A DNA stretch of 64,000 nt, from assembly GCA_033002965.1 (NCBI GenBank), contig JAURVB010009280.1, positions 86,307 to 150,306 of the forward strand. The letters run 5' to 3'. This DNA is from Piper betle (Eukaryota > Streptophyta > Magnoliopsida > Piperales > Piperaceae). The position numbers were made by a program, and so were the translations under genes. The notes beneath the pieces were generated by a model, which was given only the letters and a program-made list of their open reading frames with translations, had not been told where the DNA came from and did no database searches. Positions 1 through 64,000 of this stretch are shown here, piece by piece (the first letter of the stretch is position 1; each line of letters starts with the position of its first letter).

Positions 1-64
1 GTGCAATCCGAATCTGCTCAAGCACGCTTGGTTGAATCGTAAGTCACGCCATCATCCCAACTAA

Positions 65-913
65 CTATCTCTGGCTCGTAGTGTGCTCGGTCACTGACAA
101 TGCTGCAAATCCTGTGGTGTACAAGAATCCTGGCTTCCTGCTCAATGCATCGGCTACCACATTCGCTTTGCCCTCATGGTATGCTATGCCGACCTCGTAA
201 TCAGCTAGCATCTCCAACCATCTCCTCTGTTTGCTATTTAGATCCTTCTGCGTGAAGATATATTTTAGACTCTGGTGATCAGTTAGAAGTCTGAAAGATG
301 TCCCATATAGATAGTGCCTCCATATTCTGAGAGCGAATATGAGTGCAGCAAGCTCTAGGTCATGAGTAGGATAGTTACGCTCATGCACCTTGAGCTGACG
401 AGATGCATAAGCAATAACCTTATCCTTCTTCATCAAAACACAACCTAAGCCAATCCCTGAGGCATCAGTATACACTACAAAATCCTCATGTCCCTCAGGC
501 AATGCGAGGATAGGCGCCGAAGTCAACCTCTCCTTTAGCATCTTGAAACTCCGCTCACATTCGTCTGTCCATATGAACCGTTCCTCTTTCCTAGTCAGTT
601 GCGTCAGAGGGGCTGCTATGGAAGAGAAGCCCTGAATGAACCGTCTGTAGTATCCAACCAATCCCAGAAAACTCCGAACCTCCGTAGGTGTCTTCGGTTG
701 TTTCCACTGCACTACTGCCTCTATCTTAGCTGGATCCACTGAGATGTTTGATGTTGAGATGATGTGGCCAAGAAAATTCACCTCTAACAACCAGAAACTG
801 CACTTCAAAAATTTCCCATACAACCTATGCTCTCTCAGTGTTTGCAACACAATCCTGCAGGTGTTGCGCATGTTCTTCCTTAGATGAAGAATATACCAGT
901 ATGTCATCCACAA
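65..913 (-). pseudogene. Element A RT C-terminal part and RNase H
   Basis: Open frame of 282 codons. The first third is the RT thumb/connection region (FLGHIIS, then [14 protein letters not shown]). RNase H follows with its acidic residues in [14 protein letters not shown], the HDLELAAL helix, [11 protein letters not shown] and ADALSRKPG. It is in a different frame from the upstream RT piece (825-1718), so a frameshift lies in the 825-913 overlap just after the RT catalytic motif. It ends at a stop right after the RNase H domain, before any integrase sequence. Pol of this family normally runs on into integrase without a break. Confidence 0.9.
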
Positions 914-2070
914 AGACGATCACAAACTGATCCAAGTACTGATTGAACACTCGGTTCATCAAGTCCATAAATGTTGCTGGAGCATTGGTCAATCCAAACG
1001 GCATGACCAGAAACTCGTAGTGTCCATATCTCGTCCTGAATGCAGTCTTTGGGATGTCTTCTGCTCTAATCCTTAGTTGGTAGTATCCTGATCTCAAATC
1101 AATCTTCGAAAAGATAACTGCTAAGCTCAACTGGTCAAATAAATCATCACTACGAGGAAGAGGGTATCTATTCTTAACCGTTGCATGGTTTAGCATCCTG
1201 TAATCTATGCATAACCGCATGCTTCCATCCTTCTTCCTCACAAATAACACCGGTGCGCCCCAAGGGGAAACGCTCGGTCTGATGAATCCTTGGTCCAACA
1301 GTGTCTGTAGCTGTTCCTTTAGTTCCTTGAGCTCCAGAGGTGTCATCCTATACGGAGCTCTCGAAATTGGGGCTGTGCCAGGCATCAACTCGATGGCAAG
1401 ATCCACCTCTCTGTCTGGCGGCAATCCAGTAATCTCCTCAGGAAATACATCTGTAAATTTGCATACCACTGGAATCTCCTCTGTACTCGGTTGTTCCCCT
1501 GGTCCACTCTGCTCAGTCGAAACTAACGCTGCCATTATCAGTTCATTGCCTCTGTCCAGTTGTCTCACTGCACTCTGATAGGATATCCATCCTTGCTCCC
1601 TGTCTCGGTCCTGACCTTGGAAGAAGAAACGGCGCCTTCCATGGCGGAAAGTCACAGTCTTCCTTCGACAATCTATCACTGCTCCTTGCTTGGACATCCA
1701 ATTCATCCCAAATATCACATCAAATTCTTGTAGCTTGAATAGTATCAGATCGGCTACAAGCTGTCGCTATTGAATCTCAACAGGGACATCACGCACACAC
1801 TCGCCCGTAGCTATTACACTACCGGCGGGGGTGGACACTAACAGTGAATGTCCTAACTCCTCTATCTTATATCCTATCCTATTAGTGTGCATGTACGAAA
1901 TGAAGGAGTGCGTACATCCAGAATCAAACAAGACACGTGCAGGTACAAGGCCTATGGAAAGCGTACCTTTTCACGATCGTTGTATCCTCAAGGGCCTCTG
2001 CTACGGTGGCTGCGTACATCCTTGCTGGTTGCTGCTGCTCTAGTGCAGATGGTGCGGCCTGATTCTGAGC
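825..2070 (-). pseudogene. Element A protease and RT palm region
   Basis: The protease lies at about 1720-2000 with the aspartic active site LFDSGCTHSF (Asp codon at 1923-1925) and the flap-side motif [10 protein letters not shown] follows from about codon 110 of the 825-1718 frame: [39 protein letters not shown] and the catalytic FVDDILVYS. An in-frame TAG sits at 1767-1769, between the protease active site and the GMNW motif. Element B has TAG at the same place (38490-38492). The frame is lost soon after the catalytic motif, so no complete pol protein is encoded. Confidence 0.88.
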
Positions 2071-2073
2071 TAA

Positions 2074-3812
2074 CTATGGCTGTGGTTGTGCCCTACCCAT
2101 CTGCTTCCTAGTCTGTCCTGCAGCCATGTACCCTCTCTGATTTGGTCCCCTTTGCTGCTGCCTCAGTGGTTGTTGGTCCCCACCTCGCTGGCCTTGTCCA
2201 TGGCCCTGTTGGCCTCTCTGCTGTGACTGCTGCTGGGGAGCTGGAAGTGCAAGTCTCTGCTGAGGCGCTGGGAGTGTCAACTGCTGGCTCTGGCTAGTCG
2301 GACACGTTGCAGCCCTATGTCCCGGTTGACCACAACTGTAACAGGCCCTAGTGACTCCTCTGCACTCTGCGGCCCTGTGTCCTGGCTGACCCTAATGCCT
2401 ACTCTGCACTCTGCGGCTCGATGCCCTGGCTGACCGCAGTTGTAGCATACAATTCTGCTTGCTCTGCACTCTCCCCAATGATGGCGTTGGCAACTCTGAC
2501 AGAATGGGGTTCTGTTGCCCTGTACCTGGCCATCCATGGCTCTCATGGCTACTGGCGCATCTACACGTCGTCTCTGCTGTGCCCCCTGTTCTGGCTTATA
2601 TGGCCTCGGATGTTGCTGCCTCTGGTTGACATCTCGACGTGGTCGTGTAGCTATCACCCGCTTTGCTTCACCTGCAGCTCTCACTACGTCACCGAGGATA
2701 GTAAACTTCCTATCCAAGTATGCCATCCGAATCTCATGATGGAGGCCTTCATAGAAGCGCTCTATTCTTCTTCCTTCGGTTGGAACCAAATCTGGTGCAA
2801 ATCTCTCCAACGCTCTAAACCTCGTCTCATACTGTACTACTGTCATAGGCCCTTGCCTCAACATCTAGAACTCTTGTTCCTTCCTTCTCCTAACATCTGG
2901 TGGAAAATACTTTCCATCGAATTCCACTCTGAATTCCTCCCAAGTGATGTCCTGAGACTGGCGATGAGCAAATACAGAATTCTGCACCGAACTCCACCAT
3001 ATCCTCGCTTCGTCTTGGAATGCTCCTGTGACGACGCGCACTCTGTGTTCTACGGGGCATGCCATACTATCAAACACTCCTATGGCCGACAATATCCATA
3101 GAAATGCCTCCTCAGCATCCAACTTCCCAAAGAAAGGTCGTCCGCCATTCTTCACGAATCTCTCATATTGCCACAATTCCAAACTCCTCACGTCTACAGA
3201 TCTATTTGATCCCTCTGCTTGCTCATAATGAGGAATCTGTGATCCCGTACCAACTGGTACACTGTCACCTCTGACTGCTCCACTCCCCCTACGGTTTGCC
3301 CACTGCCTGCTATCGCAGGTCCACCGGCGTCCTGTCTCATCCTTGCCTGAAGTGGGGCAACCAGAGGAGCTGTTGCGGGGGTAGCTCCCTGTTGCAGCGG
3401 TGGAAGAGGAGGCGACGGCGGAGGGCCCATGGGCGCTACTGGCTCTCCTTGCGCCTCTTCATCCACGGCTGGTCTCTTCTCTGCTCTAGCCACTGATAGA
3501 GCTATCTGTCTGAGCTCTCTCCTAAATTCCTCCTGATTCTGCTGCATTTGTATCTGAACATCAACTAGCCTAGCTATCTGCAGCATCCCTTTCCTGTCGA
3601 CTACTCCCACTGCGGTGACTGTCGTGTCGACTGTCTCGGCGATGGCTCTCCGTACAACGACTAGCTGATACCAGTACACTCGTCTCTGTTGGTGGCATGG
3701 TGGTCCTAGGTCGACTGGAAGCTGTGTCACTGTGACCTTGGTCGGGACTATCCTGTCTGACTACTAGAGGCGATGGGGTCCTGATCTGCATTCGACGGGT
3801 CTGTGTCACCAT
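2074..3812 (-). pseudogene. Element A gag (capsid and nucleocapsid)
   Basis: The likely start is the ATG at 3812 (MVTQTRRMQI). A frameshift near 3570-3730 and stops near 3194 and at 2865 split it into at least four pieces. The capsid-like domain is at 2865-3191 (FFGKLDAEEAFLWI, EARIWWSSVQ) and continues in the same frame beyond the TAG at 2865. The nucleocapsid part at 2277-2864 has FCQSCQRHHWGEC followed by the CCHC knuckle CYNCGQPGHRAAEC. Two further knuckle copies follow in shifted frames, the last reading CYSCGQPGHRAATC. A basic, Gln-rich tail (2074-2280) follows. Gag would package the RNA in cytoplasmic particles; this copy cannot make it whole. Confidence 0.85.
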
Positions 3813-3981
3813 CCTGCTAGTAGTTCCTGCTCTAGTCTACTCGCCTATCACACTACCGATTTGTAAGGAAATCTACAATCAAAAACATTAAAACAGAAAA
3901 ATACCTGTCGGAACAGCTCGGAGCAGCTTTGGCACACATGTAACCTATAATGCATCTATCATCTCAATCAACCAAGGGTTA

Positions 3982-4070
3982 GCTCTGATACCACTATTGG
4001 TATTAGAGAACATATGCCAAGAGTTGGCCCTATATCAGAGAACATATGCCAAGAGTTGGCTCTGATACCA
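3982..4070 (-). other. Element A primer-binding site cluster (tRNA-iMet type), rearranged
   Basis: The minus strand reads TGGTATCAGAGC at 4059-4070, four bases inside the LTR, the standard plant initiator tRNA-Met PBS. A second minus-strand copy sits at 3982-3993. Between them a plus-strand PBS-like TGGTATTAGAG (3998-4008) forms an inverted repeat with the second copy. A 28-bp segment is present twice in tandem (4001-4028 and 4033-4060). In relative B only one PBS lies next to the LTR, so the extra 77 bp are specific to this copy. Confidence 0.8.
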
Positions 4071-4074
4071 CTAT

Positions 4075-7000
4075 TGTAACACCCCGTTTCGGCTCACCCG
4101 CGAACCGACCCAGAAATGTCACCGGCGATCGAACCGTTCGTTAATCTACTAGATTTGGTTAAGCCGACCCGGATCTACTCTCGGCGTCTCAAGATGGAGA
4201 TGCAAATATGAAATGCATGAATGAGAACGATTGGGTTCTAACGTGGTCCTACATGCATGATATGATGTACAAGCAAAAACAAGACAAAATAATAAATGAG
4301 AAACCAAAAGAAAATATATACTATTTTATGAAAATACAATAACACATAATAATCTACCATGACATTCAATCATTATCTCATTCGTTTTTACCTGAGCCGA
4401 GTCTGAACTCCAAGGCTCCCTACTCATTCATATTTATCAGTTTGTTTTATAACAGGCAATTCATCAAGACAAAACAATGTAATAATCATTCACACAGCAT
4501 TAAACAACCATCATTATACATTACACGCGGTAGGTACATGTGTGCGCGGTTCCGTGCTGCTCCTCCGCAGTCCCGACAGCTTTCATCGCTCGCATTCCTC
4601 ACCTACATATATATAGAAAACCGTCAATAACGAGTGTTACCGGCCCGGAAAATAACTAATATCAATCTGGCACAGGAGAGCAAACTCTCCTGTTGAATCA
4701 AAACCATATACTTCTTCAAGAACTCTCATCAGGGCACATACGGGAGCCGATTGGGTCTCTAACAGAGTCCTACATGCATGCTATGATGTACAAGCAAAAT
4801 AAGACAAAACAACAAATGAAAAACCAAAAGAAAATATATATTATTTTATGAAAATACGATAACACCTAACAATCTACCATGACATTAAATCATTATCTCA
4901 TTCGTTTTTACCCAAGCCGAGTCTGAACTCCAAGGCTCCCTACTAAGTCATATTTATCAGTTTGTTTCATAACAAGTAATTCATTCAAGACAAAAACATT
5001 GTAATAATCATTCACACAGCATTAAACAACCATCATTATACATTACACGCGGTAAGTACATGTGTGCGCGGTTCCGTGTTGCTCCTCCGCAGTCCCGACA
5101 GCTTTCATCGCTCGCATTCCTCACCTACATATATATAGAAAAACCGTCAATAACGAGTGTTACCGGCCCGGAAAATAACTAATATCAATCTGGCACAGGA
5201 GAGCAAACTCTCCTGTTGAATCAAAACCATATACTTCTTCAAGAACTCTCATCAGGGCACATACCGGAGCCGTCACCGTCGGGCCGTCGCCCTCGGGTCG
5301 ACAGCATCCCCCTATCTTTCTCATTCTCATACCTTGGTCATTTCTCTATCGCTTCTCGCATCAAATTTCTTTCCTTAACGCCCTCTGCACCTTCCATATT
5401 ACTCCTGGCCTTGAGCACAAAGGCCGAGCACTCTCAGGCAGTCGCCTTCAGTACCCTTTGAACCACAAGTCTAGACATGCGCTGCATTGCAGTACCCGTA
5501 AACCTCCACACTTCTCCGGGTTTGAGGAACTCAAAGGTGGAGTTGTCCGAATCCTTCGGGAACGAAGTGGGTTCTCCCCAGCTCCAGAGCCCACTCTTCC
5601 GGGCACACGCCCTATCTGAAGACGTGGCCGCAAGTAACCCTCATTCCATCTCTCATCGAAAACACAAAAACTATATATATATAGGCCTGGGTTGGGATTT
5701 ATACAATAAGCCCGAAGGCAACTTGAGCTGGATCATGAAGTTCTAAAAAAACTCAAGGGATCTCATCCTCGAGGGTTATTAATCCGAAAAAGAACTGTTG
5801 GCTAAATGGCCCGAGTTAAGTGGGATCCGATAAAATGCCACTTAACTCGTCCTGCACATGATAAATCAAATACACAATGGAGTAGCGTAAAAATAGAGAA
5901 CGAGTCCTAAACGGACCTGGTAGAAGCTCCAAACGGGTCCACGCGCCTAGGCGGCGAGCTCCTACACTGTACCTACACAATCAAGCTAAAAACTAACGCC
6001 CCCGCATGATGAATCACACATCCTATAGCATGCACACACAATCAACACAATCACGCATCAATCAACACACATCAACCTATATCAATTCTAGCAAGTCTAC
6101 TTAGGCTAGTTTGCATTAGATCATGATCATTACCTAGTTACCCTAATTAGTTTCTTAGTCTCCATTTTTAACACCACTCAATCAAACAAATTTCATATTT
6201 TATCCTTAATCAAATCTACATTTATACATATTATTATAACACACAATTCACCAATCCTAGCATGCAGTTCTAATAATCAATACTTTCAAATAATTAAGTT
6301 AAAATAAATTATACCTCGCGTTGTCGAAAATCGGCGACGGCTAGGGTTTCCGTTTCGTGGCTCGAAACTCGAATTCGGCACCTAGCGGCGTCCGAAGTCC
6401 GATCAGATTGGACCGGGTGCGTTCGGCGGGTGATCCGGTGAATTTCCCACGAATCCAATTTTCGCGGTTCCAGCGGTTTTCCGGCGAGTGTCGGCGGTTT
6501 TCCGGCGGATTCGGCGGTTTTCCGGCGACGATTCGGGACGGGGCAATCAAGGGGTCTATCGGCACTAGCTCGACGAGCTTGGTCCGATGGTGGTGTCAAA
6601 CAAGGCAGCCGAGGCGGCGATGGCCGTCGACGACGGTGTCGAAAATGGGCGGCGGTGGTGGCGTGCTCCAATCGGGGCTACGGCCGGCCTCGACGGCGGT
6701 CGGGATGGTGGGGGAAACGTCGGCGACGGCGAGGGGGTGGTCGTCGGGGATACAGTGGCGGCGGCGCGTCCCGGACGGCGGCGGAATCCGGCTCGGAGTG
6801 GCGGCGGCCGAGGTGGTTTCGTGGGGCGATTCCGGCGTTGTGGCGACGAGATGGTGGCCGGGGTGGGTCGTGGCGGCACGGCGACTGCACGGCGGGGCGG
6901 GGCGGCGTTGATCGGCGGCTGTATGACGTCGGCGGTGGCGACAAGTACGAGGGGCGGCGAGGGTTTGGGTGAGAATGGTCAGGGAAGAAGAAAACTCACT

Positions 7001-7452
7001 CTAGTGGCAGATTCGTAAATACGTATTGACTCGATTCCTATTCGAGTCAAAATAATAGCTAGTTCATAATAAATTCTAAAAAAATCTAGAAGAATATGGA
7101 AAAATTCTATAAAATAAAACAAACACAATAACATCCAAATGACATGCTCTATAACTAATAACCCACCCGAATATAATCAAACGCGTCCTAATGCGTTATT
7201 CAGCCTAAAACTATTCTACGATCAAATAAAAATAACAATCAATACTGCATACCTCAACATACTTGATAACCCATTTTTCATCATCTTTTAGGCGTTATCA
7301 TCGTACATTTGAGCATACATGACCCTCATCGCTCATAACTCACAGCTGGCCTCAACTCAGCTCGCGGTCCATGAAGCTGACTCGATTCGAACCGACGGTT
7401 GAACCGACTGGTTCACTCCCGTAAAACTCTGGCTCGAGTTACGGGTTTTACA
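4075..7452 (-). repeat. 5' LTR of element A (3378 bp)
   Basis: Bounded on the plus strand by TGTAACACCCC and GGGTTTTACA, the TG...CA ends expected of an LTR, with the PBS just left of it. It aligns over most of its length with the LTR of element B (13282-16188). It includes a tandem duplication (4229-5271), AT-rich TATATATA tracts near 4604-4616, 5128-5137 and 5672-5684 that could serve minus-strand transcription, and a strikingly GC-rich block at 6310-7010. Open frames inside the GC-rich block are low-stop artefacts, not genes. Confidence 0.88.
4229..5271. repeat. 520-bp tandem duplication inside LTR A
   Basis: Two consecutive copies (4229-4748 and about 4749-5271) both begin GATTGGGT and end near GGAGCC, with only a few percent difference. 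The corresponding part of LTR B is present once. The duplication therefore happened in the lineage of A and doubles a TATA-rich segment. Confidence 0.85.
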
Positions 7453-9380
7453 ACTCTAATACCAAAGCACAAGATATGATTATTAGAGTTCAAAATAATT
7501 ATATCTAATCTTACGAAACCGATCATAAACTATAAAGAGAATTATAATATGATTGTTAACCGAATAAATTGAGTATAACTCTAGCAAAATTAACAAAGGA
7601 TCTATTAACAAATTTGTAGCCTATCTCATGTGTTGGCAAACTTGTCGAATCATACACAAGATGCGAAACAAATAAGTTAAATTGAATTATATCATAAGAA
7701 GTGAGGTAAGATATACAAATACAAAGATTTTTGAAGAGTTTCCCAATTGGTGCATTTTTTCTTCTACACCACCATTTTCTACGGTTGCGCAGGTCTTCTA
7801 CACTTCACTATTGCCAAACCAAATGAGTGTTACATCATACGTGCATAACCACTTGTCCATTACCAAGCAAGATCCAAGTGCTTCACAAGCTATTTGTCCT
7901 TCACCAATCACCACTCCACATCCAGAGTATCACACGACCATTAGTGCAAGCACACAACAACCACATACACTAACACAACCAATTGGTTTAGAATTGGCCC
8001 TTTCAAGATCAACAAGATCTTTTAAAATATAATCACTCAAAAGATACAAGTACAATAATCCATTGCAGAACTCTCTATTGAATCTAAAAATTGAGAGATT
8101 GGCAAATGTAACTTTATCAAAGCATACCTAATCCAAAATCCCAATTCTAAATCTTTTTTCTTTTCTTCTTTTGATTATACCATTGAAGCTCCAGCCTTTT
8201 TCAATAGACTAAGCCTCCTATTTATAGTCCAATAGTCCATAGCTTGTCTAAGGCTACCAACCATTTGAGTTATTAATGCTGAGTAGGCTCATCCAAACTC
8301 CCACACAAGTTGCTCACTCTAGTTCAAATTCAAATAACTCCAAAGCTTTAGGCTACCTAGAAATTATCCTTTTAGACAATTTGGTCTTCAAGGTTCTACT
8401 GAAGTCTAGCTCTTGTCCAAGTCCAATTCCAAGATTTGAAGACATCAAGACTGAAATCAACTCTTAAATATATTTACCATAACATGTTCAAGTTTAAGTC
8501 TCCTAAACTTGTCCACGATGAGTCCACCATAGTTTTCTTAGATTTCCACCACTCCATTCAAATTCAAATTCCACACATTGAATAAACCACATTTCCCAAG
8601 GAAGTCTTCAATGTTGTGGTTGAGCCTTTTGAGCCATTGGTGAAGTCCTAATGTCCACACCAAAGTTTACACTAATATCCATTAATGAAGTGTTTGAATG
8701 GTTGAGCCTCTTGTAGGTGAACAAGTCTTCCTGTCCAAATTGCTTTCCTCAAATCTTGAGATCCATGTTCAAGTCCGAATATTAAAACCAAACTCCAAGT
8801 TCTAATTTTGGTTGTCCATAAGTAATGTTGTCCCATCTTGTGTCTAAACTCATAAGTTGATGTCCACACATGTTCATAACTTATGTCAAGCCTCATCTTC
8901 AACATGACTTGGCTGGACTCTTAAGTTGAGTTTTAGTATCAAAATAAGATAATTTCATAAGCTCCTAAGCTATAGGCTTAACAATCTACTCTTTTTCAGT
9001 AATGAAAACTTAACTTAGCTTTTTGTCTTCAATGAAACATTTTCTAAAGAAAGGATCATGTCTACATTACTTCAATCTTCACTTAGAGATACAATTTTGT
9101 TCTAATTCATTAAGAATCAACTTACAAAAATATTCATGATTCAAGACATGAATTATGTTTCATCACTAAAATCCAATTGTCAACAAGTCTAAGTCTTAAA
9201 AATCTCTCCTTTTTTATGATGACAACAAATGTAACTTGTAACAAGGTTTTAGGCTAATCCTTATGAAACATTTGCACAATACTCCCCCTTGAAGTAGTCT
9301 TTCCATTGATCAAGAACAACTTTTTGAGCTCTCCCCCTCGTTTGGACCTAGGTGAGTTGAGCTCTTCTTCCTAAATCGGT
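7453..9380 (-). mobile_element. Copia-type LTR remnant with flanking PBS and PPT-like sequence
   Basis: A candidate LTR spans 7476-9185 with TG/CA ends (plus strand TGATTATT...GTCAACA). To its left, minus-strand TGGTATTAGAGT (7453-7464) resembles a tRNA-iMet PBS (10 of 12). To its right, minus-strand purine-rich AAAAAAGGAGAG (about 9208-9219) and a second GGGGGAG tract (about 9284-9290) resemble the 3' polypurine region of SIRE/Maximus-like Copia elements. A TATA box (8217-8227) is correctly oriented for minus-strand transcription. No Copia protein is left. Assignment is by layout and sequence flavour, so it is tentative. Confidence 0.42.
8217..8227 (-). promoter_or_regulatory. Candidate TATA box of the Copia-type LTR
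   Basis: The minus strand reads CTATAAATAGG, a near-ideal plant TATA box, about 960 bp inside the candidate LTR from its U3 end. This is a plausible U3/R position. No start site can be seen. Confidence 0.4.
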
Positions 9381-9384
9381 AAGC

Positions 9385-11490
9385 TCACTCTGCCTATTCT
9401 AGCAAAAGAGATGAAATCTAAATTATAATCGGATCACATCGGCACACAAAATGAGGCAACGCCTCCCAACATGCATGACTCAGAAGACTTACTTAACTTA
9501 GTTATCTTTCTTAATAAAATATTAAACCTCATTAGGTAACTATAATTAAGGCATATTGTTTCAAGTATACAGTGAAAAGTCTCACTTAGGTTTTTATTGT
9601 CAAACTTAACACCAGCCAAATAGTGTTCAAATGGGCTGCAATTTAGACCAATGGGCCCAGTAATTCTAAGGGTTTGTTATAAATACTACTAAGTGTTAGG
9701 CCATCGGCTACCATGGTAAACAAGGCCCACTAAGGTCGGGGCTAATGTGCTTAGAACATTGTTCCTTGGTTGTACACTAATTTTCCTAAGTCTCCTTCAT
9801 AGGCTTGGAGACTCCAAATGGGCCTGAGTAGAAGGGTATGATTAACCAACACCGTGGGCTTTAGCCCAATAAAGGATCAGGTCCAAAGCCGAAGTAACTA
9901 TCCAGAGTGGGTTCATGAATGGTAAGCTTTGGCCAAGGCCTTTCTGGATCTGAAAGGACCTAAATGGCTCAAGAAATTTTGACCAAATTATCTACCCAAC
10001 AAATGGCCATGAAATTTTATAGAGAAATGATTGGGATACAACCTAAGGCATGGGTGAAATTTTATAAATTTTATCACTCACTGTAGGTTCATCAAATTTT
10101 GTAATTACAACTTGGGAATTAATATTTTGCCTTCCATTCGTGTGCACTCCCAAAATTCGAGCTAGCTAATTTCCCAAATGAATTTTACTTAACCCAAAAT
10201 TTTACATATTGATATCATACAATTATTCAGCCATTATTCAATTTTTACAGATTTTATAAAAATCATTAATGGGCTCAATTAGGAGAGCAAACTAAGAATA
10301 TTACCAAGTATAATAGAAACATAACAAACACATACAATGATTAGTGGTTTTTTGGGCCTTTACTGAGGTCATTTTAGCTTAGTTTTTTAGTGAGACATAG
10401 AAAAATCCAAAAAAGAACCATGCAAAAGATGGTGAACAATGAAGACCTAAAACCGGGTGACAAAATTGGAGGTAAGTTACCGAAAGCAAGCCTTAACCTT
10501 TTGTCAATTATGACTCCCATACATCATGAAACAAGTCGAATCAAGTCGAACATGCTTCTTAAACATTAAAGTGCTACTTCTTATAAACATGACACAGGTA
10601 ATAGTATGTAAAAATATGAAGTTCACGAAGAGTTATTACACCAAGATTGTGCAAACAAGTGAACAAGGCATGCTAAAAATACATAACTAATTAATTTAGC
10701 ATGATAAATCATGAGCCACCTTCCAAATGCTCCTAACATACAAGGCTACATGAGACAAGTGCTGAAAAATGGAGGCATGGGACATAGATGATCACAAAAA
10801 GCTCACAGACATAGCACAACAGAGGAGATGGTTTACCTCAAACACTCCAATGGGAGGTCTCTTGGGGCTTTCGTCCCCATGACCTACTACCCTAGGCCGT
10901 AGGCTAGCTTGGAGAGGCTATGGAGGACAAGAAGAAGCCAAGGAAGGAACATGGGGTGGCTAAGAGGCGAGGGAAGTGAGAGCAAAGCAAAGGAAGGCGT
11001 GACAAGTGGAATAAGCTATAGAAAACTAGCCAGCGCAAGGGCACTGGCCAAGTGCAAGGACGTTGGCTAGCACCTTTGCGCATTTGCACTAGCTTGCAAA
11101 CCTTAATCAAAATTAGCCAACACAAGAGAGTTGGTAGGGCACCTTTGCGCTGGGACCAAATCTTGTGCACTTCTGGTTTACACCATAAGTGGCTGCAGTG
11201 ACCTCAAGAACCATGCCACAGATTCTAGAGGGTCTTCGATCAGTAAGAAAAAGTTCCAAATAGATGAGAACCAATCTAGACTCGCGAGAAACACAGTCCT
11301 AGACCTAACTAGACTTGACTCAAATAAAAATTTAAAATAAGAATTGAGATGGTAAAGTGTCTAGCCATGTGGCACTAAGCACCAGGGTAACTAAGGCCAT
11401 GGCTTACACATACCAAACCATACATACAAACGTCACAAAAAGGGATTTCACAAGTTGCTCAAACACACTTGAGCTGACCTCTTTACAATG
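9385..11490 (-). repeat. Long-LTR fragment, same family as 58950-60556 and 44036-44285
   Basis: Several blocks match the 58.9-60.5 kb region: the motif AATCGGATCACATCGGCA (9427 and 59049), the GGGCCTTTACTGAGGTCATT segment (10356 and 59535) and the terminal part with ACTAGACTTGACTCAAATAA (11309 and 60382). The fragment lacks the first part of that LTR. A simple-repeat-free, transposon-like stretch; no coding capacity is evident. Minus orientation is inferred from the F-family PBS and polypurine tract. Confidence 0.6.
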
Positions 11491-11929
11491 CACTCTCATG
11501 GATACAATCAAAAGCACCTTCGTCTACCAAACATGTGACCAAACCATCTCCCCAAGCTTCACCAATCTATTTTGAACTTTTAAGCACCACAATTGGTTTC
11601 TGAAGTTTTAAAAAGATCACCTTTGATAGATGAACATGCAATTGAATGCTTACCAAAGTCTCAAGCTTCAGCACTTCAAATTCAGAACCTTTTGTCTTCG
11701 TTTGTTGACCCATTGAGTAAAGGTTAACTAAAGTCAATTTCTATGCAGCTTCACATCAAGCCCAAGGTCTTCAGTTGTCGATTGTCTGACCAAAGGTCAG
11801 CTGAAAGTTGAAACTCCATCTTCCTTAGCCTCCACCTCTTTGCATTGATCGCCGAACCACTAACCTTACGCTTGTTGAATTCCACTTGACCTCAACACTT
11901 CAAGAGAATTTTTAGTTGATTTTGATCCA

Positions 11930-12840
11930 AGTTTGTTGCTTACTTTTCTTGCTCAATCTTAGAGAGTTTAAAGTGTTGCCACATCAGAAAAAGGTTCAAC
12001 GGGTAGCATTGCAAACCAATGAAGGTGCTTTTTAACATCAAGTTCTCCTATAGTCTGTTGGATGACTAAGAAAGAATCACCACAAACGAAGAGATGTTTT
12101 ACCTTGAAGTCAATTGCAAAAGTGAGACCAAGTAGTAAGGCTTCTTATTTGTGAGAATTATTAGTGCAAAATAATGTCAAACTATAAGCATAGAGGTGAA
12201 ATTGTCCATCCAGTTCCATTTGTTCTGCATCGACACCTCTACAATGCCCAACTTTGCCTCTAAGTCCAACAGTAACACCAATGTAGTAGGTTGTCCAACA
12301 TGAGAGAAATTGGTGGCACGTGAGATGGAAGTCTCAAAAACATTCTCTTGAGATGAAGGTGGAAGAACTACATCAATCTTAAGAGCCATTGTGTAGCATG
12401 TTCAGAGAGAGTAGGTTATTTCAATAAATACTTAACTGGGGTATCATAGATCACCAAGTAGATTGCATTTGTGAGAACGTAATGGTGTAGCTTTTGGGTT
12501 GTAAACATTAGCATGGAACAAGCTTTCTCAACTTTGAGTAATTCTTCTCCGTTTCGCTCATAAAATGGCTTAGTTAGTATATTGGTCTTTCCCATCCATG
12601 CTCATCTGCTTATACTAGAATGGTTGCTACCATAAAATTTGTATGGGAGACGAATAAGATGAATGGTATGTTAGGCACTAGGGCTAGAAGTGTTCAGATC
12701 TGTAGTAAATCTTCTTCAATGTTGGGGAAGAATTCCTGACACTCATCATTCCAAATAAAATTTTCTCTCTTCTTAAATATTTGTATCATGGGAATTATCT
12801 TTGCAGAAAGGTTCCAAATATGTGTTGAATGTAATTGATC
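11930..12840 (-). pseudogene. Decayed gypsy RT end and RNase H
   Basis: Minus-strand translation at about 12720-12840 gives FKKRENFIWNDECQEFF, the conserved RT-RNase H boundary of Ty3/gypsy elements. To the left, at about 11990-12180, an RNase H-like piece reads LTFAIDFKVKHLFVCGDS, resembling the second (archaeal-type) RNase H of Tat/Ogre elements. The frame is broken many times; only 12177-12389 stays open for 70 codons. No integrase is seen between it and the LTR fragment at its left. This is probably a deleted remnant of an old element; the link to that LTR is not proven. Confidence 0.55.
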
Positions 12841-13281
12841 TTGCACAAAAAGCTTTAAAGCTGTCAGAGAGAGGTCAGGGGTCCCATTTCATTGTTGGCT
12901 TGGAGTTTGATAGAACCAGTTTGGATTCCACGGTTGTGGACAAGAAGGCCATGAAAGTAACCAGATTACACATTGAATACATACATGCAAGGATTGAGCT
13001 TCAAGTCTGCCTACAATGTTGGAGAACTCATTATAGGGTGCCGAGCTGATCTTGGAGACCAGTGTTAGAACCATGTTTTCATGATTATGACCTTAGGTTC
13101 ATAAGTAGTAATTTATAATGGATGCATGACTATGGTGGGGTTGGGAAGAGAGCTGGACATATGTATGTAATTAAATAAATGTTTGGTTGATGATCGATCA
13201 ATTGTTTGGCAACTGAATGGTTTGGAAAGCTTGAAAAACTAGACATTGGAGTAAGCCAGATGGCGGGAATTGATTCCAACA
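12841..13281. other. Unassigned stretch before element B
   Basis: Nothing recognisable beyond possible continuation of the decayed RT region up to about 13040. The last bases (CAACA, 13277-13281) are the left flank of element B and a candidate target duplication, but its partner is lost with the truncated right LTR of B. Confidence 0.4.
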
Positions 13282-16188
13282 TGTAACACCCTATTTCAGT
13301 TCACCCGTGAACTGACTCGAAAATGTCACCAGTGACCGAACTATTTGCTAATCAATTGGATTCGGTTAAGCCAACCCAGATCTACCCTCAGTGTCTTAAG
13401 ATGATGATGTCACATGCAAAACATGGATGGGATGCTTGGGTTCTAACGTTGCCCTACATGTATGTCGTGACATACAAGTAAAAACAGAACAAAAGTAATA
13501 AATGGAAATCCAAAGAAAAATATCTATTTCTATAGAAAAATGGACAGAGTTTCTCCCTAAAAGAGCAATAGGGGCCGACCAGACCACAACAAGGAGATAT
13601 AAATATTTCTTCAAGATAATATAAAATATGACAATCTATCATGGTATTCAGTCATTATTGTTTCCATCTTCATCTAAGCAGAGTATGAGTTCCAAGGCTC
13701 CCTGTTTATTTACATTTATCTATTAGTTTCATAGGCAGCTTATCAAGATAAAACACAACATGATTATCATTCACACAACATACAACACCATCATTATACA
13801 ATACACATGGTAGGTACATGTGTGCGCAATTCTGTGTTGCTCCTCTGCAGTTCCGTGCTCTCATTCTCAAGAAAATCTGACACAAGAAAGCTAACCCTCC
13901 TGTTGGATAAAAGCCTCATATACTTCCTCAAGAACTTTCATAAGGGCAAAAATGGGAGCCGTCGACCTCAGGCAGCAGCGTCCCTATATCATTCTCTTTC
14001 AACCACATTCTATTTCCTTGGCCATTTAAACTATCTCTTTTCGCGGGAAAATCATTCTCTTTCGTCTTATCCCTCTACATCCTCCGTGTTACTCCTGGCC
14101 CTGAGTACACAAGTACTCTCAGGCATTCACCTTCAGTACCCTTTTACACAACAATTCTAGACATTCGCTACACAGCAGTACCCATAAACCTCCACACTTC
14201 TCCGGGTTTGAGGAAATCAAATGTGGAGTTGTCAAGATCCCGCGGAAATGGAGTGGATGCTCAATAGTTCCAGAGCCCGCTATCGACTAGCACATACCCG
14301 CTCACGTACCATGGATATCAATATTTTTGGCTTTGACTGGCACTTGCCCGCTCGCATAGCACGGTTGTCAAAACTACATAGATATAGGTCTCGGTAGGGA
14401 TTTATATAATTAGACCGAAGGCATTGTGAGCTAGATCTGAGTTTCGAAAACAAACTCGAGGGATCTCATCCTTGACCGTTATTAATCTGGAAATACGATC
14501 GGGTAAATGGCTTGTGTGAAGTGGGATATAATAAATCCACCACTCGACACATCCTCTTTCCTATTCTAAACAAAAACACGATAGAATGAGACAATTAATT
14601 GAGATCAAGTCCTAAACGAACCTAGCAGAAGCTCCAAGCACGTCCTCATGCTTAGGCGGCAAACATCTACTTCGTCCCTATACATCAAATCTAGAAGCTA
14701 ATGCCCGCTAACTGAATGATGCATCAAACTCATCATGATATCACACTCACAATGCAATCATGATCCATCAAATAATCATCAATAGAATATCCCTAGATCA
14801 CTCTATTCACACTGATTTTATTACATTTTTCTAAGCTACATTGTAGTCAATTATCACGCTCAAATTTAATTTACTTATTTAGATCACTAGCATTCATTCA
14901 CTATCAATCAAATCATGCAGATTGTCACTTCATCCATAATCAGGCATTAATCACAACAATTAATCAATCCTAGAATGTTGTGCTAATAAATATCAATTTT
15001 AAATAACTAAATTAGAGGTAATTATACCTCGCATCGTTGGCAATCCGCAACAGTTATGGTTTCGCCACGCGTCTTGGTGCTCAAATTCGGTGCTTAGCAG
15101 CATCCAAAGTTCGAATAGGTTTGACTGGATGAACTTTGAGGAAGGTCTCGAAAATTCTAGCAAATCCGATTTTCCAACAAGTCCCGACGGTTTTTGGTGG
15201 GTTTCGGCAGTTTTTGGTAGCTTCCTAGCAGTTTTCTGATGACTGTTGCTAGCGGCGGCTACTGGCAGGATGGTGGTGGTATGGGATACCGTTGGAACCG
15301 GCTTCGCAAGTCCAATGCATCAACAACAACGACGTGGTCGACAAAGGTAGTAGCTCGCCGAAAATGGCAGAAACAGAGGTGGCCGGTGGGTTATGGAGAT
15401 CCAGCTGATGTGGGTAGTGCTAAGCTCCACTCTCGTTGGGGATGGTCGCAAGAAGGGTTGAAGATGTCGAGGCAACCACTAGATTGTGGTAGCGACGGTT
15501 ACCGATGGCGGGATCGGCAACGGGAGCGAGCACGGTCACAGCGGCTTCTTCACGTCGAGGAGGCCGGGCGGTGGCCGAAGTTGCTCAGGGTGTCACGGTG
15601 ACGGCGTGGTGGTGCTTGGTGGTGTTGATAGGTGGCAGGGCGGCGTCACCGGTGGTGGCAACGACGAACAAAGGGGCGGTGAGGGTTTCGGGTGAGGAAG
15701 AGAAGTATTCGGGGGAAGGGGCGGGGTGCGGGATTTTGGGGAGAAGATGGTGTTAGGGTGTTTGGTGGCAAACTCATAAATAAAACTTGACTCTAGTCAA
15801 ACTCGAGTAAAAAGTAATAACCAACTCATAATAAATCCTTAAAAAATCCAAAAAATAGAGGGAAAATTTCATAAAATATATTACACACCATAACACTACA
15901 ATGACATGTTTTATAACTAATAACCCACCCAACTACCCTATTACGCGTCGTAATGAGTTATTTGGCCTAAAACTATTTCTATGATCAAATATATAAAAAA
16001 TATATATTGCATACTTTTATATACTCTAAAAACTCATTTCTCATCATCTTTCCAACATTATCATCATATACTCTCATCGCTCATAACTCACGGCTGGCCG
16101 CGACTCAGCACGCAGTTCATGAAATTGACTCGACTCAAACTGACTGGTTTGCTGTAGTAAAACTCTTACTCAAGTCATGGGTTTTATA
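13282..16188 (-). repeat. 3' LTR of element B (2907 bp)
   Basis: Starts TGTAACACCCTATTTCAG and ends GGGTTTTATA on the plus strand; the terminal CA has decayed to TA. A minus-strand polypurine tract (AAGGATGGAAGG, 16189-16200) lies immediately to its right, as expected for a 3' LTR. It aligns with LTR A but has the 520-bp segment once. It has a weaker version of the GC-rich block at 15230-15770, partly decayed. Confidence 0.88.
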
Positions 16189-16199
16189 ACCTTCCATCC

Positions 16200-17176
16200 T
16201 TAAAAAAATTTCATCCTCGAAGTTTTAACTAAGGAAGTTTCAAACTCATCCATAATCTAAAGAAAAATAATCTCTAGTAAGGTACATAGTTGTGAAGTTG
16301 ATTGCTCAAATATCTCCAGGTATCACTTATTCATCTAATCTTCACATTCCCATGTAGATTCTTCAACTCCTCTTCGAGTCCACTGCACTTGCACCAGGGG
16401 GACTTCTTTCCTTTGGAGACCCTTCACTCTGAGATCCACAATCCAAACTACATCTTTCAGATATGTCAGGTCTGGTTCTAGCTCTATCTCTCTGATGCTA
16501 ACATGAGAGTTGTCTGGATGGTATTTCTTTAGCATTGACTCATGGAAGACAACGTGCATAGCTGATAGGTGAGGCGGCAATGCTAGCCTATACGCCACTG
16601 GTCCATTGTGCTCAATCACGTCAAATGGTCAAATATATCCTGGACTGAGTTTCCTTCGCGTCCCTAGTCTCGTGTTTCCCTTAGTCGGAGAGACCTTTAG
16701 GAGAATGTGAGAAATGAACCTCACGTCTACCCTGACCAACTTAACATTTCTACTTGTCCTGAGCTACTCTCATTCTCCTCCTGATCCGCATCACCACTTC
16801 TTGTGTCTGTTGGATCATCTTTGGCCCAACTACTACTAGCTCGCTACCCTGTACCCAACAGACCAGGGAATGACATGGTTTGCCATATAGTGCTTCATAT
16901 GGTGCCATCCCTATCGTAGCCTGACAGCTATTGTTGTAGGAGAACTAAACTAGAGGTAGGTGTTCTTCCCAATTTCCTCTAAAATCTAAAATGCATGCTT
17001 GGAACAAATCATCTAGGATCTATATACTCCTCTCGGTCTGCCCATCTGTCTGTGGGTGAAAGGCGGTGTTGAATCTCGATTCAGTGCCCATAGCTACTTG
17101 GAAAGCCTTCCAAAATCGAGACGTGAACCTCGGATCCCTGTCTGATATGATCTCTCGTGGTACTCCATGTAGCCTG
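16200..17176 (-). pseudogene. Element B integrase core (part) and C-terminal tail
   Basis: The integrase C-terminal region is open at 16335-16619: YRLALPPHLSAMHVVFHESM, then VQVQWTRRGVEESTWECED, a chromodomain-like tail seen in gypsy chromoviruses. Near 17030-17160 minus-strand translation gives the catalytic segment [16 protein letters not shown] and [10 protein letters not shown], the second Asp and the Glu of the D,D(35)E triad. Frames are broken between these parts. The solo LTR inserted at 17176 separates this part from the integrase amino-terminal half at 19883-20571. Confidence 0.85.
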
Positions 17177-17575
17177 TGTAACGACCCGCCATTTTTCATG
17201 ATAATATTGTGGGCCTAACTGGCTAGGTGTTACTCAAAATTAAAGCAATTATGTCAAACATTATTAGAAATCATAACTTATAATAAAATCCCACAGTCTT
17301 GGACCGTTTCCCAGCAGCCACACTTATTCCTCAATTAAATAACAAAAAGGAGTCCTCATATTACTTTGCTCCATGCTCTAGTTGTCAATCATCTAATCTC
17401 GGATCTGCACACCAGCGGAGGCAATTCCACGTTAGTGATTACAACACTAAGTAGTATAATAGATAAAACAAACAAGTACATTCCACCATTTTCATATATT
17501 TATTTTAATATGCGGTGGAGCGATTCCGCTATACTCCAAAACAATGCGGAGGAGGTGTCCGCTGTGATCCGCACA

Positions 17576-18100
17576 CCCCGGCCGTAGCCTTTTTATGGGG
17601 AGGCTACCACTACCGTCTCCAGTGCCAGTGCCTCGCACACCCCGGCCGTAGCCTTTTTGTGGGGTAGCTATCACTGCACTCGGGTGATTGCTATGCCCCG
17701 TTTGTGGGGAAGCTCTCACTACCAATTCTAGTGTCAGTGCCTCGCACACCCCGGCCGTAGCCTTTTTATGGGGAGGCTATCACTGCACTCCAGTGCCAAT
17801 GCCTTGCACACCCCGGCCGTAGCCTTTTTGTGGGGCGGCTATCACTGCACTCAGGTGATCGCTATGCCCCGTTTGTGGGGAAGCTCTCACTGCCAACTCT
17901 ATCTAGTGCCAGTGCCTCACACACCCCGGCCGTAGCCTTTTTATGGGGTGGCTATCACTGCACTCAGTGCCAGTGCCTCACACACCCCGGCCGTAGCCTT
18001 TTTATGGGGCGGCAATCACTGCACTCTAGTGCGATGGAGGAATCGCTGTGCCTCACTCACCCCGGCCGTAGCCTTTTTATGGGGCGGCTATCACTACTCC
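17576..18100. repeat. Tandem hairpin repeat inside the solo LTR
   Basis: Seven copies of a unit starting CCCCGGCCGTAGCC, at 17576, 17640, 17749, 17811, 17924, 17985 and 18060. Spacing alternates between about 62 and about 110 bp because every second unit carries an extra segment with GCCCCGTTTGTGGGGAAGC. Most units contain GTAGCC, a loop, then GGCTAC or GGCTAT, able to form a stem-loop. Repeated peptides in frames through here are a by-product. Confidence 0.85.
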
Positions 18101-18814
18101 AAAACAATATCGATGCATTACAAGATTCACACACATAACACGACCCAGTGTCGGACTGAGTCAATTCTTTAACCTCGGTTGCACTTCGTGCATGGTGGTC
18201 GAATCTAGGCTCAGGCCGACCTAGGCTACCAACAAGGAAAATACGATGTTCTACCTATTATACGTACCTGACTTGCGGGTTCGTCCGACTGTAATCCGCT
18301 AACCCTAATATGAACGGGGCATAAAATTATACATTAGTATAATTTTACTCGCGTTGAAAATGCATGCAACTAAATATTTAATATATGCCACATTAATTAA
18401 TTTATTTAATTCGATAAGGTTCAACACTTCTTTATTTAATTAATTATGCTATCGCGTAATTTCTACGCGATTATCTTTTATTGATCCATTATTTTACTTT
18501 ACGAATTTATTATAAGAATAATCGTTTTATTTATCAAATATAACTTTTATATGATAAAGGTGAAGTCTCTATTAAATATTCCTCGTAACCCTTCAATTTA
18601 AGTTAATTGCTTTTAATCAGCCGATTAATTAATTACCGTTTATCGTGATCGAAATTTATTAATTTCATGTAATAATTTATAAATTTATTATTTTGACCAC
18701 TTAACTCATATTCCTTTAAATTAATTATTTCAATGATTTTAACACGAGTTGGTATTATTATTATGATTTTTAACTCAACCCATATCGAGTCAACCCGAAA
18801 TTACAAAACTGCCA

Positions 18815-18843
18815 TTCTTCTTCTTCTTCTTCTTCTTCTTCTC
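18815..18843. repeat. (TTC)n microsatellite
   Basis: About nine TTC units. They create a run of leucines in an accidental frame. Confidence 0.9.
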
Positions 18844-19882
18844 CCGTCACCATTCTTCTCTTCACCCAAAACCAGCACCAAGCTCTTCTCTTTCGACCAA
18901 AATCTAGATCCTATCCTTCACCCATTGTCTCCCTTTCCTAGCAACCAAATTAGCAGCAACAATCAAAGGGCGACTGCACCACCACAGCGACGAACCAGCA
19001 GCCATGGCGACCTCGACCTGCTGCTATGGCGACTCAGACGTGGCCAGCAGCACCGCCCCACGCGTCCCCTTCTTCCCGCACAACAACCCAACGCCCAGAA
19101 GAAGAGAAACACTACCCTACAGCGTGGTATATGCAACTGGTGGTGACGCAAACGCCATGGTGCTGTTGCTGCAATTCAGCAGGACGTGCTACCATCCTTG
19201 GCAATTTCAGCAGGACGTGCTACCATTCTTGGCTGTAAATTCTATGAAATCTCACCTTTAATTACTACAACATGAGTAAGGACGTTGATGCAGCAACTGA
19301 TTAGCAAAAGATTATGACTTGTTGCTGTAATTAATCACAAACACACAAGAATTGCTGCACGGCAGCAACTTATGTTCGTGGGTGAATTCCTGGTTCTAAT
19401 CCAGTTACATCCTCCCTTTTTCTTGTTGATTTCAGGTCTTAGTTTCCATGATTATCTTGTATTATAATCTTTGATCATATGTATGCATGCAAACTAAGAA
19501 GAAGAGAGGAAGAAACTTACCAAAACAATGGGGAAGCCGGCGTTTGTCCAAGGAGCTTATGTGCATGACGCCCCCCCCTCCTTCTCCTTATAAAATGAAA
19601 GAAGGCCTAGGGTTTATGAAAACACACTTCGTTGCCGGGTAAATGGGTAAGTGATACGGTTCACTTTACTAGTTTAAACGGTTAAATGGTATGGTTTACT
19701 TAACCAGGTAAAAATACTTAACCGGTTAACTAATACTTTCCACTTGACCGGGTAATTGATAATTAACCGGGTAGCGGGTAAATAATTTAAATAAATTCAT
19801 GGATACCAACGTTCGATCCCACCGCGTCGAATATATACATATATATATTTATTTAATTTTTTTTCCGGGTCTTTACAGCCTG

Positions 19883-20571
19883 ACTATCTGGTCTTTGTAC
19901 AGTGTGGCCAAAGTGGTCAGTGGGTAATCCATCCTGATTGGTATGAAATGTGCGCTCTTTGTGAGTCGATCTACTATGACCCATATTGTATCCTTTTGTG
20001 GGCAGGTCTTCGATAAATCGACTACAAAGTCATACATTATACTCTCCCACTTCTACTCTAGCACTTCCAATGGCTATAGCATTCCACCTGGGCGTACATG
20101 TTCAGATTTCACTTGTTGGCACACTAATCATCTAGCAACTGTGTTGTATACCTCTCTCTTCATTCCTAACTACCAATATGTTCATCAGACATTGTGGTCC
20201 ATTTTCACTCCACCTGAATGCATTGAGCATCTCGACGTGTGAGCTTCGTGAAGAATCATACGTCAAAGTCTAGGATACTCTGGAACATATGGCACAAAGA
20301 GTCGACTTCTAAGTCTAACTAATCCACCTTCATTTCTAGTCGATTCTGGATGTGTTCCCTGTTCCAACCATTGCCTAAACTGTGGATCTGCTTCCTGTAC
20401 AATCCTGATTTGCACAAGTACACTTGGCTAAATGGTAAGTCGTGCCATCATTCCAACTAACTGTTTCTGGCTTGTAGTCAACTGAGTAACTAATACTGCT
20501 ACCAATCTTGCGGAGTGTGAGACTCCTGGCCTCCTGCTCATTGCATCTGCTACCACATTCACTTTGCCATC
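19883..20571 (-). pseudogene. Element B integrase amino-terminal region and RNase H-integrase linker
   Basis: It continues the integrase on the other side of the solo LTR. Plus-strand text at 20340-20571 aligns base for base with the left edge of element A (1-160), the sequence between RNase H and integrase (for example GCCATCATTCCAACTAACT against GCCATCATCCCAACTAACT). Translation of 19883-20340 is heavily interrupted. Element C enters at 20577, inside the RNase H end. Confidence 0.75.
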
Positions 20572-20576
20572 GTGGT

Positions 20577-21620
20577 TGTTTGATTAACTCAATAACATGC
20601 AAGTACACATGGTCAGAACAAGTAATATAAGGATGAATTTAAGTATCATCCTACAGAGAGATGAATTTCCTTAAATTAATTAAAATAAATGAAATTATGA
20701 ACAAAATAAAAAGAACGACTTAACTAAATCTAAGTAATAACTTTAAATTAAATTAAAAAGTTATAATGATAAAACTCGTTCTAAAGTCGTATTTCCCTTA
20801 ACTTGAATTTAATATTCATCACATCTTACTCTTATCTTTTATTCTCTTAAATTGCCGATCTAGGAGAATTATATGACATGGTGGCTCCCACTCCTTCATG
20901 CGTCTATTATTTCATCTCAATTTCTACCTTCTAATGATAATTAATTAATCAACAAAATAATGCATTAAGGTTTGCCATCCAATCGTATACGGTCTTGTGT
21001 ATCTCCCGACCACAAAACAAACAAGTCAAAAAACTTGTCGTATGATGAATTATCAATGACTAATCTAACTGATTTCTCCCGAAATCTAATTAAACCTCAT
21101 AATTTAAGTAATAGGTAATTAGTCTACTCTTAGCATTAAGAACATGATAATTCAAGCAATTTAATTGAATAAAAGAGTAAGAGGTTGAAATGTAATCAAT
21201 TAAACCATGTTAAATTCCATTCTTCTCTAGAACAAAATAAAGAATTGATGCATAATAAAAATAGAAAACATTATAAAGAAGAAACTACTTCTTATTATGA
21301 GAGGAAAAGAATTACATAAAGTAGAACTACTTCTATGTCAAGAGTTAAGATATCCCAAATAACAAAAGACCACCCCTTTATATAGAAGATGAGATACCCA
21401 GGAGATAGAAGAATTCAATGAAAGATTCCACAACTCAATGTAGTCTAATTGATTATGATGTTTGATGAAGTTTCCAACTCCCCGACTTACTCAAATCCCG
21501 CTAAAGCTATGCATATTCACCTTCATTGAGCTTTGTCAACACCATAAATTGTAGCCATCAATGGGTGGGGTAAATATTAAAAACATGGGTAAATATTGTA
21601 TACTTTAAACACATAACGCA
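20577..21620 (-). repeat. 3' LTR of element C (1044 bp)
   Basis: Plus strand TGTTTGATTAACTC to ...AACACATAACGCA. To its right, minus-strand TAAGTTTGGAGG (21621-21632) is the polypurine tract. Against the 5' LTR (28212 onward) it lacks about 160 bp near its right end. Confidence 0.88.
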
Positions 21621-21950
21621 CCTCCAAACTTAAACTTTGTGCGTCCCGAGCAAAATATCATAACCAAAAAATTTTTTTTACTACACAAAAATACTTAGTC
21701 CTCATTATATTCTCATATGATTTTTAATCAAGCTATCTAAAGGTAACAAGATGTCAATTAAATTAAAAATTCTCTTTCATCAATCACACCCTAATGATGA
21801 AGGTTGTGTGTGTGTGTGTGTGTGAAGATAATCCTTTTGCTTATCTTTCACATTTGCGACAAGAAAATAACACAATGGCTCATGTTTAAATATGTTTTTC
21901 ATTTGCCTTCATCTCCACTAATGTAAGTGTTTATTTTTGGTTTTTTTAAA

Positions 21951-22375
21951 GAGTAGCCAGCTTTACCTTTTGACGCAAACCCCCATAATTAATAAGTTAT
22001 GAAGGCCCGGTTACTCAGTTACCCCCATAATTACTGAGTTACAAAGGCCCGATTACTCAGCAAAGTAGTCTTTACTCTAATTTATTCACTTTTTTTTTTT
22101 TAATTAAAGAGTAGCCAGCTCTACCTTTTGACATGAACCCCCATAATTACTATGCTACGAAGGCCCGGTTACTTAGCAAAGTGTCAATATGCAAACAAAG
22201 ATAACTAGCTTTACCTGTTGACGCTAAGCCTCATAATTACTAAGTTACGAAGGCCTGATTACTTAGCAAAGTGCCAATATGCAAAGAGAGATAACTAGTT
22301 TTACCTTTTGATGCGAACCCCCACAATTACTAAGTTAGAAAGGCCCAGTTACTCAGCAAAGTAGTTATTGCTCGA
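21951..22375. repeat. Tandem repeats of about 80-110 bp in the 3' non-coding region of C
   Basis: Four to five imperfect copies carry AGTAGCCAGCTTTACC or ATAACTAGCTTTACC, CCCCCATAATTACT and AAGGCCCGGTTACTCAGC. They sit between the integrase and the 3' LTR where Athila elements have long untranslated or env-like sequence. No ORF runs through them. An AT-rich tract around 22086-22106 interrupts the array. Confidence 0.75.
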
Positions 22376-22705
22376 ATTTATTCATTTTTGTTTCTATTTT
22401 CGTTTGTTTTTTTAGAAGAAAAAAAATACTAGGACAAACCTAAAACAACCAGAGCCGTCATGCAAATTCTTATGATTAAAAGATTTTTCCTATCGTAAAA
22501 CATTCATTGAAATCATCGAAACCAAAGGATTGTGAAAATAATATAAGGTAGAAAACCAATTCTTGAATGCAATCATCTACTCAGTTCATCCCTCATATTA
22601 ATTAATCAAAATTTCCCAAGAAAGGTAAGACTAATTCACATATATCTATCTAATGAACCAATGTACTAATATATTGTTGCATAATAAAATTTTTACACTA
22701 AACTA

Positions 22706-22707
<2 letters not shown>

Positions 22708-22753
<46 letters not shown>
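22708..22753. repeat. (TA)n microsatellite, about 22 units
   Basis: Near-perfect TA run in the 3' non-coding part of C. The corresponding place in element G (63125-63138) has only a few units. Confidence 0.95.
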
Positions 22754-22755
<2 letters not shown>

Positions 22756-22997
22756 AAACATGAATTGTACATGAACAATATGCACAAAATTAAGGCATCC
22801 CCCGCACCTAAACTAAACATTGTCCTGAATGTTGAAAAAAATAAATATAAAAATAAAGAGAAAGAAGTAAAAGAGAACTCCCTCAACCAATTAATCGGTG
22901 GATGATTATCATGAATAATTGAATTTGCACTTGACCCATTCTTGGGTTGCCTCCTAAGAAGTGCTTGGTTTAACGTCTACAGCCAAACGCCTATTTC

Positions 22998-23993
22998 TCA
23001 TTCTTTATTTAATGTGATGGAAGACTTCCAAAGTTGCTCCCCTTCATAGTAGTGTTTCAGTCTAAATCCATTAACTTTAAATGATTGATCCCCTTGTTCA
23101 GTGTTAATTCCAATTGCATCATGTGGAAATATTGTTTGTACTATGTAAGGACCAGACCATCTTGATTTCAATTTTCCTTTGAAAATTTTCAACCTTGAGT
23201 CATATAACAATACCTTTTGTCCAGGAGAAAATGGTTTAGAAGCAATTCTTTGATCATGCCATGCTTTGCATTTTTCCTTATAGATCTTAGCATTTTCATA
23301 AGAAGCTCTCATAATTTCTTCTAATTCAATAAGTTGTTGTAGTCTCATTTTTCCACATGTTTCCAAGTCAAAATTCAATTCCTTAATGGCCCAAAAAGCT
23401 TTATGCTCTAATTCTAGGGGAAGATGACAAGCCTTTCCAAACACTAATTGATAAGAGGACATGCCAATTGGTGTCTTGAAAGCTATTCTATAAGCCCATA
23501 GAGCATCATCTAACCGAATAGACCAATCCTTTCTATTACCTTTTACTACCTTCTCTAGAATTTTAAGAATCTCTCGATTGGATACTTCAGCCTGGCCATT
23601 AGTTTGTGGATGGTAAGCGGTGGCAACCTTATGTTTCACTCCATACTTAGCCAATAAAGCTTCAAATTACCTATTGCAAAAGTGAGACCCTCCATCACTA
23701 ATGATTGCCCGAGGTGTACCAAATCTGGTAAAGATATTCTTCTTTAAAAACTTAACCACCACCTTGGCATCATTCGATGGTAAAGCTACTGCTTCAACCC
23801 ATTTAGAAACATAATCGACAGCTAAAAGAATATAAGTGTTAGAGTTTGATGGAGGAAAAGGACCCATAAAATCTATACCCCATACATCAAATAATTCCAC
23901 TTCAAGAATAGAGTTGAGAGGCATTTTGTTTTTCCTTGACAGATTTCCAGCCTTTTGACAGCTGATCACATCTCTCAATAAAATGTCTTGCAT
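22998..23993 (-). pseudogene. Element C integrase core and C-terminal domain
   Basis: 23667-23993 encodes the first two catalytic acids: [14 protein letters not shown] and [12 protein letters not shown] stop at about 23664-23667 interrupts, then 22998-23654 continues in another open piece (218 codons) with [17 protein letters not shown], holding the catalytic Glu. Next comes [15 protein letters not shown], and the C-terminal [19 protein letters not shown] and SRWSGPYIV. All three catalytic acids are present, so loss of function comes from the stop and an upstream frameshift. The same C-terminal motif occurs, rejoined, in the fused ORF of G. Confidence 0.9.
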
Positions 23994-24776
23994 CTTTAAA
24001 TAGTGTAGGCCAAAATAATCCTGATTGGAGAACTTTCATCGTTGTCCTAGTACTTCCAAAGTGCCCGCCATAATCTGTTGAGTGACAATGATGAAGTATG
24101 GACTCCATTTCATCTTTTGGTACACATCTTCTTATCATCCCATCAGCACATTGCTTGAAGAGAAGAGGGTCATCCCAAAAATATGACTTAGCCTCATGAA
24201 GAAATCGTTTCTTTTGTTGAAAGTTCAAGTCCGGTGGCATCTTCCCACTCACCAAGTAATTTGCTAAATCAGCAAACCATGGGACAACACCACTTGCAAT
24301 GGCCAATATATTTTCATCAGGGAAAACCTCATTCATGGGTGGATTATCCTTAACGTTGTATGTTTTGCTCAACCAAGAAAGGTGGTCCACTACAACATTC
24401 TCGCTTACTTTCTTGTCCTTAATCTCGACATCAAATTCCTGCAATAAAAGAACCTAACAGATTAGCCTAGGTTTGGAATCTCTCTTAGACAAAAGGTATT
24501 TTATAGCAGCATGATCAGTATATACAATAACCTTTGAACTTAGCAAATATGATCTAAACTTATCAACAACATGCACTACTTCTAACAATTCTTTTTCAGT
24601 TGTAGTATAATTGCTTTGTGTATCATTCAATGTCTTACTAATGTAGTAGATAACATTTAAAATGTGCCCTTCCTTTGGCCTAATACAACACCTATCGCAT
24701 GGTCACTAACATCACACATTAATTCAAAAGGTCATGACTAATCCAGTGCAATCACAATGGGAGTTGAAATCAATTT
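23902..24776 (-). pseudogene. Element C RNase H end and integrase zinc-binding domain
   Basis: At about 24445-24560 minus-strand translation gives VYTDHAAIKYLLSKRDSKPR, the end of RNase H. 23902-24444 begins with the RNase H tail FDVEIKDKKVSENVVVDHLS and continues into the integrase HHCC finger: HCHSTDYGGHFGSTRT and FIERCDQ. The last Cys of the finger falls in another frame (23667-23993), so a frameshift near 23960 cuts the finger. A further break near 24440 separates the RNase H halves. Confidence 0.82.
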
Positions 24777-25640
24777 TCATTTCAAAGTCTCAAAAGCTTT
24801 CAAACATGCATCATCAAAATAAAAAAATGCATCTTTTTCTAGTAAAGCATATAAAGGTTTTGAGATCTGAGAAAAATCCTTTATAAACCATCTTAAGAAT
24901 CCTGCATGTCCTAGAAAACTTATAATTTCTTTCACTGATGTAGGTGGTGGGAGCCTCTCTACAGCTACAATTTTTCCCTTGTCTAATTCAAGTGCTTGGC
25001 ATGAAACTTTATGTCCCAAAACTATTCTTTCCTTAACCATAAAATGACATTTTTTCCAATTAAGAACAAGATTAGTGTCTTGACAACATTTAAGAACACA
25101 AGATAAAATAGATAAGTAGTCATCAGAAATCTCTCCAAAAATAGTAAAGTCATCTATAAATACTTCTAGGCCATGTTCAATCATATCAGTAAATATGGCC
25201 ATCATTTATCTATGGAATGTAGTGGGAGCGTTACACAAGCCAAAGGGCATTCACCGAAAAGAAAAAGTGCCATAAGGACAAGTGAACATCGTCTGTTCTT
25301 GATCCTCAGGTGCAATGGTAATCTGATTGTAACCTTAATATTCATCAAGAAAACAAAAATGAGCATTCCCAACTAATCTATCAAGCATTTGATCAATAAA
25401 AGGAAGAGGAAAGTGATTTTTTTGTAGCCTTGTTGAGCTTCCTATAGTCCAGGCACACACTCCACCCCGTGAGGTTCTTGTAAAAATCAGTTCATCTCTT
25501 TACCACGTTACACCTCCTTTCTTTGGTACACATTGTATTGGACTTACCCAAGTACTATCAACAATGGGACACATCACTCTACCATCCAACCACTTAATAA
25601 TTTCATTATTGACCACTTCTTTTATGTTCGGGTTGAGTCG
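24777..25640 (-). pseudogene. Element C reverse transcriptase, palm and thumb
   Basis: 24777-25205 is open and has the catalytic box EVFIDDFTIFG, then LNWKKCHFMVKERIVLGHKV and ISFLGHAGFLRWFIKDFSQ. The upstream fingers/palm part (25206-25640) is only visible as scattered motifs across frames, with stops. The IDD in place of the usual MDD is conservative. The polypeptide is in pieces. Confidence 0.83.
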
Positions 25641-26618
25641 TCATTCATGCTCTACAATTGGACTGCATCCGTCCACTACGTTGATCCTATGCATACAAAA
25701 GGAGGGATCGATGCCTTTTATGTCTGCTATAGTCCAAGCAATAGCTGATTTGTGATCCTTTAGTATTCTAATCAACTTCTCTTCCTGCAACATAGTTAGC
25801 TCTGAAGAAATAATAACAGGAAGAGTGTCATTAGGCCCCAAGAAAGTATACTTGAAATGTTTTGAAAGTTGCTTTAGCTCCAAAATAGGTTGTACTTCAA
25901 CTGATGGTGGCAATCTATGGAATGGGAGATATAAAGTTTCCACAACTCTGAATCTCCAAGGCAAGATTGGTTGTGAATCTAATACTTTAACCATTTCATC
26001 CACATCAGTATCGCCTTTACAAAGAAAATTTATGGCCTTATCTAATGAATCACTCAACAGTATTTTATCAAATAGTTCAATTCTAGAACAATCATATGTT
26101 GCATTTGGGCAAGTCATGGATTTGAAGATGTTATATGTGACATAGTTGTTATTTACCCTAAGTGTAAGTTTTCTAGCGGCTACGTCGATTAGTGTTCTCC
26201 CTGTTCCCAATAAACCTTTCCCAACAATGAGTGGTATATTGTCATTCCTTCCTTCCATTTCGAGCACCACAAAATTTGCAGGAAAGTTAAACTTGTCAAC
26301 CTTTATTAAAACATCTTCAATGACTCCTTTAGGATATACCAATGATCGGTCAACCAACTGGAGTGTGATGTTAGCAGAAGCAATGTCCTAGATTCCTAAC
26401 CTTTTGAAAACAAAAAAAGGCATCAGATTAATGCTAGAACCTAAGTCACATAAAGCATTACAATGAACATTTCCTCCAATTGAACATGAAATAACAAATT
26501 TGTTCGAACCATTCATCTTAGGAGGCAGTTTTCTTTGGAGGACAACACTACATTCCTCTGTCATAGCCACAACTTCATTGTCATCTACTCTCCTTTTCCT
26601 TGCTAGAATATCCTTCAA
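25641..26618 (-). pseudogene. Element C protease and RT leader
   Basis: 26388-26618 ends with NALCDLGSSINLMPFF, the aspartic protease active site in the D-x-G form of Athila elements (Asp58 of this segment). An in-frame stop at 26388 is followed in the same frame by 25641-26357 (PLIVGKGLLGTGRTLIDV, then the RT leader KSAIAWTIADIKGI and CMHRINVVDG). One stop therefore separates the protease halves, and the frame is lost again at 25640 where RT proper should begin. Confidence 0.85.
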
Positions 26619-27100
26619 GTATTTTATATAGGCATCTGTTCTAGTGCTTCAGCGAAAGGTATGTTAATTTGTAATTTCTTAAATATATCACAAAAATTTT
26701 TGAAGTATTTTTCATCACTTTGTTTCCTTAGTCTAGAAGGAAATGGTAATTTTTTGTTCAACCTGTTCTACATGTACCACATCTTTCTCTTTCCTTTTAC
26801 TTCCGAATAAGATAACCAATATAATGTGTTCATGTTCATTATTTGGCTTTTCATCTTTTTCCTTAACTTTATTCAACTAAACTGGTTGTTGAAAAGTAAT
26901 ACCACTCCAGGTTGTTATAGCTTTGCAATGCCCTTGACCATCTTTCCTTGGTTGTTCTGGTTGGCTAGGAAGTACACCCTTGGGTTGCTCACTTGGTTCC
27001 TTGTTTAATTGCAACACAACTTGTTGCATAAACTGTTGTTGTTGTTGCTGATTCTGCGTAAATTATTGCATAATTTGTTGCATAGAATTGAACATTTGGA

Positions 27101-27900
27101 TCAAATTCGATTGTTGTGGTTGAAAAGGAAGTGAAGGGGGTTGAGATGCTGTGATGGTGGTGGTGGATTATTGAGGACAGTAGCTGATTGTGGAGAATTA
27201 TTCCATGAAAAATTGGGGTTATTGCGCAAGCCCGAATTGTAGGTATTGGAATATGGATTGCTGTTCCTACTAAAGTTGCCTACATAGTTAACTTGATTAG
27301 TTAAACATTGACCTATAGAATGTCCTTGTCCACACCATTCACACATTGGCTCCACAACATTAACTTGTCCCTGCATATTAAGATTTTTAACATATTAGCT
27401 AAAGCACTAACCTGAGCAGATAAAGTAGTAAGTGCATCAAATTCTAAACTCCGATAATCCTCCTCGGGTGCCTTTCTTGTGTTGCATGGTGGTTGCTAGG
27501 CAACATCAATTCTAGCAATTGAAAAGCTTCATGTAGGTTCTTCCTAAGAAACGATCCATTGGCCGCCACATCAACTATGTTCTTTGTTTGCCCCAACAAC
27601 CCGTTATTGAAAGTTTGGAGTAGCATCCATCTTTCTATATCATGGATGAGACACTTTTTCAACAATTCTTTTAATCTTTCCCATGCCTCAAAGAGAGGCT
27701 CACCATCAAACTGAAAAAAAAGATAAAATTTTGTTATGTAATCTAGTAGTTTTAGGAGGAGGAAAATGTTTTAACAAAAATTTTTTAGACAATTCATCCC
27801 AAGTGGTAATTGCATTTAATGATGACAACAGGGCAATCCAAGATTGGGTTGTACCTCTTGGAAGAGGTTATAACCTAGTATTATTGCACCATAGATGAAT
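27101..27900 (-). pseudogene. Element C gag remnant
   Basis: 27101-27376 holds the knuckle CEWCGQGHSIGQC (C12, C15, H19, C24) and the VNYVGNF and NPYSNTYN motifs of Athila Gag. 27444-27665 holds an upstream capsid piece (FNNGLLGQTKNIVD, then GSFLRKNLHEAFQLLE). Frames change between them. The amino-terminal part beyond 27700 merges into an inverted repeat (27821-28028) that has scrambled the start. A short open Gln-rich linker seen in G is interrupted here. Confidence 0.8.
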
Positions 27901-28028
27901 GCGACTCACTTCGAGCTTAAACCGGTATTATTTAACATGTTACAAACTATAGGAAAAGGTGCCATAATACTAGGTTGTAACCATCTTGCAAGAGGTACAA
28001 CCCAATCTTGCATTGCCTTGTTGTCATC
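27821..28028. repeat. 70-bp inverted repeat plus direct repeat in the gag leader of C
   Basis: Arms 27821-27890 and 27958-28028 are about 90 percent complementary, around a 67-bp loop. The segment CTTCGAGCTTAAACC starting in the loop (27909) recurs directly after the right arm (28073), each followed by about 32 matching bases. Confidence 0.85.
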
Positions 28029-28211
28029 AATGGCTACTGTTATAATCGGTGGATTCGACCGGCTTCGAGCTTAAACCAGTTTTATTTAACATGTTATAAA
28101 CTATAGGACAATTTAGTGGATTGCATATTGAAAATCCTAATAAGCATATCATCGATATCGTATCGATTTGTGATATGTATAAACAACCTAGTGTCTCTAG
28201 CACCAAAAACT

Positions 28212-29343
28212 TATTTGATTAACTCAATAACATGCAAGTATACATGGTCGGAATAAGTAATATAAAGATGAATTTAAGTATCGTCCCAATGAGATGAATT
28301 TCCTTAAATTAATTAAAGAAAATGAAATTAAGAACACAATAAAAACAATCAACTTAACTAAATCTAAGTAATAACTTTAAATTAAAGAAAAAGTTATAAT
28401 GATAAGACTCGTTCTAGAGTCGAATTTCCTTAACATGAATTTAATATTCATCACATCTTAATCTTATCTTTTATTCTTGAATTGCCAATCTAGGAGAATT
28501 ATATGACATAGTGGCTCCTGCTCCTTCATGCATCTATTATTTTGCCTCAATTTCTACATCCCGGTGATAATTGATTAGTTAACAAAATAACGCATTAAGG
28601 TTTGCTTTACAATGGCATACGGTGTTGTGTGTCTCCCGACCACAACAACAAACAAGTCAAAAGACTCGTAGTATGATGAATTATCAACTAGTCTAACTGA
28701 TTTCTCCTGAAATCTAATTAAACCTCATAATCTAAGTAATAAGTGATCTATCTACTCTTAGCATTAAGAATATAATAATTCAAGCAATCCAATTGAATAA
28801 AATAGTAAGAGGTTGAAATGGATTCAATTAAACCATGTTAAGTTCTATTCTTCTCTAGAACGAAATAAATGATTACTTCATAATAAGAATAGAAAACATT
28901 ATAAAGAATAAACTACTTCTCATTATGAAAGGAAAAAAATTACAAAAAGTAGAACTACTTCTAAGCCAAGAGTTGATATATCCCAAACAACAAATGACCA
29001 CCCCTTTAAATAGAAGATTGAGATGCCCAACAGATACAAAAATTCAAGGAAGGATTCCACAACTCAATGTAGTCTAATTAATTATAGTATCCGATGAAGT
29101 TTCCAAGTCCCTAACTTACTCAAAGGCAACCAAAGCTATGTATATCCATCCTTATTGAGCTTTTTCAACACCATAAATTGTAGCCATCAATGGATGGGGT
29201 CCAATGCTCTGACCAACAATTCCTAAGCGTCTTTGTTTTCAATTTTTTTCTGCATTAAATTCCAAAATTAAACATATCTAATAAAATATTAAGTAACTAA
29301 AAATAAAATAAAATATCACCTAATTAATAATATTTATACCCAG
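28212..29343 (-). repeat. 5' LTR of element C, part 1 (interrupted by D)
   Basis: Aligns with the 3' LTR of C from its TTTGATTAACTC end. D enters at 29344 (TSD CCCAG at 29339-29343) and the LTR resumes at 36837. The bases left of 28212 (minus strand TTTTTGGTGCTAGAGAC) do not match the tRNA-Asp PBS found in G. Confidence 0.87.
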
Positions 29344-30369
29344 TGTAAAGACCCGGAAAAAAAATTCATTAACTGGTTAAGTATAAATTACCCGATTAAA
29401 TTGAAAAGTAATTTCTAATCGGACGATTCTAGTTGAATCAGTTGAGTTGAACACATTAATTATCCATTTAACCATTTAAGTGAACCATACCATTTAAGAA
29501 GATGAGTGAAAAGGTTAAGTGAACCGTGTTAATTACCCAATTACCTGGTTAAAGGAATTATGGTGAAAGGGTGCTTCCACAAACCCTAGCCGTCATTTAT
29601 TCTTTATAAAAGGAGAAGGGGTCGTTGAACCTAGAAAATACCAATGGATGTGGGGTGTGAAAATTTAATGAAGGGATCATTGAACCTAGGAAACACCAAT
29701 GGATGATGGGGTATGAGAATTTAATAGAGGGAATGGTTGATGTGTATATATATGCAGGAGGAGGGAGTATTTCATCCCTCATCTCCGTCCCAGGCGACCT
29801 CCCCATTACTGTGCGAGTATTTCATCCCTCATCTCCGTCCCAGGCGACCTCCCCATTACTGTATTAGGGTTCACGGGTCACAGTCAGGCGTAATCACAAA
29901 TCAGGTACGTATAATAGGTAGAACATCATATTTTCCTTGTTGGTAGCCTAGGTCGGCCTGAGCCCAGATTCGACTACCATGCACCGAGTGCAACCGGGGT
30001 CAATGAATTACCTCAGTCTGACACTAGGTCGTGTTATGTGCATGAATTTTGTAATTCATCGACATTGTTTTGGAGTAGTGATAGCCACCCCATAAAAAGG
30101 CTACGGCCGGGGTGAGTGAGGCACAGCGATTCCTCCATCGCACTAGAGTGCAGGTACGAGATTAGGTGATTGACATCCAGAGTATGGAGCAAAATAAATA
30201 TGAGGACTCCTTTTTTTATTTAATTGAGAAATAATTGTGGCTGCTAGGAAACGGTCCAAGACTGTGGGATCTTTATATATGTTATTATTTATAAAAAATG
30301 TTTGACATAATTACTTTACTTTTGAGTAACACCTAGCCACTTAGGCCCACAATATCGTGAAAAATGGCG
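29344..30369 (+). repeat. 5' LTR of element D, shortened
   Basis: Starts TGTAAAGACCCGG. Relative to the 3' LTR it lacks 551 bp (the copy of 36055-36605) between two GTGCAG sites. It also lacks its last 10 bp together with the first half of the PBS: the LTR stops at GGCG and CAGAGC, the end of the tRNA-iMet PBS, follows at 30370-30375. Confidence 0.92.
29605..29611 (+). promoter_or_regulatory. Candidate TATA box of element D LTR
   Basis: TATAAAA in the context CTTTATAAAAGGAG. The same site is at 35505-35511 in the 3' LTR, and a matching ATTTTATAAGG is in the solo LTR. Confidence 0.5.
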
Positions 30370-30595
30370 CAGAGCACAGTTTTCCAAAAGCTCACATCTT
30401 ATGACTCAAGTACCTTGTTGAAGAGTCTAATATTTTATTTTTCTCCAATAGCGTATGTCATTAGGGAATTAGTGGACCTCCCTAATAAACCGAAGTAATC
30501 ATTGAAAAAAAATTAATGAACCATAACGGAATAAATTTTAGATGGCAGGCACCCAAAGGAAGTCGAGCCAAGCTGCGTAGTCGGACACAAACCTT

Positions 30596-31681
30596 GTGAG
30601 TGTGTTAGGCCAAATTTTGATGGCCATACAGGGACTAGCGCAGGCTTCAGAAAATACCAGTTCTGTGGTTCAGAACATGGTGCAGAGGTTACCGGGATTG
30701 ATAATGGGGAATGGAGCTCCAAATTCGGCTGCGGGTCCTAGTAACGTCCCAAATGGGGATCAGGGGAGCGCCCAAGAGCGGGTAGGAATAGCTGACCTGG
30801 GCGAGCGAGGAGAACTTCCAAACCCGGTGCCACCGGTAGTCCGACAAGTGGTACTGCCAGATGGGGATGACAGTGATCGATACATTGTAGAGAAATTCCG
30901 GAAGAACGGAGCTGAGGTATTCATTGGAGGGACTGATCCAATGAAGGCGGAGAGCTGGTTGGACATTACTGAAAAAGCATTTAGAGCTCTCTCTGTACCT
31001 CATCGCCATCAAGTGAGGTTGGTGACATGCATGCTTCAGGAGGAAGCATCCTATTGGTGGAAGTCCATGGAGAAGACTGTGTTCCATCAACGGGAGATTT
31101 CATCCATTCCTTGGGCGGAATTTGTAACAGCTTTCAATGGACAATATTTTCTTGAGTCTGTTGTCCAGAAGAAAGCACTGGAATTTGCCACTCTAACTCA
31201 GAAGGATGATTCAGTCCGAGAGTATGCCAAAAATTTCTTGCAATTGGAGAGATTTGCACCTCGGAGTTTGTCAACTGCCCGGGCCAGAGCAAACAAATTT
31301 TTCTGGGGTTTGAAGCCCGAATTGAGGAGTAGGGTTGCTACAGCACCAAGAGGCACTATAACCGAAGTGATTGAAGCAGCCACTACTCATGAGTTGGTGT
31401 ACGACTATGTCCGTGCACAGAAACAGGGGAAGGCTACTATGCAACATAAGAATGCCAACCAGGGTAGTAGCAAAAATAGGTCTGAAGAACACCAGCAGCA
31501 GAACTATCAAAGGAATGTCAATGGGAACCGCAAAAGAAAGTTTCAGGAGATTCTGTATCGACTATGTAAAAATTGCAACAAGATGCATTCAGGGTTATGC
31601 AGGGAGCCCCGTCGGTGCTACAATTGCGGAAGGACGGGACACTTGCAAAACGAGTTTCGTCAGCCCCTGAAGCAACAATAG
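30596..31681 (+). CDS. Element D Gag, open 361-codon frame
   Basis: Gag packages retrotransposon RNA into cytoplasmic particles. The capsid domain spans about residues 105-225 (FIGGTDPMKAESWLDITEKA, EEASYWWKSM, FNGQYFLESVVQKKALEF). A basic region with KNANQGSSKNRSEEHQQQ precedes the nucleocapsid. That part has CKNCNKMHSGLC and then the knuckle CYNCGRTGHLQNEF, in which the last Cys of CX2CX4HX4C is Phe (C341, C344, H349, F354), so metal binding is probably lost. The frame ends in TAG at 31679-31681. Protease sequence continues in the same frame beyond it, so the stop probably splits an original gag-pol ORF. The upstream leader (30376-30595) is non-coding. Confidence 0.85.
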   Translation: MSVLGQILMAIQGLAQASENTSSVVQNMVQRLPGLIMGNGAPNSAAGPSNVPNGDQGSAQERVGIADLGERGELPNPVPPVVRQVVLPDGDDSDRYIVEKFRKNGAEVFIGGTDPMKAESWLDITEKAFRALSVPHRHQVRLVTCMLQEEASYWWKSMEKTVFHQREISSIPWAEFVTAFNGQYFLESVVQKKALEFATLTQKDDSVREYAKNFLQLERFAPRSLSTARARANKFFWGLKPELRSRVATAPRGTITEVIEAATTHELVYDYVRAQKQGKATMQHKNANQGSSKNRSEEHQQQNYQRNVNGNRKRKFQEILYRLCKNCNKMHSGLCREPRRCYNCGRTGHLQNEFRQPLKQQ

Positions 31682-32263
31682 GAGCAACCTGAAAAGGAGA
31701 AGACACTAGCTCCAAATCGCTACCGAGCACCTGCAAAACCAGTGGACAAAGGGAAGGCGAAACTTTTTGCAGTCGAAGTCGAGGACACTGAGAACGAGGA
31801 CCACACAGTTCGAGGTAAAATTCTGATTCAAAGTGTTAGTGTGGATGTTTTATTTGACTCGGGGTGTACGCATTCGTTCCTATCATCTCGATTAGTTAAG
31901 AGTTTAGGACTCCAAACGTCTACATTACCTAAGACTTATAGGGTCACCACCGCAACGGGAGAAGGGGAGGTCACAACGTTAGGAGTGACTAACCTATCCT
32001 TGGATATACAAGGGAAACCCTATGTGTGGAATTTCATTGTCTATGGGATAATAGGCTTTGATGTACTGTTGGGAATGGACTGGTTGTCTGCACACCAGCC
32101 TTTTCTCGACTGTAAAGGGAGGAGAGTATTGACTAAACCTTGTAATTGTGAGATGGGGGTCATTTTCCAAGGGTCATGGAATGATCCATCCTCCTGTATT
32201 GTGTCGGTTAGTGAGGCAACTGAGTGGTTTGGTGAGGGTTGTAAAGTTTTTCGACAACTCTAG
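31682..32263 (+). pseudogene. Element D protease
   Basis: In the same frame as gag after the TAG at 31679. The first Met of the open part is at 31742. Active site LFDSGCTHSF (D39-S40-G41 from that Met), then GFDVLLGMDWLSAHQPFLD. Clan AA aspartic protease, retroviral-type, cleaving Gag-Pol. The frame closes at 32263, and RT follows in another frame from 32290, so a frameshift lies at about 32264-32290. Confidence 0.85.
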
Positions 32264-32289
32264 AGGAGCCTGAGTCCAAACCCAAAGAG

Positions 32290-33899
32290 TTGTCCATGAT
32301 TTCGGTGGTAGCAGAATTTTCGGACGTATTTCTAGGTGAACTTCCAGGGTTACCTTCTAAGCAGGTAGTGGAGTTTGTCATTGACCTAGCACCGGGAGTA
32401 TCACCAATTTCTAAAGCACCATACCACATGGCTCCAGCAGAACTCAAGGAGTTAAAGAGTCAATTAGAAGAGCTGTTGTAGGCAAGCTTCATACGACCAA
32501 GTACTTCACCCTGGGGAGCCCCTGTTCTTTTTGTAAAGAAGAAAGATGGCTCACTTCGATTGTGTATTGACTATCGCCAGGTCAATCAAGTGACAGTCAA
32601 GAATCGGTACCTCTTACTTAGGATTGGTCATTTATTTGATCAGTTGAAAATAGCCGGAATATTCTCATAAATGGACTTACGGTCCGCATATCATCAACTA
32701 CGGGTGAAGGAATCTGACATACAGAAAACAACTTCCTGAACTCGCTATGGACATTATGAGTTTCTGGTTATGCCTTTTGGTTTGACAAATGCACCAGCGG
32801 CTTTTATGTCACTTATGAACACGGTGTTCTACAAATACTTGGATAAGTTTATTATTGTATTTGTGGACGACATTCTGGTCTATTCAAATAATGAGGAGGA
32901 CCATGGGAAACACTTGTCCATTGCTCTTCAAGTTTTGAGAGAGAATCAACTGTTTGCCAAATTATCAAAGTGTGACTTCTGGCTGAAGGAGGTGAATTTC
33001 CTCGGACATGTTGTCTCAAAGGTGGGAGTTGCAGTGGATCTGTCAAAAGTGAAAGTAGTCATTGATTGGCCACAACCTAAGTCAGTCACTGATATTAGAA
33101 GCTTCCTCAGTTTGGCGTGTTACTATAGGAAATTCATTAAAGACTTTTCCTTAGTAGCATCGCCGATGACCAAACTTACAATGAAGGGGGTCAGGTTTGA
33201 ATGGAGTAGTAAGTGTGAGGAGAGTTTCCAGTCTCTAAAGAAAAGTTCAACAACTGCACCAGTCTTGACCCTGCCAAATGGTATTGAAGGATTCGTAGTC
33301 TTCAGTGATGCGTCTCAGTTGGGTTTAGGATGCGTCCTTATGCAAGATGGTAAGGTGGTGGCTTACGCATCTCGCCAATTGAAGATTCACAGCAAAATTA
33401 TGCGACCCATGACTTGGAACTGGCAGCAGTAGTTTTTGCCCTAAAGATTTGGAGGCACTACTTGTATGGGGCTCAGTTCGAAGTTTTCACCGACCATCAA
33501 AGTTTGAAGTATATCTTCACCCAGAATGACCTTAACCTTCGACAGAGACGGTGGATAGAATACTTGAAGGACTATGATTTCCAAATTTTATACCACCCGG
33601 GAAAAGCGAACGTTGTGGCTGACGCATTGAGTCGGAAGGGCAAGATGGACAAGGGCCAACAACTAGCTAGACTTTGGGCTATGTCAGCTGGGGTGGTAGC
33701 TATTAACCCGGTGGAACGAATGATAGGAATACTGGCAAACCTGGTTATCTCCAATGAATTGGTGGCCCGAGTTAAGCTAACACAAATGGAAGATGAGAAG
33801 CTGAATGAAATGTTGGACAAAACTCCCAACATTGTAGCAGATTCCAACAGTGTAATCAGATTTAGAGGAGATTGTGTGTACCCAACAATGATGCATTAA
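32290..33899 (+). pseudogene. Element D reverse transcriptase and RNase H
   Basis: The RT leader is open to 32481 ([13 protein letters not shown]). The palm is interrupted by stops at 32479, about 32668 and about 32737, then is open from 32770: [13 protein letters not shown] and the catalytic FVDDILVYS. RNase H starts with [15 protein letters not shown] one-base frameshift near 33395 moves the frame to 33414-33899, which has [28 protein letters not shown] and VADALSRKG. The visible stops look like C-to-T or G-to-A changes in Gln, Arg or Trp codons, plus one other change, but the ancestral state was not compared. Confidence 0.9.
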
Positions 33900-35176
33900 A
33901 ACGAGATATTTTAGAAGAAGCTCATCGTTCAAGGTTCTCAATACACCCTGGTGTTACAAAGATGTACCAGGACTTGAAACGAACCTACTGGTGGGTTGGA
34001 ATGAAGAGGGATGTGGTGGATTTTGTTTCCAAGTGTCAGACGTGCCAATTGATCAAAGCCCAACATCAACTACCCAGTGGATTGTTACAACCTTTAGAGA
34101 TACCTACCTGGAAATGGGAGCGTGTCACATGTGATTTTATTACTAAACTCCCAAGGACTTTGAAGAGACATGACTCTATATGGGTAGTTGTGGACCGTTT
34201 GACTAAGGCAGCTCATTTTATCCCCACAAAATCAACAAGGACTGCGAAATACTTAGCAGAACTGTACATAAATAACATTCTCAGGCTGCATGGAATTCCG
34301 AAGGAGATAGTCTCTAACAGAGATCCCCTATTCACGTCACATTTTTGGGAAGTTTTCCAAAAAGCTATGGGGACCCAAATCAAGTTAAGTACAGCATATC
34401 ACCCCCAAACTGATAGTCAAAGTGAGAGGACCAATCAAACCTTGGAGGATTTGTTGAGAGCCTGCATCCTCGACTGGGGAGGAGATTAGGAGAAACACTT
34501 AGCCTTGGCTGAATTCACCTATAATAACTCTTACCAAGCCAGTATAGGAATGGCACTGTTTGAAGCCTTATACGGTAGGCCTTGTCGATCTCCATCATGC
34601 TGGTTGGAGTCTACAGAGATGGTTATAGTCGGGCCAGAGATGGTGAGAGAAGCAGCTGAAAAGGTGCAACTCATCCAGCAAAGGCTTAAGGCAGCTCAGG
34701 ATCGGCAGAAGAGTTATGCTGATACTCGAAGGAAGGACTTAGAATTCCAAGTTGGGGAGTTCGTCTACCTTAAGACCTCACCTAAAAATGGAGTGATCAG
34801 ATTTAGAACATCAGGGAAGTTGAAGCCAAGATTCATAGGACCATTTCCAATTTTGGATCGAATCAGAAGTTGTGCATATAGATTAGCATTACCACCAAGC
34901 CTTGATGGTGTACACAATGTCTTTCATGTGTCAATGCTAAAGAAATATGTACGAGATGAGAATCACATTATCACAAATTTTGCAGATTTAGAGCTACAAT
35001 CGGATTTAACCTACGAGGAAAAACCGATTCGAATCTTGGCAAGGGAAACAAAGACACTCCGTAGCAAGGAGATCCCTTTGGTAAAGGTATTATGGAGAAA
35101 TCAGGGATTAGAAGAAGCGACATGGGAGACTGAACAGGAAATGGCCAGAAAATATCCTAGCCTGTTTGTAGCATAA
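33872..35176 (+). pseudogene. Element D integrase with chromodomain-like tail
   Basis: The zinc finger HHCC is present (H18, H25, C55, C58 from 33872). The first catalytic Asp is in VTCDFITKLP (D88). The second catalytic position, in VSNRDPLFTSHFW, is Asn149 instead of Asp. Glu185 lies in DSQSERTNQ, at the proper 35-residue spacing. A TAG at about 34487 splits the core from the C-terminal part (34505-35176), with GRPCRSPSCW, LKPRFIGPFPI, YRLALPPSLDGVHNVFHVSM and VLWRNQGLEEATWE. A frameshift at about 33872-33899 separates it from RNase H. It cannot catalyse strand transfer. Confidence 0.92.
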
Positions 35177-35228
35177 AATCCGTGTAAATCCGATTTATGC
35201 TATGATATTTCGGGGACGAAATAGTTCT

Positions 35229-35241
35229 AAGTTGGGGAGAT
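35229..35241 (+). other. Polypurine tract of element D
   Basis: AAGTTGGGGAGAT immediately before the 3' LTR, primer site for plus-strand synthesis. Confidence 0.85.
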
Positions 35242-36831
35242 TGTAAAGACCCGAAAAAAAAATTTTCATTAGCTGGTTAAGTATGAATTACCTGGTTAAA
35301 TTGAAAAGTAATTTCTAATCGGACGATTCTAGTTGAATCAGTCGAGTCGAACACATTAATTATCCATTTAACCATTTAAGTGAACCATACCATTTAAGAG
35401 GTTGAGTGAAAAGGTTAAGTGAACCGTGTTAATTACCCAATTACCCGGTTAAAGGAATTATGGTGAAAGGGTGCTTCCACAAACCCTAGCCATCATTTAT
35501 TCTTTATAAAAGGAGAAGGGGTCGTTGAACCTAGGAAATACCAATGGATGATGGAGTGTCAGAATTTAATAAAGGGGTCGTTGAACCTAGGAAATACCAA
35601 TGGATGATGGGGTATGAGAATTTAATGGAGGGAATGGTTGATGTGTATATATATGCAGGAGGAGGGAGTATTTCATCCCTCATCTCCGTCCCAGGCGACC
35701 TCCCCATTACTGTGTGAGTATTTCATCCCTCATATCCGTCCCAGGCGACCTCCCCATTACTGTATTAGGGTTCACGGGTCACAGTCAGACGTAATCACAA
35801 ATCAGGTACATATAATAGGTAGAACATCGTATTTTCCTTGTTGGTAGCCTAGGTCGGCCTGAGCCCAGATTCGACTACCATGCACCGAGTGCAACCGGGG
35901 TCAATGAATTGACTCAGTCCGACACTAGGTCGTGTTATGTGCATGAATTTTGTAATGCATCGACATTGTTTTGGAGTAGTGATAGCCACCCCATAAAAAG
36001 GCTACGGCCGGGGTGAGTGAGGCACAGCGATTCCTCCATCGCACTGAAGTGCAGTGATAGCCGCCCCATAAAAAGGCTACGGCCGGGGTGTCTGAGGCAC
36101 TGGCACTAGAATTGGTAGTGAGAGCTTCCCCACAAACGGGGCATAACAATCACCTGAGTGTAGTGATAGCCGCCCCACAAAAAGGCTATGGCCAGGGTGT
36201 GCAAGGCATTGGCACTGGAGTGCAGTGATAGCCTCCCCATAAAAAGGCTACGGCCGGGGTGTGCGAGGCACTGGCACTAGAATTGGTAGTGAGAGCTTCC
36301 CCACAAACGGGGCATAGCAATCACCCGAGTGCAGTGATAGCTACCCCACAAAAAGGCTACGGCCGGGGTGTGCGAGGCACTGGCACTGGAGACGGTAGTG
36401 GTATCCTCCCCACAAAAAAGGCTACGGCCGGGGTGTGCGGATCACAGCGGATACCTCCTCCGCATTGTTTTGGAGTATAGCGGAATTGCTCCACCGCATA
36501 TTAAAATAAACTTAAGGAAATAGTGGAATGTACTTGTTTTATTTTATCTATTATACTACTTAGTGTTGTAATCACTAACGTGGAATTGCCTCCGCAGGTG
36601 TGCAGATACGAGATTAGGTGATTGACATCCAGAGTATGGAGCAAAATAAATATGAGGACTCCTTTTTTTGTTTAATTGAGAAATAAGTGTGGCTGCTGGG
36701 AAACGGTCCAAGACTGTGGGATCTTTATATATGTTATTATTTATAAAAAATGTTTGACATAATTACTTTACTTTTGAGTAACACCTAGCCAGTTAGGCCC
36801 ACAATATCGTGAAAATTGGCGGGTCGTTACA
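35242..36831 (+). repeat. 3' LTR of element D (1590 bp)
   Basis: TGTAAAGACCCG to GGTCGTTACA. It contains two local tandem duplications, one of about 59 bp at 35517-35630 (GAACCTAGGAAATACCAATG repeated) and one of about 52 bp at 35665-35765 (TCCGTCCCAGGCGACCTCC repeated). It also holds the hairpin array at 35980-36445. Confidence 0.93.
35980..36445. repeat. Hairpin tandem array in 3' LTR of D
   Basis: Six units with GGCTACGGCCGGGGTG, at about 36006, 36081, 36191, 36251, 36361 and 36426. Spacing 75, 110, 60, 110, 65 is nearly the mirror image of the array in the solo LTR, which lies in the opposite orientation. The 5' LTR keeps one unit. Confidence 0.88.
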
Positions 36832-36836
36832 CCCAG

Positions 36837-36893
36837 GATTTCAAAATCACATTAAAAATATGGCTAAATATTGTATACTTTAAACACTTAAGT
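36837..36893 (-). repeat. 5' LTR of element C, part 2
   Basis: Resumes after D with the end segment AATATTGTATACTTTAAACAC shared with the 3' LTR at 21592-21612. It ends TTAAGT instead of CGCA, next to the target duplication GTGGT. Confidence 0.82.
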
Positions 36894-37620
36894 GTGGTAC
36901 GCTATGTCGATCTCATAGTTTGCTAACATCTCTAGCCATCTTCTTGTTTGTTGTTCAAATCCTTCTGTGTGAAGATATATTTCAGACTCTGGGGATCAAT
37001 CAAAAGTTTGAAAGATGTTTTATATAAGTAGTGCCTCCAAATTCTAAAAGTGAATATAACTACTACAAGCTCCAGGTTGTGTGTAGGATAGTTACGCTTA
37101 TGCACCTTGAGCTGGCAAGATTCATAGGCTACAACCTTATCCTCCTACATCAAAACACAACCTAAGCCAATTTCTAAGGCATCTATATAAACTACAAAGT
37201 CCTTGTGTCCCTCAGGCAATATGAGGATAGGCACCGAAGTGAATCTCTCTTTTAGCATCGTAAAACTCCTCTCACACTCATCCGTGCATCTGAACCATTC
37301 CTCCTTCCTAGTTAGCCGTGTAAGAGGGGCTGCTATAGAAAAGAAATCCTGAATAAACCGTCTATAGTATCCGGCTAGGCCTAGGAAACTCCAAACCTCT
37401 GTAGGTGTCTTTGGCTATTCCCACTGCTTCTATCTTGGTTGGGTTTACTGAAATGTCTAGTGCCAAGATGATATGGCCAAGAAAGTGCACTTCTGACAAC
37501 CAAAAACTGCACTTCAAAAACATCTCGTACAATATATACTCTCTTAGTGTCTGCAACACCATCCTTAGATGCTACTCATGCTCTTCCCTTGATGAAGAAT
37601 ATACCAGTATGTCGTTATAC
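36894..37620 (-). pseudogene. Element B RNase H and RT thumb
   Basis: Plus-strand text matches element A 180-900 with frequent substitutions and small deletions. Minus-strand translation at 37362-37562 gives [20 protein letters not shown] and HFLGHIILALDISV. RNase H motifs are visible but interrupted. The left edge rejoins 20571 across element C. Confidence 0.82.
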
Positions 37621-38264
37621 TATTATGTCATCCACGAAGATGATCACAAACTGGTCTAGGTATGGACTAAACACTCTGTTCATCAAGTCCATAAATGTTG
37701 CTGGGCATTGGGCAATCCAAAAGGCAATACCAAAAATTTGTTGTGTCCATATCTCATCCTGAATGCAGTCTTCTGAATGTCTTATGCTCTAATCTTCACT
37801 TGGTAGTATCCTGATCTCAAATCAATCTTCGTGAAAATGACTACTAAGCTCAACTGATCAAATAGGTCATCAATGCGAGGAAGAGGGTATCTATTCTTAA
37901 TAGTCGAATGTTTTAGCATCCTGTAATCAATGCATAAATGCATGCTTCCATCCTTCTTCCTCAAGAATAACACTGGTGCACCCCATGGGGAAACACTCTA
38001 TTTGATGAATCGTTGATCCAATAGTGTCTGTAACTGTTCCATGAGTTCCTTTAGCTCAAGAGGTGTCATCCTGTATGGAAATCTTGAGATCGATGTTGTG
38101 CATGTCATCAACTCGATGGCGAGGTTTACCTCTTTGTTTGGTGGCAATCCAGTAACCTCTTCAGGGAATACGTTAATGAATTCTCTGACCAATGGAATCT
38201 CTTCAATGCTCAACTCGTCTCCTGAACCACTTTGCTTAGCCAAAATTAACGTTGCCATTATCAT
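37621..38264 (-). pseudogene. Element B RT palm and fingers
   Basis: 37782-37973 reads [20 protein letters not shown] and [20 protein letters not shown]. 37998-38264 reads the RT leader FPEEVTGLPPNKEVNLAIEL. The piece with the catalytic VDD motif (about 37600-37660) is disrupted by insertions. It aligns collinearly with 825-1550 of element A. Confidence 0.83.
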
Positions 38265-38800
38265 CTCACTGCCTTTGTCTAGCTATCTCAATTCATTCTG
38301 ATAGGATATCTTTCCTTGTTCTCTATCTCTGCCTTGACCTTGGAAGAAAAAGTGACGTCTTTCATGGCAGAAGGTCACCATCTTTCTTTAACAATCTATC
38401 ACAGCTCCTTCCTTGGACATCCATTTCATCCAAAATATCACATCAAATTCTTGTAGCTTGAACAATATCAAATCGGCTACAAGTTGTCGCTATTGAATTT
38501 CAACAGGAACATTACACACACACTCGCCGGTAGCTATCACACTACCGGCGGGAGTGGACACTAATAGTGAATGTCCTAACTCCTCTATCTTACATCCATT
38601 TCCACTTGTGTGCATACATGAAATAAAAGAGTGTGTACAGCCAAAATCAAATAAGACACGTGCAGGTACAAAACCTACTGGAAGCGTACCTGTCACTACT
38701 GTTGTGTCCTCAAGTGCCTCTGCCATAGTGGCTGCATACATCCTCGTTGGCTGCTATTGTGCTGGGGTAGGAGGTGCTGCTGGTGGTATAGCTTGATTTT
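38265..38800 (-). pseudogene. Element B protease
   Basis: 38490-38741 contains LFDFGCTHSFISCMH. The active site D-S-G seen in A is D-F-G here (D32-F33-G34), which should inactivate it. The frame ends at TAG 38490-38492, the same place as the TAG at 1767-1769 of A. The segment after it (38300-38488) continues with the [12 protein letters not shown] stretch before RT. Confidence 0.85.
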
Positions 38801-38829
38801 GAGCTCGTGGTGCCTCTTGTCTACCCCTC

Positions 38830-40490
38830 TGCTGCCCGGCTTGACTGCAGCCATGTACCCTCTCTGATTTAGTCCCCTTTGCTATTATATCAGTGGCTAT
38901 TGGTCTTCGCCTCTATGGTCTTGACCTTGGCCTTGTTGGCCTCTTTGCTGTGGTTGCTACTAGGGAGCTGAGAGTGCAAGTATCTATAGAGGTGCTAGGA
39001 GTGTCAACTGTTGGGTCTGGCCAGTTGGACAAGTTGTGGCTTTATGCCCTAGCTTACCTCAACTATAGCACATCCTAGCGTCAACTCTGCAATCTGCAGC
39101 CCAATGTCCTAGCTGACCGCAACTATAGCAATCATTCCTGCCTACTCAAGATTCAACTCCATGATGACATTGGCAACTCTGACAGAAGGGTGCTCTGTAG
39201 CCCTGAACTTGGCCATCCATAGCGCTCATGGCAATTGTTGCATCTATTCAATGTCTCTGTTGTGCTCCTTGCTCTGGCTAATATGGCCTTGGATGTTGCT
39301 ACCTATGGTCAAAATCCCGGCGAGGTCTAGCAGCTATAACATGTTCTGCCTGGCGTGCAGCTCTCACAACATCACCGAAGGTAGCAAACTTCCTATCCAA
39401 ATAGGCCATCCTGATCTCGTGATGGAAGCCTTCATAAAATCATTCTATCCTTCTTCCTTTGGTGGTGACTAAATTTGGTGCAAATCTCTCCAGAGCTCTA
39501 AACCTAATCTCTTATTGCACCACTGTCATGGGTCCTTACCTCAAGGTCTGGAATTCCTGCTCCTTCCTCTTCCTGACATTTGGCAGAAAATACTTTCCAT
39601 CGAATTCCTCTCTAAATTCCTCCCAAGTGATGTCCTGGGGTTGACGGTGAGCAAATGTGGAATTCTGCACTAAATGCCACCATACTCTAGCTCATCCTTG
39701 AATGCCCCTGTAATAATGCGTACATTATGCTCCATCAGGCATTCCATACTACCAAACACTCATATGGCTGACGATATCCACAGGAATGCCTCCTCTACAT
39801 CCAACTTCTCAAAGAAAGGTCATCCATCATTCTTCATGAACCTTTCGTACTACCACAGTTCTAGATTCTTTGCATCCACTGGGCTGTTCCTTCTCCTTGT
39901 TCGTACTGTGGTCTTGTACCAGCAGGTACACTATCAAATCCTGTAGCTCCACTTCCACCTGCAGTTTGTCTGCTACCTGCTACTACTGGTCCACCAATGT
40001 TTGGTCTTATCCTCGCCTGAAGTGGGGTATACAAAGGAGCTGTTGTTGGAGTAGCTCTTTGTTGTAGTAGTGGAGGAGGAGGCGGCAGCTATAAAGGGCC
40101 CATAGGAACTAGTGGCTCTCCTCGTGCCTCATCATCCACTATTGGCTTCTTGTTAGCTCTAGCTACTGAGAGGTTATTTGTCTGAGCTCTCTCCTGAATT
40201 CCTCTTGGTGCTACTGCATTTGTATTTGTACCTTAGCCAATCTGGTAATTGCTGAATCTCTCCCCTATCAACTACTTCTGCTGTAGTGACTATCACATCA
40301 ACTGTCTCGGTGACGGCTCTCACTACATAGGCTAGTCGAAACCAGCACACTGGTCCCTACTGGTGGCATGATGGTCCCCAATCGACTAAATGTTGTGTCA
40401 CTGTGATCATGTTTGAAACTGTTCTGTCTAGGTAGTGGGGGAGATGGGGCTCTAGTCTGTGTCCTATGAGTCTATCTCACCATTCATCTA
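38830..40490 (-). pseudogene. Element B gag remnant
   Basis: Collinear with A gag. Near 39030-39150 two CCHC knuckles are visible on the minus strand, CYSCGQLGHWAADC and a second one with a stop in place of its second Cys. Capsid text lies at about 39450-39830, interrupted by stops. A has an additional partial knuckle here. Confidence 0.75.
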
Positions 40491-40643
40491 GCAATCCTTG
40501 CTCTAACCTGCTCACACTATCGCACCACTGATTGGTAAGAAATTTGCAACAAAAAAATCAATAAGACAGAAAAATACCTGTCAAAACCACTCGGAACAGA
40601 TGTAACATGTAATGCATCTACTATTTTAATCAACCAAGAGTTA

Positions 40644-40655
40644 GCTCTGATACCA
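40644..40655 (-). other. Primer-binding site of element B (tRNA-iMet)
   Basis: Minus strand TGGTATCAGAGC, four bases from the LTR start at 40660. Confidence 0.9.
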
Positions 40656-40659
40656 CTCC

Positions 40660-40822
40660 TGTAACACCCTTTTTTGGTTCACCCGTGAACCGACCTAAAT
40701 TTGTCACTGGCGACCGAACCATTCACTAATCTACTGGATTCAGTTAAGCCGACCTGGATCTACCCTCAGCGTCTTAAGATGGTGATGTCACATGCAAAAC
40801 ATGGATGAGATGATTGGGTTCA
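40660..40822 (-). repeat. 5' LTR of element B, truncated to about 163 bp
   Basis: TGTAACACCC start, then matches LTR A and the left LTR of B up to GATTGGGTTC, where homology stops abruptly and unrelated sequence begins. This deletion removed about 2.7 kb and the right target duplication. Confidence 0.85.
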
Positions 40823-41640
40823 AAGGTGGATGCTGGACAGCGGACTTATAGTCAGATACTCGTAGTTGTCAAACCTTCCAAGGGAACTTGGTTCCAAGCT
40901 CTAATTAAAAATTTTGACAAGAATGTAAGCATGCAAGTAGAGCGGGGAGAAGAAGGAATTAAACTTGGGATGCCTATTTCAACAAAAATGCTTGTTGAAC
41001 CACAAGTATTCCCTCGAGTATTGAGGTATCTCCCACATTAGAGTTTCTCGAAGAACTGAAGAAAACCAAAGAAATACTAGAAAAGCTTTTGGCATTTTGC
41101 AAAGCATCAGCATAAATGGAATTCAGCCAGCGCTAACAAATGACAAGCGCAATAATCCGGACACTTCTAACTTTCTTGTGCCCTCTGAGCCTTTCTTTGC
41201 ACGTACACCTAGCATCTCTACAAAGGCCGCAACTCAACAAAGAAGAAAGTGCCGCATGCAGCTAGCAAAGTTCCAGTCACAGTAGGAACAAAAGAAAAAA
41301 AAGGTTCCGCCTCAATCAACTGATCCAAGCATAGCAAAAGAAAAGTAGGCAGCAACTGATGAGTCTGATGAAGAAATTACAGCTCACCTTGGAGGAGCCG
41401 AACCTCTGTCCAATTTCTGAGAGAAACATTTGGGGTGAGAAAGCTAAGAATCATGCCCTAAATGCAGAGGCCATGAATGCCCTATTTTTGCTTCAAGTGA
41501 AACTGAATATACAAGGGTTTTAAATTATCTCACAGCCCATAGATTTGGAAGCTCCTTGAAGTGATACATGAAGGAACATGACAAGTGAAGGAATCAAAGA
41601 TTAGCCTCCTCACCTCCTAACACGAGACTTTTAAAATGGA
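40823..41640 (+). pseudogene. Unidentified coding remnant
   Basis: After the break in LTR B, one frame stays open to 41041 and reads GQRTYSQILVVVKPSKGTWF and GEEGIKLGMPISTKMLVEPQ. After a shift it continues with EELKKTKEILEKLLAFCKAS, a probable coiled coil, then a Lys/Ser-rich stretch and an acidic end (DESDEEITAHLGG). It does not match any gypsy or Copia domain I know. It could be an ORF1-like protein of another transposon or a decayed host gene. Frames shift at least twice and stops are present. I assign no function. Confidence 0.4.
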
Positions 41641-42306
41641 AGGAGTTGTTAAAGAGTAAGTTTTGATAGATGAAATTGTAATTTACTTCGTTTACAAAAG
41701 ATGTTCTTTCCCTCTCGTTCTTTCCTTTCTTTCTCTTGTATATCTCCTACAGAAACTGTAGCTTATGCCAATATTCAATACAGTGGGAAATTTTCTTTTC
41801 CTAAAAACTTCAACATGGTATAAAGAGGTCTCTCGTGGCGGGGATAATCTCCATCAAATCCTCATTGCCACTGATACCATTCTTCTCCGTGCAATGTCTC
41901 GCCGTCGTCAAAACTCGATTTGTTGCTACAGTTTTCCTACACCCTCTTCTCTTTCGATTGCGAGTCGTTCTTGCCTTCAATGTCATTCTTAATGTTGGCA
42001 TAGAGATTCTTGTTCTACTTTGTTATCGATTTTGATTTCCATCAGAGTTGTGTTGCTTGGTTGTGATTGCTATTGTTCAATCTGTGCAAAATTGTTTCCT
42101 GTTTCACCATGGTTCCAACTGGTAATGACACATAAAATCCCACTCCTTCGGAGGTGATGACAAATAGATCTGGTTCTCAAAGTTCCGATCAATTTGCATC
42201 GCAAGTGCCGTCTGAAATGTTGAGGTTCATCACAAGTTCACATCCTCAACCACTTGGCAATAGACATTTGGAAATTCCTTCCTAGGACAATCTTCCATGT
42301 CGAGTT
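41641..42306 (+). mobile_element. Copia 5' fragment: LTR end, PBS and start of gag
   Basis: The pyrimidine-rich end of a candidate LTR (to about 41815, ending AACA) is followed by TGGTATAAAGAG (41816-41827), a decayed tRNA-iMet PBS. A leader of about 280 bp leads to ATG at 42109, with MVPTGNDT and, after an in-frame stop, PSEVMTNRSGSQSSDQF. This low-complexity Ser/Pro-rich opening resembles plant Copia Gag. It is cut at about 42306 by the TRIM array. Confidence 0.5.
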
Positions 42307-42312
42307 ACTCAC

Positions 42313-43800
42313 TGTGTTATCTTTTAGGCCCTTTGGCCCCCCAAAAGGGACTTGCAATAGGTGTCACAGGTCTCTCTTAATTCAAAATTTAGCTCAAAAA
42401 ATAAGGATTTTCCATTATCCTATATACTAGTCATCACCAACATTATCCACGACCAATGTTGGATAAACTTAACAACTCCCCTTCACACATTGGGCAATCC
42501 CAAAATCATCATTGTCTGACATTCTCCCTTTCATCAGCCGGAACTCACATATCATCACATGGCAATCGAGTTACTCACTGTGTTATCTATTAGGCCCTTT
42601 GGGCACTGAAAAGGGACTTGCAATAGGTGTCACGGTTGCAATAAGTGTCACGGGCTTCTTTTAATCCAAAAGCTAGCTCAAAGAATAAGGATTTCCCATC
42701 AGCCTATATACTAGTCACCAGCATCATCCATAACCGATGTGGGATAAACCTAACTCTCATTTACACATTGGGCGATCCCAAAATCATCATTGTCTGGCAA
42801 TCTCCCTTTCATCAGACATAACTCACATATCAACACCTGGCAATCGAGATACTGTGTTATCTGTTAGGCCCTTTGGGCCTCCAAAAGGGACTTGTAATAG
42901 GTGTCACGAGCCTCTATGTTATCTTTTAGGCCCTTTGGGCCCCCAAAAGGGACTTGCAATAGGTGTCACGAGCCTCTCTTAATCCAAAAGCTAACTCAAA
43001 GAATAAAGATTTCCCATTAGCCTATATACTAGTCACCGACATCATCCACGATCGATGTGGGATAAACCTAACAACTCCCCTTCACACATCGGGCGATCCC
43101 GAAATCATCATCGTCTAGCAATCTCCTTTTCATCAGACTTAGACGGAACTCACGTGGCAATCTCCCTTTCATCAAACTCAAACAGAACTCACATGGCAAT
43201 CCCCCTTTTATCAAACAGAACTCACATATCATCACCTGGCAAACTCTCCTCAAATCATCAGGTTGAACCCATGAAGGAAACTTCCACGATCGGCGTAGGC
43301 ATAACCCAGCTTTGATACTACTATTGGGCCCTTTAATCCCCTAAAAAAGGACTTGCAATATGTGTCACAGGCCTCTCTTAATCCAAAAGCTAGTTTAGGT
43401 AATAAGGCTTTCCTATTAGCCTATATACAAGTCACCAACATCCTCTACAACCGATGTAGGATAAACCCAACAACTCCCCTTCACACATCGAGCGATCCCG
43501 AAACTATCATCGTCTAGAAATCTCCCCTTCATAAAATGAAAGTCACATATAATCACCTAGCAAGCTCCCCTTAAATCATCCGGAACTCACATATCATCAC
43601 CTAGCAAACTCATTTTAAATCATCAGATGGAACCCATGAAGGAAACTTCGATAATCGGCTTAGGCAAAACCCGAATCCAGCCTGGCTTTGATACCACTGT
43701 TAGGCCTTTTAGGCCCCTAAAAGGGACTTGCAATAGGTGTTACGGGCCTCTCTTAATCCAAAAGCTAGCTGAAAGTATAAAGCTTTCCCATTAGCCTATA
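42313..43800 (-). mobile_element. Tandem TRIM-like array: LTR-internal units repeated
   Basis: Five LTR copies are recognisable by TTAGGCCCTTTGGGCC at 42324, 42591, 42864/42926, 43324 and 43700. Two full LTRs (42923-43073, 43322-43472) are each 151 bp and end CCTAACA or CCCAACA. To the right of these LTRs lies minus-strand polypurine TGTGAAGGGGAGT (for example 43474-43486). To the left of the last two lies a tRNA-Met-like PBS (minus TGGTATCAAAGC at 43685-43696, TAGTATCAAAGC at 43309-43320). The order is thus LTR, 110-250-bp internal, LTR and so on, with no coding capacity. The rightmost LTR stops at about 43800; LTR 3 has a 62-bp partial duplication. Confidence 0.78.
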
Positions 43801-44035
43801 TCATAATTGGTGAATCTATTTTATCTCTCGAGTCTTTTTTATTGTAAAAGATCGTGTTGATCTTGTGGGGTTATTGTAACACTAATCGGGTATGATTAGA
43901 GGGCGTATGCATGCACTAGTGGCTAGGAGATACATTGGGTGTGGAGTTAGTGTGAATGGTTGTAAATTAATTGTTTGGTATGGCTTGTGAAGTCAAGCCT
44001 AAGGTCAAGGGTTGAAGGACAAGCATGCTTTGTGA
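43801..44035. other. Unassigned spacer
   Basis: AT-rich, no ORF and no recognised repeat. GTAACACTAATCGGG near 43876 may be a decayed LTR end, but no pairing was found. Confidence 0.3.
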
Positions 44036-44306
44036 AGTAAAAAAGGGTTCCAAACACACGACAAACATTCTAGACTTGCAAGAAACTCAATAATCAAACT
44101 AGACTCGATTCAAATAAACATAAAAAATAAGAGCTGAGATGGCATGGTGTCTAGCCAAGCGGTGCGGAGCACCATGAGAGACTAGGGTCGTGGCTCAAAT
44201 ATACCACACCATAAATATGCATGTGGAAAAAAGGGTCGGGCAAGCAACTTGAATTGAGTCAATACTGAACCAAAATTGTTAGGCAAACCCCCCCCTTCCC
44301 CCACTT
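44036..44306 (-). repeat. End of a 3' LTR (element F) and polypurine tract
   Basis: 44036-44285 matches the ends of 11238-11490 and 60332-60556 (for example CAAACTAGACTCGATTCAAATAA). Right of it, minus-strand CTTAAGTGGGGGAAGGGGGG (44288-44307) is a polypurine tract, so this is the inner end of a 3' LTR of a minus-strand element. The outer part of this LTR is missing. Confidence 0.6.
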
Positions 44307-46169
44307 AAGAAAATTTTGTCATAGGAATTTACATAAGTGGGTAAAAACACACAACTACAAGCTGCAAACATATATACAACCAGCCATGCACACATGGTGC
44401 AAAAATTTGTCGAAACATCAATCTCCGAGACACACAGTCCAAGAAGTGTACAGATGTTAAGAAGTTCAATTATAGAATCTTACATCCACCAATCACATTG
44501 GTCAAGCAATCATAGAACGAACGAGTACCACCCTCTAAGCACATAACTACCAAAAGCACACTGTTACTAGGACATACTTATCGAAAGGAGTCTGGCATTG
44601 TCTAAGGGTTATATCATGCATACATTTGCATGCGTAACTAGAGTACGTAATAATACTCTCCTTTTCTTCAAAAGGATAGATGTAGTCCAAGGTGTGATCA
44701 TTAGAAAAAGGTGATCTAACAAAATCTACCACATACGCCTCAAAAAATATGGTGGTCTAGAGGTCAAGCTAGCTTCATGTTGCATTAGGACATGCAAAGG
44801 GATACCCCGGAACAAGGGCATCATGACTGGTTACCTTGGACAAGGGCATATAGGAGGTTGATTATAAGATACAATCACTATGTCATCACCTAAAGCCATG
44901 TAATGAAAAATATGTATACAGTGATAAAGTAGTATAAAAATGTGGACGGTCAAGGCGACATCAATTCTGAAGTACCATTATTGTCGTTTACTATGGATCT
45001 GACCATCATCCCCGAAAACTACAATGCAAACATCCAGAAGGACGGCTCCTAGAGCTCTAGGCTAATCACTATACAGTAGGCAAGTGTTTCTTGATTGAGT
45101 ACTAGTTACATGCATTCTAGTGGATGGTGAACAATCATCCCGAAGAACCTCTATCACACCTCTGGTCAATGGTAACCCATAGCAAAATTGGATAAGTGTC
45201 TCATCGCTTCGTTTGTTCTTGTAATGGGTCATCCCATACCAATTTATAGTACTCCATCTAGACTCACTTAGCTACTACCACTATGGTAGACTCACAAGTA
45301 GGGCTATAAATGGTCATATGGATGCTAGTACAACGCAAAGGTGCACACCATAGAAATATATAATACTACACACCCACATCTCTAAAGCCGGGTGCCCACC
45401 TATATGCTAGTGTAGGCAACCTGGATCTCTGACCTCGGCCTAACTGCACTGGTGGTCGCCCATCTGTTTGCCTAGATGCTAAACTCTATACTGTCCATCT
45501 ATCATACTATGAGGTTGATTGTCTTACTTATCTCATTTTCATATACCGCAGAATCAATGACATACAATTGTTTCATCTCAATCTCTGATTCTTGCACTTA
45601 ATTACTAGTCATATTGTTCAATCTATATTCCTTTTCTTATAGTTTCTACCATATAGCATAACCATATTTTTTTCCTTCCATGAAACTACAGTACTCTATC
45701 GTTCACTTATTTATCCTACCACTATCCCACTATAGCATACTGGCTCAATTGTAGCCAAGGCACTTGGATGATGGTTGAGCTATTCAGATGATGATCAAGC
45801 TACTCTGCTTACATGCAAGCTAATATCTAATGACTGACTACCGAACTCTACTAGCTCATATGTTATTTGTCCATTTTAGCTTGTTCCTTACCAAAGTTAT
45901 CTCATATTTTTGCGACTTCTAACTGATAGTGCATAGGAGACCATACTGGCGGCTACACTGTTAGCCTATCTATTTGCCTACCTGATGATCCAATAAAGAT
46001 GATGGTCATGTTCAAACTATCTTCAACCTCTAGGGTGGTCTTTTACACTCATACAATGGTTCATCTCTATGGATGCAACTAGTGTCCCATCGTGACTCTA
46101 ATTGACTCGCAAATGACTCATTAATTTGACAAAAGGAGAATTTGTCATGAGGTGTCTCTAGGATCTACT
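44307..46169 (-). other. Probable decayed interior of element F
   Basis: No frame longer than 69 codons and no recognisable pol motif. It is taken as ruined interior because it lies between a polypurine tract (44.3 kb) and a gag knuckle (47.2 kb). Confidence 0.35.
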
Positions 46170-46174
46170 GGGGT

Positions 46175-46637
46175 TATTAGATCATTCAACTTAGTCTGAC
46201 ATCTAATACCTACTGGGTAAGATCATGTTTACAAGGGCGAATGAACTATAGATATTTAAATTTAATTAACCATTTTTAAGAAATGGCTTAAGGGTCATTA
46301 CGTTGTACTTTGGGCCAGGACATTACAAATGGCATCAGAGCCTCCTAGTTTCGTGTTAGATGGTGGGCTGGACTAGGGACGTTGGCTAGGCTGCTGGTCA
46401 CAGGCCAAAGATGGGCGTAGGCTGGGGCTAGCAATAGGCCAAGTGTAGCAATTTTAGAGACAAAATTTTCTAAGGTGGGTGCATTGTGAGATCCCTCTAC
46501 TTAGTTCCACATCTAATACATGACGAGGTAAGATCCTGTTTATAAGTGGGAATGGAGCATAGATCTTTAACTTTGGTTAACCACTTTTGATGAAATGACT
46601 TAGCCCATTAGTTTCCACTTTAGGCTGGGTCATTATA
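46175..46637 (+). mobile_element. TRIM: complete miniature LTR retrotransposon (463 bp, TSD GGGGT)
   Basis: LTRs 46175-46327 and 46485-46637 are both 153 bp and align along their whole length (shared ACATCTAATAC, GGTTAACC/AATTAACC, GGGCCAGGACATTACA/AGGCTGGGTCATTATA). PBS TGGCATCAGAGC at 46330-46341 matches tRNA-iMet with one change. A purine-rich CTAAGGTGGG precedes the right LTR. Target duplication GGGGT at 46170-46174 and 46638-46642 is perfect. The 157 bp between the LTRs have no coding capacity, so movement must be in trans. LTR divergence is high, so it is old. Confidence 0.88.
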
Positions 46638-47099
46638 GGGGTAACTAGTGATCTCTTAAGAATTCACCTTAATGCTTATTGGCAGAAGGATTTAGAGATA
46701 CTATTGATTCATACTAGAGGAACAAAATGAGGTTGGTTCACTTCACTAATAGCTTACATTTGACGAGACGGTTCTATGCTTTCACTAATTCCTAAGTACA
46801 TTGCTAACTCAACGGGGTGTGTCATACTCCAGTCATTCACTTTCTCGCTTCGTCTTGGTTTCATAGTACTAGTTGTGCTTACTAGTAGAGCATATCTTCG
46901 AATATGGCATAACTGATGTTATAAAACAAAAAAATATGTAAAACCGTGGCACATTGGCATGATTAGTGATGTGACTCTCTCCCAAGAGTAGTCATGTTTT
47001 AAAACATCACCTAGGTTTCCTATCTCCACCCTAAAAAGAAATATCAGGCCTATGAAAACACACATACATCCACAACATCAAATATATAGGGGTGTGAGG

Positions 47100-47700
47100 A
47101 ATGCCTAGGATAATCATAAAATCCTACACTATTGTGTTTGCAGGATGGGGTGGTCAAGTTTCCACTAGTGATGAATGAGGACATGTCATGACATGGTGTC
47201 CTGGATTGCCACAGTGGATGCAAGCCTTGTACCCTTTTGGCATATGCCCATGTGATGCTTCAGGCATGTAGGGCATACTAGGTACTAATGAAATCTCATG
47301 GCCTTATGTGTTGGTACTAAGGTGGTAGACACTTACTCCCTACAGGTATGGTAGACACATGTAATCCTTCGGCAAACATCCCAATGTCTCCTCCAATGGT
47401 ATGGACATGTGGGGCGATCCCGTTAATCTTTAGTCTGCATATACAGATACACGGGCTAGGATGGTTGGGCCTATTGGGGAGCATTGGCTTCATATGCCAG
47501 GTCATTATGTTCCTAGCCAAACTCTTATAACTAACCATGCTCAATGATCATGAGATCCATGAACCCACTCTATTACCTCAGTTCCTATGTTGTAGGCCTA
47601 GTTGGCGTGTACCTAGACTTTGAGTTCTAGGCAATACCATACACATCATGTCATTCTTCTATGTCAAGGCCCTCTACGACCCAATTACCTTTATCGATCT
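47100..47700 (-). pseudogene. Gag zinc knuckle of element F
   Basis: Minus-strand translation at about 47178-47222 reads CIHCGNPGHHVMTC, a full CX2CX4HX4C knuckle. The region upstream on that strand (to about 47700) has an open stretch of 75 codons (47317-47544) with no recognised motif. This is the only coding trace of element F. Confidence 0.6.
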
Positions 47701-48519
47701 ACGATTAGGGGTGGTCGTAACAGTGATTTGTAAGAAATGCATCAACTATTGACCTCTAGTTGCTAATGCCTCCTGAGAATTTCCTCACGTACTACTCTCT
47801 ACATCTACCCCAAAATCCAATGGGGTAAACTCACCATGTAGTCTACCTCACGTGGTTCTACAAACCTATCCTCTCAAGCCTATTAGTGGATAACTTTTGT
47901 GTACCCTGGTTCAAAATTCTATACCTGGCTTGTGCGTACCATTTTATATTTTCCTTAACGGGAACATAATTATTTTTGTAGAAAATACATAGTCATACGA
48001 ATATGATAGAGTCTGGAATATAGATCCATCAATCACTTATTCTTAAATAGGGGCATTCTGGAAATGTCTTTTTATACAATTTTTTCCAGGACATAATAAG
48101 GAAGGGTAAAGAAAAGGAAATAGAAGTTTGAAGGTGTGAGGATGAAAAGACAAGAAAATCGAAATGGACAAGAGTGGGGAAAAGAAATAGAAGGAGAGAG
48201 ATAGAGAGAGAGAGAGAGGAGAAGGGTGTGGACAATGAGGGTTTAGGGTTTTCACTCTATCATTCTTAATATTGTTGGTAAATCATATCTGGTTCGATCA
48301 TATGTTAGTCTATTTGTAGCACAACTCCAGGCATAGTTAAACCTTTTTATCAAAAGAATTTTAGCTAATCTCCTCACATACATATCACAACTTCCACTAA
48401 GTTTGGTTAATTTTAAATGTAAGAGTTCATCTCCATCCATACCATAAAACTCATAACCAAAACAAACAAAAGGCAAACACACAAGAAGAAAAAATAGCTG
48501 AGGAATGCAACCTGCTTGG
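47701..48519. other. Non-coding stretch left of element E
   Basis: No ORF support. It contains a purine-rich run with (GA)n at about 48198-48220. It may be 5' leader of element F, or the decayed start of the left LTR of E, whose exact border is unclear (48.3-48.52 kb). Confidence 0.35.
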
Positions 48520-51278
48520 TGTCGTGAAATGGAAGACAACCTCAAGGTGCAATAAAACACATGAATGCATAAATGAAATGCAACAACTGAGGAATTTAAC
48601 TACGTGAAATGACATAGCATGTCAACACAATGTGAACACCACCTCAGCCAAAAACAAAAGATAACACAAAGGAAAACATTAGTATTTGTAATTTAATATG
48701 TTTGAGCGTACATCACTTCCCAAATATGGGGTAAGCTTCTCAATAGCTTCTTGTAGATTTCCCAAATTTTGGGTTAAGCATTCTAATTGTTGGTCATAGA
48801 TTTCCTAGATTATGGGGTAAGTATTTGTCTTCAGTAGAACTAATACAAAGAATATTAAGATAAAGATTATATAAATAAATATATAACCAAAACACAAACA
48901 ACAACCACAAGAAACCCAAGTTGTGTTTAAGAAGCCTTTCTCATTTGCTCAAATCCGCCAGCACAACAACAATAGCAACAACACTATGCATGAATAAAAT
49001 AAATAATGTTATTATAAAATACTGGTCTAGACACATAAATAAATAAGCCAAACTAGCAAACGAGTCACCAAGTCTCACGATAATATCAACAAATACTAGG
49101 CGTGCATTGTCAAAAATTGCAACCAGCTCTCAGTACCATTAAACCACAAAAGAAATGTCATATCAAAATGAAGATAGACTTACTAATATTAAAGATAGAC
49201 TTCTCACACGAAGAATGCCACCACACCAAGGCAAGTCCCCATCTGAAGTGCCAGGAAAGATTCCCAGCCTAGAGATTGCCCAAATGATGGATCCGAGTTT
49301 CTCCAACACCCACACATAAGTTAGGCGCACACCAAAATCAAGTATACAATATATATATAATAATATTGGTCATAGGATTAGGAAATAATATAATGTAGGC
49401 CCGGCCAAATTAGGCAACTTTCTAGTGGATTTTAAACTATTAAATAAACTCTCGAGGAATCTTATCCGAGAGAGTGGCTTATCTAACAGACAAAAACAAC
49501 TAAAGGGCCTGATATAAAAGGTAAAAAATTGATGCGTATATCCAGTTGTATCGCCCTCCGATAAAAACTCTAAATGTTATGATCAATGTCATGCAAGAGT
49601 GAAAGTAAAAAGATCATGAGAGAATCTTACTACCCTAAATAGATGTTTCTTCAGCCACGCCAATCAATGGCCAACACCAACTCTAAATCCTAAATTGTCC
49701 AAACCCACTCTTAAAAACTATTTTCTAACTAAATGATGCATGACAATGCATGATGTATGCTCAGTAACAGTCATCCACAAGTACCAATCTCATTATACAT
49801 AGAACTCAGCATAATAATATTTTTCTCAATTATTTCATACTCAAGGTAAGTCAACAAGTATACATCAACACAATTATTAAAATGCAGTTATCTAGCAAAA
49901 TACTATTTTGCTGTCAAAGATGACATAATAGAAAATCAATTCAATTTAATATTATTAAAGTAAAGTAATATTTATTTATAACACATGTAAAACAATAATC
50001 TCATTTCTCGATTTAAAGCCTCTAAGTCTAATATTTCCTCACAACATGCATTTCTAAACAAAATGTACATTTCTAGAATTTATTTGCAAAAAATAATATT
50101 TTAATACCCTAAAAATATTATTATTTATTATATTTTTTAATGCTAATATAATATAAAATGAGCCTTAGCAAACTTGACAGTGTTTCTTTAACACTTACCA
50201 ACTAAGTTACAGATACATGAATGTTCTCATAAATTTTCTAACCATCATAAGAATTTTTACCATTTAATTATCCTTGAAAAATAGAAATTCATATGGGCAT
50301 ATCAATTGCCTAATATATAAGATAATTGCACCCTTTTTAGATTTTCAGCATGCATGTTCACAATCTATATAAATTTTTTATTTATTGTATAATAGACATA
50401 AACTTAAATCATTAATTACAAAATACTAGCAAATCAATAACTAGATATGTTAGAACCATGATGAATATGTCAAATTTTCAAGATCATATCAAAGTAATCA
50501 CAACCAATATGATCTAGGATAATAAAAAGATGATGAATATGTCAAATTTTCAAGATCATATCAAAGTAATCACAACCAATATGATCTAGGATAATAAAAA
50601 GATGCAATTTGTACAATTAATAATAGATTATGCAAAGGATTACACATAAATTCCACGAAAGAACCTTAATATTATCATCCAAAACATCACTATGCATGAT
50701 GTATGATGATGCAAGAGAATAAAAATCAAAAGAAGGAATTATTTATCCACAACAAAGAAGATATCACATAAGAAAATTCTCCCTCCCTAAAGAATGACTA
50801 TTGCAAAGAAATTTGGAATGGAATGGATTAAGAGTGCTCTCCCCTTTATAGATTACACACACTATTCCAAACAAAGAGAAATCATGAACTAACCAACTAC
50901 CCACTAAACTAAATATGCACAATGATAGCATATGCACATTATGAAACAAACTCTTCAGGAATTAAACAACAATAGTGTGTGTTTCCGAACAAGCCACCCC
51001 AATACCCAAAAAATAGTCAACCTAAAATAACGCATCAACTACCACAACATGACTAAAATAACCTATAAAATCACAACAAAATTAAACACACCAGACCAGA
51101 AACACAACAAAAAAGCACAAACCAATGCACATGTTTATGAACAAGCATGGCCCACCTAGCCCCACAACACAACAATTAAACTAACCAAATCAAACCAAAC
51201 CAAGGCATGACTAAAACAGCTTGAATCCAAAGTGAACCGTCCCGAATAAAACCACTAGCCAAAGGCTTGAGTTTTATA
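48520..51278 (-). repeat. 3' LTR of element E
   Basis: See element E. It has a 72-bp tandem duplication (50460-50603) absent from the other LTR. AT-rich, no genes. Confidence 0.72.
50460..50603. repeat. Exact 72-bp tandem duplication
   Basis: GATGAATATGTCAAATTTTC starts at 50460 and again at 50532. The two 72-bp copies appear identical. The right LTR has one copy. Confidence 0.93.
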
Positions 51279-52003
51279 ACCTTTCCTTCTTAAAAAACCC
51301 CAAAATTTACCTTAAGTAAAAATGATCGCAAGGCCATAATGTTAAGCCACAAATACGACAAACACACCAAGCAAGACATGTGTGTACGCCAAGCTGACAT
51401 TGATGCCTCCACATGCTTTTATGTCAATTCCTTAATGCCACGTTGTGCCCAAAGCACTCGAACTAGACCAAACGCCTTACGATGAAGTTACAACAGCAAA
51501 AAACCAAAGTAATCAAAGAAGGCCAATAGAATGAAAAAATTCCACACTAAGTCAAGATCATTAGCATTACACAAATCTCACAACCCTCACTACGTAAACC
51601 AACCACTAAGTGATTTCATAATCAGAATTAGAGCTCTCACAAGGTTCTTAATGATTCTACCCAAGAGTCAATATCACATATGGTCAACATATGATTGGAA
51701 CCATAGGAATTGCAAAGCTAAACTCAGAACTCTAACTATGAGGTTCCTACCAACCGAAACAACTATTTTAAAGAACGAATTGTCCATGACGACTCACAAT
51801 TCTGCATCGAGACAACCAATTGCCATCATAAATGACTATCACAACGCCCAAACTCATTATTCATGTCAAGGAAGAAGGTAGTGATCAATGCGTGCTCAAC
51901 AAAATTTTGAGACAAAAAACATTGGTATCAAAGTACCACAATAATTATATGAGATAATGGTAAATCATACCCATCAAGTTGTCGAGGTCAATGTATAATA
52001 TCA

Positions 52004-52046
<43 letters not shown>

Positions 52047-54774
52047 TAAAGATGATCAACTCAATAAACAATATCAACAATAGTTGTTGGTAAGGAATAC
52101 CAAATAAGGTAGAAAAACGTATCATACCAAAAGGTAATGGCACTAACAAAGGTGACGACACTCCACAACATCAATAAAAATAAGGGTAAAGATACACGTC
52201 CAGTGATATCAATAATGTCAATCACTATAGGTGTGCACACCTATAGTAAAAGAATATTCCACGACATTGCATAGAAACAACTCTTACAAGCTCTAAGATA
52301 ATCAAAAATACTAGGGCAAGTGTTTTTAAACATAGTAATAGTCATATACATCCAAACGATTAGGGTGCATACGACCCAAAGAACCACTATCTAACTTCAA
52401 ATCTAACCCACTTGTTTATTACACATCAGTCCATAATACTTACTATTCTCAAACCATAAGACTACTAAAATTACGGTAGTCAACAACTAAATAATCTTAG
52501 GATATGATAAACACAATCCTCAAGAAAAATAACAAAGAATATAATGGATAAAGAAATCAAGCAAGGTCTCACACCAAGATAAGAATGCACCAACACTACA
52601 TCCATGTCAAAACTACAGCAAGTCAAACTTTTCCTCCTCATAGCTGCTTTCCAATCAAGACATCCATTTTTGAATCAAATCCTTCTTTACCACCTGCAAA
52701 AATGCAAGCTAACTCAGTACCTCAAAGATACCCTATCATAACTTACAAATAGAGCTTCCTAATTCAAAATAGGAATCCTATAGGAACCAAGGTCTACTAT
52801 AAACTAAAGGGTACAACTCACTCAAGAACAACCGCAACTTAGCGGTTGGCAAACAAGGTCATCTACCCTACCACAAAAACCCAAACTAAACAAGCAATTC
52901 TTACCTAGAGTAGCCCAAAAGAAAGAAGAATATGAGAAAAATAGAAAATACTTTTCTAAGTTCGGACAACCAACTTTCACAGTGACCAACTTTCCACAAC
53001 CACAAGTATCCCTTTAATATTTGTGTGTGTGTGTGCGATGCTAACTCAAAACTTTAATCATAATGATCCAAATGCCATAGCAACCCACCAAAGACGTTAT
53101 TCCTCTTGACCCAAAACTATCTTCCAATTTGACATACCTCAAAACCATATCTAAATTAGACCTCACCTGAATGCTAAATTACCTCCAGACTCATAACCCA
53201 ATATACTTTGAAATTAGCAATAATCTAACCACAAGAAAATCTTCTAATTTCATGCATTTGTGACCTCCTCGTGACAAATATCCATTGCCCATATGTGACT
53301 CTATTACTATAGCAATCCATGTAAGCACAATCTTTTCCACAAGTATACCTTCTCCCATTACTATGTCCACTATATCTCTATCCAAACCCACAACACATTA
53401 TTACCACGCACTTTTTCCCATGACCCTTGTGTGAATTTAACTAAACCCCAAAAGAACATCCAACTACCCATGATTATTTGCCATGTCCACCCATACACAT
53501 CTAAGCCTTTTGTTTATGCCCATCTTTCCATATCCAACCATCTAACCATGTCTCTGGTCCATACGCAATACCCTACCTATAATATAATGTACACCATATC
53601 TGAGAATATCAATTGTCATGATAACACATAAATTGATGGAGTAGAGCTCGTACTACCCATCCTAAAATATCTATGATATTCCCATACCTCACGTCTCACT
53701 TAGCCCATAACCAATAAAATCTCTATTCTATCAACGTGGCCATTTACTTAGGCCCCAATACAAGAATAACTAAGGATCATGTCACATAATGGAATAGATG
53801 TACTCACAACACATCTTGAAATTACCGCCAATGCCCTCTTCTCCCCAGTATTCTTCTTGCTTCATGTACTCCACAGTTGTATACATAACTTATGCTCCAT
53901 GTATCACAGTGCTACTCAAAATCCCAAGGTCACTCGACCTTTGAGTTCCGTCTTTTTTTGGACCCTATTTCAAAATCCATTACTAAACAACTCTCCACAT
54001 CTTTGTCGGTTTTCATTTTTATCTTGCAAACACCAACCAATGATAATAATTTGTCCCACATTATTGCTCCATCTCTAAGCAATTTGGCCAATAAGTCAAC
54101 TTCCTAAACAAAGATTGTCATGCTCATTTACTTGATTGCACCTCTACCTATTTCCTTTAATCAAATTCTACCAAAAGCTGCTTTGACTATCTCGGGTACA
54201 TCACCCTACCACAATGGTTCTGTCCATGACACATCACTCGTCACCATCCTAAAAATCTCCTCCATTGGCAAGTGTTGTACCTCATGTGTAGATGCTCCTC
54301 AAGAAAAAGACAACAAAAAACCATGTCATGTGATTGGTTCCATTTGTTGCATTCCCAAGGACCCGTGTTAGTGATTCTATCATACCAAAAAGTGGACAAA
54401 ACAATTCTCAGGCATGACACAACCCCAACGTAAAACCATTCCATGCATTAGTAATCTAACCAATCACAATCATTTTGTACCAATCATATCAATTTCTTCA
54501 ATGTGTATACTATTTCAAATATGTACTTCAAAACAAACAAGAACAACAACAAGAAGGAACAAAAAATATACCTCCCTACAGAGACGAGGGGCAACTTTAT
54601 TCACACATACTTTAATAGCACATTTTCCATCTCCTTCGACCAAGATATAACTCAAACACCAATGTTCTATTTAAACATGCAGTGAACCAAAATACTAATA
54701 TTAAAAAAATGATCTACATCTTGAATCAAGTCAATGGAAAAATGTCAAATTTGATGGACCGAGCAACCCTCTTA
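51279..54774 (-). other. Interior of element E, no coding capacity seen
   Basis: The longest frames (51531-51881, 53779-54078) have no retroelement motif. A (TA)n run is at 52006-52042 and a (TG)n run at about 53022-53035. Nothing else is recognised. Confidence 0.5.
52006..52042. repeat. (TA)n microsatellite
   Basis: About 18 TA units. Confidence 0.95.
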
Positions 54775-57376
54775 TGTCTTGAAATGGAAGACAACCTCAA
54801 GGTGTAGCAAAACGCATGAATGCATAAGTAAAATGCAACAACCTAAGGAATTTAACTACGTGCAATGACATGACATGCTAACGCAATGAGAACACCACAA
54901 GACAACACAAAGGAAAATATTAGTATATATAATTTAACATGTTTACACATACATCACTTCCTAAATATGGTGAGCATCTCAAATGATTCTTGTAGATTTC
55001 CCAACTTATGGGTTAAACATTCTAAATGCTTGTCATAAATTTCACAGACTATCGGGCAAGCATTATAACTTCTTGGCTTTAGTCGAACTAATACAAATAA
55101 TATTAAGATAAAGATTATATAAATACATATATAAGTAAAACTTGTCGCTGCATATCCGCCAGCAACAACAATAGCACCTACATGTAAATAAAATAAATAA
55201 TTCAAGTACAAATTAATGGTTTAGACACATAAATAAATTAGCCAAACTGACAAATGAGTCACCAAGACTTGCAATAATATCAACAAATATTGGGCATGAA
55301 GAATCACAAATTACATCGTGCTCTTCATGCCAATAAACCACAAAAGAAAAATACCATAACAAAACAACTAATTATCTGATAATATTCCGACAAAGGACTT
55401 ACTAATATTACAGACAAACTTCCCACCTAAAGCATGCCACCAGACCAAGGCAACTCCCCATCTGGAGTGCCAAGACAGACTCCCGACTTGGAGAATGCTC
55501 AAACTATGGTCCTAATTTCTATAACACCCACACACAAGTTGGGCACACACGAAAACCAAGTAAATTATTATATTGGGCTTATGATAAGGAAATAATATAA
55601 TCTAGGCCCGACCAAATTAGGCAACTTTCCTATGGATCTTAAACGATTAAATAAAGTCACGAGTGATCTCATCTTAGAGAGTGACTAATACAACATATAA
55701 CAATAGCTAAAGGGCCTAATATAAAAGTTACCAGAATGATGCGTATATCCAATTGCATCGTCCTTCGATAAAAACCATCAATGTCATGCAAGACTCAAAG
55801 TAAAAACATCAAGAGAGAATCCTACGAATTAGAATAGACGTTTCTTCGATCAGACCAATCAACAGCCAACACCAACTCCAAATCCTAAGTCATCCATCGT
55901 AAATAAAAAACTATCATCTAATTAAATGATGCATGACAATGCATGATGTATGCTAAAAAATAATCAGACACAAGAATCAAATTCAATATACATAGAATTC
56001 AGATTAAGGAAATTATTATACTCAATTAATTCATATTAAGGAAATTCAGCAAGTATACATCATCATTTTGATTAACAACGCATATATCTACCAAAGTACT
56101 AATTTATTATCAAAGATCACATAATATTAAATCACTCCAATTTAATATTATTAAAGTAATATTCATTTATAACACAAGTAAAACAATAATCTCATTTCTC
56201 AATTTAAAGCTTCCAAGTCTAATATTTACCCACAACATGCATTTCTACACAAAATGTACAAATCCAGACTATATTTACAAAAAATATTATTTTAATATCC
56301 TTAAAATATTATTGTTTATAATATTTTTAATGTCATTATAATATAAAACGAGCCTCAACGGAGTTGAAACTTTTTATTTAACACTTAATAAGTTACACAG
56401 ACATGAATGTTAACATAAATTTTCTAGCCACCATAGGTATTTTTACCATTTAGAATAGAAATTCATATGGACATATCATCTACGGCTTAATATATAAAAA
56501 TTTGCACTCTTACTAGATTTTAAATATGCATTTTCACAATTTATATAAATATTCTATTTGTTGTATAACATATATCAACATCAATCAATAATTACAAAAT
56601 AATACCAAATCAATAACTAGATATGTTAGAACCATGATGAATATGTCAAAATTTCAAGATTATATCAAAGTATTCACAACCCATATGATCTAGAATTATA
56701 AAAGGATGCAATTTTTACTATTAATAATAGATCATACAAAGGATAACACACAATTCCATAGAAGAACCTTAAAATAATTATAAAAAAAATTGGTATGTAA
56801 GATGCATGAAGATGCAAAAGAACAAACAATCATGAAAAAGAATAACCTATCCACAACAAAGAAGATGTCAACCCCCCATAAGAAAATTCTCTCTCCCTAG
56901 AGAATGACTAGTGCAACTAAGGAAAGAAGAATTTGGAATGGCATGGATAGAGAGTGCTCTTCCCCTTTTATAGATTACACACACAGTTCCAAACAAAGAT
57001 AAATACATGAACTAACCAACCATCCACCAAACTAAATAAGCACAATGAAAGCACACTCACATTATGAAGCAAACTTTCTAGGCAACTACGCAAACCACAA
57101 ACCACTCCAACTACTACGAACACTCTCAACTTGAAGTAATGCATCAACTACCACAAAACAAATAAAATAACCTATAAAATTACAACAAAGTTAAACACAC
57201 CACACCAACCAATACAACAAGAAATTATCTGTGCATATAGCACAAGTTTCCAAACTAGCCACGGCCCACCTAGACCCACAACACACCAACCAAACCAACC
57301 AAATCAAACCAAACCAAACCAAGGCACAACTAAACCAACCCAAATCAAAACCACAACCAAAGGCTTGGGTTTTACA
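54775..57376 (-). repeat. 5' LTR of element E
   Basis: Counterpart of 48520-51278. The right end GGGTTTTACA is intact. The left border is uncertain because the first part is diverged. Confidence 0.7.
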
Positions 57377-57463
57377 AGTACAATAATCATACCATACCAT
57401 ATAACATGCATAACTGACACCTTGCATTCCGAAGGTTAGCCATCTTAATAGTCAAAGAAGTTG

Positions 57464-57475
57464 GCTATGATACCA
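57464..57475 (-). other. Primer-binding site of element F
   Basis: Minus strand TGGTATCATAGC, three bases from an LTR start TGTAACACCCC at 57479; 11 of 12 match to the tRNA-iMet PBS. Confidence 0.8.
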
Positions 57476-57478
57476 AGT

Positions 57479-60400
57479 TGTAACACCCCAATTTGACCCG
57501 AAAGATGAACCGAATCTTGACGTTATAATTTTGAGAGCTATTTGTTGAGCTACCAACATACAAACTTTAGAGAAGCGGATTTCAACCTTTAAGGAGGCTT
57601 ATGATGGCAACTTTATCAGTTTTGATACAATGCATGCTGATCATACTACCATAGGAATGCTCTTACACTTAAGGTTCCAAATATGAGCACTCCACATCAT
57701 GGGAGAGGTAGCAACTCATTGGTAACTAAAAGGGTGAATTTATAGATACAATGATCACTCCAAAATACACAAAAGCAAAACCCCCAATGTAGCTAAAATG
57801 TTGAGCTTTTCATAATGTGGATATATGATTCGGTTCTTATGCTTAGTTTCGACTATTGAGTTAGGTATCTTATTCTCAGATGAAGCTGATCTTGTAGAAA
57901 AGCAAACATTGCCACATATTTACTTGTTTCACATACTCTGCAGGTAGGTAGATTCTTCAAGGAGTATGAATCGTAGGCTCCTCCAGTCCATATTTCTCTA
58001 TCACACACACATAGCTAGAACAAAATATGCTTCGCTTACCTCAATTAATCCTTGTCATGTTCCAGGACTTTGAGGCTTATACACCTTGTAAATAATTGTT
58101 AGCCTTTGCTCCAAAGTTAATACCCTAGATGACATTAATAATGATAATAAAAATGAAAACACACAAACCACAAGTAACATAACCAACATAATACCATATG
58201 CATTAGGGCACCTGCCCACAATACATACATCACATAATCTCATTAACTTGAAATACATAAGACCATAAAATCAACATAAATAAGTCATACAACCCAATTA
58301 TATAGATTTGATACAACTCTCACCATAATACAAACACATGGTATCATCCCCTCCCATGCGCCTATCAATCAATCTACTTTATCAGCCACTGTCATGATAC
58401 ATATATATAAGAAAATTGTCAGTAATCAAAAAATTTGATTACCAGTCTGAAAAATAACTACTAATAAAATAAGACTGGCATATGAGTATCTTAATACTCA
58501 TGAGAATCATGAAACTTCTAGAATACATTACAAGGTAGTAAGTTTAGGCCGAAACGACCAAATATCATAAAACATGTCAGATCAACTCAATGGCATACTT
58601 ACACTTACCCCTCATCTCCTCCATATATCACCCGGCATGGTCCTCAAGTGGCTCGGAATAATGATAGTGCTACGATTTTTAAAACACGCTACATTCGCAG
58701 TACCCTACTTATAGTGCAGTGCTTTAGGATGTAAACGTATACTAATGCAATTTATAAATTCTCGCATCACTCACTCTTATATTTGTGAAAATAGTAAAAC
58801 TCGTATACTTATACATTACGCTGAGGTAGGAGCTTATGTCATAGACTTGCAAGATCTTTTGATTAGAAAATCATCATGGTATCTCATACTTGAAATTTCA
58901 TTAAACTGTAGAAAAATTTGGCTAAATGACTTAGCATCAGAGGGATTTGTAACACACCAGTGACGCCTTCTTATGTCTAAAACTCAATGAAAGAGTCACT
59001 AATGGAGCTCATTCTATGTATCGTACCAAGGAGATGATACCCAAATTACAATCGGATCACATCGGCATGCAAAACAAGGCAATGCCTCCATAGCCCATGT
59101 AATTGGGCCTGGGTGGGCTTTGAAGTAAAGGTCTAGATGTAAGTGGCTTTAAAAATTCCTACCAAATTATCTACCTAACTAAAGGCCCTAAAAATTTACA
59201 AGAATGCTACACATCTTGAGGTCTGGATGAAATTTCATAAAAATTCACCACCCACACTACGTTCTACAATTTTTGAAAGTGGAGGTAGGGAATTAGGATT
59301 ACACCCCTTATTCTTGTACACTCCCAAATTTCGAACTATCTAGCTACATAAATGAATTTTAATTACCTTCAAATTTTACATGCTACCAATAAACAATTAG
59401 TGATTCCTCATACCAGTCAAACAGATTTTATAAAAATCTTTTAGTGGGCTCAACTAGGAGTACAAACTCAAAAAATAACCACGCATACCAGAAACAAAAT
59501 ATACACATGCCACGGTTAGGGTTTTTGTTCAGGCCTTTACTGAGGTCATTTTAGTTTAATATTATAGTGAGTCATAGCCAGCACCTAACACACCAGTCAT
59601 GCAAAAGATGGGGTACAAAGCATACCTACACTGGGGGCAAAATTGGAGAAATTGGCGAACAGGCTATTGCAAGCAATAAAGCTGACACCTTGGATACCTA
59701 CACTGGGGGCAAATTTGAGAAAATTAGTAGACACACTATTGCAAGCAATAAAGTTGTCACCATGGATACCTACACTGAGGTAAATTTGGGAAATTGTCGG
59801 ACAGGCTATGGCACGCAATAAAGCTATCACTTTTCTCCAATTTTGACTCCCATACAATATGATACAAGCCAAAACAATAGAAACATGTTTCATCAATATT
59901 GTAGATCTTCCTCTTATGAGCAAGATGAACGTGGTAGCATACAAAAATACATTGTAGAGCAAGAGCAAATCTACCAAGATTGTGAAAATAGGTGACCATG
60001 CCATGCTAAAAAATAGATAACTATTTTTTAAGCATGCTAAAATTATGAAACTACACCTAAATGCTCCTAACTCACCCAGCTGCATGGAAAAAATATCATA
60101 AAAATAAAATACAAGCAATACACAGAGAAACAAGTAAAAACAAGCACAACACAAAAAGGCCAGGGAAAACTTACCTCCAAAGCACCATCCCAGAAACGTA
60201 ATTCCCAAAGATGTTAGTGCAAGGGCACCAACAAGTTATCGTTGCCTCGAAAGATGGGTGCGCGCACTTAGGGTTCTCACCCTAAGACGGTTGAGGTGAC
60301 TTTGAGAATTGTGCTACGGGTCTCGTAGGGGCAAGGATCCAAACATATGGCAAACAATCTAAACTTGGAAGAAACTCTATCTTGAACCAAACTAGACTCA

Positions 60401-60556
60401 ACTCAAATAAAGACCAAAAATAAGAGCCAAGACGACATAGTATTTAACCGGGAGGCACCAAGCACAGGAAAGATTAAGGTTGTGGCCTCACACATACCAT
60501 GCCATACATACGCATGTCACAAAAGTTTCAGGCAAGCAACTTGATCCGGGTCTAGA
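57479..60556 (-). repeat. 5' LTR of element F (over 3 kb), cut by element G
   Basis: Starts TGTAACACCCCAATTTG next to the PBS. The middle has the same architecture as LTR A (CATATATATAAG followed by an AACTACTAATA-type stretch). From 58950 it matches the fragment at 9385-11490. Its last part matches 44036-44285. It stops at 60556, where element G begins, before the LTR end. A second TGTAACACACC at 58950 leaves open that two abutting LTRs are present instead of one. Confidence 0.6.
59622..59831. repeat. Three 72-bp tandem repeats in LTR F
   Basis: ATACCTACACTG at 59622, 59694 and 59766, each followed by GGCTATTGCAAGCAATAAAG or a variant. The related fragment near 10440-10500 has one copy. Confidence 0.88.
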
Positions 60557-61501
60557 TGTTAGACTAATTTTAATAGCATGCAAGTGTACATGGTCGTAAC
60601 AAGTAATATAATGATAAATCGAGTATCGTCCCACAGGGAGATGAATTTCCTTAAATTAATTAAAGAAAATAAAATTAAGAACAAAACAAAAATAATTAAC
60701 CTAACAGAATCTAAATACTAACTTTAAATTAAAAGAGAAGTCAAAATTATAAAACTCGTTCTAGAGTCAAATTTCCCTTAACATGATTTTAATCTTCATC
60801 ATATCTTACTTCTTATCTTTTATTCCCTCGGATTGTCGATCTAGGATAATTATACGACATGGTGGCTCCGTTCCTTCATGCTTCCATTATTTTGCCTCAA
60901 TTTCTACCTCCCGGTGATAATTGATTGATCAACAAATAACGCTTAAGATTGCCCTTACAATCGCATACGGTGTTGTGTATCTTCCAACCACAACGACAAA
61001 CAAGTCAAAAGACTCGTCAGTATGATGAATTATCAATGACTAATCTTTTGACTTGTTTGTCGTTGTGGTCGGAAGATACACAACACCGTATGCGGTTGTA
61101 AGGCAATTCTTAATGCGTTATTTTGTTGATTAATCAATTATCACCGGGAGGTAGAAATTGAGGCAAAATAATAGAAGCATGAAGGAGCGGGAGCCACCAT
61201 GTCGTATAATTATCCTAGATCGACAATCCGAGGGAATAAAAGATAAGAGTAAGATATGATGAAGATTAAAATCATGTTAAGGGAAATTCGACTCTAGAAC
61301 GAGTTTTATAATTTTGACTTCTCTTTTAATTTAAAGTTAGTATTTAGATTCTGTTAAGTTAATTATTTTTGTTTTGTTCTTAATTTTATTTTCTTTAATT
61401 AATTTAAGGAAATTCATCTCCCTGTGGGACGATACTCGATTTATCATTATATTACTTGTTACGACCATGTACACTTGCATGCTATTAAAATTAGTCTAAC
61501 A
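60557..61501. repeat. 945-bp palindrome of LTR G
   Basis: Left arm 60557-61011 and right arm 61045-61501 are reverse complements with roughly a dozen differences in about 456 bp, around a 33-bp centre. The left copy including the centre corresponds to the first 488 bp of LTR C counted from its plus-strand left end. The right copy is the same segment inverted, and forms the 5' LTR of G. Confidence 0.95.
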
Positions 61502-61507
61502 AGTTTT

Positions 61508-61523
61508 TGGCGCCGTTGCCGGG
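61508..61523 (+). other. Primer-binding site of element G (tRNA-Asp)
   Basis: TGGCGCCGTTGCCGGG, complementary to the 3' end of plant tRNA-Asp, the usual Athila primer. The match resumes with GATCGAA after one extra base. Confidence 0.9.
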
Positions 61524-61741
61524 AGATCGAATTTTCTTAATTAATTTAGGATTAGAATTTTGAGTGTTTTCTTTTCTTTTTAGATTTTAGTGTCTGATTA
61601 TTTTTAAAAAAATAATAAAAATAAAAAAGAAAAAAAGGAAAAATAAACTATATCATTGTCTTCTTCCTTCTATTATTTATTATCATTTATTTATTAGTGA
61701 CGGTCACCCTTGTCTTCTTGTGATTCAAAGATTGAAAGGAC

Positions 61742-62974
61742 TTGAGAAACTTGTGTGCCGCTGGAAGAAGAGCACAAGAAGCCATAGAGGAAGAAGCCAT
61801 GCATTCATGGAGGACTACCGGAGTTTTAGAATTAGATGCACTTACTACTTTATCTGATCAGGTTAGTGCTTTAACTAATGAAGTTCAAATTCTTAATATA
61901 CAGAGACAGGTTAAGGCTGTGGAGCCAAGGTGTGAATGGTGTGGACAAGGACATTTTACAGGTCAATGTGCAACAGATCAAGTTAATTACGTAGGCAACT
62001 TTATTTGGAACAACAATCCCTATTCCAACACCTACAATGCGGGCTGGTGCAATAACCACAATTTTTCATGGAATAATTCTTCACAATCGGCTGCTGTCCC
62101 CAATAATCCACCACCACCATCACAGCATTATCAACCCCCTTCACTTTCTTTTCAGCAACAACAACCAGATTTGGTCCAAATGTTCAATTCCATGCAACAA
62201 ACCATGCAACAGACTATGCAACAATTTATGCAGAATCAGCAACAACAACAACAACAGTTTATGCAACAAGTTATGGTGCAATTAAACAAGGAACCAAGTG
62301 AGCGACCCAAGGGTGTACTTCCTAGCCAACCAGAACAACCAAGGAATGATGGTCAAGCTATAACAACCCAGAGTGGTATTACTTTACAGGAACCAATTCA
62401 GCCCAATGAAATTAAGGAAAATAATGAAAAACCAAATAACAAATATGAAATCAATACATTGGTTAGCTTACTCGGATGCAAAGGGGATCAGTTTAGTAAC
62501 TCATTACATAAATCGATAAATTCTCTTTGTGAAGAAGATATTGATGTGGATGAGATGGTTAAAGTATTAGATTCACAACCAATTTTGCCTCAACGATTAA
62601 AAGTTATGGAAACCTCAGATCTACCATTCCACAGATTGCTGCCATCAGTTGAAGTACCACCTATTTTGGAGCTAAAGCAACTTCCAAAACATCTCAGGTA
62701 TATTTTCTTAGGGCTTGATGACACTCTTCCTATTATTATATCTTCAGAGCTAACTATATTGCAGAAAGAGAAGCTGATTAAAATACTAAAAGATCACAAG
62801 TCAGCTATTGCTTGGACTATAGCAGACAAACATGGCATCTGGTGTGGTTGCTGGTCATTTTCTCCTGGACAGAAGTTTTTTCCACATGGTGCAATTGAAA
62901 TGAAGACTGAACAAAGGGATCGATCATTTAAAGTCAATAAAGCATGGGTCAAGTCCAAATTCAGTTATTCATGA
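61742..62974 (+). CDS. Fused Gag / pre-RT / integrase-tail ORF of element G (410 codons)
   Basis: One uninterrupted frame. Residues 25-58: end of capsid region (ALTTLSDQVSALTNEVQIL). 64-76: knuckle CEWCGQGHFTGQC. 79-110: VNYVGNF and NPYSNTYN. 139-180: Gln-rich (MQQTMQQTMQQFMQNQQ). 236-275: junction region where the protease should be; the active site is absent. 278-363: RT leader ending KSAIAWTIADK. 373-401: integrase tail (FSPGQK, then GAIEMKTEQRDRSFKVN). The Gag amino terminus, protease, RT catalytic part, RNase H and the integrase core are deleted, yet the joins stay in frame. It may bind nucleic acid but has no enzymatic domain. The start is the first Met; an earlier start cannot be excluded. 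Confidence 0.82.
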   Translation: MRNLCAAGRRAQEAIEEEAMHSWRTTGVLELDALTTLSDQVSALTNEVQILNIQRQVKAVEPRCEWCGQGHFTGQCATDQVNYVGNFIWNNNPYSNTYNAGWCNNHNFSWNNSSQSAAVPNNPPPPSQHYQPPSLSFQQQQPDLVQMFNSMQQTMQQTMQQFMQNQQQQQQQFMQQVMVQLNKEPSERPKGVLPSQPEQPRNDGQAITTQSGITLQEPIQPNEIKENNEKPNNKYEINTLVSLLGCKGDQFSNSLHKSINSLCEEDIDVDEMVKVLDSQPILPQRLKVMETSDLPFHRLLPSVEVPPILELKQLPKHLRYIFLGLDDTLPIIISSELTILQKEKLIKILKDHKSAIAWTIADKHGIWCGCWSFSPGQKFFPHGAIEMKTEQRDRSFKVNKAWVKSKFSYS

Positions 62975-64000
62975 TAATCATCCACCGACTAATGATATGA
63001 GGGAGTTCTCTTTCACTTCTTTTTCTTTATTTTTATTTTTGAGGACAATGTTTAGTTTAAGTTTGGGGGTGATGCCTTAATTTTATGCATATTGTTCATG
63101 CTTGACTCATGTTTAGATTTAGATATACATATATATAGTGTAGTTTAGTATAAAAATTTTATTATGCAATAGTATTTTAGTCTCTTGGTTCAATGATAGA
63201 TACATGTGAATTAGTCTTACCTTTCTTGGGAAAACTTGATTAATTGATATGAGGGATGAACTGAGTAAAAGATTGCATTTGAGAGTTGGTTCTCTACCTT
63301 ATAATATTTTCACAATCCTTTGGTTTAGATGATTTCAATGAATGTTTTGCAATAAGGATTGTACATGATGGTCATGACTTTTAGAATTTGCCCTAGCGAC
63401 TTTCGAGGCGAAATATTTGGTTTGCCATGTTGATGGAAAATGATATAGGCATTTCTTTTGATGAGTCTGGGCCTTTCTTCAAGCCTACCTAATATGAATT
63501 ATCCTTTGTACACAATTTCATGGCCTTTATTATACATATTTGTTTGATTACCCTTATTTTAGCCTTGGCCTTTTTATTGAAAATATATCTTGCTGTTTGA
63601 GTCCTAGCACCCTAGTGTTTTGAATTCGTTCTAAATTCTAACAGGGATGAAACTTTGAGTAGTATAGGGGAAGGCATTGCGTGTTATAGAGTGGTGATTG
63701 AGTAGATAGTGTGGACTTTCCTGACACTTTGCTTTGTAAAAAAAAAAAGAAAAAAGAAAAAAAGAAAAGAAAAGATGAGGCAATGATCCTCCACCAGTAA
63801 ACACAAGATGAAGCAAGAGTCTTCCACTGGTTTGAAAGAAAAGAGAAAAAGAAAAAGTAAAGAAACAATAGGTAGTCAATGGAAAACTCAAAGCAAAGTT
63901 AGTTCTTATACTGGGTCACTTCGATACCACATTTACGGAAGTTTGTGATCGTATTACTCAGATTTGTTAGCACACGTAACCTAAAACCAGCTAGTCACAC
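62975..64000 (+). other. 3' non-coding region of element G
   Basis: The stretch GTCAAGTCCAAATTCAGTTA and the following TTATTCATGATAATCATCC match element C downstream of its integrase. It includes a purine-rich block at 63738-63775 and again around 63835-63870, with poly-A/G runs. No ORF is supported. Confidence 0.75.

Follow-up and report, generated by a model that had tools for sequence, protein, structure and literature searches.

A palindrome in place of the 5′ LTR of a Piper betle retrotransposon: a possible integrated fold-back cDNA

Element G, an LTR retrotransposon of Piper betle, carries a near-perfect palindrome where its 5′ LTR would be expected. The two arms are head-to-head copies of the R-U5 half of the LTR, and the right arm leads through a primer binding site (PBS) into the internal region. 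With about as much confidence as doubt, we favor the explanation that G is an integrated fold-back cDNA, i.e., a strong-stop strand that was extended on itself, or on a sister strand, before integration. Three further inverted LTR pairs of the same family lend weight to this explanation, while a marked asymmetry in the differences between the arms complicates it.

Structure of the Palindrome

The window analyzed here is a 64,000-nucleotide stretch that forms the last 64 kb of contig C6315, in an assembly of 527 Mb and 11211 contigs. In a BLAST comparison of the window with itself, positions 60557–61501 proved to be their own reverse complement (945 bp, 95.8% identity over 950 columns), and a repeat search found the same two arms, in pieces, at this place, confirming the near-perfect palindrome reported in the initial annotation. 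The arms were then mapped onto the 1172-bp LTR of family copy C365 as a reference (Table 1), and what is seen directly is the anatomy of the arms, their exact ends, the order of the parts, and the junction.

The outer left end is the exact U5 terminus (TGTTAGAC, inverted ...GTCTAACA), and its left neighbor is sequence unrelated to the family LTR. The right arm, which is identical at 457 of 457 positions to the LTRs of both C365 and C8944, is followed by AGTTTT and then TGGCGCCGTTGCCGGG, as in other family members. This PBS is presumably of the tRNA-Asp type. Right arm, PBS, and internal region thus follow one another as in full copies. G has no complete 5′ LTR starting TGTTAAG; LTR 1–714 is absent from the right arm and LTR 1–681 from both arms. 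Two claims made from the raw sequence therefore hold good on alignment to the LTR and inspection of the flanks, namely that the 5′ LTR of G is represented in the right arm by its R-U5 half, with the U3 half absent, and that a clean U5 terminus forms the outer left end, beside unrelated DNA. The arms are unequal in that 33 bp (LTR 682–714) occur only in the left arm, bar three ambiguous bases. Positions 61011–61045, which had been suspected as a mis-joined boundary, turned out to be mostly this extra LTR piece of the left arm and not foreign sequence. Folding of the DNA at the palindrome center gave no advantage over shuffled sequence (z −0.8 and −0.6), and no tRNA-like sequence was seen there.

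Table 1. Features of element G and of an older relative in the window.
Feature	Position	Strand	Basis or remark
CTAGA, five bases left of the palindrome	60552..60556	.	expected left half of 5-bp target duplication
Left arm, inverted LTR 1172 to 682	60557..61046	-	outer end intact U5 terminus; 14 differences vs C365
Left-arm part without right-arm partner (LTR 714 to 685)	61013..61043	-	loop in snap-back model
Junction, TCT, 3-bp overlap of both arms	61044..61046	.	alignment to C365 LTR
Right arm, LTR 715-1172	61044..61501	+	0 differences vs C365 over 457 bp compared
PBS of element G	61508..61523	+	sequence; position shared by family members
Internal region of G, cut by contig end	61502..64000	+	alignment to family copies
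Element E, older relative	20576..29200	-	LTRs 28211-29200 and 20576-21571

The contig stops at its position 150306, which is window position 64000 and lies inside G, so the right end of the element and its target duplication fall beyond this contig. The first 2454 bp of the internal region align to copies C9198, C9243, C10009, and C10580 at 93.8–96.5%, and the last 45 bp gave no alignment to these four. Window 63800–64000 as a whole departs from the same copies, with 41 private substitutions in the last bin; this deviating stretch of ~200 bp may be poor sequence at a contig end or another junction. A Pfam search of the G open reading frame returned no domain.

The Retrotransposon Family and Its LTR

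The family set consists of element E, with two LTR copies, and matches on 35 other contigs, obtained from the 40 of 2720 candidates that were scored. Most loci were taken with short flanks, such that inverted partners further off would be missed. Full LTRs are 1145–1176 bp long and run from TGTTAAG to TAACA, and their U5 and U3 ends are alike (TGTTA/TAACA). Matching 5-bp flanks were found in 14 of 44 LTR rows, including that of C365 (GAGAC), in a test that a row representing one end of a two-LTR element cannot pass. Inspection by eye of two-LTR elements revealed matching outer flanks in C9243 (TTGTA), C10580 (CAATT), C10009 (AATGC), and C9198 (CATCC). With an LTR of the form TGTTAAG...TAACA, 5-bp target duplications, a PBS presumably of the tRNA-Asp type, and an internal region, the family resembles an ordinary plant Ty3/gypsy LTR retrotransposon, probably an Athila-like one. 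G differs from such an element in that its 5′ LTR is replaced by U5′-R′-R-U5, from which U3 and the promoter are absent.

A palindromic LTR as the norm of the family can be ruled out. The normal LTR contains a weak inverted pair (~81 bp at 75%) and no long palindrome, and 34 of the 35 other contigs have at least one LTR aligned over LTR 1–1167 or more; the exception, C1285, shows only LTR 343–1172 and does so at a contig start. The LTRs of element E, which also has an integrase zinc-binding domain at 23902–24444, are 83–87% like the arms of G and are not palindromic. A fold-back DNA transposon would be expected to recur as the same inverted-repeat unit; among the 40 of 2720 candidates scored, the full palindrome was matched only at the G locus.

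A TATA-like box (CTATATAAAGG) lies at LTR 332 of C365, and a longer form of it occurs in 43 of 48 loci, several of which are the same place counted twice. Judging from this motif, transcription would start ~30 bases past the box. Both arms of G begin wholly downstream of it (LTR 682 and 715), so they presumably consist of strong-stop (R-U5) sequence only, and the “5′ LTR” of G is left without a promoter. Since the palindrome lacks the TATA-like box of the LTR, any idea that it gives rise to siRNA would need read-through transcription.

A Fold-Back Model

We infer the following course for G. Minus-strand strong-stop DNA, begun at the tRNA primer beside U5, would have stopped ~490 nt on. A 3-bp match would then have let its 3′ end pair with the same strand (snap-back) or with a second cDNA, and extension from there would have produced plus-strand R-U5-PBS, with the PBS coming from copying on into the tRNA. 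This product, taking the place of the usual plus-strand strong-stop DNA, would have undergone transfer at the PBS and extension into the internal region. Finally, integrase would have joined to the target the outer U5 end (...TAACA), whose last five bases match those of the U3 end. The model predicts that the element starts on its outer left with inverted U5, continues on the right with R-U5-PBS-internal region, and closes with an ordinary 3′ LTR, where the sequence ...TAGTCTAACA should be followed by CTAGA.

Several features speak for such an origin. The arms are confined to what should be strong-stop sequence, the outer end lies exactly at the LTR terminus, and the extra loop sequence is on the strand that reads as minus-strand DNA; products of the same kind, described below, are found within the family. 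Other features speak against it. There is no stable hairpin at the center, a feature that would be helpful and not strictly defining. The fold point lies ~320–350 nt downstream of the expected transcription start, and an early stop must therefore be assumed. It also weighs against the model that neither the far end of G nor a target duplication is present on this contig.

The initial annotation had also proposed self-integration of the cDNA or a later inversion. Autointegration is a known fate of cDNA, but its product should have an LTR end at the newly formed junction, and in G LTR 682 is joined to LTR 715, with an LTR end on neither side. A simple inversion is insufficient as well, since by itself it does not duplicate R-U5. 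Both routes are accordingly rejected in these forms, and together we regard them as highly improbable.

Related Palindromes in the Genome

Inverted LTR pairs were found on three of the 35 other contigs (C5514, C1489, and C3478), a fraction that gives no estimate of frequency, given a palindromic query, 40 of 2720 candidates scored, and short flanks. Like G, each of the three is an inverted LTR pair of the one family; they are tail-to-tail with tRNA-like sequence between the LTRs, whereas G is head-to-head without such a center. That none of the three is head-to-head also counts against a fold-back origin of G.

In C5514 (locus L009, 3000–12900; palindrome 3730–6091), a full LTR (3730–4900) and an inverted LTR (4947–6091) are separated by 46 bp. 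The sequence AATAT borders the palindrome on either side and is missing from the inner LTR ends; because it is duplicated around the whole palindrome only, the palindrome was probably inserted as one unit. Near the inverted U5, the 46-bp center contains CTGGGCTCGGATCCAGCAGCCACACCA, which we take to resemble the 3′ portion of tRNA-His, altered at the position that usually carries 1-methyladenosine.

The unit in C1489 (locus L010, 1–9000; unit 2708–4167) consists of a full LTR (2708–3863), the PBS, and antisense then sense tRNA-like sequence, followed on the right by the inverted U5 of an LTR without its middle. At its center is CCCGC CTGTCAC GCGGG, an anticodon-type arm with GTC in the loop. 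As a candidate target duplication, GTCAT flanks the unit on the right and also occurs on the left, 33 bp before the LTR. The arrangement has the appearance of a plus-strand strong-stop DNA whose synthesis ran on through the primer before the strand folded back at the anticodon arm.

C3478 (locus L045, 25500–31500; 1255–4507) contains an LTR, a coding-like piece, ~60 nt of tRNA-like sequence joined directly to an inverted U5, and an LTR in inverted orientation. We assume the ~60-nt piece to be tRNA-Asp-like. Further rearranged or repeated partial pieces of the family are present at this locus (with L047, 8153–9900), and no clear target duplication was seen there. A 117-aa open reading frame in C3478 appears reverse transcriptase-like by eye, and Pfam found no domain in it.

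ARAGORN predicted no tRNA genes in the three loci, and the search of Rfam gave no tRNA match at the gathering score, with a best value of 23.1 bits against a cut-off of 29; the palindrome with this score also matched many unrelated hairpin families. The tRNA reading of the centers draws on the PBS, on GTC in the C1489 loop, and otherwise on general resemblance to tRNA sequences. Because of the duplication around C5514 and the tRNA-like center of C1489, integration of fold-back cDNA seems to occur in this family. Of the routes first considered for G, fold-back is thus the one best supported, through the tRNA-like centers of the related loci and the C5514 duplication; at G itself it is inferred. 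A broader proposition can be put forward tentatively, at somewhat less than even confidence: the family would repeatedly integrate palindromic cDNAs, its strong-stop strands folding on themselves or on a sister, some of them after copying the primer tRNA up to the anticodon arm, itself the hairpin on which the strand would snap back (C1489), and in one case apparently with tRNA-His instead of tRNA-Asp (C5514). G would be the head-to-head form, in which the U5 end replaced the U3 end in integration.

Differences between the Arms

The palindrome had been described as having about a dozen differences per arm and, from their small number, as recent. Compared with C365, all 14 differences fall in the left arm, and the right arm has 0 over 457 bp (p = 1.2e-4 for the split). 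A one-sided set of differences is no simple measure of the age of the event, and the claim of recency is not borne out. Dating by arm divergence was thus discarded, the differences being both one-sided and rich in indels. Seven are substitutions, all of them transitions, and seven are single-base indels, as against 15 indels among 142 private changes in four ordinary copies (p = 8e-4). Ten of 13 left-arm events lie within 150 bp of the center (p = 0.0014).

None of the 14 differences was found, by exact place and kind, in the 25 other rows compared. New 15-mers created in the left arm were present in other loci in 14 of 153 cases, and of the ten matched 15-mers listed, nine represent one variant common with C3478 and one is shared with C2674. 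The corresponding figures for five ordinary copies were 37/76, 76/148, 55/63, 66/88, and 75/75, and a sixth copy, C3478, gave 68/237. In C5514, the inverted arm differs from its partner by 54 events, 20 of them indels and 27 within 250 bp of the center. Because C5514 resembles G in this respect despite having its center at a different place in the LTR, the pattern of differences seems to be tied to the palindrome and not to the LTR.

Differences of this kind are a better match for an unpolished arm of the assembly, or for mutation linked to the palindrome, than for ageing. On the simplest interpretation, polishing would have passed over one arm, with short reads of both arms mapping to the better one, the read type being assumed. 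On the other hand, 136 of 398 new 15-mers of the worn arm of C5514 are present in other loci, and its substitutions include 15 C>T vs 3 G>A; these two features fit an older or different parentage, or real mutation, and argue against polishing as the whole story. The left arm of G may itself reflect real palindrome-linked mutation or a second template.

For a fold-back origin this asymmetry is a further difficulty. The arms of a self-primed strong-stop cDNA are expected to be identical at birth, and direct snap-back can therefore account for the 14:0 split only with the help of an assembly error, a second template, or mutation that later affected one arm alone. A second template would be available if the arms derived from two different co-packaged RNAs, a form of fold-back that is counted within the confidence given to it above and that we consider quite unlikely taken singly. 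It would explain the split without an assembly error, and C5514 likewise pairs a cleaner with a worn arm whose variants are partly present in other copies (136/398 15-mers); however, no donor copy with the left-arm variants appeared among the loci compared.

A serious rival, if a rather unlikely one, invokes two insertions and a deletion. Here an older inverted element (H) would have resided in the element on the left flank, G would have inserted beside or in the 3′ LTR of H, and a microhomology deletion would have removed the U3 of G together with the rest of H, leaving the R-U5 halves head-to-head. The 3-bp overlap at the junction suits this account, a pristine and a worn arm would come from a young and an old copy, and the outer U5 end would simply be the old element's own end. 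A worn arm can also share variants with other copies, as C5514 illustrates with the same 136/398. In the left arm of G, by contrast, the share of new 15-mers found elsewhere (14/153) is below that of ordinary copies, and the proportion of indels (7/14) is above that in four ordinary copies (15/142). The account further requires two random breaks to mirror each other within 33 bp of a ~1170-bp LTR.

A misassembly or a chimeric read, near a contig end with weak support, could instead have created the whole head-to-head join, which we judge to be unlikely. The contig ends 2.5 kb away, inside G, its last ~200 bp deviate from the family, and the left arm resembles unpolished sequence. Moreover, failure of nanopore base calling in inverted duplicates has been described (PMC7229812), and such miscalls would be relevant here on the assumption that nanopore reads were used. 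Yet a simple fold-back read would re-enter the left flank rather than the PBS and internal region of G, and a randomly ligated molecule could hardly be expected to stop precisely at the LTR terminus with its halves mirrored to within 33 bp. G also shows 13 private changes in 2750 bp of a five-copy alignment, from the right arm to ~63800.

Comparison with Known Systems

Self-priming of strong-stop DNA has been described in HIV-1, where the product is an aberrant cDNA that is reduced by nucleocapsid protein (PMC4668388). The fold-back proposed for G is like the process outlined in that source in that strong-stop DNA turns back at its 3′ end and is extended on itself, which would yield inverted R-U5. 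In G, by contrast, the product would have gone on to acquire an internal region and to be integrated, and the fold-back point lies away from the likely 5′ end of R. A literature search of titles and abstract openings, with subscription papers mostly outside its scope, found no description of integrated palindromic LTR cDNAs, which is weak evidence of their absence from the literature.

If the fold-back origin is confirmed, genomes would hold a fossil record of failed strand transfers, and integrated DNA could reveal the strand that folded, its stopping point, the tRNA that served as primer, and the extent to which this tRNA was copied. Confirmation would also suggest that a U5 end can replace a U3 end in the integration of a natural element, and that a single step of retrotransposition can yield near-perfect inverted repeats, which are possible sources of silencing RNA.

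Other Inverted Repeats

Another inverted pair, at 82% identity, directly adjoins a solo LTR of the family in C11125 (locus L033, 5700–9000; 1808–2294 and 2550–3011). Bar a few bases at the LTR end, this pair matched neither the family LTR nor the internal region. The window itself contains a further set of repeats, 92–96% identical and partly inverted, at 29344–30153, 35242–36054, 17176–18020, and 35978–36832.
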